In this document: positions 1-49,560 of the stretch, piece by piece | Layout: each line of letters begins with the position of its first letter | Numbering within the stretch: position 1 is the first letter of the stretch | Assembly: GCA_016930695.1 (NCBI GenBank) | Contig: JAFGGD010000029.1 | Location: 1 to 49,560, forward strand | Direction of reading: 5' to 3' | Length of the DNA: 49,560 bases | Source: Candidatus Eisenbacteria bacterium | GTDB lineage: Bacteria; Orphanbacterota; Orphanbacteria; Orphanbacterales; Orphanbacteraceae | Position numbers and translations under genes: made by a program | Notes under the pieces: model-generated | What the model was told of the DNA's origin: nothing | Database searches by the model: none | Seen by the model: the letters and a program-made list of their open reading frames with translations, nothing else

Positions 1-71
1 CCGCCTCGGACGAGGCTTCTCCCGGAATCGTAGCCCTCGCTACGATGAGGAAGAAGCCGACGGAGAGGCGG
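1..71. other. Long multi-helix hairpin at the window edge
   Basis: Nested inverted repeats are visible. An inner perfect 8-bp stem ATCGTAGC (27-34) and GCTACGAT (39-46) has a CCTC loop. A middle stem GGCTTCT (14-20) pairs with AGAAGCC (52-58), and an outer stem CCGCCTC (1-7) pairs with GAGGCGG (65-71). No immediate T-tract follows on the plus strand (TTTTT occurs about 20 nt later), so it is not a textbook terminator. It could be a palindromic repeat, a terminator for a gene left of the window, or a structured RNA. It may extend past the window edge. Confidence 0.6.
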
Positions 72-122
72 ATCCGCGCCCGCCATCATTTTTCGCAGTA
101 GGATTTCGGGGAGGGCCGCGGG

Positions 123-929
123 TTAAGAGAGTTCCAGTTCCTCCAGATCGTCCTCGTCCAGCCCGAAGAAGTGGCCCAGCTCGTGGTAGACGGTGATCGC
201 GATCTCCCGGATCAGCTCTTCGCGATCCGCCGCCACCCTCTCGATGTTTCCCTGGAAGAGATGGATCGTGTCCGGCATGGACTGAGAGTCGGAGGTTCTC
301 TCCGGAAGGGGGATCCCGCTGTAGAGTCCCAGAATGGCCGGATCGAAGGGGGGCTCGTCCTCGAGAAGGATCTCTTCGGCGGGGACCCGTTCCACGAGGA
401 TCGCCACGTTCCTCGATTCGATCTCGCGGCGGAACTTGGCGGGGAGCTTGTGGATCGCCTCCTCCACAGCTTCTTGGAAATCCTCGTCGCCGATGCGGTA
501 GGGAAGGACGTACGCCTCCGGATCGATCCAGTTGGCGCGCTCCGCCATCCGATCCGCCTCGTCGAGCCGGCCGCCCCGCTCGGCGAGACGGCTCAGCACA
601 TCAATCGCCTCGACGCGTTCCTCGAACCGCAGTGCCTCCTTGGCGAAGCGCCGGGCGCTGAAGAAGTCGCAGAGGGAGAAACGGATGCGGGAGAGACCGG
701 CCAACAGATCGGGCGCGTCCGGGAGAAGCTCCACGGCCCGCGAGTAACGCTCGTTCGCGCCGCGCACGTCACCGAGGCTCCAGAGCGCGTCCCCCTGGAG
801 GGCGAGAAGGTCCGCCACGTCCGGGTAGGCGCGGAGAGCCTCATCGGAGAGGTCCAGAGCCCGCTCCGGGTCCCCCTCGTCCAACTCCCCCTCGATCGCC
901 TCGATCCAATCATCCACGCTTTTTTCCAT
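123..929 (-). CDS. TPR-repeat protein with C-terminal zincin-like metallopeptidase domain
   Basis: The 268-residue product has two parts. The N-terminal half (about 1-150) is a run of helical TPR-like repeats rich in Ala, Leu and Arg. The C-terminal part carries a short zincin signature, YHELGHFFGLDEDDL, with HELGH at residues 249-253 and an acidic tail supplying the probable third metal ligand. This matches the small metallopeptidase family PF06262 (formerly DUF1025), which normally exists as a stand-alone protein of about 120-150 residues. There is no signal peptide, so it is probably cytoplasmic. The start is supported by a purine-rich GGATCGGAG just upstream. The same-strand neighbour ends 76 bp upstream. 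The substrate is unknown; the TPR part may select a protein partner. Confidence 0.8.
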   Translation of the reverse strand: MEKSVDDWIEAIEGELDEGDPERALDLSDEALRAYPDVADLLALQGDALWSLGDVRGANERYSRAVELLPDAPDLLAGLSRIRFSLCDFFSARRFAKEALRFEERVEAIDVLSRLAERGGRLDEADRMAERANWIDPEAYVLPYRIGDEDFQEAVEEAIHKLPAKFRREIESRNVAILVERVPAEEILLEDEPPFDPAILGLYSGIPLPERTSDSQSMPDTIHLFQGNIERVAADREELIREIAITVYHELGHFFGLDEDDLEELELS

Positions 930-1005
930 GCTCCGATCCTAATTCGGCGGGAGGTCTAAAGACAAGCCCCTCATGAGTCCCACCGGAACGCCGGCGGAAC
1001 CCCCG

Positions 1006-2505
1006 TCAGGGACCATCCACGCCCCGCGCCCGATAAAGGTCTAAAAGAATCCCGTTCTCCTTCGGGAAATAGACGCTCGAAACTCTCTCCCCCCACGCGG
1101 CGAGAGGCGCGCGGTATGCCTCCGGGTCGCCGGCGTGGGAGATCACCAGCCAGCAACGGCGCGCCCCTCCCCCTTTCCGCAGCGCCCGATCGAGCGCCTC
1201 CCGATCCCCCGCCTCCGACTCTCGAATTCCCCCCACCGGAAGGACGCCCCGATAGGCGAAACGGAAGGGCTCTTCGACATAGGCCGGCGCGACGAGCACC
1301 AGATCCCCCTCCCTTTCTCCCTCGGCGACGGCCGCCGCCGCCGCCCGCCACTCCGTCTTCCCCGCCCGCGGGTTTCCGTAGTGCGCCCCCAAGGCGAAAA
1401 GGAGGAGCGCCGCCGCCACCGCCGGGAGCGCCCTGCCGGCGCGCCCGCGGATCCCCCTTCCCCCCTCGATCGCGAGCAGCGCGAGGAAGGGGAAGGAAAC
1501 CTGGAGGTAGCGTTCGCTGATCAGGTTCGAGAAAAGCGAAACCGCGATCGCCAGCGCGTAGGGAACCGCCGCAAGAAGGATCAGGAAGCGGAAGGGCCTT
1601 CCCCGCCGCGCCGTCCGGACCGCGCCGCGCAAGAGGAGCGCGCCGAAAACCCCGAGATAGAGAATCAGAACGGGGAGGTTCCGCGCCACGAAAGAACCCA
1701 TCGCCCTCTTCGCCTCCGGCGTGAGCGGCAGGAGACCGTATCCGGCCGCGAACCGGAAAAGAGAGTAGGGGATTTGGCTGAAGAGGAACCGCCGGAAACC
1801 CTGTCCTCCGCCGGTGCCGGCGCCGATCAGGTTGATCGCCCAGGGGAGGTAGGCGAGGACGATCGCCGCCTGAAGGGCGATCCAAAGGAGTAGCTCGGCG
1901 CGGCGGCGGCGCAGCTCGAAAAGCGCGAAGAGGTTCATCGCGACGAGCGCGAAACCGGCGTAGTAATGCGTGTAGAGGGCGAGCGTCGACGCGGCGGCGA
2001 AGAGGACCGCCGGCCCGGCGCCCCCTCTCTCCACGTAACGGAGAAGAGCGATCGCGGCGGCGAGAATCAGCGCGAGAAGGAGCGTATAACCGCGGGCTTC
2101 CTGCCCGTAATACACGAGGAACGGGGAAAGGGATGCGGCCGCGGCGGCGAGAAGCCCGGCCCGGCGGTCGAGAAGCTCCCGGCCGAGACGGTAGAAGAGG
2201 GGAACCGCGAGCGCGCCGATCACCGCCGAGAGGGCGCGGAGCGGCGCCGCCCCGTCGCCGAAAACGCGCCAGAGATGAAGGATCGCGTAGTAGAGCGGCG
2301 GCGTGTGCCGGTTCCCCACGGCGCCCGCCCAGATCGATTGCAGATCCGCCGAGGCGAGCCGCCAGGAGTAGGCTTCGTCGAGCCAGAACGACTCGGCGCC
2401 GATCCTCGCGAGGCGGAGGGCGAGGGCGGCCGCAAAAAGCAGGACGACCAGGGCGCCGTCCCCGCGCCGCTCCGCCGAATCCCCGATCCCCTTTGCTTCC
2501 TCCAT
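1006..2505 (-). CDS. GT39-type integral membrane glycosyltransferase
   Basis: The 499-residue product has many hydrophobic segments. Its first periplasmic loop has the family-typical acidic motif ESFWLDEAYSWRLA (near residues 38-51), followed by HTPPLYY. These are hallmarks of the dolichyl-phosphate-mannose-protein mannosyltransferase/ArnT-like superfamily (PF13231), which moves a sugar from a polyprenyl-phosphate donor to a lipid, glycan or protein on the outer face of the inner membrane. The start follows a strong AAGGAGGGG ribosome site. Two relatives lie at 8866-10275 and 39643-41292. Donor and acceptor cannot be told from sequence. Confidence 0.85.
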   Translation of the reverse strand: MEEAKGIGDSAERRGDGALVVLLFAAALALRLARIGAESFWLDEAYSWRLASADLQSIWAGAVGNRHTPPLYYAILHLWRVFGDGAAPLRALSAVIGALAVPLFYRLGRELLDRRAGLLAAAAASLSPFLVYYGQEARGYTLLLALILAAAIALLRYVERGGAGPAVLFAAASTLALYTHYYAGFALVAMNLFALFELRRRRAELLLWIALQAAIVLAYLPWAINLIGAGTGGGQGFRRFLFSQIPYSLFRFAAGYGLLPLTPEAKRAMGSFVARNLPVLILYLGVFGALLLRGAVRTARRGRPFRFLILLAAVPYALAIAVSLFSNLISERYLQVSFPFLALLAIEGGRGIRGRAGRALPAVAAALLLFALGAHYGNPRAGKTEWRAAAAAVAEGEREGDLVLVAPAYVEEPFRFAYRGVLPVGGIRESEAGDREALDRALRKGGGARRCWLVISHAGDPEAYRAPLAAWGERVSSVYFPKENGILLDLYRARGVDGP

Positions 2506-2649
2506 GCTGATCCCCTCCTTCGCGATCCGCCGACCCCAGCATAGAGCGGCGCCGTCGCCCCGGCCAAGGGGAAACGCCCCCTTTCGCCGGAATCATGGAG
2601 TCGGAGCGCGAGGGGAAACGCCCGTGCGGCGCTTCCGGGATCGACGCGG

Positions 2650-2678
2650 TTGCTCCCTCTCCGGACATCTGCTAGCCT
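2650..2678 (+). promoter_or_regulatory. Putative sigma70-type promoter for the cyclophilin genes
   Basis: TTGCTC (2650-2655), a 17-nt spacer and TAGCCT (2673-2678) preceded by TGC, which looks like an extended -10. It lies about 118 nt upstream of the secreted cyclophilin start. Confidence 0.45.
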
Positions 2679-2795
2679 GGACTCGGCCCGCGGATCCCCG
2701 CGGCGCGAAACGGTGTGTAATCCGACGCGAACCATGAGACCGAGCAGTCGAGCCGGAAGAACCCGGACCGTGATCCGGGGGGAGGGACGAACCGG

Positions 2796-3461
2796 ATGAA
2801 ACGAACCTTTACCCGCGCCTCTGCTCTCGGGGTCGTTCTCCTGCTCGCCGTCGCGGCCGGGCAGGCGGCCGCGCAGGACGCGGAGACCCGCGAGACGGCG
2901 ATCGAGGCGTCCGTGGCGCCGAACCCGATGGTGCTCATGAAGACCACCCTGGGGGATATCACCGTCGAGTTGTACGCCGACAAGGCGCCGGTGACGGTGG
3001 AGAACTTCCTGCGCTACACGGACGAGAAGTTTTACGATGGAACCATCTTCCACCGCGTCATCGAGACTTTCGTGATCCAAGGAGGCGGTTGGACCAAGGA
3101 AATGGTCCGCAAGGAAACGCACGAACCGATCGTGAACGAGGCGAACAACGCGATCGGCAACACGCGCGGCACCATCGCCATGGCCCGCATGCAGGATCCG
3201 AACAGCGCGACCAGCCAGTTTTTCATCAACGTGAACGACAACGCGCGACTCGACTACTTCGACGAGGCGACCCCCGGCTACTGCGTCTTCGGCCGGGTCG
3301 TGGAGGGGATGGACGTGGTGGACAAGATCCGCAAGGTCCGCACCGGCCCGATGAATCCCCTCCCCCGGGACGTCCCGATCGAACCCGTGGAGATCCTCTC
3401 CATCGCCCGGATCGGCGGCGAAGAGACCGCCCCGACGGCGGAAGCCGAGGAGACGGACTAA
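2796..3461 (+). CDS. Secreted cyclophilin-type peptidyl-prolyl cis-trans isomerase
   Basis: The 221-residue product has an N-terminal signal peptide (Lys/Arg then a hydrophobic core ending AGQAAAQ, about residues 1-26), so it should act in the periplasm. The cyclophilin domain spans about 45-210, with the catalytic FHRVI (about 85-89), the FVIQGGG strand, RGTIAMAR and SQFFINV, all core active-site elements. It assists folding of exported proteins by isomerising X-Pro bonds. A closely similar cytoplasmic paralogue starts 45 bp downstream, and the two are probably co-transcribed and arose by tandem duplication. A short acidic tail follows the domain. Confidence 0.93.
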   Translation: MKRTFTRASALGVVLLLAVAAGQAAAQDAETRETAIEASVAPNPMVLMKTTLGDITVELYADKAPVTVENFLRYTDEKFYDGTIFHRVIETFVIQGGGWTKEMVRKETHEPIVNEANNAIGNTRGTIAMARMQDPNSATSQFFINVNDNARLDYFDEATPGYCVFGRVVEGMDVVDKIRKVRTGPMNPLPRDVPIEPVEILSIARIGGEETAPTAEAEETD

Positions 3462-3506
3462 AGCCGGCCCGAATCGGGAAAGGCGGGAGCGTCCGCCGGA
3501 GGATCT

Positions 3507-4034
3507 ATGGAGCAGCAGAAGATCGACAATCCCCGCGTCCGGTTGACGACCAGCCTGGGCGAGTTCGTCCTCGATCTGAACCGGGAAAAGGCGCCGGTGA
3601 CGGTGGAGAATTTCCTTCGATACGTGGACGACCGTTTTTACGACGGGACGATCTTTCACCGCGTGATCGACGGGTTCATGATCCAGGGAGGCGGCTACGA
3701 CGAAAAGCTGGGCAGGAAAGAGACGCGGCCGCCCATTCAAAACGAGGCGCACAACGGCCTTCGAAACGTCCGCGGCACCATCGCCATGGCCCGCCTCCCC
3801 GAACCGGACACCGCCACAAGCCAGTTCTTCATCAACGTGGGGGACAACAGCGAATCGCTGGACTACCGGGACGACATCGAGCGCCCCGGCTATTGCGTCT
3901 TCGGCGAGGTGACGGACGGGATGGACACGGTGGATAGGATCAAGCAGGTGGAAACCGGCATGAACGCCATCGGCGAGGACGCGCCGATCGAGAAGGTGAC
4001 GATTCTCTCGGCCAGGCGCGAAGAGCCCGCCTAG
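3507..4034 (+). CDS. Cytoplasmic cyclophilin-type peptidyl-prolyl cis-trans isomerase
   Basis: The 175-residue product is almost entirely a cyclophilin domain: FHRVIDGFMIQGGG (residues 50-63), RGTIAMAR and SQFFINVGDN. No signal peptide is present, so unlike the adjacent paralogue it should stay in the cytoplasm. The two proteins share long identical blocks (for example APVTVENFLRY), showing a local duplication with different targeting. The start is supported by GGAGGATCT just upstream. A strong hairpin terminator follows 10 bp after the stop. Confidence 0.93.
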   Translation: MEQQKIDNPRVRLTTSLGEFVLDLNREKAPVTVENFLRYVDDRFYDGTIFHRVIDGFMIQGGGYDEKLGRKETRPPIQNEAHNGLRNVRGTIAMARLPEPDTATSQFFINVGDNSESLDYRDDIERPGYCVFGEVTDGMDTVDRIKQVETGMNAIGEDAPIEKVTILSARREEPA

Positions 4035-4044
4035 ACCGCAAGGA

Positions 4045-4093
4045 AAGGCCCCGTTTCCACCCCGCGCGCCGGGCGGGGCAGGAACGGGGCCTT
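4045..4093. terminator. Bidirectional intrinsic terminator between convergent genes
   Basis: AAGGCCCCGTT (4045-4055) pairs with AACGGGGCCTT (4083-4093), with additional CC/GG and inner CCCCGC/GCGGGG pairing. It lies between the stop of the cyclophilin gene and the stop of the convergent YceI gene and can serve both strands. Confidence 0.8.
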
Positions 4094-4119
4094 GTTCCGT
4101 TCCGGACGCCGCGATTCGA

Positions 4120-4707
4120 TCAGCTTTTCCGGATCATCTCCAGTGCAATCTCGATCTCCACCTCGTTGCCGATCAGCGGCGGACGGTACTGAAGGTTCTC
4201 CCAACCGACGCCCCAATCCTCCCGATTGATCTTCAGAGTCGCCTCGAAACCGACGCGGGTCCCCCCCCAGGGATCCTCCACCGGACCGATCACCTCGAAG
4301 GGAAAGGCGATCTCCCGCTTCACGCCGTGCATGTCCAGCACGCCCCGCAACACCCAATTCTCCCCCTCTCTCTCCACAGCCGTGCTCTCGAAACGGATCT
4401 CCGGATTCTTCTCGGCGTCGAAGAAATCGGCCGTCCTCAGGTGCGCGTCCCGTTTCTCGTTCCCCGTGTCGACGCTCGCCGTTTGGATGACGAAGGACGC
4501 GCCGCTCCTATCTATCGCGTCCTCGTCATAGTCCACGAATCCCTGATACTGCGTGAACCGTCCATTCACCTTCGAAAGACCGAGGTGTCGGATCTTGAAC
4601 TCGATCGACGAGTGGGGGATATCCGGCTCGTATCGGTCCGCCGCCGCCGCCGCGGGCAAAACCGCCAGGAGAAAGGCCGCGACGATCGCTGTCCACTCCC
4701 TACGCAT
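4120..4707 (-). CDS. YceI family periplasmic lipid-binding protein
   Basis: The 195-residue product has a signal peptide (about residues 1-23, cleavage near AAAA-DRY) and a single YceI-like lipocalin domain. Family markers include HSSIEFKIRHLGLSKVNGRF near the start, the DTGNEKRDAHLRTADFFDAE block and GVKREIAFPFE. YceI proteins form a beta barrel that binds polyisoprenoids such as ubiquinone or menaquinone precursors; the physiological role is usually unclear. The start has an ideal AAGGAGG site. The gene stands alone, convergent with the cyclophilins and divergent from glutamate dehydrogenase. The 347 bp between its start and 5055 hold the GDH promoter and no further gene that I can see. Confidence 0.92.
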   Translation of the reverse strand: MRREWTAIVAAFLLAVLPAAAAADRYEPDIPHSSIEFKIRHLGLSKVNGRFTQYQGFVDYDEDAIDRSGASFVIQTASVDTGNEKRDAHLRTADFFDAEKNPEIRFESTAVEREGENWVLRGVLDMHGVKREIAFPFEVIGPVEDPWGGTRVGFEATLKINREDWGVGWENLQYRPPLIGNEVEIEIALEMIRKS

Positions 4708-4951
4708 CGTTCCCTCCTTGGCTCGACCGGCCCGTCCGGGGGACGCCGGGCTCCGGGCGCCGCAAAAAGAGGCGATCCGGATCGCCCGAACCGGGGTGGG
4801 GTTCGGCCATGAATCATTCTCTCCCTTAACGTAGGCGGAAGAACGCCGCGTGACAAATCTTTTGCGAGTGATCGGCGGCCAACGCCAACGCTCAGAACGG
4901 TTTATGGCTCCTCCTGCGCGCCCTCCCCCACGCCCCTTCCGGGGCCTTTCG

Positions 4952-4981
4952 TTGACAGGCGCCGAAGGGGCCGCCTAGAAT
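4952..4981 (+). promoter_or_regulatory. Near-consensus sigma70 promoter for glutamate dehydrogenase
   Basis: TTGACA (4952-4957), an 18-nt spacer and TAGAAT (4976-4981). An imperfect inverted repeat (GGCCTTTCG and CGAAGGGGCC) brackets the -35 and could be an operator. The position of the -10 rules out an upstream ATG at 4980 as the translation start. Confidence 0.7.
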
Positions 4982-5054
4982 GGAAAACGATCCGCCCGCC
5001 CTGGCGGAAATCCGTCCGGTTCCACCGCAACGCAAAGAGGGGAGGCGCCGCCGC

Positions 5055-6305
5055 ATGTCCGCCGAACTGAACCCCTTCCGGATCGCGCAGCGACAGCTGG
5101 ATGAAGCGGCCGACCGCCTGGGTCTCGACGACGCGACCCGTGAGCTGCTCCGTTGGCCGCTCCGCGAGATCACGGTCACCCTGCCGATCCGTATGGACGA
5201 CGGCACCACGCGGGTTTTCCGGGGCTATCGCGTGCAGTACAACAACTCCAGAGGCCCGACCAAGGGGGGATTTCGCTGGCACCCGGACGAGACGATCGAC
5301 ACGATCCGCGCCCTGGCGGCGTGGATGACCTGGAAGACCGCGGTGGTGGACATTCCCCTCGGCGGCGGCAAAGGGGGCGTGACCTGCAACCCCAAGGAGC
5401 TGTCCGAAGGGGAGAAGGAGCGGCTCGCCCGCGCCTACATGCGGAAGATCGGGCGGGTCCTCGGGGCGACGCGGGACGTGCCCGGCCCGGACGTCTACAC
5501 CACGCCGCAGATCATGGCGTGGATGATGGACGAGTATGAACTCATCCTGGGCGAGTCCCATCCCGGCGCGATCACCGGCAAACCGATCTCCCTGGGCGGC
5601 AGCCGAGGGCACGCCGACGCGACGGCCCGTGGGGGCGTCGTCTGCGTTCGTGAAGCGGCCCGCGCTCTCGAAATCGACACGAAGGGAGCCGCCTGCGCGA
5701 TCCAGGGGTTCGGGAACTCCGGCCGGCACGCCGCCCTCCTCGGCGAGGAACTCCTCGGCCTGCGGGTGGTGGCCGTGACCGACTCCCGGGGAGGCGTCTA
5801 CAACCCCGACGGCTTGGACGCCAAAACCCTGGCGGATCACAAACTCGGCACCGGACGCGTCGAGGGCTTCCCGGCCTCCCGGCCCATCAGCAACCGCGAG
5901 ATCCTCGAGCTGGACGTGCCGATCCTCTTCCCCAGCGCCCTGGAGAACGTGATCACCGGCTCGAACGCGCCGAAGATGAAAGCCCGGATCGTGTGCGAGC
6001 TGGCGAACGGACCGACCACGCCGGAGGCGGACCGGATTCTTCACGATAACGGCGTGTTCGTAATCCCCGACTTTCTCGCCAACGCCGGCGGCGTGACCGT
6101 CTCCTATTTCGAGCAGGTACAGAACGCCTACAATTATTACTGGGACATCGAGACGGTGCGAGAGCGCCTGGACCGGAAGATGACCGAGGCCTTCCGCGAA
6201 GTCCACGAGATGAGCGAGAGGGAAGGAGTCCACATGCGCCTCGCCGCCTATATGGTGGCGGTGGCGCGCGTGGCCGAGGCCTGCCAACTCCGCGGTTGGG
6301 TATAG
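5055..6305 (+). CDS. gdhA: Glu/Leu/Phe/Val dehydrogenase, probable glutamate dehydrogenase
   Basis: The 416-residue product matches the usual length of the hexameric GdhA family. Motifs in order: [18 protein letters not shown] with Lys94, PLGGGKGG with the catalytic Lys106, a GPDVYTT catalytic-Asp motif, and a Rossmann GFGNSG loop (218-223). The second dinucleotide strand ends VAVTDS, where the acidic residue suggests NAD preference. It interconverts glutamate with 2-oxoglutarate and ammonia. I chose ATG 5055 because GGGGAGG sits just upstream and an earlier in-frame ATG at 4980 overlaps the promoter -10. The next gene starts 12 bp downstream, so the pair is an operon. A related amino-acid dehydrogenase specificity cannot be excluded. 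Confidence 0.92.
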
Positions 6306-6317
6306 GAACAACGCGCC

Positions 6318-8666
6318 ATGAATGACGGCATCCCGCCCGTCCCCGCGGCGGACAACCCGACCGCCGAGCGCCTGCGCCGCCACCTGAAGAGCAACGCCAT
6401 CTACGCGCAGAGCATCTTCCGCAACCTGATGATCCTCCTCCACACCCGCGGCATCGTCTCCGTGGACCGGCTCTACGCGCAGGCACGGGAGGTGCTCCAC
6501 CGGGACGCCGCGGAAATCGCCCCGGACGACGAGGACCCGAACCGTCCCATCGCCCCCCGCTGGGACGAGGGAGAGCGGGACGCGGTGATGCACCTGACCG
6601 TGCGTTACACCGCCGCCCACCTCACGCCGGACGAGGTGGACGAGGTGGTGACCCGCTCCCGCCGGGCCGAGAGAGCCCGCACCATGGAAGAGATCGCCAA
6701 CATCCACGACGTCTCCTTCGAGCTGCTCTCCCGCAAAATCGCCGAGTACTGCGCCGACGGAAAAAAGCCCACCCCGGAGGAGAACGAGCGGAACATGGGG
6801 GTGCGGGTGGCGCTGATCCGCCGCCTCCTTTCGGACCAGCTCGAATTCATCGGCATCGCCAAACGCCACCTCTCCATTCCGGACATTCTCCCCATCGTGC
6901 GGAACACCATCGGCACCCACGGGGGTATCGGCAAGGTGGGAGGCAAGGCGTCGGGGATGTTCCTCACCCACAGGATCGCCGCGGATCACTTCGCCGCCAA
7001 GGGGGAATCGCCGGCGATTCCCCTCGGCACGCCGGAGTCCTACTACGTGCGCTCCGACCACTATCAGGAGTTCATCAAGCGGAACAACCTGATGGGATAT
7101 TACGACATAAAGTATCGCGGCATGCGGGAGATCCGCGAATCTTTCCCGTTGATTCGTGCGGTCTTTAAGAACAGCGAGTTCTCACCCTACATCATCGCCA
7201 AGCTCCGGGAGATGCTCGAAGGGATCGGCGAGCATCCGCTCATCGTGCGTTCCTCGAGTCTCCTGGAGGACAATTTCCACAGCGCCTTTTCCGGGAAATA
7301 CCAATCCATCTTCCTCGGCAACCAGGGCTCCCTGGAGGACCGCCTGAACCAGCTGCTCGGCGCCATCGCCGAGGTGTACGCCTCCACGCTGCACCCGGAT
7401 CCGATCCTCTACCGGCGGCGGCGCAATCTCATCGATTACGACGAGCAGATGGCGGTGCTGATCCAGAAGGTGATCGGCTTCCGTTACAAGCACTACTTCC
7501 TCCCCGCTTGGGCGGGGGTCGCCTTCTCCCGCAATGAATGGCGCTGGACGCCGCGGATCCGCCGCGAGGACGGCATGATGCGGCTCGCCCTCGGCCTCGG
7601 CTCGCGCGTGGTGGACCGGGTGGGAGACGACTACCCGCGCATGGTCGCCCTCGGCGAGCCCCTTTTGCGCCCGGAGGTCACCGCCGACGCGATCCGCAAC
7701 TACTCGCAGCGCTTCGTGGACGTGGTGGACCTGGAGAAGAATCGTTTCGAGAGAGTGTTGATCCGGGACCTGGACTTGGACGATTCCTTCCCGGATCTCC
7801 ACCGGATCGTCTCCATTTACGACCAGGGCATGCTGAAGAAACCGATGACCCGCCGGGTGGTCGCGCCGGCGTCGAGCCTGGTCGTCACCTTCGACAAGCT
7901 CCTCTCCGGACCGTTCCCGGCGCTGATGCGGGAGATCCTGGGCGCGGTGGAGAAGGCTTACGGCGTGCCGATGGACGTGGAGTTCGCCAGTGACGGGGAA
8001 AAACTCTACATCCTGCAAGGCCGCCCCCAGGGACAATTGATTCAGGCGGGAAGAATCCGGATTCCCGAGAACGTGCCGCCGGAGCGGACCGTCTTCACCG
8101 CTTCCCAATCCGTCCCGACCGGCCGCGTCCGAAACGTGGAGTACGTGGTCTACATCGACCCCATCGACTACGCGCGTCTCCCCTCCCACGAGAGGAAGAC
8201 CGGCGCGGGCCGGGTGGTGGGGCTGCTCAACGAGCGGCTCGAAAACTCCCGCTTCATCCTGATGGGACCGGGCCGTTGGGGATCGAACAACATCGATCTG
8301 GGCGTGCGGGTGCGCTACGCCGATATTCACGGAACCCGCGCCCTCATCGAGGTCGCCCGCGCGCGGGACGGGTACACGCCGGAGGTGAGCTTCGGCACCC
8401 ACTTTTTCCAGGATCTGATCGAGACCAATATCTTCTACCTCCCCCTCTATCCGGACGAGAAGGACAACATCTTCAACGAGGATTTTCTGCGCCGCTCTCC
8501 CAACGCGCTCGCCCGCGTCCTCCCCGAGGCGGCGGACTACGAAGAGACGATCCGGCTCATCCACGTCCCCGAGGCGGGGGGCGGGCTCCTCCTTCACATG
8601 GACATGGACGGCGAGAGCGAGCGGGCCATCGCCTGGCTCGGCGAGGAGGCCTCCGAGGAAGAGTAG
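6318..8666 (+). CDS. PEP/pyruvate-binding (PPDK N-domain) protein of unknown role
   Basis: The 782-residue product contains an ATP-grasp-like PEP synthase/pyruvate phosphate dikinase N-terminal domain (PF01326) in its middle: VGGKASGMFL at about 214-223, VRSSSLLEDNFHSAFSGKYQ near 310-330, and LQGRPQGQ. I do not see the phospho-histidine swivel motif or the TIM-barrel C-terminus of true PEP synthase or PPDK. Instead there is a distinct C-terminal region with GPGRWGSNNIDLGVRV. The N-terminal 200 residues are helical and unrecognised. It sits 12 bp after glutamate dehydrogenase, implying a link to carbon/nitrogen balance. It may be a nucleotide-dependent phosphotransferase or regulator; the reaction is unknown. 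Confidence 0.75.
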   Translation: MNDGIPPVPAADNPTAERLRRHLKSNAIYAQSIFRNLMILLHTRGIVSVDRLYAQAREVLHRDAAEIAPDDEDPNRPIAPRWDEGERDAVMHLTVRYTAAHLTPDEVDEVVTRSRRAERARTMEEIANIHDVSFELLSRKIAEYCADGKKPTPEENERNMGVRVALIRRLLSDQLEFIGIAKRHLSIPDILPIVRNTIGTHGGIGKVGGKASGMFLTHRIAADHFAAKGESPAIPLGTPESYYVRSDHYQEFIKRNNLMGYYDIKYRGMREIRESFPLIRAVFKNSEFSPYIIAKLREMLEGIGEHPLIVRSSSLLEDNFHSAFSGKYQSIFLGNQGSLEDRLNQLLGAIAEVYASTLHPDPILYRRRRNLIDYDEQMAVLIQKVIGFRYKHYFLPAWAGVAFSRNEWRWTPRIRREDGMMRLALGLGSRVVDRVGDDYPRMVALGEPLLRPEVTADAIRNYSQRFVDVVDLEKNRFERVLIRDLDLDDSFPDLHRIVSIYDQGMLKKPMTRRVVAPASSLVVTFDKLLSGPFPALMREILGAVEKAYGVPMDVEFASDGEKLYILQGRPQGQLIQAGRIRIPENVPPERTVFTASQSVPTGRVRNVEYVVYIDPIDYARLPSHERKTGAGRVVGLLNERLENSRFILMGPGRWGSNNIDLGVRVRYADIHGTRALIEVARARDGYTPEVSFGTHFFQDLIETNIFYLPLYPDEKDNIFNEDFLRRSPNALARVLPEAADYEETIRLIHVPEAGGGLLLHMDMDGESERAIAWLGEEASEEE

Positions 8667-8680
8667 GGGCGGACTTCTCC

Positions 8681-8839
8681 GCGCGAGGTCGCATCCTCGT
8701 CGGCACTCCGTGGCGATCCCGAATCCACCGGGGGGGCGGCACGCCCCGGATGCCGAGAGGGATACCCCGTCCGTCCCTCTTCCCCCGCCGTGCCCCGAAG
8801 GGAGAGCCGGCGGGGGAAGAGATTTCCGATAGCGATCGC
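8681..8839. repeat. Dispersed repeat, copy A
   Basis: About 140 bp (8681-8820) match 49081-49221 at roughly 87 percent by eye. Shared blocks include GCGCGAGGTCGCA, ACTCCGTGGCGATC, GGGGGGCGGCACGCCCCGGA, CCGAGAGGGATACCCCGTCC and CCGTGCCCCGAAGGGAGAGC. The core contains a GGGGCG-GCA-CGCCCC hairpin. Immediately after come GAT-start hexamers (GATTTC, GATAGC, GATCGC at 8821-8839), also found beside the other copy. The element fills the gap between a plus-strand stop and a minus-strand stop. Confidence 0.85.
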
Positions 8840-8865
8840 GCTTCGAGTAAGGATACGCGTCGCGG

Positions 8866-10275
8866 TTATCGTTCCCCTCGGAAATCCGGGTTCTCGTAGA
8901 TCTCGAGCACGATCCGCCCCCCCCTCTCGAAGGTCCGCACCGGTCGCCAACTCCGGCGGATCTCCCCCTCGTGCACCTCACCCCAAGCGCCGCGCCGGAA
9001 ACCGCGGATGCGGTAGTTCTCCGCCACCCAGGGAACGAGCACCGCCCAGGCGCCCCTCCGGAAAGCGGGATCGCGCGCGTCGATGGCGGCCCGCCTCACG
9101 TAGAGCGGGCTCCGGAAGGGGAGCGCATCCGCCACCACCGGCGCCGAGGGTGGGACGTTCCGGTTCACCAGTTCCCCCGCCTCGACGTAGATCCTCTCCA
9201 TCGCCCGGTAATCGAGAATCTCCACGCCGGACCGGTAGCCCCCCCACGCGAGAATCGGGACTGCGGCCAGCCAGGGGAGGGCGCGGCGGCCCGCCCCGGC
9301 GAAGCGGTCGAGGAGAGCGCCCGCGAGGATCGCCGACGGGAAGAGGGCGGGGAGGTACCAGTTCATCTGCTGCCGCCGCCAGAGAAAGAAGAGGGACCAG
9401 CAGAGGAAAAAGAGCCAGGCTCCGCGGAGCGGCCGGGGAAAGCGGCGACGGATCGCGGGCGCGGCGAGGGCGAGCAGCGGGAGCGGAATCGGCGCGATCC
9501 GCAGGAAGAGAGACCAGCCGAATGGAAGGCTCCTCCAGACGGTCATCTCCCGCATCAGTTCCAGGTCGCTCCTCCTGAGGAAGAGGAGGGGCGCGAAGGA
9601 GAGCGCCGCGAAGAGGGCGATCTCCACGGCGCCGCGGCGCCGCCCGTTCTCTCCCGCGCCGGGCCGAAGCCGGTCGAAGAGAAGCAGGGCGAGAAGGGAG
9701 GCGGGGAGGAGCGCCGACGTGTATTTGGTCGCGACGGCGAGAGCGGCGAGCGCAGCGGACGGCGCGAGCGATTTCCTTTCCGTCTCGGCGCGCAGGTAGA
9801 GCGCGAGAGCCCCCGCGAGAAGCGCCGCCTGCGCCGGATCGACGAGGATCGCCGAGCCGTAGCGATGGAGGAGCGGGGACGTGAGAAGGAAAAGCGCCGC
9901 GAGACGGCCGGCCCGGGGGGAGACGGCGCGGCCGCAGGCCGCGAACGCGAGAGGGGCGAGAAGGGCGCTCGACAGAGCGGGAAGGGCGCGGCAGGCCGCG
10001 AAGGACGCCCCGAAGAGGCGGACCAGCGCGCCGGCGGCGAGGAAGAAGAGAGGCGGGTATTGCCAGCGGGTCGGGGCGAGCAGTTCCCGTAGGCTTTGGC
10101 CGCCGATGACGGTCCGGGCGACGCGGACGATCTCCGGGTACCAGAGGAACTCGTCCCAGAGAACCGGGCGCCGGAACAGATGGATCGAGAAGAGGAGAAG
10201 GCCGGCGGCGAGGAAGAAAGCCGTCTCGAGAAGCGGCGGGCGTCCCGGGCCGGCGCGAAATTCGTCGGCGTTCAT
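8866..10275 (-). CDS. GT39-type integral membrane glycosyltransferase
   Basis: The 469-residue product has about ten hydrophobic segments. The first loop carries RRPVLWDEFLWYPEIVR and then RWQYPPLFF, the acidic-residue and Pro-rich loop pattern of polyprenyl-phosphate-dependent glycosyltransferases (GT39/ArnT-like). It should act on the outer face of the inner membrane. The start lies 4 bp after the stop of the PtsN-like gene, so the two are translated from one message. The C-terminal 120 residues form a soluble domain. The sugar and acceptor are not predictable. Confidence 0.83.
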   Translation of the reverse strand: MNADEFRAGPGRPPLLETAFFLAAGLLLFSIHLFRRPVLWDEFLWYPEIVRVARTVIGGQSLRELLAPTRWQYPPLFFLAAGALVRLFGASFAACRALPALSSALLAPLAFAACGRAVSPRAGRLAALFLLTSPLLHRYGSAILVDPAQAALLAGALALYLRAETERKSLAPSAALAALAVATKYTSALLPASLLALLLFDRLRPGAGENGRRRGAVEIALFAALSFAPLLFLRRSDLELMREMTVWRSLPFGWSLFLRIAPIPLPLLALAAPAIRRRFPRPLRGAWLFFLCWSLFFLWRRQQMNWYLPALFPSAILAGALLDRFAGAGRRALPWLAAVPILAWGGYRSGVEILDYRAMERIYVEAGELVNRNVPPSAPVVADALPFRSPLYVRRAAIDARDPAFRRGAWAVLVPWVAENYRIRGFRRGAWGEVHEGEIRRSWRPVRTFERGGRIVLEIYENPDFRGER

Positions 10276-10279
10276 CGCG

Positions 10280-10792
10280 TCAGAACTTGCCGTCGAAGAG
10301 CCTGTACAGTTCGCCCTCGCTCCAGCACTCGAAAAGGCGTTCCCGGATGACGTCGAAACGAAACATCTCGGCCAGCTCCTTGTACACCTTCAGGTAGGCG
10401 TCCGGGTCGAAGTTGGATCCGATCAGGGCGACGAAGATGTGAACCTTCTCCCCGTCGGGCGCGCCGAAATCGTACCCTTCGGTCGAGCGGGCGAACCCGA
10501 GGATCGGATCCTTGACCTGATTGCTCCGGATGTGGGGGAGGGCGAGGTTGTGCCCGACGGCGGTGGAGGCCTTCTTCTCGCGGTTCCAGAGGTCGAGGAA
10601 TAGCTTGTTCCGGTTCCCGACGCGGCCCGTTTCGGCGAAGAGACCGGCCAGTTCGCAGATCACGCCCTCCTTGACGCGCAGGGCGTGCTTCTCCCGATCG
10701 TAATCCTCCTCCTCCGGAGGCTCGACCCGGGTTTCCATCTCGAAACAGACGAACCCGTTCTGAAGATAAGGGGAAAGCCGCACGTTCCGCAC
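10280..10792 (-). CDS. PTS EIIA type-2 (PtsN/EIIA-Ntr-like) regulatory protein
   Basis: The 170-residue product matches the PTS EIIA type-2 domain (PF00359). The active-site histidine sits in VGHNLALPHIRS (His87), the ALPH motif characteristic of PtsN and fructose EIIA proteins. It is preceded by a block resembling the FLDLWNREKKAST helix of the family. No EIIB/EIIC transporter subunits lie nearby, which favours a regulatory PtsN-type role rather than sugar import. The 30-40 residue N-terminal extension is unusual. It is followed after 4 bp by a GT39-type glycosyltransferase on the same strand. Confidence 0.85.
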   Translation of the reverse strand: MRNVRLSPYLQNGFVCFEMETRVEPPEEEDYDREKHALRVKEGVICELAGLFAETGRVGNRNKLFLDLWNREKKASTAVGHNLALPHIRSNQVKDPILGFARSTEGYDFGAPDGEKVHIFVALIGSNFDPDAYLKVYKELAEMFRFDVIRERLFECWSEGELYRLFDGKF

Positions 10793-10875
10793 TCCATGAC
10801 CGCTTCGACCGCCACGCCACCCTCCTGGCTTTCTTTAGCATATCGGAAAAACCGCGAAACACACAAGAGTCCCCG

Positions 10876-10906
10876 TTGCCATCGCCCACCCCGGATCTGC
10901 TACAAT
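10876..10906 (+). promoter_or_regulatory. Putative extended -10 promoter for the DUF2270/GT4 operon
   Basis: TTGCCA (10876-10881), a 19-nt spacer and TACAAT (10901-10906) preceded by TGC, giving TGCTACAAT. The same extended -10 recurs at 26878-26886. Confidence 0.5.
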
Positions 10907-10970
10907 GCGGCCGGGGCGGCGTGCCGCGCCGTTCGGACGGCTTCGGGCGGGCCCCGCGGAGGAGGAAAAG

Positions 10971-11684
10971 ATGGACGCGCCGACTCCGAAAGAGGGTTGT
11001 TACGAGGATCGGCCGCTCGGCCGCTCGGAGTACATTACCGCGATGGTGCACCTCTACCGGGGGGAACTCCAACGCGCCAACAGCTGGCGGCTCCGGCTCG
11101 ATCACACCACCAACTGGGCGATCATCGCCGTGATCGGCCTCCTCTCCTTCACCTTCGGAACGCCCGATCATCCCCACATCCTTCTCGTTTTCGGGATGTA
11201 CATGGTCTTCACCTTCCTCAGCCTGGAGGCGAGGCGTTTTCGTTTCTTCGACGTTTGGCGGTCGCGGGTGCGCCTGATCGAGGAAAACTTCTACGCGCCC
11301 ATCCTCCGGCGGGAATTGGACAGCCCCTACGAGAGCTGGGGGAAGCTCGTCGCGGAGGATCTCCTCCGCCCCAGCTTCAAGATGTCCTTCGCCCAGGCGT
11401 TGCGGGCACGGCTCGTCCGAAACTACTCTCCCCTCTTCCTCGTGCTCCTCGCCTGCTGGTTTCTCAAGGTATTGATCCATCCGATCCCGGTCGCGAAAAC
11501 CGGCGATTTCCTCCGAAACATCGCGCTCGGCCCGATCCCCTGGTTCGTCTCCATCCTTCTTCTCTGCCCGCTCTACGGCACCATCGTCTATCTGATCTTT
11601 TTCGTGAAAAAAGGCCGCGTTTCGGAGATGGATTGGTGGACCCATCTGAGCGAGGCGGAGGGGGTGGACCGGCTGGACAGATAA
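10971..11684 (+). CDS. DUF2270 family integral membrane protein
   Basis: The 237-residue product matches the DUF2270 pattern: SEYITAMVHLYRGELQRANS before the first membrane segment, then FLSLEARRFRFFDVWRSRVR and IEENFYAPILRR. About four transmembrane helices are visible (near residues 45-60, 65-85, 150-170 and 185-210). Function is unknown for the family. I chose ATG 10971 over the upstream in-frame ATG at 10905 because GGAGGA lies directly before it and the -10 element at 10901 overlaps the upstream candidate. It is the first gene of a three-gene unit with two glycosyltransferases. Confidence 0.85.
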   Translation: MDAPTPKEGCYEDRPLGRSEYITAMVHLYRGELQRANSWRLRLDHTTNWAIIAVIGLLSFTFGTPDHPHILLVFGMYMVFTFLSLEARRFRFFDVWRSRVRLIEENFYAPILRRELDSPYESWGKLVAEDLLRPSFKMSFAQALRARLVRNYSPLFLVLLACWFLKVLIHPIPVAKTGDFLRNIALGPIPWFVSILLLCPLYGTIVYLIFFVKKGRVSEMDWWTHLSEAEGVDRLDR

Positions 11685-11695
11685 GTCGTTCGTAC

Positions 11696-12880
11696 GTGAA
11701 GCGTATCCGGCGCCGGTCGGCCCGGTTGAAAGAAGGTGTCGAGATCGGAAAACCGCTGAACATCCTCTTCCTCATGAACGCCTTCCACATCGGCGGATTG
11801 GAGACGCTCACCTTGGAGATCGTCCGGCGCCTGGGGGGGGACCGTTTTTCCTTCCGCCTCCTCTGTCTCAAGGAGAAGGGGAGCCTCGCGCCGGAGATGG
11901 AGGCGCTCGGCGTCCCGGTCCGTTCGGGTGTTCTGCGCGGCACCTACGATCCCCTCGGCCCCTTCCGTCTCCTCCGCGCGGTTCGGGGGGAGAGGATCGA
12001 CATTCTCTTCGTCGAGCCGGGCCGGAACGCGCTCCTCTGCGGCGAGATCCTCGGACGCTTCGCCCGCGTGGAGCGGCGGATCTCGGCTGTGCACGCCACG
12101 GGCAAGTGGGGCAAGGAACGGATGTTCCGGCCGAGCCAGATCCGCATGCTCCGGCGGATGGACGGCGTAATCGCCTGCGCCGCGAGGCAGCGCGATTACC
12201 TGATCGAACACGAACGGCTCCACCCGGACAACCTGAAGGTGATCTTCAACGGCGTGGACCACGAGCGGTTCCGCCCCGCCGAGGGCGCCCCGCTCCCGCC
12301 GATCGAAGGGGGTCCGGCGACGGGAGAGCGGGCGGTCGGCATCGTCGCCTCCCTCACGCCGGAGAAGGGGCATGACGTGTTCGTCGACGCCGCGGCGATC
12401 GTCGCCCCCCGTTTCCCGGAAGCGCGCTTCCTCATTATCGGCGAGGGGCCGGAGAGGCCGCGCATCGAGGAGAGGATCCGCGCGAAGGGGCTCGAAGGGA
12501 CGGTCCGCCTTCTCGGGAGGCGGCGGGATCTTCCCGACCTCCTCCCGCGACTCGATCTTCTCGCGCTCTCCTCCCATCCCTTTCGGGAAACCCTCCCGAT
12601 CAGCACCATGGAAGGGATGGCCTGCGGCGTGCCGACGGTGAACACCGACGTGGGGAGCGTGCGCGATCTGGTCGTGGACGGTGAGACCGGCCTCCTCGTT
12701 CCGCCCGGCGACGCGCCCGCCATGGCGGAGGCTTTCGCGAGAACGCTCGGCGACCCGGAACGGGCGGCGGCGATGGGCCGCGCCGGGCGGCGCCGGATCG
12801 AGGAACGGTTCACCCTGGACCGGGCGGCGCGGGAGTACGCGGACTACTTCCTCTCCGTCGCCGGCGCGGGCGGTACATGA
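11696..12880 (+). CDS. GT4 family glycosyltransferase
   Basis: The product (about 394 residues) has a GT-B fold. The N-terminus reads ILFLMNAFHIGGLETLTLEI with the GG donor-side loop, and the C-terminal half has GIVASLTPEKGHDVF, IIGEGPERP and the retaining-GT4 EX7E-like segment RETLPISTMEGMACGVP. It transfers a sugar from a nucleotide donor in the cytoplasm, probably for a surface glycan. The start is uncertain: GTG 11696 is 11 bp after the DUF2270 stop, and a TTG about 30 bp later is also possible because neither has a strong ribosome site. Its stop overlaps the next gene by 4 bp. Confidence 0.88.
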   Translation: MKRIRRRSARLKEGVEIGKPLNILFLMNAFHIGGLETLTLEIVRRLGGDRFSFRLLCLKEKGSLAPEMEALGVPVRSGVLRGTYDPLGPFRLLRAVRGERIDILFVEPGRNALLCGEILGRFARVERRISAVHATGKWGKERMFRPSQIRMLRRMDGVIACAARQRDYLIEHERLHPDNLKVIFNGVDHERFRPAEGAPLPPIEGGPATGERAVGIVASLTPEKGHDVFVDAAAIVAPRFPEARFLIIGEGPERPRIEERIRAKGLEGTVRLLGRRRDLPDLLPRLDLLALSSHPFRETLPISTMEGMACGVPTVNTDVGSVRDLVVDGETGLLVPPGDAPAMAEAFARTLGDPERAAAMGRAGRRRIEERFTLDRAAREYADYFLSVAGAGGT

Positions 12881-14106
12881 GGATCCTTCAGGTCAACAAG
12901 TACCACTACTACCGCGGCGGCGCGGAGCGGTACTACTTCGAGATCTCCCGCCTCCTGGAGAGGGCCGGCCACGAGGTGATCCATTTCTCCATGGCCGGCG
13001 ACCGCAACGAACCCTCCCCCTGGTCGGAATACTTCGTCCCTGAAACGGATTTCCGATGCCCCGCCGGGGCGCTCCGCCGCGCGCGAGACGCGGCCCACAC
13101 CGTCTGGAACCCGGAAGCGTACGAACGGATCGGGCGGCTGGTGAAGCGCGTCCGTCCCGACGTCGCCCACCTGCACAACATCGCCCATCAACTCTCGGGA
13201 TCGATCGTGGTCGCCCTTCGGCGGCGCGGCGTCCCGACGGTGCACAGCCTGCACGATTACAAGCTGGTCTGCCCCGCCTACCGGCGTTTTCGCGACGGGC
13301 GGCCCTGCGACGACTGCCGTCGCCGCCGCTTCTGGAACGCCGTGCGCCACCGCTGCGTCCTGGACAGCCGGGCGGCGAGCCTGGTCGCCGCGGTGGAGAC
13401 CTCTCTCTACTCCGCCTTCGGCCTCTACACCCGCGGAATCGATCTCTTTCACTCGCCGAGTCTTTTCGTGAAACGGACCATCGAGGATTGGGGTTTTCCC
13501 GAGGAGCGTATCTTCGCCTTCCCGCTGACCATCGACCTCACCCCTTACGTCCCGGCCGACCGGGACGAGGGCTACTTCCTCTACCTGGGACGCCTTTCCC
13601 ACGAGAAGGGGCTCCCGGTTCTCGTGGACGCGGCGGCCCGCTTTCCCGAAGCGGAGATTCGCGTCGCCGGCGAGGGACCGGAGAAACCCGCTCTGGAGGG
13701 CCGGATCGCCGAACGGGGCGTCCGCTCGATCCGCTTCCTCGGTTATCTGGGCGGCGAGGCGCTCCGGGAGCAGATCGCCGGATGCCGCGCCGTCCTTCTC
13801 CCCTCGGAGTACGACGACAACTCCCCGGTGGTGATCTACGAATCCTTCGCCCTCGGGAAACCGATCCTCGGTGCCGAGCGCGGCGGGATCCCGGAGATGG
13901 TCCGCCCGGACGAGACGGGTCTTCTCTTCCCCGCGGGCGACGGCGCGGCGCTCGCCGCGGGGATGCGCCGCCTCGCCGGCGACCCGCCGCTCGCCCGGCG
14001 TCTCGGCCGCGCCGCTCGGGAGAGGATGGAAACGGAGTACGGCGCGGAAAAGCATCTGGAGCGCCTCCTCGCCCTGTACGAGGCGGCGATCAAGCGCCAC
14101 GGCTGA
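12877..14106 (+). CDS. GT4 family glycosyltransferase
   Basis: The 409-residue product has an N-terminal GT-B half with NKYHYYRGGAERYYFEI and a C-terminal GT4 domain with YLGRLSHEKGLPVLV, VAGEGPEKP and YDDNSPVVIYESFALGKP (the EX7E-type donor site). A Cys-containing insert (PCDDCRRRRFW near 142-152) is seen in several GT4 enzymes acting on capsule or O-antigen precursors. The ATGA overlap with the preceding GT4 gene indicates translational coupling. A strong terminator follows. Confidence 0.9.
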   Translation: MRILQVNKYHYYRGGAERYYFEISRLLERAGHEVIHFSMAGDRNEPSPWSEYFVPETDFRCPAGALRRARDAAHTVWNPEAYERIGRLVKRVRPDVAHLHNIAHQLSGSIVVALRRRGVPTVHSLHDYKLVCPAYRRFRDGRPCDDCRRRRFWNAVRHRCVLDSRAASLVAAVETSLYSAFGLYTRGIDLFHSPSLFVKRTIEDWGFPEERIFAFPLTIDLTPYVPADRDEGYFLYLGRLSHEKGLPVLVDAAARFPEAEIRVAGEGPEKPALEGRIAERGVRSIRFLGYLGGEALREQIAGCRAVLLPSEYDDNSPVVIYESFALGKPILGAERGGIPEMVRPDETGLLFPAGDGAALAAGMRRLAGDPPLARRLGRAARERMETEYGAEKHLERLLALYEAAIKRHG

Positions 14107-14141
14107 AAGGGATCGGGAAGCGGGATCACCGGCGAAAAAAG

Positions 14142-14168
14142 AACGGCCCCGCGCCGGGCGGGGCCGTT
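14142..14168. terminator. Bidirectional intrinsic terminator
   Basis: Perfect 11-bp stem AACGGCCCCGC (14142-14152) and GCGGGGCCGTT (14158-14168) with a 5-nt loop. A TTT lies on the plus side, and an A-tract at 14135-14140 gives a T-tract on the minus strand. It separates the glycosyltransferase operon from the convergent citrate lyase operon. Confidence 0.85.
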
Positions 14169-14192
14169 TCGCTCGCGAATCGAAATACTCGT

Positions 14193-15752
14193 TTACTCGC
14201 GAACCTTCCAGACCGTGTCGATCACCGTGCCGTCCACCCATTGAATGACCGCCACGGGAACGTCTTCCGTCTTCGGTGGAGTCGGCGCGCCGCCGCAGAT
14301 CCGCTCCACTTCGGCCTTGATCTCCTCGATCGGCCGGATCGGGAGGTCCGAGCCGCGGACCGCGTCCAAGAGGTCGGCGCGGCGCGGATTGACGCAGATC
14401 CCCCGCTCGGTGACCACCACGTCGACCAGTTCGCCCGGCCCGGTCACGGTGGTCACATGGTCCACCAGTACCGGGATCCGATCACGGAACGAGGGGATCG
14501 CCAGGATCGCGCATTTGGAGAAGAGGCAGTTCTGCCAGCCGCCGATTCCGTGGAGCAGCTTACCGTCCGAGTGGGTCACCACGTTGGCGTTGAAGTGGAC
14601 GTCCACTTCCGTGGCGCCCAGCACCACCGCGTCGACGATGCCCGCGAAATTCCCCTTGCCGTGAAAATTGTAGCTCGTGAAAGGGCTCGTGTTGACGTGA
14701 CCCGGGTTTTCGCGCATCGACCGGACGCCGTCCAGATCGAAGGTCTGTCCGTCCAGGATGTAGTCGGTAAGGCCCTCTTCGAGCATCTCCACCAGGTATT
14801 TGTTGCTGCCGCCGCGGATGAAGCGCGCCTTCACGCCCGCCTCCTTCATCATCTCCTTGAGGAAGATGGCGAAGGCGAGCGATGTCCCTCCCGCGCCGGC
14901 CTGAAAGGAGAAACCTTGCCGCATGATCCCCGCGTCCCGCACGAAGCGGGCGACGTATTCCGCGATCAGGAGGCGGTCCGGGCTCTTGGTGATCCGCGTC
15001 GTGCCGGAGACGATCTTCTCCGGCTCGCCCACCTTTTCCACCTCCACCACGCAGTCCACGTAGTTCCCCTGGATTTGCCAGGGGACGCAGGGGAAGGGTA
15101 CGAGGTGGTCGGTGACCACGATCACCCGGTCGGCGTACTGCGAATCGGCGAGCGCGAAGCCGAGGAGCCCGCAGGCGCTCGGTCCCTCCACGCCGTTGGC
15201 GTTACCGAAGGGGTCCGCCGCGGGGGCGGCGATCACCGCGATGTCGATGTGGATCTCGCCGTCCTGCACCGCCTGGTAGCGCCCGCCGTGGCTGCGGAGC
15301 ACGCCGAGGCCGCGCATCTTTCCGTGGGAACAGTAATCGCCGAGAGGGCCGTTCATGCTCCCTTCGATGTGGTGCACCACGCCGCTCTCGAGATAGTCGA
15401 TGATCGGCGCGTGACAGGGAAAGGCCGCGCTCGGGAACCAGACCAGGTCCTTCACGCCGATCCGCGCCGCGGCGGCGAAAACCGCGTTCGCCACCAGGTC
15501 GCCGTTCCGGAAGTGATGGTGCGTCGAAATCGTCATTCCGTCCCGGACGCCGCAGCGCCGGAGCGCCGCTTCGATGTCGTCCACTCTCTTGTCGCCGTCG
15601 GCGGGATAATCGATACAGGTGGCGACGAGAGGCGCCGCCTTCCTCCCCTCGGGGCGGTGTTTGCCCACCCCCCGGTAGGGGATCGCCGCGCGCCCGTTCA
15701 CCTCCGCCGGCACCATCCGCCCCAAGGCGTTCTTCAGCAGTTCGCCGCTCAT
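14193..15752 (-). CDS. citF: Citrate lyase alpha subunit (citrate CoA-transferase)
   Basis: The 519-residue product matches CitF along its full length: THHHFRNGDLVANAV, GVKDLVWFPSAAFPCHAP, HIEGSMNGPLGDYCSHGKMR, FSFQAGAGGTSLAFAIFLKE and CAILAIPSFRDRIPVLVDHV. CitF swaps acetate for citrate on the thioester of the acyl-carrier subunit, before CitE cleaves citryl-ACP to oxaloacetate and acetyl-ACP. The start overlaps the stop of the upstream citDE fusion by 3 bp, showing coupling. No citC, citX, citG or citrate transporter is present in the window. Confidence 0.93.
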   Translation of the reverse strand: MSGELLKNALGRMVPAEVNGRAAIPYRGVGKHRPEGRKAAPLVATCIDYPADGDKRVDDIEAALRRCGVRDGMTISTHHHFRNGDLVANAVFAAAARIGVKDLVWFPSAAFPCHAPIIDYLESGVVHHIEGSMNGPLGDYCSHGKMRGLGVLRSHGGRYQAVQDGEIHIDIAVIAAPAADPFGNANGVEGPSACGLLGFALADSQYADRVIVVTDHLVPFPCVPWQIQGNYVDCVVEVEKVGEPEKIVSGTTRITKSPDRLLIAEYVARFVRDAGIMRQGFSFQAGAGGTSLAFAIFLKEMMKEAGVKARFIRGGSNKYLVEMLEEGLTDYILDGQTFDLDGVRSMRENPGHVNTSPFTSYNFHGKGNFAGIVDAVVLGATEVDVHFNANVVTHSDGKLLHGIGGWQNCLFSKCAILAIPSFRDRIPVLVDHVTTVTGPGELVDVVVTERGICVNPRRADLLDAVRGSDLPIRPIEEIKAEVERICGGAPTPPKTEDVPVAVIQWVDGTVIDTVWKVRE

Positions 15753-16939
15753 GATGCGTCCTCCCCTCCCGCCATGCGGACCACCTGAAGCGCCCGCTTC
15801 ACCACCGGCGGATCGATCATCTTGCTGCCGAGACTCACCACGCCGCTGCCGCGCGAGCGGGCCTCCTCATAGGCGGCGACGATGCGGCGGGCCTTCTCCA
15901 ACTCCTTCTCGGTGGGGGCGAAGGCGTCGTGCACCACCGCCACCTGGCGCGGATGAATGCATCCCATCCCGTCGAAACCGAGCGCCTTCGATTCGAGCGC
16001 GTTCCTCCGGAGCGCCTCCATGTCCGAGACGTCGGAGAAGACGCTGTCGATCGGCTGCACGCGGGCGGCGCGGGCGGCGTTCACCACCGCCGAACGGGCG
16101 TGGAAACTCTCCCGACCCTCCGCGGTTCGCGGGGCGCCGATGTCGGCGGTGTAGTCCTCGAGGCCGATGGTGAGGGCGACCACCGTGCTCGCCGCCGAGG
16201 CGATCTCGAAGGCGCGCACCACGCCGAGGGCGCTCTCCACGATCGGCATCAGAAAGACCGGCGCCTCGATCCCCCGTTCCTTACGGATCTCGTCGATCCG
16301 CGCCGCCACGTCCCGCACGGTCTCCGCCGATTCCACCTTGGGGATCAGGACGACGTGCACGTTGTGCGGCACGATCGCGTCCAGATCGTCCATGCCGAGG
16401 GGGAGCTGGTTGATCCGCACCATCCTCTCGGCGCCGTAAAAATCGACGGTCCGAAGGGCGTTGCGCACCATCAGCCGGGCCGCGTCCTTCTCCTCGGGGG
16501 CGACCGAGTCCTCCAGGTCGAGGATCACGCCGTCGGGGTGATGCAGCCCCGCGTTCAAAAAAAACTTCGGTTCGTTGCCGGGCAGATAGAGCCGGGTCCG
16601 CCGGAAACGCTCCCTCTTCGTCCCATAGCGGCAGCAATCGGCGAACTCGGGGAGCGCCTCCTCCGTCGTTTCCGGCAAGGCGCGGCGCACCGCGGCCTCG
16701 ATCCGCGCCGCCAGGGCGAAGGGGACGGCGCCGAAATCCTCGATCGTCACTCCGGCGCGCTCCACGCCGAGCGTCTTCAGCGTGGTTTCCGCCTGAGCGC
16801 GGATCGCCTCCCCGTAGAGTGAAGCCACCTTGCTCGAGAGCTCGATCCGGACGCCTCCCGAATCGGCCGTCTCCAAGCGGACCCAACAATCGGAGCGGAC
16901 TTTGTCCCCCCGCCTGCCCGCTTCCGCCGCGATCGTCAT
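15749..16939 (-). CDS. citE: Fused citrate lyase acyl carrier protein and beta subunit (CitD-CitE)
   Basis: The 396-residue product combines two subunits that are normally separate. Residues 1-90 resemble CitD: SDCWVRLET, then IELSSKVASLYGEAIRAQ, LKTLGV and AARIEAAVRRAL. Ser16 in RSDCW is the likely site for the phosphoribosyl-dephospho-CoA arm. From about 112 onward it is CitE: RTRLYLPGNEPKFF, DGVILDLEDSVAPEEKD, VLIPKVESAETV and GCIHPRQV. CitE cleaves citryl-ACP. I chose ATG 16939 because a perfect GAGGAGGTGA precedes it; the longer reading frame upstream is low-complexity. A sequencing frameshift joining two genes is unlikely because the linker (91-111) reads smoothly. Confidence 0.9.
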   Translation of the reverse strand: MTIAAEAGRRGDKVRSDCWVRLETADSGGVRIELSSKVASLYGEAIRAQAETTLKTLGVERAGVTIEDFGAVPFALAARIEAAVRRALPETTEEALPEFADCCRYGTKRERFRRTRLYLPGNEPKFFLNAGLHHPDGVILDLEDSVAPEEKDAARLMVRNALRTVDFYGAERMVRINQLPLGMDDLDAIVPHNVHVVLIPKVESAETVRDVAARIDEIRKERGIEAPVFLMPIVESALGVVRAFEIASAASTVVALTIGLEDYTADIGAPRTAEGRESFHARSAVVNAARAARVQPIDSVFSDVSDMEALRRNALESKALGFDGMGCIHPRQVAVVHDAFAPTEKELEKARRIVAAYEEARSRGSGVVSLGSKMIDPPVVKRALQVVRMAGGEDAS

Positions 16940-17021
16940 ATCCGTCACCTCCTCGAGACCGAGCCGGGCCGCGCAGGCGGCGTCCGGCAGCGACCCCGCA
17001 TGCCTTCCGTCCAAGACGACA

Positions 17022-17050
17022 AGCCTAACCCGGCGCGAAGCCCCGCGCAA
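17022..17050 (-). promoter_or_regulatory. Putative promoter for the citrate lyase operon
   Basis: Read on the minus strand: TTGCGC (17045-17050), a 17-nt spacer and TAGGCT (17022-17027). It sits about 83 nt before the citDE start. The 322-bp divergent gap (16940-17261) holds this and the opposing promoter and no gene that I can see. Confidence 0.45.
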
Positions 17051-17176
17051 CAGGGACCGGCGAGGAAAAGAGGAATCCGGATTCCCCGCTCTCTCCCGCC
17101 CCTCTTCCGTCCCCACGCGCCGAAGGAGCGGGGCGCGAGGCGCCGGCGTTCGCGCCGCCCCCCTCACCCCTTCTCT

Positions 17177-17205
17177 TGCCGGGCCGCCCTCCGTCCGGTA
17201 TCATC
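17177..17205 (+). promoter_or_regulatory. Putative promoter for the MFS/SpeE-like/TPR gene
   Basis: TTGCCG (17177-17182), a 17-nt spacer and TATCAT (17200-17205), about 56 nt before the GTG start at 17262. Confidence 0.5.
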
Positions 17206-17261
17206 GAAGTCACTGAAAGCAAGCGGCTTACTACCGATGTTCGAGACGGGAGGAGGACCCT

Positions 17262-20200
17262 GTGAACCGTCGAATCATCGCCGTTCTCTTTTTCCTCTCC
17301 GGCGCGGCGGGTCTGATCTATCAGGTCGTATGGACCCGATCGCTCACGCTCCTCTTCGGGTCCACCACGCTCGCCGCGAGCACGGTGCTCACCTCTTTCA
17401 TGGCCGGCCTGGCGCTCGGCAGTTTCCTCTTCGGCCGCTTCGCCGATACGCGCCGCCGCGCCCTTCCGGTCTACGCTCTTCTCGAAGTGGGCATCGCCGT
17501 CACGGCGCTCCTCTTCCCGGTCTTTCTCGGTCTCTTCAAGCCGGCCTACCTGGCCCTCCACCGGCATCTCCAAGGCTCCTACCTTCTCTTCCCCCTCGCC
17601 CGCTTCCTTATCTGTTTCGTCTGGCTCGTCCTTCCCACGGCGCTCATGGGGGGAACCCTTCCGGTGATCACGCGCTTCTTCGTCAAGGAGAGGCGTTCCT
17701 TCGGCGGCAACGTGAGCGCGCTTTATGCGCTCAACACTTTCGGCGCCATGATCGGTTGTTTCGGCGCCGGGTTCTTCCTCATCCCCGGTCTCGGAATCGC
17801 CGGCGTGACCCTGCTCGCCGCGGGGCTGAATCTGATCGCCGCGGCGGGCGCGCTGATTCTCGCGCGAAGCGAGAGAGCGGAGCTTCCGCCGGCGGAGATC
17901 CCCCGGGAAGAAAGCGCCGCCGGCTCGGAAACCGCCTTCCCCCTCGGACCGCGGACGATCCTCATCCTCTTCGCCCTCGCCGGTTTCGCCAGCCTCGCCT
18001 ACGAAGTTCTCTGGACCAGGGCGCTCCTCGTCTTTCTCGGATGGTTCGCCGTTTACGCCTTCACCATCATCCTGACCACCTTCCTCTTCGGCATCGCCCT
18101 CGGCAGCGCCTTTTACCCCTTAATCTTCCGATCCGGCCGCCGCCTGGTGATCGGCTTCGGCGTCATCGAGATCGCCATCGGCGTCTTCGCCGCGCTTTCG
18201 GTGGCGATCTTCGGCGACCTCTTCGAGTTGATCCGGGCGCTCGACCACCATCTCGGCTTCCCCACCTGGTGGCGTTTCATCGGCGCCCGCGCCGGCGGCA
18301 GCTTCGCCGTCGTCCTCCTGCCCACCTTTCTGATGGGCCTCGCCTTCCCGGTGGCGAGCGCGATCTACGCGCGCGCCGGAAAGGGATACGGCAGAACGGT
18401 GGGATATGTCTATTCGGCGAACACGGTAGGCGCCATTCTCGGCTCGCTGCTCACGGGGTTTCTTCTCCTACCGACTCTCGGCGTGTCCCGGAGCATCGCG
18501 GCGATTTCGCTGATCAACCTCGCCGTCGGCGGGATTGCGTTCTTTCTCCGCTACCGCCGCGGCGGCCTGCGCCTCCTCGGCGCGGCGGTGTTGCTCCTCG
18601 CGGTGGGGGGCGGTCTCCTCAACTTCATTCTTTCCTCGGGCCGTCCGATGATTCTCCAGAGCCGCCACTTCAAGAACCCGGACAAGAAGATGGAGCTGCT
18701 CTACGCCAACGAGGGGGCGACCGCCTCGCTGGCGGTACTCCGGGATCTGGATTTCGGGCACAACGAACTGAACATCAACGGCGAGTCGACCGCCTACACA
18801 ACCTACACGGACATGCAGGTCCATCTGATGCTCTCCCACACGCCCCTGCTGCTCGCCGAGGATCCGCGCAATGTGTTGGTGATCGGCTTCGGCATGGGAT
18901 CCACCTCGTGGGGCGCGGTCCTCTATCCATCGGTGGAGGAGGTGGTCTGCGTGGAGCTGGTGCCGAAGGAGGTGGAGACCGCCATCTACTTCCGGGACGT
19001 CAACCACGGCGTGCTGGAGCACCCCAAGTTCCGGCTCGTCATCGACGACGGGCGGAACCACGTCTTCGCCACCCGGGAACGGTACGATCTGATCTCCTTC
19101 AACGCGATCCACCCCAGCCACAGCCCGGCGCTTTATACCTCCGATTTCTACGCCGAGTGCGCGCGCAAGCTCTCCGACCGGGGCGTGATCTGCGCCTGGG
19201 TGCCGACGAACAGCTTCACCGAGCACCAGTTCCAAATCCTGTTGAAGACCTTCCTCTCCGTCTTCCCCCATTCGTCGCTCTGGTACGTGAACCCGAACCA
19301 TCTGGTGCTGATCGGAACCCGACGGGAGCTGCGCCTCGACTATGCCGAGTTCCGCCGGCTGGCCGCGCTCCCCGAGGTGAACCGCGACCTGGCGAACTAC
19401 ACCATGGAGGATCCCTTCCGGCTCCTCGCCTACCACCTCATGGACGAGAAAGACCTTGATCTTTACACAAGAAGCGTTCCCGTCAACTCGGACGACAAAC
19501 CGTACCTCGAGTACTCACGGGAAATGTACACGCGCCCCGAGATCGTCGACGCCATGCTCTTTCACCGTTCGAGCATCCTCCCCTACCTGGTGTTCGAGGG
19601 GGACGGAGAGGCGACGGCGGACACGCTCCGTCGCTATGAGCAGGCCGCCTTCCATCTGCTCGCCGCCCAGGCGGTGCAGTGGCTGGAGATGCCGAATCCC
19701 GACAAGGCCGGAAGCACCTGGAAGGCGGATCAGGAATTCCGGGAAGCCTTCCGCATCCTTCCCGGAGACAAAAACCTGGAGGTGATCGCGGCGGTCACCG
19801 AGAAGGACGAAGAGAGACTCCGCGCGCTCCTCTCGACGGAACCGATGAACCTGCTCGCCTGGGACACTCTCCTTCGCATACAGAGAATGCGTCGGGACTG
19901 GGAGGGGATCGCGCGAACCCTCACCGAACTCGGCACACCGGTCACCGACCAGGCTCGTCTCTGTCTGGGGATGCTCCACCTGCGCTCGGGCGAATGGGAT
20001 CGAGCCGAACGGGCCTTCCGCGGCCTCGCCACCGGCGGGGAATCGGAGACGCTCCGGCGCGTCGGCGAGGAGTACCTGCGGATCATCGAAGGGGAACGCG
20101 ACGCGTCCGGTCGCGACACGAGCCCGGATGAAAAGACCGCCCTCGCCCAGCGCTACTGGGGTGTCGGGGACCGGGAGCACGCGGAGGAGCTCTTCCGTGA

Positions 20201-20717
20201 AGCCATCGAACGATTCCCCGATCGCCCGCTTCCCCTTTTCGCATACGCCCAGGCGCTCGAGGAGAGCCGCCGCTTCGCCCGCGCCGAGTCTCTCTACGCA
20301 ATCGCCGCTTCCTTCCCCATCAAGCGCGAGGATTTCCGGCGTCTCATCGACGAAGGGCTCGAGAGAACCCGGATCCTGGTCGCGCTGGAACGCAGCCCAC
20401 ACCGCGTCACGCGGATCGAGGGAAGGGGCGGCGAACCGATCGACGTCGATCCGGCCTCTCCGGCGCTCCGTCTGCGGATCGCCGCTCTCCTCGGCGCGCG
20501 GGGGATGTGGGCCCACGCGGCGGTGCATCTCCGGCTGGCGGTGACCATCGACCCGGAAAACGCCGACGCCCATGAAGCGCTCGGCGGCGTCCTCTCCCTG
20601 CGAGGCCTCGTCGACGCGGCGCGGAGCGAGCTGAAAGAGGCGATCCGGATCGACCCGAACCGCCGCTCCGCCCGGGAGAAGCTGCGCGAGCTGGAGGAGG
20701 AAAAGGCCGGCGCCTGA
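17262..20717 (+). CDS. Fused MFS-like membrane, spermidine-synthase-like and TPR protein
   Basis: The 1151-residue product has three parts. Residues 1-455 hold about 12 hydrophobic segments in two halves, each opening with a similar LIYQVVWTRSLTLLFGST or LAYEVLWTRALLVFLGWF motif. Residues about 460-660 are a spermidine-synthase-like Rossmann domain with the SAM loop VLVIGFGMGST and DDGRNHVF. Residues about 760-1151 are TPR-like repeats. The first two parts match the fused MFS/spermidine synthase family, whose reaction is undetermined; canonical polyamine-binding residues are not evident, so spermidine synthesis should not be assumed. The GTG start follows GGAGGAGG. Neighbours give no functional link, and a hairpin terminator follows. 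Confidence 0.85.
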   Translation: MNRRIIAVLFFLSGAAGLIYQVVWTRSLTLLFGSTTLAASTVLTSFMAGLALGSFLFGRFADTRRRALPVYALLEVGIAVTALLFPVFLGLFKPAYLALHRHLQGSYLLFPLARFLICFVWLVLPTALMGGTLPVITRFFVKERRSFGGNVSALYALNTFGAMIGCFGAGFFLIPGLGIAGVTLLAAGLNLIAAAGALILARSERAELPPAEIPREESAAGSETAFPLGPRTILILFALAGFASLAYEVLWTRALLVFLGWFAVYAFTIILTTFLFGIALGSAFYPLIFRSGRRLVIGFGVIEIAIGVFAALSVAIFGDLFELIRALDHHLGFPTWWRFIGARAGGSFAVVLLPTFLMGLAFPVASAIYARAGKGYGRTVGYVYSANTVGAILGSLLTGFLLLPTLGVSRSIAAISLINLAVGGIAFFLRYRRGGLRLLGAAVLLLAVGGGLLNFILSSGRPMILQSRHFKNPDKKMELLYANEGATASLAVLRDLDFGHNELNINGESTAYTTYTDMQVHLMLSHTPLLLAEDPRNVLVIGFGMGSTSWGAVLYPSVEEVVCVELVPKEVETAIYFRDVNHGVLEHPKFRLVIDDGRNHVFATRERYDLISFNAIHPSHSPALYTSDFYAECARKLSDRGVICAWVPTNSFTEHQFQILLKTFLSVFPHSSLWYVNPNHLVLIGTRRELRLDYAEFRRLAALPEVNRDLANYTMEDPFRLLAYHLMDEKDLDLYTRSVPVNSDDKPYLEYSREMYTRPEIVDAMLFHRSSILPYLVFEGDGEATADTLRRYEQAAFHLLAAQAVQWLEMPNPDKAGSTWKADQEFREAFRILPGDKNLEVIAAVTEKDEERLRALLSTEPMNLLAWDTLLRIQRMRRDWEGIARTLTELGTPVTDQARLCLGMLHLRSGEWDRAERAFRGLATGGESETLRRVGEEYLRIIEGERDASGRDTSPDEKTALAQRYWGVGDREHAEELFREAIERFPDRPLPLFAYAQALEESRRFARAESLYAIAASFPIKREDFRRLIDEGLERTRILVALERSPHRVTRIEGRGGEPIDVDPASPALRLRIAALLGARGMWAHAAVHLRLAVTIDPENADAHEALGGVLSLRGLVDAARSELKEAIRIDPNRRSAREKLRELEEEKAGA

Positions 20718-20764
20718 GGTCCACGCCGCAGAGAAGGTCGCATCCAAAAGGTTATTACACAAAG

Positions 20765-20794
20765 ACACGGGCCGCCCGGCGGGGCGGCCCGTGT
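20765..20794. terminator. Bidirectional intrinsic terminator
   Basis: Perfect 13-bp stem ACACGGGCCGCCC (20765-20777) and GGGCGGCCCGTGT (20782-20794) with a GGCG loop, between two convergent genes. The T-tract is weak on both sides, but the stem is very stable. Confidence 0.75.
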
Positions 20795-20817
20795 TCACTC
20801 GATCGAGGATCTCCGCG

Positions 20818-21870
20818 CTACTGAACCGGCGGGGGAACCTCCACTCCGGCGGGCGGTTCCAGGGCGGGAGGATCGGTCCAGACGATCTCCGCGTTCTCGC
20901 GCAAACCGTTCAGATATTCTTCGATCATCTCCCTGCGGTGCTGCTGATTCAGCTGCTCTTCGATTCCGGAGCGCACCTCATCGAGAGGGAGTTGCCGGGC
21001 CTCGCGCCGGTCCAACACCTCGATGACGTGAAAGCCGAAACGGGTTTCCACCACGTCGCTGGTTTGGCCTACGGGAAGCGAGAAGGCGACTTCCTCGAAG
21101 GGTTCCACCATCCGGTTCCGCCCGAACCATCCCAGGTCGCCCCCGTTCTCCTTGCTCGGGCAATCGGAGTACTCCTGGGCGAGGGCGGCGAAATCGCCCC
21201 CCCGGCGGAGTTGGTCGCGGATCGACTCCATGTCCCGGCGCTTGGCGGCCTTCGTCTCCTCGTTGTCGTTCTCTTTCAGCATCATCAGGATGTGCCGGGC
21301 GTTGACCTGCTCCTCCTGGCGGAATTTGTCCTTGTTCTCCTCGTAGGCGGTGGCGATCTCACCGTCCGTCGCCTTCGGGTAGTCGCCGGTTTTCTCCTCC
21401 AGAAGCGCGTCGATCTCCATCATCCGGCGAAACTCTTCGAAGAAGGCCTCCTCGGACTCCCATCCCTGGGCGAGGATCGCCTCGCGGAAGGCGGCGCTGT
21501 CCGGAAACTGGGTGAGGAACTCGTCGAAGCGGGCCTGAATCTCTTCTTCGCCGAGACGGTTCCCTTCGCTCTCCACCGCCTCGGCGAGGAGGATCTTGTT
21601 GACCAGGTTGTCCCGCGCCTGCTGCATGAGCAGGCCCTCCATCTGCTGCGCCTGGAAGGGGGAGACCTGGCCGCCGAACTGCCGGAAGAGCCGAGCCGTT
21701 TCCGCCTCCAGCTGCGCCGCGGTCACCTCCTGCCCGTTCACGGTGGCGACCACATCGCCGGCGGAAGCGGATCCCTCCTCCCCGCCCGACCCCTCTTTGC
21801 CTCCGCAGGAGACCAGCAAAGCCGGTAGGAGGAGCAACAGCGTCGCCCCCGACATCCATCTCTTACGCAT
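20818..21870 (-). CDS. SurA/PrsA-like peptidyl-prolyl isomerase lipoprotein
   Basis: The 350-residue product starts with a lipoprotein signal ending LLVSC-GGKEG, so Cys is the probable lipidation site. Residues about 40-175 are a SurA-N-like helical chaperone region (VATVNGQEVTAAQLEAE). Residues about 185-290 form a parvulin rotamase domain with ARHILMMLKEN, LAQEYSDCPSKENGGDLGWF and VVETRFGFHVIEVLDR. It should assist folding of exported or outer-membrane proteins. I chose ATG 21870 because GAGGAG lies upstream and the lipoprotein signal begins there; the upstream extension is Arg-rich filler. It is last in a minus-strand set with two sulfatase-fold proteins. Confidence 0.92.
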   Translation of the reverse strand: MRKRWMSGATLLLLLPALLVSCGGKEGSGGEEGSASAGDVVATVNGQEVTAAQLEAETARLFRQFGGQVSPFQAQQMEGLLMQQARDNLVNKILLAEAVESEGNRLGEEEIQARFDEFLTQFPDSAAFREAILAQGWESEEAFFEEFRRMMEIDALLEEKTGDYPKATDGEIATAYEENKDKFRQEEQVNARHILMMLKENDNEETKAAKRRDMESIRDQLRRGGDFAALAQEYSDCPSKENGGDLGWFGRNRMVEPFEEVAFSLPVGQTSDVVETRFGFHVIEVLDRREARQLPLDEVRSGIEEQLNQQHRREMIEEYLNGLRENAEIVWTDPPALEPPAGVEVPPPVQ

Positions 21871-22023
21871 CCCGTACTCCTCGTTCGAGAAACGGAAAGA
21901 ACGCGCGCGGTCGCGCCGCGCCCCTCCTCGATCCCTCGCGCATCGCCGGCGCGGGCGGGGCGGTCGTTCCGCCTCCGCGGCCGGTCGTTTTTCGTTTCCG
22001 GCGGGGGGTTTCATTCCCGCCTT

Positions 22024-23445
22024 TTATCGCAAATATCCCAGCGCCTCGAGCCTCTCGCGCTCCTCCGGCGAGAGGGAGGCCGCCTCGGTCGCTCCGTACC
22101 CCGCCGCCGCGGAGTCGAGCCGCGCCCGCCACTCCTCGGCGCGCAGGCGAAGCCGCTCCATCTCCTCCGGCATCGCGGCGGCGAGATCCCGAGTCTCCCC
22201 CGGGTCCTCGTCCGTCCGGTAAAGCCTCTCGCCCAATTTCATCGGCATGCGAATGTACTTGAGATCGCCGGCGCCGAGCGCCCAGGAATCGAAGACCCGG
22301 GTCCTCCAGTCGTATCCCTGCCCGATCACGTAGCCGTAATAGGTGATGCGAAGCTCCTGGAATCGTTCTCCCTTCTCTTCCGGCGGCGGATCGAAAAGGG
22401 AGCGCCCCTGCATCTCCGCCGGGGGGCGCACGCCGCAGAGGTCGAGAAGAGTGGGCGCCACGTCCACCGTCGAACCGTTCCGGCCGTCCACGCGCGGCGC
22501 CGCCGCGCCCGCCGGCTTGATCCAGAGAGGCACGTGGACCGATTCGACGTGCAGGCTGTGTTTGTGCCCCTTCGCGCCGTGTTCGAAGAACTCCTCGCCG
22601 TGATCGGCCGTAATGACGATCACCGTGTTCTCCCAGAGCCCTTCCTCCCGGAGGGCGTCGAAGATCCGCCCCAGCATCTCGTCGGTGCAGCGGATCTCCC
22701 CGTCGTAGCGGGCGACGGTCCAATCGAGCCGAGCCTGTTTCATGCCGGGATGGATCTGCGGGTTCCGGTCGAAATCGGAATCATCGAAGGGTTCCATCTC
22801 CGGCGTCGTGAAAAGAGTGTCGTAAGGGGGCGGCGGGAGAAAGTCGTAGTGGATGTCCCAAAAATAGGCGAAGAAAAAGAAAGGCTCCCGCGGCCCGGAG
22901 CGAATGAAGTCGAGGATCTTCGCCTCCATCACCGGGTTCGTCACGTCGCCGTGGGCGGTCTCCTGCTCCACCGAAGAGGGGGAATCGTCCCAAACGGCGA
23001 AACCCTGGTTCAGGTTGTACGGGGTGCGCAGGAAGGGACCGCCGAGAACGGCCTCGGTGTGGTAGCCGCGCTCGGCGAGGATCTCGCCCAGCGTAACGTA
23101 GGAATCGTCGAGACGCTCGTGGGGTTCCCGCACCCGGTGCGTCGACGGATAAAGGCCGGTGAGAATCGTCGCGTGCGAGGGGAGGGTCCAAGAGGTGACG
23201 GAATGGACGTCGCTGAAGCGGACCGCGCTTTCGGCGAAACGGTCCAGGTTCGGGCTCGTCGCCCTCTCGTAGCCGTAGCAGCCGAGATGATCCGCCCGGA
23301 GCGATTCGAGAGTGATCAGGATCACATTCGGGCGCGGTCCGCCGCCGCACCCCGCCGCCGCGAAGGCCACGAGAAGCGACGACGCGGCGAACGCCGCCGC
23401 GCGTCCCCGCGCGCTCCGAAACCGTCCCGCTCTCCTACCGGCCAT
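22024..23445 (-). CDS. Sulfatase-fold (alkaline phosphatase superfamily) lipoprotein
   Basis: The 473-residue product has an N-terminal signal ending LLVAFAAAGCGGG, a probable lipobox. The sulfatase-type hydrolase core follows: NVILITLESLRADHLGCYGY, TSPNLDRFA, SWTLPSHATILTG and VITADHGEEFFEHG with metal-binding Asp and His. The nucleophile motif reads T-L-P-S-H rather than the C/S-x-P-x-R required for formylglycine, so it is probably not a classical sulfatase; a Thr nucleophile recalls LtaS/MdoB-type phosphotransferases. The protein ends in EALGYLR, a tail shared with the neighbour at 23880-25457. The start has GGGGAG upstream. Substrate unknown. Confidence 0.83.
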   Translation of the reverse strand: MAGRRAGRFRSARGRAAAFAASSLLVAFAAAGCGGGPRPNVILITLESLRADHLGCYGYERATSPNLDRFAESAVRFSDVHSVTSWTLPSHATILTGLYPSTHRVREPHERLDDSYVTLGEILAERGYHTEAVLGGPFLRTPYNLNQGFAVWDDSPSSVEQETAHGDVTNPVMEAKILDFIRSGPREPFFFFAYFWDIHYDFLPPPPYDTLFTTPEMEPFDDSDFDRNPQIHPGMKQARLDWTVARYDGEIRCTDEMLGRIFDALREEGLWENTVIVITADHGEEFFEHGAKGHKHSLHVESVHVPLWIKPAGAAAPRVDGRNGSTVDVAPTLLDLCGVRPPAEMQGRSLFDPPPEEKGERFQELRITYYGYVIGQGYDWRTRVFDSWALGAGDLKYIRMPMKLGERLYRTDEDPGETRDLAAAMPEEMERLRLRAEEWRARLDSAAAGYGATEAASLSPEERERLEALGYLR

Positions 23446-23510
23446 TTCGCTCCCCGCCGGACCGTTCCGCCCGGTCCCCTTTCCGCCATGAACTTGATAC
23501 GGAATCCGAT

Positions 23511-23846
23511 TTAGATTACGATCGACCCGAGGGGCGCCTCCCTTTCGGGGGTGATGAAGATCCCCTCTCCCTCCGGACCGACGGCGCCGAGGATAAACAG
23601 CTCCGACGTTTCCGGTCCCATCTTTTTAGGAGCGAAATTCACCACGCAGACCACCTGCCTGCCGATCAGCCCCTCTTTGGGATAGTTCGCGTATCCGGCG
23701 ATGGACGTGCGCGTTCCGATCTCCGGACCGAGATCGACGGTCACACGGTAGAGCGGCTTGCGCGTCTCGGCCTCCTCCACCGCCTCGATCCGCCCGATCC
23801 GCAGATCGAGCGCTTGAAAATGCGCGAAATCGGCGGTTTCCTTCAT
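23511..23846 (-). CDS. CsaA-like tRNA-binding-domain protein
   Basis: The 111-residue product is a single tRNA-binding OB-fold domain, as in CsaA and the methionyl-tRNA synthetase C-terminus: LDLRIGRIEAVEEAETRKPL, VDLGPEIGTRTSIAGYANYP, GRQVVCVVNFAPKKMGPETS and LGAV. CsaA proteins are about 110 residues and have been proposed as secretion-related chaperones; the OB fold binds tRNA. The gene lies between two sulfatase-fold genes, 33 bp from the upstream one and 65 bp from the downstream one, probably in one transcript. Confidence 0.9.
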   Translation of the reverse strand: MKETADFAHFQALDLRIGRIEAVEEAETRKPLYRVTVDLGPEIGTRTSIAGYANYPKEGLIGRQVVCVVNFAPKKMGPETSELFILGAVGPEGEGIFITPEREAPLGSIVI

Positions 23847-23879
23847 GCTGCGTCGAACCTCCTCCCCGCCTCGGGGGAA

Positions 23880-25457
23880 TCAGGGTTTCCCGTCCTTCTC
23901 CCGCGCGGCGCTCGTTTCGGGCGCCGCCCCGCCGCCGATGTAACCGAGGGCGCGAAGCATCTCCCGATGTTCCTCGGGGAGTTCCGGCGTTTCCGACGAA
24001 TCGCCGAATGCCGCCGCGACGCCGCGTCCCTCCAGCAGCGCGGCGAGCCGCTTCGCCCTCTCCGGCTCCTCGTCCAGCCGGTCCCTCTCCTCGCCGGGAT
24101 CGCCGTCGAGGCGGAAGAGCTTCTTCTCGCCGTCGTCCCAGGCGATCAGCTTCCAGGGCGTCTCCACGACGGCGCGGATCTCACGCTCCCACGGGGCGGA
24201 ATCCCACGCCGGATGGGCGCGCCGCACCTCGTCGAAGGGCTGGCGGAACGGGCCGAGCGACTCCGCGATCCGCGTTCTCTCCGCCGGCGGGGCGAGCAGG
24301 CTCACCGCCCCGCTCCCCTCCGGCGCCGGAGGCCGGTCGATGCCGGCGAGGGCGAGCAACGTAGGGAAGAGATCGCCGGTCATCACCGGCCGCCGGTCCC
24401 GGCCGGGCGGAATTCGACTCGGGTAGCGGATCAGGAGAGGCACGTGAATCAGTTGCTGGTAGAGAGAATACTGGTGGTCCAGCATGTGGTGCTCGCCCAG
24501 ATGTTCGCCGTGGTCGGAAGTGAGAATCACCACCGTGTCGTCCAGCTTCCTTCGCTCGCGGAGCGCTTCGATCAGACCCCGGAAGAGGTCGTCCAACTCG
24601 GCGATGCACGCGTCGTAGGTGCCGGCGGTGACCGAAAGCTCCTCTTCGTCGTACTCCTTCAGCCCGAACGTGTAGCTCCAGAGAGGCGTCCAGGAGCGGT
24701 CCACCTCGTAGGAACGGAGGACCTCCTCCTCCGACATCATCCGGCGCCTGTATTTTTCCGGAGGAATGTAGGGCCGGTGCGCCTCCATATAATTGAGAAA
24801 GGCGAACCAGGGAGCGCCCCCTTCCTCCCGATCGTCGATCCAACGGAAGAGCGCCTCGGCCGCGAGGGCGCCGCTCGCCTTGATGTCCCAAGGACCCACC
24901 CGGGCGGCGCGCACTTTCGGCGGGAGTTCGCTGCTCACGTCCTCCGGGCGGATCTTGCCCGAGACGATCTCCAACGCTCTCTTTTGGAATTCGATCTGCC
25001 AAGGATGTTCCACCGTCTCGAAACCCTGGTCGAACTTCTTCACCTTCGAAATGTGCGGGTTGGCGGACCAAAGGTAGGTGTCGTAGCCGGCGTCCCGGAA
25101 AAGCTCCGCGACGGTGACCAGGTTCTCGCTCAGGAAAGGACGGCTGTTGGTGCAACCGTGGAGCGACGGCGGAAGGCCGGTGAAGAAAGAGGCGTGCGAG
25201 GGGAGGGTGTAGTTCGACTCGGAGAGACAGTCCTCGTAGACGCGGGCGGTTTCCGCCCACTCCTCCAGAAAGGGGGTGGTCGGCCCGCCTCCGTAGAGGC
25301 CGAACCTGTCCGCCCGCGCGGTGTCCCAGACGACCCAGAGGACGTTGGGACGCTTTTCCGCGCCGCCGGAGCAGGAGAGCGCCGCCGGCAAAAGCGCAAA
25401 CAGGAAGAAAATCGCGCCGGTCCTCCCTCGGACGGCTTTTCCGAGACCGATCTTCAA
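23880..25457 (-). CDS. Sulfatase-fold (alkaline phosphatase superfamily) exported protein
   Basis: About 525 residues. The hydrophobic N-terminus ends LPAALSCSGG, suggesting a lipoprotein. Core motifs: NVLWVVWDTARADRFGLYGG, NYTLPSHASFFTG, LTSDHGEHLGEHHMLDH and PLLIRYPSR. The catalytic position again has Thr (T-L-P-S-H) instead of formylglycine-forming Cys or Ser. The C-terminus carries MLRALGYIGG, like the neighbour's ALGYL tail. The start is inferred as TTG 25457 because GGCGGAGGATT precedes it and the signal peptide begins there; the reading frame extends further upstream but is Arg/Pro-rich filler. It is first in a probable operon of four genes. Function unknown, possibly a phosphodiesterase or phosphotransferase. 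Confidence 0.82.
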   Translation of the reverse strand: MKIGLGKAVRGRTGAIFFLFALLPAALSCSGGAEKRPNVLWVVWDTARADRFGLYGGGPTTPFLEEWAETARVYEDCLSESNYTLPSHASFFTGLPPSLHGCTNSRPFLSENLVTVAELFRDAGYDTYLWSANPHISKVKKFDQGFETVEHPWQIEFQKRALEIVSGKIRPEDVSSELPPKVRAARVGPWDIKASGALAAEALFRWIDDREEGGAPWFAFLNYMEAHRPYIPPEKYRRRMMSEEEVLRSYEVDRSWTPLWSYTFGLKEYDEEELSVTAGTYDACIAELDDLFRGLIEALRERRKLDDTVVILTSDHGEHLGEHHMLDHQYSLYQQLIHVPLLIRYPSRIPPGRDRRPVMTGDLFPTLLALAGIDRPPAPEGSGAVSLLAPPAERTRIAESLGPFRQPFDEVRRAHPAWDSAPWEREIRAVVETPWKLIAWDDGEKKLFRLDGDPGEERDRLDEEPERAKRLAALLEGRGVAAAFGDSSETPELPEEHREMLRALGYIGGGAAPETSAAREKDGKP

Positions 25458-25816
25458 GTGAAATCCTCCGCCGGGGGCGGTTCGGACCCGAGAAAGGGCT
25501 CCCGCCCCACTTCCGCGCCGACCCGCGCGGTTCCCCGTTTCCCCGGAACGTTCCAGTCTAGACCGCGGAGGGGGACCGGTCAACCGGGGGGGCGCGAGGA
25601 AGGGTTCGTGAGGGGCGCGGCGCGGCGGGGGCGACCACCTTCCCGGAATCGGGAGCGATCGGGTCGGCGGAGAGGAGCCCTTTCGGACGCGGAACCACGC
25701 GACGAAAAGAGCGTCCGTCGCGCTCCCCCTTTCGCGCCCCGCACGGCGCCGTTCTGATGTATACTTAAACACGATTCCCCCGAGACGCACCCCCGATTCG
25801 ATGAAAGGAGCACTGC
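25458..25816 (+). promoter_or_regulatory. Divergent intergenic region with a -10 element
   Basis: I see no gene in this 359-bp stretch. A -10-like TATACT lies at 25760-25765, about 50 nt before the selenoprotein start, without a good -35. An AAAGGAG ribosome site at 25804-25810 sits 6 nt before the TTG start at 25817 and decides that start. Confidence 0.45.
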
Positions 25817-26851
25817 TTGTTGCGGAGAACCCTCGCGGTTCTCGCCTTCTCCCTGCTGGCGGCTTCCCCCGTCCCCGCCGCGCAGAGGACGTTGCTGGCG
25901 GAGCTGTTCACCAACTACACATGAAGCGGCTGCCTCGCCGTCAAGGACACGCTTCACGCGGTCTTCGACGGCTACGCGGGGCGGGTCGTCCCGATCGAGT
26001 ATCACGTCGCATGGCCGATGCCGACCGATCCCGGCTACCTCTTCAATCCGGGCGACGTGAACGGGCGCGTGAACTTCTACCGCGTCACGGAAATCCCCAA
26101 GCTGTTCCTGGACGGGACCGTCGAGGTCTCCCCCTGGCCGATTTCCGATTTCGGCGCTCGGGTGCGCGCCGCCGTGGACACCCTCCTTCTCCGGCCGAGC
26201 CCCCTCCGGATCCACATGACGCAGACCGCCGGACCCGATTCGGTGCGGGTCCTTTTCGACGTCGCCGCGCCGGAAGATCCGGGCACGGCGGAGCAGAGAC
26301 TCTTCCTTGCCGTCACCGAGATCTGCCACGACTACGGCGGCGAGGTCTACCGCAACCTCTTCCGCGATTTCCTCCCCGACTCTCTCGGCCGGGTGCTGCA
26401 TCTCGCGAAGAACGATTCGGTCTCCTTCGATTGGAGTTACCCGATCGATCCGGAGTACGAGCCGGAGATGCTGGTGACGGCCCTCTATCTACAGGACCCG
26501 CGCGATTTTGGGGTGTTTCAGGCGGCCTCCGACGCGGTCGGCGTCCCGACACGCGTCGCGACCGGCGCTCCGGCCGCGGTTCGTCTCCTCGGCAACGCGC
26601 CGAACCCCTTCAATCCGACGACGACGGTCCGGTTCGCAATGGATCGCGCGGGGCCGGTCCGACTTTCCGTGATCGATCCGGCGGGGCGGCTCGTGACGGT
26701 GCTCCTCAATCGTTCCCTCGGCACGGGGGAGCACGCCGTGACGTGGGACGGGAGGGACCGCTCCGGCCGTCCGGCGGCGAGCGGCGTCTACCTTCTCCGC
26801 CTCGAAGGGGACGGAGCCTCCGGCGCCCGCAAGATGACCCTCCTTCGCTGA
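25817..26851 (+). CDS. Exported thioredoxin-fold selenoprotein (UxxC), Omp28-like, with C-terminal sorting-type domain
   Basis: The gene reads through an in-frame TGA at 25922-25924, decoded here as selenocysteine (residue 36), giving 344 residues. Residues 1-22 are a signal peptide (LAVLAFSLLAASPVPAA). Then comes LAELFTNYT-U-SGCLAVKD: Omp28-like and thioredoxin-like proteins have a CxxC here, so Sec replaces the first, nucleophilic Cys and Cys39 is the partner. A cis-Pro-type strand, TEIPKLFLDGT, supports a thioredoxin fold. Residues about 248-344 are a FlgD/type IX-type domain (APNPFNPTTTVRF, TWDGRDRSGR, ASGVYLLRL). The TTG start is set by AAAGGAG. A pseudogene or sequencing error is possible but less likely, since the frame is otherwise intact and a second TGA-for-Cys gene lies nearby. 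Predicted: an extracytoplasmic thiol-disulfide or peroxide reductase. Confidence 0.82.
25937..25972 (+). promoter_or_regulatory. Candidate SECIS hairpin of the thioredoxin-fold selenoprotein
   Basis: Begins 12 nt after the TGA. GCCGUC (25937-25942) pairs with GACGGC (25967-25972). After one A-C mismatch the stem continues through A-U, G-U, G-C, A-U and C-G, a bulged A at 25949, and CGC/GCG, closing on UUCAC (25953-25957), 28 nt from the TGA. Spacing fits bacterial SECIS elements, but the loop lacks the usual leading G, so the assignment is tentative. A smaller alternative is CGGC-UGCCUC-GCCG at 25927-25940. Confidence 0.45.
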
Positions 26852-26857
26852 TCCCCC

Positions 26858-26886
26858 TTCCGCGCCGCTCCGGGCGCTGCTACAAT
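26858..26886 (+). promoter_or_regulatory. Putative extended -10 promoter for the beta-barrel gene
   Basis: TTCCGC (26858-26863), a 17-nt spacer and TACAAT (26881-26886) preceded by TGC, the same TGCTACAAT as at 10898-10906. It lies about 64 nt upstream of the start at 26950. Confidence 0.5.
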
Positions 26887-26949
26887 CCCTTCGACCGTGA
26901 AAGGGAAAGGACCTCGACACCCCCCCTTCTCTCGGAGGAAACGAACGTG

Positions 26950-27588
26950 ATGCAACGCGTACTCGCCGCAGCGGCCGTGGCGGCGCTTCTCTTCGGCGCC
27001 GTCCCGGCGGACGCGCTTCTGAAGACCGGCGTCTCGGCCGGAATGAACTTCTCCTCCCTGGGCGACGTGAAGGTGACGGACTACGAGACCACATACGACA
27101 GCCGGACCGGCTGGCACATCGGCGTCTTCGGCGCCGGCGACCTCGGTCCGATCGGCGTGCGCGCCGGGCTTCTTTACACCGACGCGGGCGCCCTCTTCGA
27201 CGGGATCGGCGACACCCCCGGGCTCCCGGCGGACTTCAAGGAGGACTTCCGGGTCCGATACATCGCCCTGCCGATCGATTTTCAGTGGCGCTTCGTGCTG
27301 CCGCCGATCCGCCCCTATCTGCTCGCCGGCCCGGAGTTCCGCTACGACCTCACGTCCGACGACGCCTTCGAGGGGAACATCAAAAAAACGACCCTTGCCG
27401 CCAACATCGGCGTCGGCCTGGAACTGGGGCTTCCCCTCCTGGGCGTTTCGGTCACGCCGGAGATTCGATACTGTTTCGACCTGCAGGAAATCACCGACAA
27501 GACCCTCGAGATCGGCGGAGTCGGATTCGAGACCGACGGCGCCTACAAAGGGAGCGCATGGGTTTTTCGCCTCCACGTCGGGTTCTGA
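26950..27588 (+). CDS. Outer-membrane beta-barrel protein (PorT/OmpW-like size)
   Basis: The 212-residue product has a signal peptide (MQRVLAAAAVAALLFGAVPADA) and then alternating hydrophobic/aromatic beta-strand pattern such as KTGVSAGMNFSSLG, GVRAGLLYTDAG, YIALPIDFQWRFV, RPYLLAGPEFRYDL and a C-terminal strand ending AWVFRLHVGF, with the terminal Phe typical of outer-membrane barrels. It fits the 8-strand PorT/outer-membrane protein beta-barrel family. The start is ATG 26950 or the in-frame GTG 26947; GGAGG at 26934-26938 suits either. The next gene starts 1 bp after the stop. It lies between two selenoprotein genes, but no functional link is proven. Confidence 0.82.
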   Translation: MQRVLAAAAVAALLFGAVPADALLKTGVSAGMNFSSLGDVKVTDYETTYDSRTGWHIGVFGAGDLGPIGVRAGLLYTDAGALFDGIGDTPGLPADFKEDFRVRYIALPIDFQWRFVLPPIRPYLLAGPEFRYDLTSDDAFEGNIKKTTLAANIGVGLELGLPLLGVSVTPEIRYCFDLQEITDKTLEIGGVGFETDGAYKGSAWVFRLHVGF

Positions 27589-27589
27589 G

Positions 27590-28414
27590 GTGATCCCGCC
27601 CGCCGCGCGAGACTGGGAAGAGATACGCGCATTCGCCGGCGAGGCGGCCGCCCGCGTCGGAGAGCGCCTTCTCGTCGATGGGAGCCGGGGGCGGACGGAG
27701 AGTAAGGAGGACGGCTCCTTGGTCACCGCGGCGGACCGCTGGGCGGACGAGACGCTCCGCGAGGCGGTCCGCGCCCGCTTCCCCGACCACGGCGCGCTCA
27801 CCGAAGAGGGGAGCACCTCCCTCCCTCCGAACGACTGGTGCTGGGTGATCGACCCGATCGACGGGACCACCAATTTCGCCCGCGGGTTGCCGATCTGGGG
27901 GATCAGCCTCGGCCTGCTTTACCGCGGCGAGCCTGTTTTCGGGCATGTCCGATTCCCCGCCGTCGGCCAATCCTTCGACGGGATTCAAACCGGGGGGGGC
28001 GGGCCGGACGGAGCCTGGCTGAACGGCCGGCCGATCCGCGCCCTGCCGCGGGAGCCGTCGGAGAACCGGCTATTCAACGTATGCGCGCGCAGCGTCTACC
28101 TCCTCCGACGCCCCTTCCCCTGCAAGCTCCGGATGCTCGGCTCCGCTACCTACAACCTTCTCCTCGTCGCCGCCGGCGCCTCACTCGGCGGCGTGGAGAG
28201 GACGCCCAAGATCTGGGATATCGCCGCCGCCTGGCCGATCCTGCACGCCGCCGGCGCGGTCTGGATCCCACTCGACGGTCTTCCCCCCTTCCCGGCGCGG
28301 CGCGGCGATGACTACGCCGGCCGCAGCTACCCCACCCTCGTCGCCGCGGGACCCGAGCTCGGCCGCCTCTTTCACGACCGCCTTCGCGTCGGCCCGGACG
28401 ACCCGCCCCTCTGA
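27590..28414 (+). CDS. Inositol monophosphatase family phosphatase (histidinol-phosphatase-like)
   Basis: The 274-residue product carries the family metal motifs: EEGS (Glu), WVIDPIDGTTNFARGLP and the second-site WDIAAAWPI. These Mg-dependent sugar and inositol phosphatases act in the cytoplasm on inositol-1-phosphate, histidinol phosphate or similar substrates. The start is GTG 27590, immediately after the upstream TGA (27586-27588), with no strong ribosome site, suggesting translational coupling to the barrel gene. The substrate cannot be fixed from sequence. Confidence 0.88.
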   Translation: MIPPAARDWEEIRAFAGEAAARVGERLLVDGSRGRTESKEDGSLVTAADRWADETLREAVRARFPDHGALTEEGSTSLPPNDWCWVIDPIDGTTNFARGLPIWGISLGLLYRGEPVFGHVRFPAVGQSFDGIQTGGGGPDGAWLNGRPIRALPREPSENRLFNVCARSVYLLRRPFPCKLRMLGSATYNLLLVAAGASLGGVERTPKIWDIAAAWPILHAAGAVWIPLDGLPPFPARRGDDYAGRSYPTLVAAGPELGRLFHDRLRVGPDDPPL

Positions 28415-28430
28415 CCCGTTCCGGAAAAGG

Positions 28431-28459
28431 TGGAGACCCGCCATCCGGATGCTTACAAT
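28431..28459 (+). promoter_or_regulatory. Putative promoter for the peroxiredoxin selenoprotein
   Basis: TGGAGA (28431-28436), a 17-nt spacer and TACAAT (28454-28459), about 57 nt before the ATG at 28516. The -10 core equals those at 10901 and 26881; the -35 is weak. Confidence 0.4.
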
Positions 28460-28515
28460 GAAAACGCCGCGGACTTCGCGTTCACGTCCATCCCGGATGG
28501 AGAGAGGAGGGGAAC

Positions 28516-29295
28516 ATGCGGAATCGAAAACGGTCCGGCCCGGCCGCGACGCGGATGGGGATCGCTTCGGCGCTCCTCGTTCTCGCGATGGCGGTTTGGA
28601 CGGGCCTCGCCGCCGCGCAGGTGCTCGGCTCCTGCGGCACGGCGGCTGAGAATGAACCGGCCGCGGCGCCGGGGACTCCCGCGGTCGCGCCGCAGGGAGC
28701 GCCGCCCGCGCCGCCCGCGCCGGTCTCCCGGATCCTGATTCCGGGCGACCGGGCGATCAACTTCGAGCTTCCCGCGGTGATCGGCGACGACATCCGGATG
28801 GTCAAGCTCTCCGATTACAACGGCAAGTGGCGGGTGGTTTGTTTCTATCCCGCCGATTTCACCTTTGTCTGACCCACCGAACTGGCCGCGGTCGCGGCCG
28901 CGTACGGTGAGCTGCAAGAGCTCGGCGTCGAGGTGATCGCCATCAGCAGCGACACCCACTTCTCCCACTGGATGTGGAAGAAGACCTCCCCGACCATCCA
29001 ACACGTCCCCTTTGCGATGGCGGCCGATCCGAGCGGCTCCGTGGGCCGCGCGTACGGCGTCTGGAACCCCAAGACGGGTCTCAATCACCGGGGCCGCTTC
29101 ATCATCGATCCCGACGGGATGATCCTCGCCGTGGAGGTGCTCACCGATCCGGTGGGCCGCAACGTGAGCGAGCTGATCCGCCAGATTCAGGCGATGCAGG
29201 CGGTAAAGGCGAACCCGGGAAAGGCGGCGCCCGCCGGCTGGAAGCCGGGGGATCCCATGATCGAAACGAGCAAGGAGAAGATCGGCGTGTATTAA
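28516..29295 (+). CDS. Exported selenocysteine peroxiredoxin (AhpC/PrxU type)
   Basis: An in-frame TGA at 28870-28872 falls exactly at the peroxidatic cysteine: YPADFTFV-U-PTELAAV, where AhpC/Tsa proteins have FTFVCPTEL. Read as Sec (residue 119), the product is 259 residues. It has an N-terminal signal or lipoprotein segment (ALLVLAMAVWTGLAAAQ; Cys40 in LGSC is a possible lipobox) and an Ala/Pro linker before the peroxiredoxin domain (about 70-240). The family Arg is in LNHRGRFIIDPDG. The C-terminal resolving motif, normally VCPAGW, reads AAPAGWKPGD, so the usual resolving Cys is absent; Cys109 is the only other domain Cys. It should reduce peroxides in the envelope. The start has GAGGAGGGG upstream, and a terminator follows the stop directly. 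Confidence 0.87.
28876..28908 (+). promoter_or_regulatory. Candidate SECIS hairpin of the peroxiredoxin selenoprotein
   Basis: ACCG (28876-28879) pairs with CGGU (28905-28908). After an internal loop, GGCCGC (28884-28889) pairs perfectly with GCGGCC (28894-28899) around apical loop GGUC (28890-28893). The loop begins 17 nt after the TGA. E. coli fdhF SECIS has an AGGUCU loop at the same distance, so loop and spacing agree well. Confidence 0.7.
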
Positions 29296-29316
29296 AACGC
29301 CGGTCCGCGGCGTTTT
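29294..29316 (+). terminator. Intrinsic terminator after the peroxiredoxin selenoprotein
   Basis: Perfect 9-bp stem AAAACGCCG (29294-29302) and CGGCGTTTT (29308-29316) with loop GTCCG. It overlaps the TAA stop and ends in a TTTT run. Confidence 0.85.
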
Positions 29317-29466
29317 CACGGGGGGGCGGGTCGTCGATCCGCCCCTCTCTTGTTTACCCGAAAAGGACCGGGGGAGAGCCTCGCGGCGGGATGGACGGCC
29401 CTTCGGTCGGGGATTCTCTTTTCGCGAACGATGGGAGCGGAAGAGAGCAGGCACCGAAGAGCGAGA

Positions 29467-29856
29467 TCACCGCGTCTCCTCGCGCTCCCTCTCCGCGCGC
29501 CGCAACATCGCGAGGGTGGCCCCCCATCCCCCGCGTTCGGGAGGCGCCTGGCCGAAACGGACCACGCGGGGATCCCTCTTCAGAAAGTCCCACACCTCCC
29601 GGCGGAGAACACTCCTCCCTTTGCCGTGAATGATCCGCACCTCGACGATCCCGAGGCGCTCCGCGCCGGCGAGGAATTCCTCCATCACCTCGGGAATCTG
29701 CTCCGGGAAAAAACCGTGGAGGTCGAGAACGTCCGTCACCACGATTTCCCCGGAGGGTTCCCCGTCCCCCTCATCGTCCGGGGCGCGTTCCCTACCTCGC
29801 GGGGCGCGCCTTTCCCCGCCGGCCAGGAACCCGCGCAGTCTATCGAGAAATCCCAT
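29467..29856 (-). CDS. Smr-domain (MutS2 C-terminal-like) protein
   Basis: The 129-residue product has a basic/acidic N-terminal linker and a C-terminal Smr domain (about 45-129): VLDLHGFFPEQIPEVMEEFL, VRIIHGKGRSVLRREVW and FLKRDPRVVRFGQAP, with the LDLHG and HGKG signatures. Smr domains bind or nick branched nucleic acids or cleave stalled mRNA. I chose ATG 29856 because GGAGGGACGGCG precedes it; the longer frame upstream is Arg-rich. It is divergent from the carboxypeptidase gene. Confidence 0.88.
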   Translation of the reverse strand: MGFLDRLRGFLAGGERRAPRGRERAPDDEGDGEPSGEIVVTDVLDLHGFFPEQIPEVMEEFLAGAERLGIVEVRIIHGKGRSVLRREVWDFLKRDPRVVRFGQAPPERGGWGATLAMLRRAEREREETR

Positions 29857-29890
29857 CGCCGTCCCTCCGCCGCGCCGGCGGCCGTCCTTC

Positions 29891-29919
29891 AGTATACGCC
29901 CTCGCTTCCGGGGCGCGAA
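29891..29919 (-). promoter_or_regulatory. Putative promoter for the Smr gene
   Basis: On the minus strand: TTCGCG (29914-29919), a 17-nt spacer and TATACT (29891-29896). It nearly overlaps the divergent plus-strand -10 at 29925. Confidence 0.4.
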
Positions 29920-29924
29920 TGTTG

Positions 29925-29930
29925 TATAAT
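29925..29930 (+). promoter_or_regulatory. Consensus -10 for the secreted carboxypeptidase gene
   Basis: Perfect TATAAT about 100 nt before ATG 30031; no clear -35 is visible (TCGCTT at the right distance). The surrounding sequence is locally AT-rich. Confidence 0.5.
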
Positions 29931-30030
29931 AATTGGGCGCGCGTGGTTGCGCGACCCCACCTCGTCCCGCGCGCCGAGACCGCTCTCCCATGATCCCCCG
30001 ACGATCCCTAGAGTGCGAAGGAGAATCGAT

Positions 30031-32301
30031 ATGCCCCGCAGCCGCCTCATCACCCGAGCGCTACCCGCTCTGACTCTCCTCCTCTTCCTGTTTTCCTCCC
30101 TAGCCGCCGGCGGCGAGATCCACAAGGTGATCCGGATCGATTTCTCCCAAAAGGAGGCGATCCGCGATCTTCTCCGCGAGAACCGGGACGTGGCCGACTA
30201 CCGGCCGGACACCGGCCTCACTCTCGTCGCCAACGAGGCGGAACTCGCCGAGTTCGCCGCCCGCGGCATCCGTTATGAGGTGCTGCGCGAGGACCTCGGC
30301 GCGGCGCTCGGCGCCCTCTTCGAGCCGGAGACCCGCGCCCTGGACGCGGCCTACCACACCTATGCCGAGATCGACGCGGCCTTCGACAGCCTGGTCGCCC
30401 TCTATCCGACCCTCGCGGAGAGGCACGACCTGGGCGACAGTTGGGAGGCCCGCGACATTTTCGCCCTCAAGATCTCCGACAACGTCTCCCTCGACGAGGG
30501 GGAACCGGAGGCGATGATCATGGGGTGCCACCACGCCCGGGAGATCATCAGCGTGGAGATGCCCTATCTCTTCGCCGAGTACCTTCTCGACAACTACGGA
30601 ACGGACTCTCTCGTCACGGCCCTCGTCGACGAGCGGGAGATCTGGATCGTGCCGATGATCAATCCCGACGGCCACCAGTACGTGGTGGACGTGGGCGACT
30701 GGCGCAAAAACCGGCGGAACAACGGCGACGGCACCTACGGCGTCGACCTGAACCGGAACTGGCCTTACATGTGGGGGCTCGACGACGTCGGATCCAGCCC
30801 CAACACCTACAGCGAAACCTACCGCGGTCCCTCCGCCGGTTCGGAGCCGGAGCTCCAGGCGCTGATGACGCTCTTCCAGGCGAAGGAGTTCGCCACCTGC
30901 CTCTCCTTCCACAGCCACGGCCGCATGTACCTCTATCCCTGGGGCTACGCCTCGATCCAAACCGAGGACGACGACGCCTTCGCGGCGATCGGCGACAGCC
31001 TGGCGGCGCACAACGACTACGACCCCGGCTCGACCTACACGGGGCTCATCTACCTCACCAACGGCGGGAGCGACGACTGGGCCTACGGCGACTCCACCAA
31101 GCCCGCCTGCTTCAGCATCACGCCGGAGATCGGCGACCAGTTCGACACGCCCGCCTCCTTGATCCCGGTGCACTTCGCCGAGCAACTCCCGGCGATGCTC
31201 TTCATGGTCCGGATCGCCGATGATCCTTATCGCTTCAAGATTCCGGCCCGACCCGTCATCGCCTCGCTGCCGGACGACGAGGACGGCGACTACGCCGTGA
31301 GCTGGGCCCTCGGCGCGGGGGGCGACTCCGACGTGGTCTCTTACGAGCTGGTCGAAGCGACCGGCGAGTCGATCGTGCTCGACAGCGCCGAGTTCGGCCT
31401 GGGCGATTGGCTCACCGACAACTGGACATGGAACGACGAGAGGAAACACTCCGGGTCGTACAGCTTCTACTCCGGCACGGGGGACGAGTACTCCGCGGCT
31501 TTAGAGGCGCCGCATCCCATCGACGTGGAGGCGGGCGACTCCCTCACCTTCTGGGGATGGTGGCGCGTGGAGAACGAGTGGGACTACTGGTACGTGGAGA
31601 TCTCCGAGGACGGCGGCGCTTCCTGGGCGCCCATCCCGGGGAGTTACACCACCGACGTGGACCCGAACGGCAACAACCGGGGGAACGGGATCACCGGCGC
31701 CTCCGGCGGCTGGTTCCCCCTCGCCTTCGACCTGAGCGACTACGCCGGGGAGAGCATCCGGATCCGTTTCCACTACGTGACCGACCAGCTGACCAACCTC
31801 CGCGGGGTGCAGGTGGACGACATCCATCCCGTTCGCCTCTTCGCCGAGGTCGACACTCTGGACGACGCGATCCCCACCGCCTCGTACGACGTGACCGGCC
31901 GCACCGAAGGGGACTGGTTCTACTGGGTGCGCGCCCGGGACGCGGAGGCGCAGACCGGTTTTTGGAGCGACCCGGCGAAGGTGACGGTGCTCCCCTCCAC
32001 CGGCGTAGCGGCCGGCGCGCCCGCGGCGACCCGCCTCGGCCGGAACCGCCCCAACCCCTTCAACCCATCCACCGTCATCTCCTGGTCGCTGGCGCGGCCC
32101 GGAAACGTCTCCCTTTCGATTCACGACGTTTCGGGGCGTCTTGTGCGGACGCTCGTGCGCGGCGCGAGAGACGCCGGTGATCAGGAAACGGTTTGGGACG
32201 GCCGCGACGACCGGGGGGGCGCCGTCGCCTCGGGAGTCTACTTTTACAGGTTGCGCGCCGGCGCGTTCACCGAGACGCGCAAGCTGGTGCTGCTGAAGTA
32301 A
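30031..32301 (+). CDS. Secreted M14 zinc carboxypeptidase with C-terminal sorting-type domain
   Basis: The 756-residue product has a signal peptide (about 1-28, ending LAAGGEI), an N-terminal propeptide-like region, and an M14 catalytic domain. Zinc ligands are His168 and Glu171 in GCHHAREIISVE, with the third His in LSFHSHGRMYLYPW (His294 or His296). NPDGHQY, RKNRRNNGDGTYGVDLNRNW and the catalytic Glu in ITPEIGDQF complete the site. A beta-sandwich region follows (about 455-620). Residues about 665-756 are a FlgD/type IX-type domain (NRPNPFNPSTVISW, VWDGRDDRGG, ASGVYFYRL). It removes C-terminal residues from extracellular peptides. ATG 30031 follows AAGGAG. A terminator follows. Confidence 0.93.
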   Translation: MPRSRLITRALPALTLLLFLFSSLAAGGEIHKVIRIDFSQKEAIRDLLRENRDVADYRPDTGLTLVANEAELAEFAARGIRYEVLREDLGAALGALFEPETRALDAAYHTYAEIDAAFDSLVALYPTLAERHDLGDSWEARDIFALKISDNVSLDEGEPEAMIMGCHHAREIISVEMPYLFAEYLLDNYGTDSLVTALVDEREIWIVPMINPDGHQYVVDVGDWRKNRRNNGDGTYGVDLNRNWPYMWGLDDVGSSPNTYSETYRGPSAGSEPELQALMTLFQAKEFATCLSFHSHGRMYLYPWGYASIQTEDDDAFAAIGDSLAAHNDYDPGSTYTGLIYLTNGGSDDWAYGDSTKPACFSITPEIGDQFDTPASLIPVHFAEQLPAMLFMVRIADDPYRFKIPARPVIASLPDDEDGDYAVSWALGAGGDSDVVSYELVEATGESIVLDSAEFGLGDWLTDNWTWNDERKHSGSYSFYSGTGDEYSAALEAPHPIDVEAGDSLTFWGWWRVENEWDYWYVEISEDGGASWAPIPGSYTTDVDPNGNNRGNGITGASGGWFPLAFDLSDYAGESIRIRFHYVTDQLTNLRGVQVDDIHPVRLFAEVDTLDDAIPTASYDVTGRTEGDWFYWVRARDAEAQTGFWSDPAKVTVLPSTGVAAGAPAATRLGRNRPNPFNPSTVISWSLARPGNVSLSIHDVSGRLVRTLVRGARDAGDQETVWDGRDDRGGAVASGVYFYRLRAGAFTETRKLVLLK

Positions 32302-32326
32302 GGAAAACGCGCGCGCGGACGATCGA

Positions 32327-32369
32327 GCGCCCCGACCGGAACCGCCGGCCGGGGCGCGTTTCTTTTCCT
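32327..32369. terminator. Intrinsic terminator between convergent genes
   Basis: GCGCCCCG (32327-32334) pairs with CGGGGCGC (32350-32357) with an inner CCGG/CCGG helix, then GTTTCTTTTCCTTT. It serves the carboxypeptidase gene and lies just before the convergent oligopeptidase stop. Confidence 0.8.
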
Positions 32370-32380
32370 TTCAAGGCTTT

Positions 32381-34228
32381 TTACAGAAGCGCCTCCACCT
32401 CGTCCAGCAAACGGTCGAAGAGGCGGACCGTTTCCTCGATCGGCTCCGGCGAGGTCATGTCCACGCCCGCGCGGCGGAGAATCTCGATCGGGTAGTCGGA
32501 GCCGCCCGCCTCGAGGAAGCCGATGTAGCGGCGCACCGCTTCCTCTCCCTCCCGAAGGATGCGTTGGGAAAGCGCGGTCGCCGCCGCGAAGCCGGTGGCG
32601 TACTGGTAGACGTAGAAGCCGGTATAGAAGTGCGGGATCCGTGCCCAATAGACGTCGTGCAGCTCGTCCCGCTCCACTCGGTCGCCGTAGAGCGTCTCGT
32701 GCGCCTCGGTGAAGATCCCGCCGAGCGCTTCGGCGGTGATCGGCTCCTCGCGTTCCGCCGCCTCGTGGATTCTCCGTTCGAACTCGGCGAAGAGCACCTG
32801 CGTGTAGACCGTTCCTCGGATTTGATCGAGGCGTTGGTTCAACAGGTGAAGCTTCCGGTTCCGGTCCTCCGTCGTCTCGAGAAGGTGGTGCATCAGGAGC
32901 GCCTCGTTCGTCGTGGAGGCGACCTCGGCGGTGAAGATGGAGTAGTCGGCGTAGACGTAGGGCTGGCGGCGGGAGGAATGCCTGGTGTGAAGGGCGTGGC
33001 CCAGCTCGTGGGCGAGCGTGAAGACGTCGTCCAGCGTCCCCTGCCAATTGAGAAGCACGTAGGGGTGCGCGCCGTAGGCCCCCCAGGAGTAGGCGCCGCT
33101 CCTTTTCCCCTCGTTCTCGTACACGTCGATCCAACCGCCCCCGAGCCCCTCGTCGAGCGCCGCGCCGTAAGCGGGCCCGAGGGGACGGAGCCCCTCGCGC
33201 ACCAGGGCGACCGCCTCCTCGTAGGGGATCTTCTCCTCCCCCTCCGGGAAGAGCGGGACGAAGAGGTCCCAGGGGCGCAGCTCTTCCAGGCCGAGGATCC
33301 TCCGGCGGAGATCGAGGTAGCGGCGGAGCGGCTCCGGGCGCTCCTGGACGGCGCGGAGCGTGGTGTCGAACACGGCGCGGGGGATGTTCCCCCCGTCCAG
33401 CGCGCGCTCCAGGCAGTTGTCGTAACCGCGGGCGCGGGCGTAGAAGATGTCCTTGGTCACGCTCCCGCTGAGCAGGGCGGCGAAAACGTTCCGAAACTTC
33501 CGGTAGGTGCCGAGGAGCGCCTCGTAGGCGTCCCGGCGCACCCGCCTCTCCCGGCTCTCCATGAACAGGCTGAACCTTCCCTTGGTGACCTCCACTTCAC
33601 GCCCCTCCTCGTCCCGGATGGCCGGGAAACGGAGGTCCGCGTTGTTCAGCATGGTGAAAGCGTTGCGCGGGCCGGCCGCGACGTTGCCGGAAAGGGCGAG
33701 CAGCTTCTCCTCCTCAGGCGAAAGCGTGTGGGGACGAAGGCGGAGAAGGTCGTCCAGGTCGTGCCGGTAAAGGCGGAGTTCCTCGTTCTCGTCCAAGAAA
33801 GCTGCGATCCTCTCCTCGGGGAGGGCGAGAATCTCCGGAGGGATCCACGATTCCGCCTCGCCCACCTTGGGACGGAGGGCGGCGATCCGTTCGGCGAGCG
33901 CCTGCCCCTCCGGGTCACCCGTGTTCTGGTCCCGGTACAGATGGGCGTACACGTACAGGCGGCCGAAGCTCTCGTTCAGACGGTCCCGGGCGCGGAGCGT
34001 TTCGAGAAGCGCCTCGGACGACTCGCCCGCCCTTCCCTTCCGTGAGGTGAGCGCCTCGATCCGCTCCGGGATCCGGTCGAAGGATTCCCGCCACGCCCCG
34101 GGGGAAGGGTACATGTCTTCCAGACGCCATTGATGGCGGGGATCGAGTTCGTCCCGCCTCGGAAGGGGACGGGGTGGGGCATCGGCGTCCTCGGACGCCG
34201 GCCGCGGGAAGAGGATAAGCTCGCGCAT
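32381..34228 (-). CDS. pepF: M3 family oligoendopeptidase F
   Basis: The 615-residue product matches PepF in length and order: WRLEDMYPSPGAWRES at the N-terminus, the central FTMLNNADLRFP and GRFSLFMESRERRVRRDAY blocks, and the zinc site FTLAHELGHALHTRHSS with HELGH at 407-411, followed by FTAEVASTTNEALL (third ligand Glu). It is a cytoplasmic zinc peptidase cutting short peptides. I chose ATG 34228 with GGAG upstream, since the frame further upstream is Arg/Pro-rich. It lies between two secreted peptidases, suggesting a shared role in peptide use. Confidence 0.93.
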   Translation of the reverse strand: MRELILFPRPASEDADAPPRPLPRRDELDPRHQWRLEDMYPSPGAWRESFDRIPERIEALTSRKGRAGESSEALLETLRARDRLNESFGRLYVYAHLYRDQNTGDPEGQALAERIAALRPKVGEAESWIPPEILALPEERIAAFLDENEELRLYRHDLDDLLRLRPHTLSPEEEKLLALSGNVAAGPRNAFTMLNNADLRFPAIRDEEGREVEVTKGRFSLFMESRERRVRRDAYEALLGTYRKFRNVFAALLSGSVTKDIFYARARGYDNCLERALDGGNIPRAVFDTTLRAVQERPEPLRRYLDLRRRILGLEELRPWDLFVPLFPEGEEKIPYEEAVALVREGLRPLGPAYGAALDEGLGGGWIDVYENEGKRSGAYSWGAYGAHPYVLLNWQGTLDDVFTLAHELGHALHTRHSSRRQPYVYADYSIFTAEVASTTNEALLMHHLLETTEDRNRKLHLLNQRLDQIRGTVYTQVLFAEFERRIHEAAEREEPITAEALGGIFTEAHETLYGDRVERDELHDVYWARIPHFYTGFYVYQYATGFAAATALSQRILREGEEAVRRYIGFLEAGGSDYPIEILRRAGVDMTSPEPIEETVRLFDRLLDEVEALL

Positions 34229-34405
34229 CGTCTCCGTCTTTCGGGGATAAGGGATTCCGACGAACCGCCGGGACCGCGCGCACCCGCGCCCGGCGAACCC
34301 GCCGAGGATAGCCGATGCGGTCCGCCCGCTCAAGGACGCCCGCCCCGCGGCGGCGGGGGCGCTCCGGAGGCCCGGAGGACGGGTGGAGAAAGGGGTCCCG
34401 GAACG

Positions 34406-34414
34406 TGGTATAAT
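34406..34414 (+). promoter_or_regulatory. Extended -10 promoter for the M1 aminopeptidase gene
   Basis: TGGTATAAT (TGn-TATAAT, 34406-34414), about 54 nt before ATG 34468; no recognisable -35, as expected for extended -10 promoters. Confidence 0.6.
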
Positions 34415-34467
34415 GGAAAAGGAATCCACTCGAACAATCCCGTCGTCTCCCTCGAAAGGAGTGAACG

Positions 34468-36501
34468 ATGAAACGGCTCGCGTCCGTTTTCCTCGCCCTG
34501 GCCGTCCTCGCCGGCCTCGTCTCCGCTGAAACCCGTTACCTTTCCTCCGATCGCTACGTGTCCGTGGAAGGGCTGCAAAGCGCGGAGCGCCTCCCGGCCA
34601 GGATCGCGGAAGCGCACGCCGCCGAGAAGGCGCTTCGGACCGATCCGACCGCCTGCCCGGACTCCTTCGACGTGGTGCATTACGAGCTGCATATGACCGT
34701 GAACCACTCCGCGGAGCTTCTGGACGGACAGGCCTTCGTCACCCTGCAAAGCATGAAGGACGACCTTGCTTCGGTGCGGCTCGATCTCCGATCCCTCACC
34801 GTCTCCGGCGTCTACCACGGCGGAACACCCCTCGCCTACACCCACGCGGCCGACACGCTTCTGGTCACCCTCGACTCGCCCCTGGACGACGGCGACACGG
34901 CGACGGTGGAGGTGGTTTACGGAGGGACGCCCTGGCACGAACCGAGCCCGGGCGGTTTCGGGGGCTTCTGGGTATACGGCTACCCGATCACCGACTTCAG
35001 CATGGGCGTGGGCGTAAGCTCCGGCAACCCCTCCATGGGCCGGACCTGGTTCCCCGGCGTGGATTCCCCCTGCGACAAGGCGACCTGCGACATCTACGTG
35101 GAGACCGCGGCCACCAAAGTGGGAGTCGCCACCGGCGAGTTGGTCTCCGTGGAGACCGACACGGCGACGGGACGCAAAACCTATCACTGGCGCGAGGATC
35201 ATCCGGTCTCGAGTTACCTGATGGCCGTCTCGATCGCCAAATACGATGAGGTGACCGACGCCTACCACGACTTCATCCACCACTACGTGCATCGGGACCT
35301 GATTCCCAACGCCCCCGGTTCTTTCCAGAACGTGCACCACATGATGGACGGCTTGATCGAGCGGTTCGGCGATTACCCCTACGACGAGTTCGGCTACGTG
35401 ACGACCCCCATCGGCGACATGGAGCACCAGACGAAGGTCTTCCACATCAGTTGGGGCGTGAACGGCACCACCACCTACGACGACCTTCTCGCCCACGAGA
35501 TGACGCACCAGTGGTTCGGCGACCTGGTCACCTACGGCGACTGGCGGGACGTCTGGCTCTCCGAGGGATTCGCCACCTACGGCCAAGCGCTCTTCCACGA
35601 ACACCTCTACGGCGAGCAGGATTACCACGACTACGTTGTCTCCGATCTTTTCACCCCTTATCTGAACAGCGCCGAAATCCTCACCTATCCGATCTACGAT
35701 CCCGACTACCTCTGGGGGACCGTCGCTTACGAGAAGGGCGCCTCCGTGGTCCACATGCTCCGGGGCGTGATGGGAGACTCTCTCTTCTTCGACGCGCTGA
35801 ATCTCTACCTGGACAATCACGCCTACGGCAACGCGTACACGCCGGATTTCATCGCCGATTGCGAAACCGTCTACGGCGGTGACCTGGACTGGTTCTTCGA
35901 CGAGTGGATCTACCAGGGGGGCCATCCGGTGATCGATTGGGGATGGACTTCGGTCGAGGAGACGCCGGGGAACTGGCGGGTGGATATCAGTACGCGGCAG
36001 ACGCAGACCGTCGGACCGGACGCCTACGTCATGCCCGTCGACTTTCTGATCGAAACGCCCGCGGGAGACACGACGGTCGTTCTCTGGATCGACGCGGAGA
36101 CCAACCAGTTCCAGGTCTACCCGGGCGGCGAGGCGACGGCCGTCCTCTTCGATCCGGACGAGTGGCTTCTCGACGAGAACGCGGAGGTTTCCACCGCCGC
36201 CGGCGAGGGTGCCCCGCCCGCGCGCTTCGCGCTGGAGCCGAACCGCCCCAACCCGTTCAACCCGATCACGTCCATCTCCTTCGAGCTGCCGGAGGCGTGT
36301 CCGGTGACGATCGGCGTCTATGCGATCACCGGCGAGAGGATCCACACCCTCGTGGACGGCATCTCCTTCCCTGAAGGCCGACACGCCGTTGTGTGGGACG
36401 GCCGGGACGACGCCGGTCGCGCCGTGGCGAGCGGGGTCTACTTCTGCCGGATCGACGCCGGCGGGAGGACCGAATCACGCAAGATGAGCCTCATTCGGTA
36501 G
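34468..36501 (+). CDS. Secreted M1 family aminopeptidase with C-terminal sorting-type domain
   Basis: The 677-residue product has a signal peptide (about 1-20), an M1 N-terminal beta domain (SFDVVHYELHMTVNHSAELL) and a gluzincin catalytic domain. HEMTHQWFGD (343-352) and Glu366 in WLSEGFATYGQAL give HExxH-x18-E. The exopeptidase motif GAMEN reads GDMEH here, so substrate preference may differ from that of classic aminopeptidase N. Residues about 590-677 form the FlgD/type IX-type domain (NRPNPFNPITSISF, VWDGRDDAGR, ASGVYFCRI, RKMSLIR). AAAGGAG precedes the start. Likely exported to the cell surface to digest peptides. Confidence 0.92.
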   Translation: MKRLASVFLALAVLAGLVSAETRYLSSDRYVSVEGLQSAERLPARIAEAHAAEKALRTDPTACPDSFDVVHYELHMTVNHSAELLDGQAFVTLQSMKDDLASVRLDLRSLTVSGVYHGGTPLAYTHAADTLLVTLDSPLDDGDTATVEVVYGGTPWHEPSPGGFGGFWVYGYPITDFSMGVGVSSGNPSMGRTWFPGVDSPCDKATCDIYVETAATKVGVATGELVSVETDTATGRKTYHWREDHPVSSYLMAVSIAKYDEVTDAYHDFIHHYVHRDLIPNAPGSFQNVHHMMDGLIERFGDYPYDEFGYVTTPIGDMEHQTKVFHISWGVNGTTTYDDLLAHEMTHQWFGDLVTYGDWRDVWLSEGFATYGQALFHEHLYGEQDYHDYVVSDLFTPYLNSAEILTYPIYDPDYLWGTVAYEKGASVVHMLRGVMGDSLFFDALNLYLDNHAYGNAYTPDFIADCETVYGGDLDWFFDEWIYQGGHPVIDWGWTSVEETPGNWRVDISTRQTQTVGPDAYVMPVDFLIETPAGDTTVVLWIDAETNQFQVYPGGEATAVLFDPDEWLLDENAEVSTAAGEGAPPARFALEPNRPNPFNPITSISFELPEACPVTIGVYAITGERIHTLVDGISFPEGRHAVVWDGRDDAGRAVASGVYFCRIDAGGRTESRKMSLIR

Positions 36502-36525
36502 TCACGCGCGCCGCGGAAAAGAGCC

Positions 36526-36572
36526 GGGCGCCGTGGGGATTCCGCGTTCCCTCGGCGCCCGTATCTTTTTAT
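36526..36572 (+). terminator. Intrinsic terminator after the M1 aminopeptidase gene
   Basis: GGGCGCCG (36526-36533) pairs with CGGCGCCC (36553-36560), followed by GTATCTTTTTAT. Confidence 0.75.
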
Positions 36573-36659
36573 CCGCCAATCGCTTTCCCTGTCCGGGGTC
36601 GCGACGGGGATCACGCCCCCTCCCCTTTCATCTTTACGACCGCCGCCGTCGCCCGTTAG

Positions 36660-36678
36660 GATGAGGGTGAACCTCATC
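36660..36678 (+). promoter_or_regulatory. Leader hairpin before the PhnD-like gene
   Basis: Perfect 7-bp stem GATGAGG (36660-36666) and CCTCATC (36672-36678) with loop GTGAA, ending 5 nt before the AGGGAGG ribosome site. It could modulate translation; there is no proof. Confidence 0.4.
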
Positions 36679-36696
36679 ATCCAAGGGAGGTGCGAG

Positions 36697-37590
36697 ATGA
36701 GAAGGATATCCCTCCTCGCCGTCGCGTTTCTGGCGGGGTCCCTGCTGATTTCCGGCTCGGCGACGGCGGCCGATAAGAAGCCGGTCGTTCGCTTCGGGTT
36801 CTATCCCTCCCACAATCGGGAACAGCTCACTATTTTAGCCGAGGAGTTCTGCCAGTATCTGACGGACAAGACCGAGTACCGCTTCGTGCCGGTCGTGAGC
36901 CACAACTACGACGATCTGATCGAGGGCGTCGGCAAAAACGAGGTGGACTTCGCCTGGCTCTCGCCGCTCAGCTACGTCAAGGCGGAACGGAGCGGCGTCG
37001 CGCGGGTGCTTCTCAAGTCGGTCCGCGGAGCGGAACCGTTCTACTACGGCGCCATCGTGGTGCGCCGGGACAGCGGGATCCGCACGATCCGCGAACTACA
37101 GGGGAAACGAATGGGCTGGGCCTACCCGAGCAGCACCGCCGGATTCATGTTCACCAAGGCGGCGCTCCACGCCCAGGGGATCGACGTGGACGCCTACTTC
37201 GCGTCCAACACCTTCATCGGCGGTTACGACGAGATCGTCAAGGCGGTCCTCCACGGGCGGATCGACGCGGGCGCCGTTTTCGCCAACGACACGGAGAACC
37301 GCCGGGGCGCCTGGACCCAGTACCTCGAGCCGCGGGACAGCCGCAAGCTGAAGGCGGTCTTCTATACGAAGCCGATACCGGGCGACACGATCACCGGCTC
37401 CAAGCCCTTCATCGAGGCGAACCCCAAGATCACGAACGAAATACTCCGGCGTTTGCTCGAGATGGGGGACGACCCGGCCGGCAAGAAGCTCCTTTACGAC
37501 CTCTACCAGGTGGACTATCTGGTCGACGCGGAGAGCGGGGATTACGAGTCGGTGCGCGAGGCGGAGAGGCTGTTCCCGGATCGCTTTTAA
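36697..37590 (+). CDS. PhnD-like phosphate/phosphonate ABC transporter substrate-binding protein
   Basis: The 297-residue product has a signal peptide (about 1-24, ending SGSATA-ADKK) and the PF12974-type periplasmic binding fold: VRFGFYPSHNREQLTILAEE, DFAWLSPLSYVKAE, RELQGKRMGWAYPSSTAGF, GGYDEIVKAVLHGRIDAGAV and KPIPGDTITGSKPF. Relatives bind phosphonate, phosphite, phosphate or unrelated oxyanions. No permease or ATPase gene is adjacent, so it either docks with a distant transporter or has another sensing role. ATG 36697 follows AGGGAGG. Confidence 0.87.
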   Translation: MRRISLLAVAFLAGSLLISGSATAADKKPVVRFGFYPSHNREQLTILAEEFCQYLTDKTEYRFVPVVSHNYDDLIEGVGKNEVDFAWLSPLSYVKAERSGVARVLLKSVRGAEPFYYGAIVVRRDSGIRTIRELQGKRMGWAYPSSTAGFMFTKAALHAQGIDVDAYFASNTFIGGYDEIVKAVLHGRIDAGAVFANDTENRRGAWTQYLEPRDSRKLKAVFYTKPIPGDTITGSKPFIEANPKITNEILRRLLEMGDDPAGKKLLYDLYQVDYLVDAESGDYESVREAERLFPDRF

Positions 37591-37598
37591 CCGGTCGG

Positions 37599-37649
37599 CG
37601 CCGGATCGGTTCGTCCTGCGAAGGCGGAACGCGGCGAACCGATCCGGCG
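37599..37649. repeat. 15-bp perfect inverted repeat (strong hairpin)
   Basis: CGCCGGATCGGTTCG (37599-37613) and CGAACCGATCCGGCG (37635-37649) are perfect reverse complements with a 21-nt spacer, extendable by two outer pairs. It starts 9 bp after the PhnD-like stop. There is no T-tract, so it is a stem-loop of unknown role or an unusual terminator. A TTGACA at 37661-37666 follows without an obvious -10. Confidence 0.7.
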
Positions 37650-37820
37650 TCCCCAGCCACTTGACACGGATAGAAACAGTTACAGCACGACGAAATCGGA
37701 TTTGCCTCTCCCGCATTGACCGTCAGCGGGAAATTCATTTTCCCTTCTTCTTTTGCTTGCGCCTCCCTCCTGGCGGCTTGATTCCTTTCGCGCTATCCTC
37801 CCGGCGAGGAGACTTGTCGG

Positions 37821-38471
37821 ATGAGCGATGATCGCCGGTCGCTCCGGAGCATTCTGATCCCGCTGATCGTCTTCGGCGTCGCCTTCGGCTACCTGGAGGC
37901 GGCGGTGGTGATTTACATCCGGCGGATTTTCTTCCCCGAGGGGTTTCGCTTTCCCATTCTCGTCCCGCCGAATGCCTACGCGCTCGTGGAACTCCTGCGA
38001 GAAGCCGCGACCCTCATCATGCTCTGGGCGGCGGCGTCGCTCGCCGGGCGCTCCCGCTGGGAACGCTTCGGATGGTTCGCCTTCCTCTTCGGCGTCTGGG
38101 ACGTCGTCTTCTACGCCGGCCTCTTCGCCGTTCTCCGCTGGCCCGAATCGCTTCTCACCTGGGACATCCTCTTCCTCATCCCTCTCGTTTGGGCCGGCCC
38201 CGTTCTCGCCCCCCTCCTCGTGTCGGTCCTCCTCGTTTCCGGCGGGGCGGCCCTCGCCGTCCGGAAGCGCCGCGGACGGCCGGTCCGCGTTCGGCCGTTC
38301 GATTGGGCGCTCGGCGCGGCCGGAGTCCTCCTCATGCTCGGCTCCTTCATGACCAACCACGGCGTCCTCGTCGCCGGCGGGATCCCCGAACGGTTCCCCT
38401 GGGCGTTTTTCGTCGCCGGATGGCTCGCCGCGGCGGGAGCCGGCGTACGTGTTTTACGCACGAAACAATAG
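37821..38471 (+). CDS. Uncharacterised integral membrane protein
   Basis: I do not recognise a characterised family. The 216-residue product has about six hydrophobic segments (near residues 12-30, 54-72, 80-100, 108-150, 165-180 and 188-208). Conspicuous polar elements inside membrane regions are YLEAAVVIYIRRIFFPEGF near the first helix, FGVWDVVFYAGLF, and MTNHGVLVAGGIPERFPW. Charged residues within helices suggest a transport or enzymatic site. The start has GAGGAG 10 nt upstream. It converges with the DUF819 gene, 17 bp apart. Confidence 0.75.
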   Translation: MSDDRRSLRSILIPLIVFGVAFGYLEAAVVIYIRRIFFPEGFRFPILVPPNAYALVELLREAATLIMLWAAASLAGRSRWERFGWFAFLFGVWDVVFYAGLFAVLRWPESLLTWDILFLIPLVWAGPVLAPLLVSVLLVSGGAALAVRKRRGRPVRVRPFDWALGAAGVLLMLGSFMTNHGVLVAGGIPERFPWAFFVAGWLAAAGAGVRVLRTKQ

Positions 38472-38488
38472 AAGCCGAGAGAAGGACG

Positions 38489-39646
38489 TCAGCGGCCGAC
38501 GAGCCAGCAGAGCTGCGCCGTGAGGATCGCGAGGTAGTTCCCCACCGCGTAGCCGAGAAGGGCCATGAGGATCGAAACCGGGATCAGGCTTTTTCGGTGA
38601 TAGGCGGCGACGATCGGCGCCGAGGCGATGCCGCCGATGTTCGCCGCCGAGGCGATCGCCGCGGTGTGCACGTCCACCCGGAAGAGGCGGGCCCCGAGAA
38701 GCACGAATCCGCCGTGGATGAAGATCCAGATGAAGGCGCCGGCGACGAACCAGGGCGCCCGGCTGAGCCCGGAGAGTTCCGCTCTCGCGCCCATGCCGGC
38801 GACGAAGAGGTAAACCATCGCCATGGCGATCGGCTGGCTTCCGGGGATGCGCCGCGCCCGCGTGAAGGAGAGAGCGATGCCGAAGGTGGTGACCAGCAGC
38901 ACCTCCCAAGTCCCCGTGGAGAGGACCGGCGGGAGCTCCGGAATGCCCGCCGCGACACCCTTGGCGGCGGCGGTGACGGCGAGCCCGATCGAAAGGAGAA
39001 GAAGGAGGTCGAGCATCGCAGGCGCCCGCTCCTCCCTTTCGATGGAACGGGCCGCCTCCTCGAGTATCCGGAGACGATCCGACGAGACGCGGGTGAAACG
39101 GCCGAATCGCTCCGCCCACGCCTTCGACCCGAGCAGGATCGGCAGCCAGACGACGTAGACCAGATTGTCGGAGAGGACGGCGAGGCCCAGTTCCTCCGGG
39201 GGCGCGTCGAGGGCGCCCGCCACGGCGGCCATGTTCCCGGTGCCGCCGATCCAGCTCCCCGCCAGAGCGCCGAATCCCTTCCACGCATCGTGCGAGAGGC
39301 CGCGATGCACCAGCGCGTATGCAACGGCGCCGCCGATCACCACGCCGGCGCTCCCGAGGAGCATGACGAAGACGCCGCTCCCCATCACGCGCACCGCCTT
39401 CCGGCAATCCAGCGAGAGAAGCATGAAGGTGAGGAAGATCGGAAGCGCGTAGGCGCGCATCCCCGAATAGACCGGGCTCGCCGTCGGAATCACCCCGGTG
39501 TTGGAGAGGACCAGCGGAATCATGTAGATGAAGAGGAGCGGCGGGAAATAGTGGAACAGTCTCCAGCCGGTCCGCTTCTCCACCAGAAAGACCGCGGCGA
39601 CGAGCGCGGCGAGGAGGGTGAGCACGGCGAGAGGCGAAACGATCAA
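38489..39646 (-). CDS. DUF819 family integral membrane protein
   Basis: The 385-residue product has about ten membrane segments and matches the DUF819 (YjcL-like) family: YFPPLLFIYMIPLVLSNTGV near the N-terminus, GSWIGGTGNMAAVAGAL, and the C-terminal ASAANIGGIASAPIVAAYH. It is a putative transporter of unknown substrate. The start overlaps the stop of the GT39-type gene by 4 bp (ATGA), so it ends a tightly coupled minus-strand run that begins with the saccharopine-pathway genes. Confidence 0.87.
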   Translation of the reverse strand: MIVSPLAVLTLLAALVAAVFLVEKRTGWRLFHYFPPLLFIYMIPLVLSNTGVIPTASPVYSGMRAYALPIFLTFMLLSLDCRKAVRVMGSGVFVMLLGSAGVVIGGAVAYALVHRGLSHDAWKGFGALAGSWIGGTGNMAAVAGALDAPPEELGLAVLSDNLVYVVWLPILLGSKAWAERFGRFTRVSSDRLRILEEAARSIEREERAPAMLDLLLLLSIGLAVTAAAKGVAAGIPELPPVLSTGTWEVLLVTTFGIALSFTRARRIPGSQPIAMAMVYLFVAGMGARAELSGLSRAPWFVAGAFIWIFIHGGFVLLGARLFRVDVHTAAIASAANIGGIASAPIVAAYHRKSLIPVSILMALLGYAVGNYLAILTAQLCWLVGR

Positions 39647-41292
39647 GGGTCTTCCTCCGGGGCGCGGTTCCTTCGCAGTGTATCCGATCCGCTCCGATCC
39701 TTCCCCCCCTTTTCCCGCGCCGCCGCCGGCGGGGTCTTCCGCGAGCCGGCCTCTCCCTCCCCGCCCGGCCCGCTTCTCCGGATCTCGAAAACCAGAAAGC
39801 GCCCGTCGTCATAGAGCGGCCGGAAACGCCTTTTGTCCGCGGCGACATCCTCGAGCAACACCCGCCCCCACCGCCGCTTCCTGTCGAAAGCGACGTGGGT
39901 CACCCCCCACTTCCGGAACCAGGCGGCCATCTCCTCCAACTCGTCGAGAATCGGGAGCGCCACCGCGCTCCGCCCGGTGTAGTAGGCGAGCACGCGCGGT
40001 TTCCAGAACGAGAAGAGCGCCTCCTCAGGCGAGAGGTTCTCCACGTAGTCGAGAAACGCCGCCGCCGCGGGCGACTCGGGGCCGTCCGGCCGCCCGCGTG
40101 TCGTCAGTCCGGAAGAGGCGACCCCGTATCCGGTCCAGAGAACGAGAAACGCCGCGCCCGCCGCCGCCGCGACGCGCCTCCCCCCGCCGGAGAAGAGACC
40201 GCCGATCCACCCGGCGCCGAGCAACATCCAATAGAGAAGGAAGGGATAGACCGGGAAGAGATACCGGTGTCCCTGCTGGAAGGGGAAGACGATCAGCACG
40301 GCGACCTGGGCGAGAACGAAAAGGAAGAGCGGCCACAATCCTCGGCGAATGGAACGGACCATCCCCGCCAGGGCGAACGTCGAAAGGATCAGAAAGAGCG
40401 GATAGCGTGCTCCGGGGAGAAGAGGGAAAGGAGGGAGAAAGCGCTCCGTCAGAAGTCTGTAGTACCGAAGATTCTTCCACACGGTTCCGGGGGAGGCTCC
40501 GGCGAAAAGCCCTCCGTAGGCGAGATCGGGCATGAGCACGCGGAAGACCACCACGCCGGCGGCTATCGCGGCGGCCGCCGCCCACGGCGCGACCGACCGG
40601 AGGCCGCCTCGCCGCAATCCCTCGCCCAGAAAGGGGACGAGGAGGAGCGCGCCGACCGGGCGAATGAGCGTGGTGAAGAGAACGAGCGCGGCGACCAGCG
40701 CCGCTCCGCCGGGATCGATCCTCCCCCGCCTCCACGCGCGCTCGATGACGATCAACGACAGCAGGAGGAAGAAGAGAAAAGGCACGTCCGAAAGAATCCG
40801 ATCGCTTTCCTCGATGACCGCCGCGCTCCAACCGAAGAGAAAGAGGAGGAGAAACGCCGCCCCGTCGCCGATCTTCCCCCGCGCCCAAACGCGGAGAAGG
40901 GCGAGCGCGCCGACGAGAAAGAGAACGCCCTCCACCTTGAAGGGGAGCATGGAACGGCCCGCGACGAGACGGACCGGCGCGAGGAGAAGCGGAAAACCGG
41001 GCGGGTAGGAGGAGGTGCTCACGTAACTCATGAGAGGAGTCCGGACATATCCGGTCTCCCCGTAGGCGCGGCCGTCGACGATGTTCTCCGCGTGGCGCAG
41101 ATAGTGGGCGAAGTCGCCCCCCCAGTCGTGGCCGGACCTGATCGTAGAGAGGTGAAGAACCGCCGTGAGCAGGAGCAACGCGGGAAAGGCCGCCCGCCGG
41201 ACGCGCGCGGAAAGGGGCCCGAACGCGTCTCCGCGCCGGGCCCCTCCGCTTCCGCCGGAATCGATCAGACCGTTTCGCTCTTTTCCAGACAA
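39643..41292 (-). CDS. GT39-type integral membrane glycosyltransferase
   Basis: About 549 residues with roughly ten membrane segments. The first periplasmic loop has SGHDWGGDFAHYLRHAENIV and then YPPGFPLLLAPV, the acidic and Pro-rich pattern of polyprenyl-phosphate glycosyltransferases (PF13231-like). The C-terminal soluble part includes SFWKPRVLAYYTGRSAVALP, seen in bacterial relatives. The start is taken as TTG 41292, which overlaps the end of saccharopine dehydrogenase by 28 bp; a later start is possible because the ribosome site is weak. A functional link with its lysine-catabolic neighbours is not obvious. Confidence 0.82.
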   Translation of the reverse strand: MSGKERNGLIDSGGSGGARRGDAFGPLSARVRRAAFPALLLLTAVLHLSTIRSGHDWGGDFAHYLRHAENIVDGRAYGETGYVRTPLMSYVSTSSYPPGFPLLLAPVRLVAGRSMLPFKVEGVLFLVGALALLRVWARGKIGDGAAFLLLFLFGWSAAVIEESDRILSDVPFLFFLLLSLIVIERAWRRGRIDPGGAALVAALVLFTTLIRPVGALLLVPFLGEGLRRGGLRSVAPWAAAAAIAAGVVVFRVLMPDLAYGGLFAGASPGTVWKNLRYYRLLTERFLPPFPLLPGARYPLFLILSTFALAGMVRSIRRGLWPLFLFVLAQVAVLIVFPFQQGHRYLFPVYPFLLYWMLLGAGWIGGLFSGGGRRVAAAAGAAFLVLWTGYGVASSGLTTRGRPDGPESPAAAAFLDYVENLSPEEALFSFWKPRVLAYYTGRSAVALPILDELEEMAAWFRKWGVTHVAFDRKRRWGRVLLEDVAADKRRFRPLYDDGRFLVFEIRRSGPGGEGEAGSRKTPPAAAREKGGKDRSGSDTLRRNRAPEEDP

Positions 41293-42593
41293 TGGATTCC
41301 GAGACGCTCCAGTTCCTCGAGCACCGGTTGGTAAACCTCGGGCGACACAGGGATATGCACGCCGCTCCCCTTGATCTTCCCTTCCAGGAGGTAGCGGGTC
41401 GCCACCGCGGCCGGGAGCCCCACCGTGCGGGACATGGCCGAATCACCCTTCGGGATGCCGAAGTCGATGAGCGTGGAGGTGATGTGTTCCTTGTGGCCGT
41501 CGGAGAACCCGCCGGCGGTGAAACGGTGATGCAGGACGATCATGTCCCGCTCGCCCGGGCCGTAGCCCATCTTCTCGAGCATGATCTTTTCGAGCGCGTC
41601 CAGATAAGACCCCTTGTCGAAGGGGATCTTCTCGTCGCCGAAGAGGCCGAGCCACGCCATGTTGGTGATCGGCGTCGCGTCGGCGGCGATGCCGAGCTTC
41701 TTCATCACCGCCTTCTTCGGGTCGGAGCCGCCGGCCATCTCCGCCAGGACGGCGCCGTAGGTCTTCCCGCCGAGATCGCGCTTCTCGTCGTCCAGGAAGC
41801 CGAGATCGACGATCGCCTTCAGCGTCTCGCACCAACCGAAATTGCGAAGCGTGGCGCGGATCACCGTCTTCGCCTTATGGAGGCTGTAGATGTCGATATA
41901 GCCGATGGAATCCCGGTTCGGATAGGCCTGGTACTTGCCGTACCCCTCGCCCTCTCCCTGAATGTCCAGCGTCCAGCGGTCCTCGAAGAGACCCTTCGAT
42001 GGGATGTCCCGGCGTTCGCCGTCCTTGAGATAGCTGGCGTTATTCTTGCCGGCGAGAAGGACGCCGCGGGGCGACCAGGAAAACTTATAACCAAAGGGAT
42101 TGGTGTTCGCCTCCGGCGCCGGCAGGCCGCCGCAGTAGGACATGAACTCCTCGATGTGCCCGCCCCGGCCGCGCACGTCGTGGAAGACGCGCATCGCCGA
42201 CATGTGGTCGATGCCGGGATCGAGCCCGATCTCGTTCAGGATCATCACGCCCGCCTCTTTCGCCTTGGCGTCCAACGCCTTCATGGCGGGACTGACGTAG
42301 GAGGTGGTGACCATCAATTTCTTGTGTTGGATGCAGAGTTCCGCCACCTGCACATGGAACGCGTAGGGGACGAGGCTGATCACCAGGTCCGCGCCGGGGA
42401 CCAGGTCGGCCAGCGCCTTCGGGTTCGTCAGGTCCAGCGGCGTCGCCTTCCCGCGCTCATGGCCGTCGATCAGCTTCTCCGCCTTCGAGACGGTGCGACT
42501 GGCGCAGTGCACGTGGAAGTCCGGCTGGTCGAGCAGATAACGTACGAGAGGCTTAGAGACAAGCCCGGCTCCCAGGACGAGGGTCTTCTTCAT
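41265..42593 (-). CDS. Saccharopine dehydrogenase (glutamate-forming, LYS9-like)
   Basis: The 442-residue product has an N-terminal Rossmann fold (VLGAGLVSKP, residues 6-15), SRTVSKAEKL, ISLVPYAFHVQVAELC and LNEIGLDPGIDHMSAM, all typical of LYS9/AASS C-terminal saccharopine dehydrogenases. The enzyme oxidises saccharopine to 2-aminoadipate-6-semialdehyde and glutamate, or the reverse. It lies 40 bp downstream of the lysine-ketoglutarate reductase gene, matching in order the two halves of the bifunctional eukaryotic AASS enzyme. The operon context with an aminoadipate-type aminotransferase favours lysine degradation. Confidence 0.9.
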   Translation of the reverse strand: MKKTLVLGAGLVSKPLVRYLLDQPDFHVHCASRTVSKAEKLIDGHERGKATPLDLTNPKALADLVPGADLVISLVPYAFHVQVAELCIQHKKLMVTTSYVSPAMKALDAKAKEAGVMILNEIGLDPGIDHMSAMRVFHDVRGRGGHIEEFMSYCGGLPAPEANTNPFGYKFSWSPRGVLLAGKNNASYLKDGERRDIPSKGLFEDRWTLDIQGEGEGYGKYQAYPNRDSIGYIDIYSLHKAKTVIRATLRNFGWCETLKAIVDLGFLDDEKRDLGGKTYGAVLAEMAGGSDPKKAVMKKLGIAADATPITNMAWLGLFGDEKIPFDKGSYLDALEKIMLEKMGYGPGERDMIVLHHRFTAGGFSDGHKEHITSTLIDFGIPKGDSAMSRTVGLPAAVATRYLLEGKIKGSGVHIPVSPEVYQPVLEELERLGIHCLEKSETV

Positions 42594-42633
42594 CGCTTCC
42601 CTCTCGGCTCCTTTGAAGTCTTTCGGTTCTCAA

Positions 42634-43941
42634 TCACTCCTGTCCCAAATACTTGGTCAGGTAACGGTAATCTTCGGTCAGCTCCCCCTTGTGTAGGATC
42701 AGCGCCTCCCGGATCGGTCCGGGAAGCTCCACCCGATCCCGGGGGAGGGAGAGGTCCGCCCGGGCCAGGTCCGCCAGGAAAGGCGCCAGCGCTTCGCCGA
42801 AGGAGAGCGACGCCTCCCGGGGGAGCTCGGCGGGGAGGATGTCCACCGTCATCATGACCGGGCCGTTCCCCACCACCCCTTCGACGGTTTCCCCGGTGAG
42901 GGGTTCGTAGACGAAACAGGGATTCCCCGGCTCCATCGCCTTCACCGTCGATTCGACGGCGCCGCCGATGTCACAGGTGATGTCGCCGATCACCCGAAGC
43001 CGCGGCTTCCCCCCGGACCAGGCGCGGCGCAGCCAATCGAGGGTGACGAAACGGGGATACCGATCGTCCCAATAGACGGCGTTCACCAGGGCGTCCAGAT
43101 GGGGGAGGTGCCGCTCGAAAACGGAGCGGTATTTCTCCGGATGATCGTAGTAATCCCGTAGTTCGAAGGCGTCCCCCGGACGGACCGGTTCGACGAGGTC
43201 CTTTTCGTAAAAGACGACCTTGACGAAGGGACGTGCCCGCGTCGCGGCGGGTGCGCCCGAAGCGAGATCGCCGGGGGACACCTCCACCGGATCCAGGAGA
43301 CCGTAGATCTCCTGGGCTCCCTGAGAGACGTTGCCGTATCCGGCGAACCCGATCGTGAAGGGGGTCAGCTCCGCCGGCCACTCCCCTTCGCGGATCGACG
43401 CGCCGGCGTCACGGATCGCCGTTCGCGCCTCCTCCAGCGAGTCGTACTCCAGCGCCATCTTGATGCGGGCGAGGGGCGTGTCGAACCCCTCCGCCTCGAG
43501 GCGCTTCCCGGCGGCGCGGAGCGTCTCGATCATGCCGGCGAGACCGGCGTGCCTCCCGAACAGGACCAGCCGCCGCCCCTTCTCGTCCACGATTCTCTCG
43601 TAGTCGATCAGGTGGCAGCGCCGCTCCATCATCCGGCGGAACATGGGCATGTTGTACTTCTGCCCCTTGATCACATGGGCGAAGAATACGTAGGCCTTCT
43701 CCTCGAGGAAAAGGTCCGGCGGGATTTCTTTCACGCCAAAAATGATCGAACAGGGGGACAGGTCCTCGTCCACCACCGCTCCGGCCCGCCGGTATTCCTC
43801 GTCGGTGAAGATCCGCCTCGGATTGGGCTGCACCCGCACCGGGATCCCCTCCCGCACCAAACGCCCCGCCTGATCCGGTGGAATGGGGGTCCGTCTCTCC
43901 CGGACGCTCTTGTCTTCTCGTCGTATCCCTATCGGTTTCAT
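42634..43941 (-). CDS. Lysine-ketoglutarate reductase (saccharopine dehydrogenase, lysine-forming)
   Basis: The 435-residue product matches the LKR half of AASS. The N-terminal alanine dehydrogenase-like domain has IGIRREDKSVRERRTPIPPD, FTDEEYRRAGA, FGVKEIPPDLFLEEKAYVFF and HVIKGQKYNMPMFRRMMERR. The nucleotide-binding part has IGFAGYGNVSQGAQEI. It condenses lysine with 2-oxoglutarate to saccharopine using NAD(P)H. I chose ATG 43941 because GGGAGG precedes it and homology starts there. The saccharopine dehydrogenase gene follows after 40 bp, and the PLP aminotransferase gene lies upstream across a terminator-like hairpin. Confidence 0.9.
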   Translation of the reverse strand: MKPIGIRREDKSVRERRTPIPPDQAGRLVREGIPVRVQPNPRRIFTDEEYRRAGAVVDEDLSPCSIIFGVKEIPPDLFLEEKAYVFFAHVIKGQKYNMPMFRRMMERRCHLIDYERIVDEKGRRLVLFGRHAGLAGMIETLRAAGKRLEAEGFDTPLARIKMALEYDSLEEARTAIRDAGASIREGEWPAELTPFTIGFAGYGNVSQGAQEIYGLLDPVEVSPGDLASGAPAATRARPFVKVVFYEKDLVEPVRPGDAFELRDYYDHPEKYRSVFERHLPHLDALVNAVYWDDRYPRFVTLDWLRRAWSGGKPRLRVIGDITCDIGGAVESTVKAMEPGNPCFVYEPLTGETVEGVVGNGPVMMTVDILPAELPREASLSFGEALAPFLADLARADLSLPRDRVELPGPIREALILHKGELTEDYRYLTKYLGQE

Positions 43942-44027
43942 GGACTTCTCGTTTCCTCCCGGCAAGCGCCCGCCGAAAGTCATTCTATCAGGAAAAGGAA
44001 AAGCGTCCAAGTCCGGCGCAAGACGAT

Positions 44028-44062
44028 AAAAAAAAGCGCCCTCCCCGACCGGGAAGGGCGCT
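44028..44062 (-). terminator. Intrinsic terminator after the aminotransferase gene
   Basis: On the minus strand, AGCGCCCT (44055-44062) pairs with AGGGCGCT (44035-44042) with an inner helix, followed by a run of eight T (A-run 44028-44035 on the plus strand). It should separate or attenuate transcription into lysine-ketoglutarate reductase. Confidence 0.85.
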
Positions 44063-44090
44063 CATGGATCCCCGAGACGCGGAGAGAATC

Positions 44091-45323
44091 TCAGGCGGGC
44101 TGCTTCTCCAAAAGGATCTTGATCGCCTTGGCGATGCGGGCGATTCCGGTCTTCAGCTGTTCCTGGCTCGGGAAGCTGAAGTTGAGGCGCATCGTGTCGC
44201 TCCCGCCTCCGTCGCAGTAGAAGGCGTTGCCTATGACGAAGGCGACGTTCTCCTGGAGCGCCTGCGCGAGAAGATCCTTGGCGTTCAGACCGTCCGGGAG
44301 GGTCATCCAGAGGAAAAGCCCGCCCTCGGGACGGGTCCACTTCACACCCCAGGAAGGATCGATGTTGTCGTCCAACGCCTTCAGGATCACCGCGCACTTG
44401 TCGCGATAGACGGCCCGTGTGCGCTCGAGCTGCGCCGGCAGGCGGCCCGTTTTCAGGTACTCCCTCGCCACGAGCTGGCTGAGGGCGCTGGTGCACAGAT
44501 CGACGGACTGTTTGGCGACCACCAAGCGGCTGATCACGTCCGGATGCGCGATCGCCCAGCCGAGCCGGAGCCCCGGGAAGAGAATCTTGCTGAACGTGAA
44601 GAGGGAGATGACGCGGCCGTCCTCATCCATGCTCTTCATGCTCGGGACGTTTTCACCGGTGTAGCGGAGCTGGCGGTAGGGGCTGTCCTCGAGCACCAGC
44701 ATGTCGTGCTTGCGGGCGAGTTTCAGGATCTTCTGGCGGCGCGAGAAAGAAAGCGTCACGCCCGCGGGGTTCTGGAAATCGGGGACCAGGTAGAGGAGCT
44801 TGGGCTCGATGTTCCTCTCCCGCATCGACTTCAGCTGTTCCTCCAGCGCATCGGGAGGCATGCCGTCGTCGTCCAACGGGATACCGGTCATCAGGGCGCC
44901 GGCGGCGTTGAAGGCGGAGAGGGCGCCCAGATAGCTGGGGAGGCCGCAGATCATCGCGTCCCCCGGCGCGAGGAATACACGGCTCACCAGGTCGAGGCCC
45001 TGCTGGCTCGCGGTGGTGATCATCACCTCGTCGCGGGTCAGGCCGGGGAGGCCGTCGTCGGCCATCATCTTGATGATTTCGTCCTTCAGGCCGTTGTCCC
45101 CCTCCGTGGTCCCGTACTGGAGGGCGTTCGCGCCGAACTCCCGCATCGCCCCCGGTAGGAGGTCGGCGATCTCTTCGAGAGGGAAGGTCTCGGGCGCGGG
45201 GAGTCCGCCGGCCAGACTGATCACCTCGGGCCGGGCGGTCAGCTTCAGGAGTTCCCGGATCTCGGAGCGCTTCGCCCGGCGCGCCGAGTCGGATAAGAAT
45301 CTTTGGAGATAGGTATCGTCCAT
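44091..45323 (-). CDS. PLP-dependent aminotransferase, probable 2-aminoadipate transaminase (LysN-like)
   Basis: The 410-residue product is a fold-type I aminotransferase of the MocR-tail/LysN group: ISLAGGLPAPETFPLEEI, YGTTEGDNGLKDEI, TTASQQGLDLVSRVFLAPGD, PDFQNPAGVTLS, EDSPYRQLRYTGE, and the PLP lysine in FTFSKILFPGLRLGW (Lys246). The C-terminal MRLNFSF carries the carboxylate-binding Arg. LysN-type enzymes transaminate 2-aminoadipate with 2-oxoglutarate. The adjacent LKR and saccharopine dehydrogenase genes support that assignment here; branched or aromatic substrates remain possible. Confidence 0.88.
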   Translation of the reverse strand: MDDTYLQRFLSDSARRAKRSEIRELLKLTARPEVISLAGGLPAPETFPLEEIADLLPGAMREFGANALQYGTTEGDNGLKDEIIKMMADDGLPGLTRDEVMITTASQQGLDLVSRVFLAPGDAMICGLPSYLGALSAFNAAGALMTGIPLDDDGMPPDALEEQLKSMRERNIEPKLLYLVPDFQNPAGVTLSFSRRQKILKLARKHDMLVLEDSPYRQLRYTGENVPSMKSMDEDGRVISLFTFSKILFPGLRLGWAIAHPDVISRLVVAKQSVDLCTSALSQLVAREYLKTGRLPAQLERTRAVYRDKCAVILKALDDNIDPSWGVKWTRPEGGLFLWMTLPDGLNAKDLLAQALQENVAFVIGNAFYCDGGGSDTMRLNFSFPSQEQLKTGIARIAKAIKILLEKQPA

Positions 45324-45443
45324 GATGGTCCCCTCTGGATGGAAAGAGGCCGTTGCATTGGTATGGAAACGGGGATGCCGACGGGTCGCCGGCCGCGGAT
45401 CGAGTGGGGCGGACCGTGCGGCTCCCTTATCATCAGAACAGAA

Positions 45444-45466
45444 AACCGCTGTATATTCAAGCGGTT
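45444..45466 (-). terminator. Probable terminator after the M52-type protease gene
   Basis: Inverted repeat AACCGCT (45444-45450) and AGCGGTT (45460-45466) around 9 nt. On the minus strand it is followed by TTTTCTGTTCT and lies directly after the protease stop. It could alternatively be an operator for the aminotransferase gene. Confidence 0.5.
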
Positions 45467-45468
45467 CG

Positions 45469-45957
45469 TCACGTCGCGCCGGTATGGACGCGGATCATAC
45501 GGGCCGCCGCGTCGATCATCCGGGGGAGAGCCCGGGCGACCGGTGCGCTGAATCCCTCGCCCGGCGCGGTGTCCCGCACGCGCATCAGAAGGAACTCCAC
45601 CTCAGGGAGGCGCAGGTCCAGCTTGCGCGCCAGTTCGAAGGCGGTCCCGAAGTCCAGGCCGCGGAGGGCGCCGTGGGGACGGAGGAGGAAACGGGCTTCC
45701 CGCAGCCCCGCCTCGATCAGGCCTCCCGCCGGGCCGTCTCCCTCCAGGATGGAGTCCAAAACCAAAGCCCTTTCGTGCCGTTCCAGAAGATCGAACAGTT
45801 CGTTCCCCCGCAGATCCCCACGAACCAGATCCTCTCCGTCGCGGCCGAATCCGAGGGCGCGGAGCCCCTCCAGCGCGGCGATGCCGACGCCGTCGTCCCG
45901 CCGGAGGGGGACACCGAAACCGAGGACAAGCATGCGAGAACGATCCGTATATCTCAT
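45469..45957 (-). CDS. Hydrogenase maturation (M52-type) protease family protein
   Basis: The 162-residue product has the family N-terminus MLVLGFGVPLRRDDGVGIAA (from residue 9), the LVLGxGxxxxxDDGxG pattern of HyaD/HycI nickel-hydrogenase maturation proteases, with DSILEGDGPAG providing the second Asp region. These endopeptidases trim the large-subunit C-terminus after nickel insertion. No hydrogenase gene lies in the window. The start may be ATG 45957 or the internal ATG 45933; neither has a strong ribosome site. The Gly-Asn after the first Gly of the motif is replaced (GFGVP), so activity is uncertain. Confidence 0.75.
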   Translation of the reverse strand: MRYTDRSRMLVLGFGVPLRRDDGVGIAALEGLRALGFGRDGEDLVRGDLRGNELFDLLERHERALVLDSILEGDGPAGGLIEAGLREARFLLRPHGALRGLDFGTAFELARKLDLRLPEVEFLLMRVRDTAPGEGFSAPVARALPRMIDAAARMIRVHTGAT

Positions 45958-46302
45958 TGCCGTTCAGTCTGTTAAGAGTTTCGGTCGGCCGGGGTTCGGT
46001 CCTCGTTTATTTGAATTGCATCCGCCGTGCCAGAAAGGACGTTCCTCTCGCGATCAAGGACCCTCGCGATTTTTCACGAGTTAACAATCAACCCCGGCGG
46101 CGGCGACGGTGAAACTCCCCCATTCTCCGCCAGAAATTCCGACCCTCCGGCGCACACCGTGTCATTCTGACGGACCCGCGTGCCCGTCGATCCGGGTTTC
46201 CGGAACGATCTCCCTACGGAGGGGGATGGACGAAGGGCCGAATTCTGCTAAACTCGGCCCGCTGGCCGCACACGAATCGGGAAAGAGGAGCCGGAACCGG
46301 CC
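45958..46302. promoter_or_regulatory. Divergent intergenic region before the GlgC-family pair
   Basis: No gene is seen in these 345 bp. They hold an AT-rich patch near 46005-46020, a direct repeat CTCGCGAT (46047-46054 and 46063-46070), and an extended -10-like TGCTAAACT (46246-46254) about 50 nt before the first GlgC-type gene, without a good -35. GAGGAG near 46285 is the likely ribosome site. Confidence 0.4.
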
Positions 46303-47580
46303 ATGAACGAAGTGGTTGCGTTGATTCTCGCCGGCGGGCGGGTGAATGAACTCTCCATTCTCACCATGCACCGCCCCAAGTCCGCCATTCCCTTCGGCGG
46401 GATGTACCGGGTGATCGATTTCGCCCTCAGCAATTTGATGCACTCCGGGATCGAGCGCGTGGGGATCCTCTCCCAGTTCCGCTCCGGCTCCCTGATCCGT
46501 CACATCGGCATCGGCTCCTCCTGGGACATGACCGGCCGCGACCGGGGCGCCACCATGCTCCCCCCCACGAAGGGGATCGCGGACACGGATTGGTACAGGG
46601 GGACGGCGGACGCGGTCTATCAAAACCTGGAGTTTCTCGAGAGGCACGGCCCGGAACTGGTGCTGATCCTGTCGGGCGATCACATCTACCGGATGGATTA
46701 CGGCCCGATGATCGAGTACCACCGCCGCAAGGAAGCGGATCTGACCATCGCGTTCACGGAGACGCCGATCGACCAGGCGCACCGTTTCGGCCTCGGGCGG
46801 CTCGACGATGAGGACGGCCCGATCGGCGGGCGATTGGTCGACTACGTCGAGAAACCGGAACGTCCCACTTACACCGCCGCTTCGATGACGGTCTACCTCT
46901 TCCGCGCCGGCCTGCTCGCGCATCTGGTGACGGAAAACGCGCGCCACGGCGAGGGCTGGGAGTTCGGCCGGGACATCCTCCCCCGCATGCTGGGCCGCCA
47001 CCGCGTCTACGGCTGGCGACACCGCGGCTACTGGGGCTACACGCGAACGGTGGACGAGTTCTGGCAGTGCCATATGGAACTCCTCGGCGAGCGCCCCCGG
47101 ATCGACCTCGAAGGGTGGGGAGTGCGGACCAACCTGGATCACTTCGGCCTGCGCGATCGCTCCCCGGCGCTCCTCCTCTCCGGTTCGACGGTGGAGGACG
47201 CGAGGATCTCGCCCGGCTGCCGCGTTTCCGGCACGGTGAGAAACAGCGTCCTCTTCCCGGGATGCCGCGTGGCGAGGGGGGCGGTGGTGGAGCACTCGAT
47301 CCTCTTCCCGGACGTGCATGTCGAGCGGGACGCGGTGTTGGATCGGGTGATCGCCGACATCGGCGTGACCGTCGGTCCCGGGGCGCGCGTCGGCGACGGC
47401 GACGACGACCGGCCGAACCGGAGCGTACCGGAGCTTCTCCGCTCCGGCATCACGCTCGTCGGTAAGATGACCCAGCTCCCCGGCGGCGTCCGGATCGGAA
47501 GAAACTGCATCGTGGGTCCCTATTTCGGACCGGAACGATTCACGGAGCAAACGTATTCCTCGGGGGAGACGATCGGATGA
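46303..47580 (+). CDS. GlgC-family subunit with altered nucleotide-loop arginine
   Basis: The 425-residue product is a full-length ADP-glucose pyrophosphorylase-type protein: nucleotidyltransferase domain ([55 protein letters not shown]) and a C-terminal left-handed beta-helix ([18 protein letters not shown]). The N-terminal triphosphate loop, normally GGxGTRL, reads GGRVNEL; the catalytic Arg equivalent is Glu16, while the neighbouring paralogue keeps Arg16. It may therefore be a regulatory or non-catalytic partner, as GlgD is in Bacillus, although the Asp in SGDHIY is retained. Its stop overlaps the next start by 4 bp, which favours a 1:1 complex. Confidence 0.85.
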
Positions 47581-48845
47581 GGGAGACGGTGGTCATGTTG
47601 CTCGCCGGCGGCGGCGGCACGCGGCTCAACATCCTCGCAAAGCTCCGCGCCAAACCGGCGGTCCCCTTCGGCGGCATGTACCGTATCATCGATTTCACGC
47701 TGAGCAACGTGATGAACTCCGGCATCGGATCGGTGGCGGTGCTGACCCAGTACAAGCCGATCTCCTTGATGAACCACCTCGGCGTCGGCGAGGCGTGGGA
47801 CATGACCGGCCGCACGCGCGGCGTGAAGATCCTCCCGCCGCGCACCGGCGAGCGGGATTCGGACTGGTACCGCGGGACCGCCGACGCGATCCGGCAGAAC
47901 ATCGAGTACATCCACCGTTCCGATCCGAAGAACGTGCTGATCCTGTCGGGGGACCACATCTACGGCATGGATTACCGGCCCATGCTCCGCTTCCACCGCG
48001 ACCGCCGGGCGGACCTCACCATCGCCATGATGGAGGTGCGGCCGGAGGAGACGCGCCACTTCGGGATCGCCCGGACCGGAGAGAAGGGGCGGGTGATCGA
48101 GTGGCAGGAGAAGCCGGTGACGACCGACAGCCGTCTCGCTTCGATGGGGATCTACGTGTTCGACGCCGCCTACATGCTTCGCGCCCTCCGGTCCATCGGG
48201 GGGAGCGACTTCGGCAACCACGTGATCCCCACGGCGGTGGGAGAGGACCGCGTCTACGCCTATCCCTTCCGCGGCTACTGGAAAGACGTGGGAACCCTGC
48301 AGGCGTTTTGGGAGGCGAACCGGGACCTTCTCGACCCGGACAGCGGCATCGACCTGGAGTCGTGGCGCGTGAGAACCAACCCGGAGGAGATCGGCCGCCT
48401 CGGCGATCGCCCTCCCGCGATGATCGCCCCCGGCGCGTCGGTGTCCGAATCGCTCATCTCCCCCGGCTGTGAGATCCGCGGCGAGGTGGTCCGCTCGATC
48501 CTCTCGCCCGGCGTGATCGTCGCCAAGGGGGCGCGCGTCGAGGACTCGGTGATCATGAACGACACGCGAATCGACCGCGGCGCCCGCGTGAGCCACGTGA
48601 TCAGCGACAAGCAGGTCTGGATCGGCGAAGGGGTGGAGATCGGCACCTGGGGCGCGGGGACGCCGAACCAGGAGTTCCCGGAACACCTCTCCACCGGCCT
48701 CACCGTCATCGGCAAACAGGCCACCGTCCCCGCCGGCTGCCGCGTCGGCCAAAACACCATCCTCTACCCCTCCCTCCGCAAAGACCGCTTCCCCCTCCAC
48801 GAAGTCCCGCCCGGCAGCACCCTGCGAAACGAAGAAGACAGGTAG
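47577..48845 (+). CDS. glgC: Glucose-1-phosphate adenylyltransferase (ADP-glucose pyrophosphorylase)
   Basis: The 422-residue product has all canonical motifs: [19 protein letters not shown] (Arg16), [51 protein letters not shown], and the beta-helix repeats ([19 protein letters not shown]). It makes ADP-glucose from ATP and glucose-1-phosphate, the committed step to glycogen. ATGA overlap couples it to the preceding paralogue. No glycogen synthase or branching enzyme is in the window. No clear terminator follows; a repeat-rich non-coding region begins. Confidence 0.92.
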
Positions 48846-49070
48846 CTCTCCTTCCCCATCGAAATCCAAATCGAAATCGAGGCAAATGGGGACAGCCACC
48901 TATTACGGGGAATACAGCTGGTGCCGGACACCCTTCCGCCGCCGGCTCTCCCTCTCGGGGCCGTCAGGCCTTCTCTCGATCCCGCTATCCCCTCCGTCTC
49001 CTCTTCGGACGGACGGCGTGATCCTTCGAGGAGGAGGGGCGGGAGGGGCCCCCACCTCTCGAGGTGCGTG
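48846..49070. repeat. Left part of composite repeat region
   Basis: No gene is supported. It holds four ATCNAN hexamers (ATCGAA, ATCCAA, ATCGAA, ATCGAG, 48858-48881), which are the inverted counterpart of the GAT-start array at 49272-49313. They are followed by an AAATGGGGACAGCCACC motif of the kind seen near REP-type elements, a GGTG-CCGGA-CACC hairpin near 48921-48933, and a CACCTC-TC-GAGGTG palindrome (49053-49066). Confidence 0.6.
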
Positions 49071-49080
49071 AGGAAGGGCC

Positions 49081-49221
49081 GCGCGAGGTCGCACCCTTGT
49101 GGAAACTCCGTGGCGATCACGAACCAACCCGGGGGGCGGCACGCCCCGGACTCCGAGAGGGATACCCCGTCCGTTCTTTCTCCCCACACCGTGCCCCGAA
49201 GGGAGAGCCGGTGGGGGAAGG
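49081..49221. repeat. Dispersed repeat, copy B
   Basis: Matches 8681-8820 over about 140 bp at roughly 87 percent by eye, in the same orientation, including the GGGGCG-GCA-CGCCCC hairpin and the CCGTGCCCCGAAGGGAGAGC block. Confidence 0.85.
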
Positions 49222-49240
49222 AAAGGCACCCTCACCCCCA

Positions 49241-49264
49241 CCCTCTCCCGTAAGCGGGAGAGGG
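49241..49264. repeat. REP-like perfect hairpin
   Basis: CCCTCTCCCG (49241-49250), loop TAAG, CGGGAGAGGG (49255-49264). This 10-bp stem sits between dispersed repeat copy B and the hexamer array and is absent from copy A. Confidence 0.75.
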
Positions 49265-49271
49265 AGAAAAT

Positions 49272-49313
49272 GATTTCGATTTCGATACCGATACCGATGC
49301 CGATAGCGATCCC
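49272..49313. repeat. GAT-start hexanucleotide array
   Basis: Seven consecutive 6-bp units: GATTTC, GATTTC, GATACC, GATACC, GATGCC, GATAGC, GATCCC. Three units of the same type follow dispersed repeat copy A at 8821-8839. Confidence 0.85.
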
Positions 49314-49375
49314 CATTTCTTTTCGGTGCCGGATACCTCCTCACTCCGCTCGGAGAGAATCCGGGACGGAATGAT

Positions 49376-49560
49376 CCTGAATCACTTTCCCTTTGCACGG
49401 TGGTTCGCGGTCCGGAGACGGATTCGTAAACGAAGGGGGAAAGGGGAAAAACCTGAAACACTCCCTTTGCGCCCGTGGTTCGCGGTCCGGAGACGGATTC
49501 GTAAACGAGAAGGGAAAGGGAAAAAACCTGAAACACTCCCTTTGCGCCCGTGGTTCGCGG
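49376..49560. repeat. 75-76 bp tandem repeat, cut by the window end
   Basis: Units begin at 49376, 49452 and 49527 (third truncated). Shared core: CCTGAAACACTCCCTTTGCG, then GTGGTTCGCGGTCCGGAGAC and GGATTCGTAAACGA, then an A/G-rich run. The second and third copies are identical where they overlap, while the first is more diverged, so the array probably expands to the right. Each unit carries a TCCG-GAGA-CGGA mini-hairpin. Confidence 0.9.

Follow-up and report, generated by a model that had tools for sequence, protein, structure and literature searches.

Is the single TGA that interrupts a reading frame in this stretch of DNA (49,560 nucleotides, hereafter the window) read as selenocysteine (Sec), and if so, what kind of protein carries it and where would that protein act? 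Direct reading of the sequence bears out the intact frame described in an earlier note: 25817-26851 encodes 344 residues plus stop, with TGA 25922-25924 as its sole internal break. The translation begins LLRRTLAVLAFSLLAASPVPAAQRTLLAELFTNYT-U-SGC. Its N terminus, LLRRTLAVLAFSLLAASPVPAA, resembles a signal peptide and is followed by QRTLLAELFTNYT-TGA-SGC, after which the frame stays open up to TGA 26849-26851. The internal TGA is residue 36 and occupies the first position of a U-S-G-C motif. The strong ribosome site that had been claimed is also present, and the features of the locus are collected in Table 1. From the sequence comparisons below, we consider it very probable that the product of this gene is a selenoprotein, exported and carrying Sec as residue 36.

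The mechanical list of open reading frames gives 26018..26851 (277 aa), in agreement with the earlier expectation that a standard gene caller would begin at 26018 and thereby lose the active site. Two sulfatase genes on the minus strand (window positions 22024-23445 and 23880-25790) adjoin the gene, which lies on the plus strand. No operon partner is evident among the flanking genes (sulfatases, a beta-barrel and an inositol monophosphatase), none of which points to a partner, substrate or reductant.

Table 1. Features of the putative selenoprotein locus, in window coordinates.
Feature	Position	Strand	Basis and remarks
Ribosome binding site AAAGGAG	25804..25810	+	6 nt 5' of TTG 25817; read in sequence
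Putative selenoprotein gene, 344 residues plus stop	25817..26851	+	Start TTG 25817 or next codon TTG 25820
Predicted Sec-type signal peptide, residues 1-22, ...PVPAA/QR	25817..25882	+	Sequence; equivalent hydrophobic N-termini in homologues; residues 1-6 low pLDDT
Predicted thioredoxin-fold domain, residues ~24-124, cis-Pro candidate P94	25886..26188	+	AlphaFold pLDDT 92-98; profile and fold searches
Putative selenocysteine codon TGA, residue 36, first of U-S-G-C	25922..25924	+	Sequence and homologue column
Codon TGC of Cys39, putative resolving residue	25931..25933	+	Sequence; column invariant in alignment
Candidate bacterial SECIS hairpin	25937..25972	+	Apical loop ~28 nt past TGA; loop UUCAC without consensus G
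Predicted beta-sandwich of Omp28-like domain, residues ~131-240	26207..26536	+	AlphaFold model; profile search retrieves 2r2c (Omp28) and 5y1a (HBP35)
C-terminal FlgD_ig / T9SS type A sorting-like domain (Ig-like, beta), residues ~255-344	26579..26848	+	Pfam/TIGR matches, AlphaFold model

Predicted fold, tail and destination

The AlphaFold2 model, built on a 61-row alignment, has a mean pLDDT of 87.6. In the model, the N-terminal domain adopts the beta-alpha-beta-alpha-beta-beta-alpha core of a thioredoxin fold (strands, E, and helices, H: E26-32, H37-51, E57-63, H72-88, E95-98, E102-104, H109-124), with the motif in the CxxC position at helix 1, Sec36 at the start of that helix, and the invariant P94, a candidate cis-Pro, preceding strand 3. 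The core is modelled over residues 26-124, the beta-sandwich over 131-240 and the C-terminal beta domain over 255-342. Foldseek returns HBP35 of P. gingivalis as the best solved match (5y1a; E 5.8e-14, TM 0.56 by query, rmsd 13.4), the large rmsd indicating that the domain arrangement of the two proteins differs. A search with the family profile retrieves HBP35, Omp28 (2r2c, E 7e-6) and thioredoxins. By itself the window protein reaches 12.9 bits against Pfam PF11551 (Omp28), below the gathering score of 34.9; the match to the Omp28-like fold proposed earlier is weak for the lone protein and becomes clear with the family profile. Export, also proposed earlier, is indicated by the predicted signal peptide and by equivalent N-termini in homologues, so that both fold and export are supported by prediction.

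A sorting-like domain, as expected, is found at the C terminus, which matches FlgD_ig at 33.4 bits (cut-off 27) and narrowly misses the T9SS type A model TIGR04183 (22.7 bits, cut-off 23). L003 and L009 pass the latter cut-off. The tail could instead be a structural Ig-like domain devoid of a type IX signal, in which case the selenoprotein would be periplasmic and engage in Dsb-like disulfide exchange. FlgD_ig being the better Pfam match and the type IX model being missed by 0.3 bits would fit such a protein, as would the easier access to reductant in the periplasm (DsbD-type systems). Against it, two homologue tails score 32.2 and 25.6 on the type IX model, the SprA translocon is present in 7/7 genomes of the phylum (G000:C45 in the window genome, 527 bits with neighbours), and similar tails occur at ~120 other places in the window genome (124 matches in the search total), for example in a carboxypeptidase-like protein at 29350-32301. 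HBP35 also provides a precedent for export by type IX secretion. We thus hold a periplasmic protein to be unlikely, though the most serious of the alternatives, and regard type IX display of the selenoprotein at the cell surface as reasonably probable. A literature search found no paper with a selenoprotein as type IX cargo, the one paper touching both topics being unrelated.

The active-site column across genomes

Full-length homologues in G005 and G006 are ~41% identical to the window protein (3e-72 to 7e-72). Within the window's phylum (7 genomes searched), the Omp28-like domain carries a TGA in 8 genes, the window gene included, and a Calditrichota/LCP-89-type phylum (39 genomes searched) contributes 23 more, in 13 genomes, L105 among them. 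In all, 31 distinct homologous genes from two phylum-level groups have the domain's only in-frame TGA at the identical column. With all matches mapped on the profile, the codons at this column are TGA in 33 rows (the 31 distinct genes), TGC in 82 and TGT in 35, so that the mixture of TGA and Cys codons that the earlier note named as support for Sec at residue 36 is indeed found, with TGA taking the first place in the thioredoxin motif, where other homologues have Cys. The second Cys is kept in 32/33 TGA rows. In one TGA row, L195 (G048:C6), the second Cys is displaced (UGPNC) and the motif may be U-x-x-x-C. The column holds Asp in L158 and Ser in L107, possibly inactive forms.

That 31 genes should have a TGA at one fixed column of ~240 cannot be put down to chance, and its recurrence in independent genomes means that it is not a sequencing error for TGC or TGT, a concern of the earlier note. 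The same observations weigh against the possibility that translation really ends at the TGA (through a nonsense mutation, in a pseudogene or by an error in sequencing) and that only a truncated protein, begun at 26018, is made. Although the standard ORF does begin at 26018, the same codon stands in the same column in genes of many genomes, the downstream frame is intact and conserved, and according to the model the shorter product would lose the first strand of the thioredoxin fold together with its active-site helix. A true stop is accordingly very improbable.

Cys forms are found alongside the Sec forms. The window genome itself encodes L009 (G000:C54:42221-43258), a tailed Cys form (FTNTACPSC) 41% identical to the window protein; L005 in G004 is another tailed Cys form, and untailed Cys paralogues are present as well (L064-L069). 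A profile scan of genome contigs recovered Cys homologues in Fermentibacteria, Bacteroidetes and LCP-89, together with L105, a homologue with TGA that belongs to a Calditrichaeota MAG. Plasmid records gave a match to the tail alone and no other. In a tree of 100 domains, parsimony gives 9 Sec/Cys changes, at least 4 of them forced by well-supported (starred) branches, figures that are approximate because the search was quick. The branch of the window gene is long and falls inside a group of 9 rows from its own phylum in which Sec and Cys forms are mixed.

Several observations concern the carriers. The 23 TGA Omp28-like genes in 13 genomes of the phylum of G007 (L105, L143, L160-L202) include many long proteins with PNPF-type tails. 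L070 and L071 come from a record (JAGUYC01, DeMMO4_6) labelled Gemmatimonadetes that nevertheless falls in the window's phylum, and the label may be outdated. Prevotella loci such as L094, L096 and L112 have tandem pairs of Omp28-like genes, ~1.3 kb apart.

Decoding of the TGA codon

The window genome (G000; 3.78 Mb, 96% complete) contains the entire Sec machinery that the earlier note had called for: selA (TIGR00474, 531 bits), selB (TIGR00475, 368 bits, cut-off 242), selD (TIGR00476, 397 bits, cut-off 125) and a tRNA-Sec (Rfam RF01852, 71.6 bits), which ARAGORN also assigns as SeC with a TCA anticodon in DNA (UCA in the tRNA). SelA scores above cut-off in 13/13 Calditrichota-type genomes with a TGA copy, but since 34/39 genomes of that phylum overall have it, its presence there does not discriminate. 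SelA was not found in G001 and G006, though both carry TGA copies; both assemblies are fragmented and incomplete, and their respective sister genomes, G002 and G005, have SelA. Eight genomes (G007, G008, G026-G029, G052, G053) each have two SelA-like genes. A recoded genetic code, with TGA read as Trp or another ordinary residue, would account for a TGA in frame, but is extremely improbable given that TGA terminates this gene and three neighbouring genes, that the sole in-frame TGA falls on the Cys column, and that the Sec system of the genome is complete, its tRNA-Sec having a UCA anticodon. Comparison of sequences establishes the Sec codon, the Sec machinery and the exchange of Cys and Sec in this family.

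The bacterial SECIS consensus has a loop of 3-9 nt with a G among its first two nucleotides, and a spacing of 16-37 nt (PMC13188914). Counting hairpins of <= -7.5 kcal/mol under these published constraints, a SECIS-like hairpin is found in 22/31 TGA genes (71%) versus 11% of Cys genes (Mann-Whitney p 7e-5). Hairpins better than synonymous-codon shuffles at about p 0.1 occur in 55% of TGA genes and zero Cys genes, a comparison that is rough because it uses 20 shuffles each and related sequences. Under the published constraints the window gene has no hairpin, and neither have the four TGA genes closest to it or L105, L193, L196 and L199. Inspection revealed a longer stem (window 25937-25972) that the window gene has in common with those four closest genes; the 71 nt at 25910-25980 fold with a z of -3.2, 1 of 200 shuffles being as good. 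Covariation across the 5 sequences of this clade is slight, with a single compensated pair in the part of the stem that was counted, no more than shuffled sequences give, and an Rfam search of 25700-27000 gave no SECIS model match, only sub-threshold chance matches. The window gene's own SECIS hairpin is likely, though not canonical: it is stable and suitably spaced from the TGA but has no consensus G.

These elements suggest a mechanism. SelB and Sec-tRNA(UCA) would decode UGA 25922 as Sec, with a hairpin just 3' of the codon, and the signal peptide would lead the protein into export via the Sec pathway. The C-terminal Ig-like domain would most likely then pass it on to the type IX system, which, as with HBP35, would display the protein on the cell surface or release it. 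There Sec36 and Cys39 would together form a thiol/selenol-disulfide oxidoreductase in which Sec36 attacks and Cys39 resolves. The surface location and the redox chemistry (disulfide exchange) of the selenoprotein are inferred.

Relatives of the selenoprotein and what they imply

An Omp28-related, thioredoxin-like selenoprotein with UxxC, GOS_C, has been on record as a prediction since 2008, based on 74 sequences of marine origin (PMC2398784). A 2026 review lists 'hypothetical protein GOS_C' in its Table 1 and equates it with the NCBIfam model NF045500, 'Omp28_seleno', an Omp28-related selenoprotein (PMC13188914). The window gene's family resembles it in the Omp28-type thioredoxin-like domain, the UxxC motif and the existence of Cys homologues, and positions ~34-277 of the NF045500 model align to the window gene's family. 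The scores differ, however: the window gene reaches 17.6 bits and its family 17.6 to 54.9, whereas the cut-off is 200, a score not attained by any gene of the 17 genomes tested, the phylum's 7 included. Model positions 270-312 resemble thrombospondin type 3 repeats of other proteins, whereas the window gene has an FlgD/type IX-like domain instead. The settings differ as well, GOS_C coming from marine metagenomes and G006, a near relative here, being a DeMMO metagenome-assembled genome. Because the alignment scores just 17.6 against 200 bits, we class the window gene as a divergent variant and not as a member of NF045500. The set L105/L143/L160-L202 is likewise a large selenoprotein group scoring under this cut-off. 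The earlier note knew of no selenoprotein combining an Omp28-like thioredoxin fold with such a C-terminal domain; insofar as this suggests that no Omp28-like selenoprotein had been described, it does not hold in light of GOS_C and NF045500, but the combination of Sec with this tail remains new. None of the papers covered by our literature search named Omp28 together with selenoproteins or selenocysteine.

HBP35, the best solved match by both fold and profile, resembles the window protein in architecture, its thioredoxin domain being N-terminal and its type IX domain C-terminal. Its thioredoxin activity depends on its two cysteines (PMC2907840), and it is exported by the Por/type IX system (PMC3120885). 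It differs in having Cys where the window protein would have Sec, and the identity in the fold alignment is 13%. HBP35 is also known to bind hemin. The Omp28 outer membrane lipoprotein (PF11551, NF033782; 2r2c) belongs to the same domain family by profile. The untailed CxxC paralogues in these genomes fit NF033782 better (L066, 57.8 bits); unlike the window gene, they have neither Sec nor a sorting tail.

Our verdict, drawn from sequence, is that the window gene most probably encodes a genuine selenoprotein, a divergent variant of the Omp28-related selenoproteins with the architecture of HBP35. The family concerned was previously known just in outline, and the window gene is a divergent branch of it. 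What is new here is the divergent subfamily, its carriers and the joining of Sec to such a tail. On balance, we lean towards a broad, unlisted group of surface-displayed Sec thioredoxins that use type IX secretion in several little-known phyla, with repeated Sec/Cys exchange. As gene callers lose the active site of the whole group, its members are likely mis-annotated wherever present, and NF045500 could be broadened to take in the window gene's group. Repeated Sec/Cys exchange in one fold, with both forms in one genome, is a good natural test of selenocysteine retention. If the protein is surface-displayed, it would bring selenium chemistry to the outside of the cell in bacteria that are uncultured and little known.
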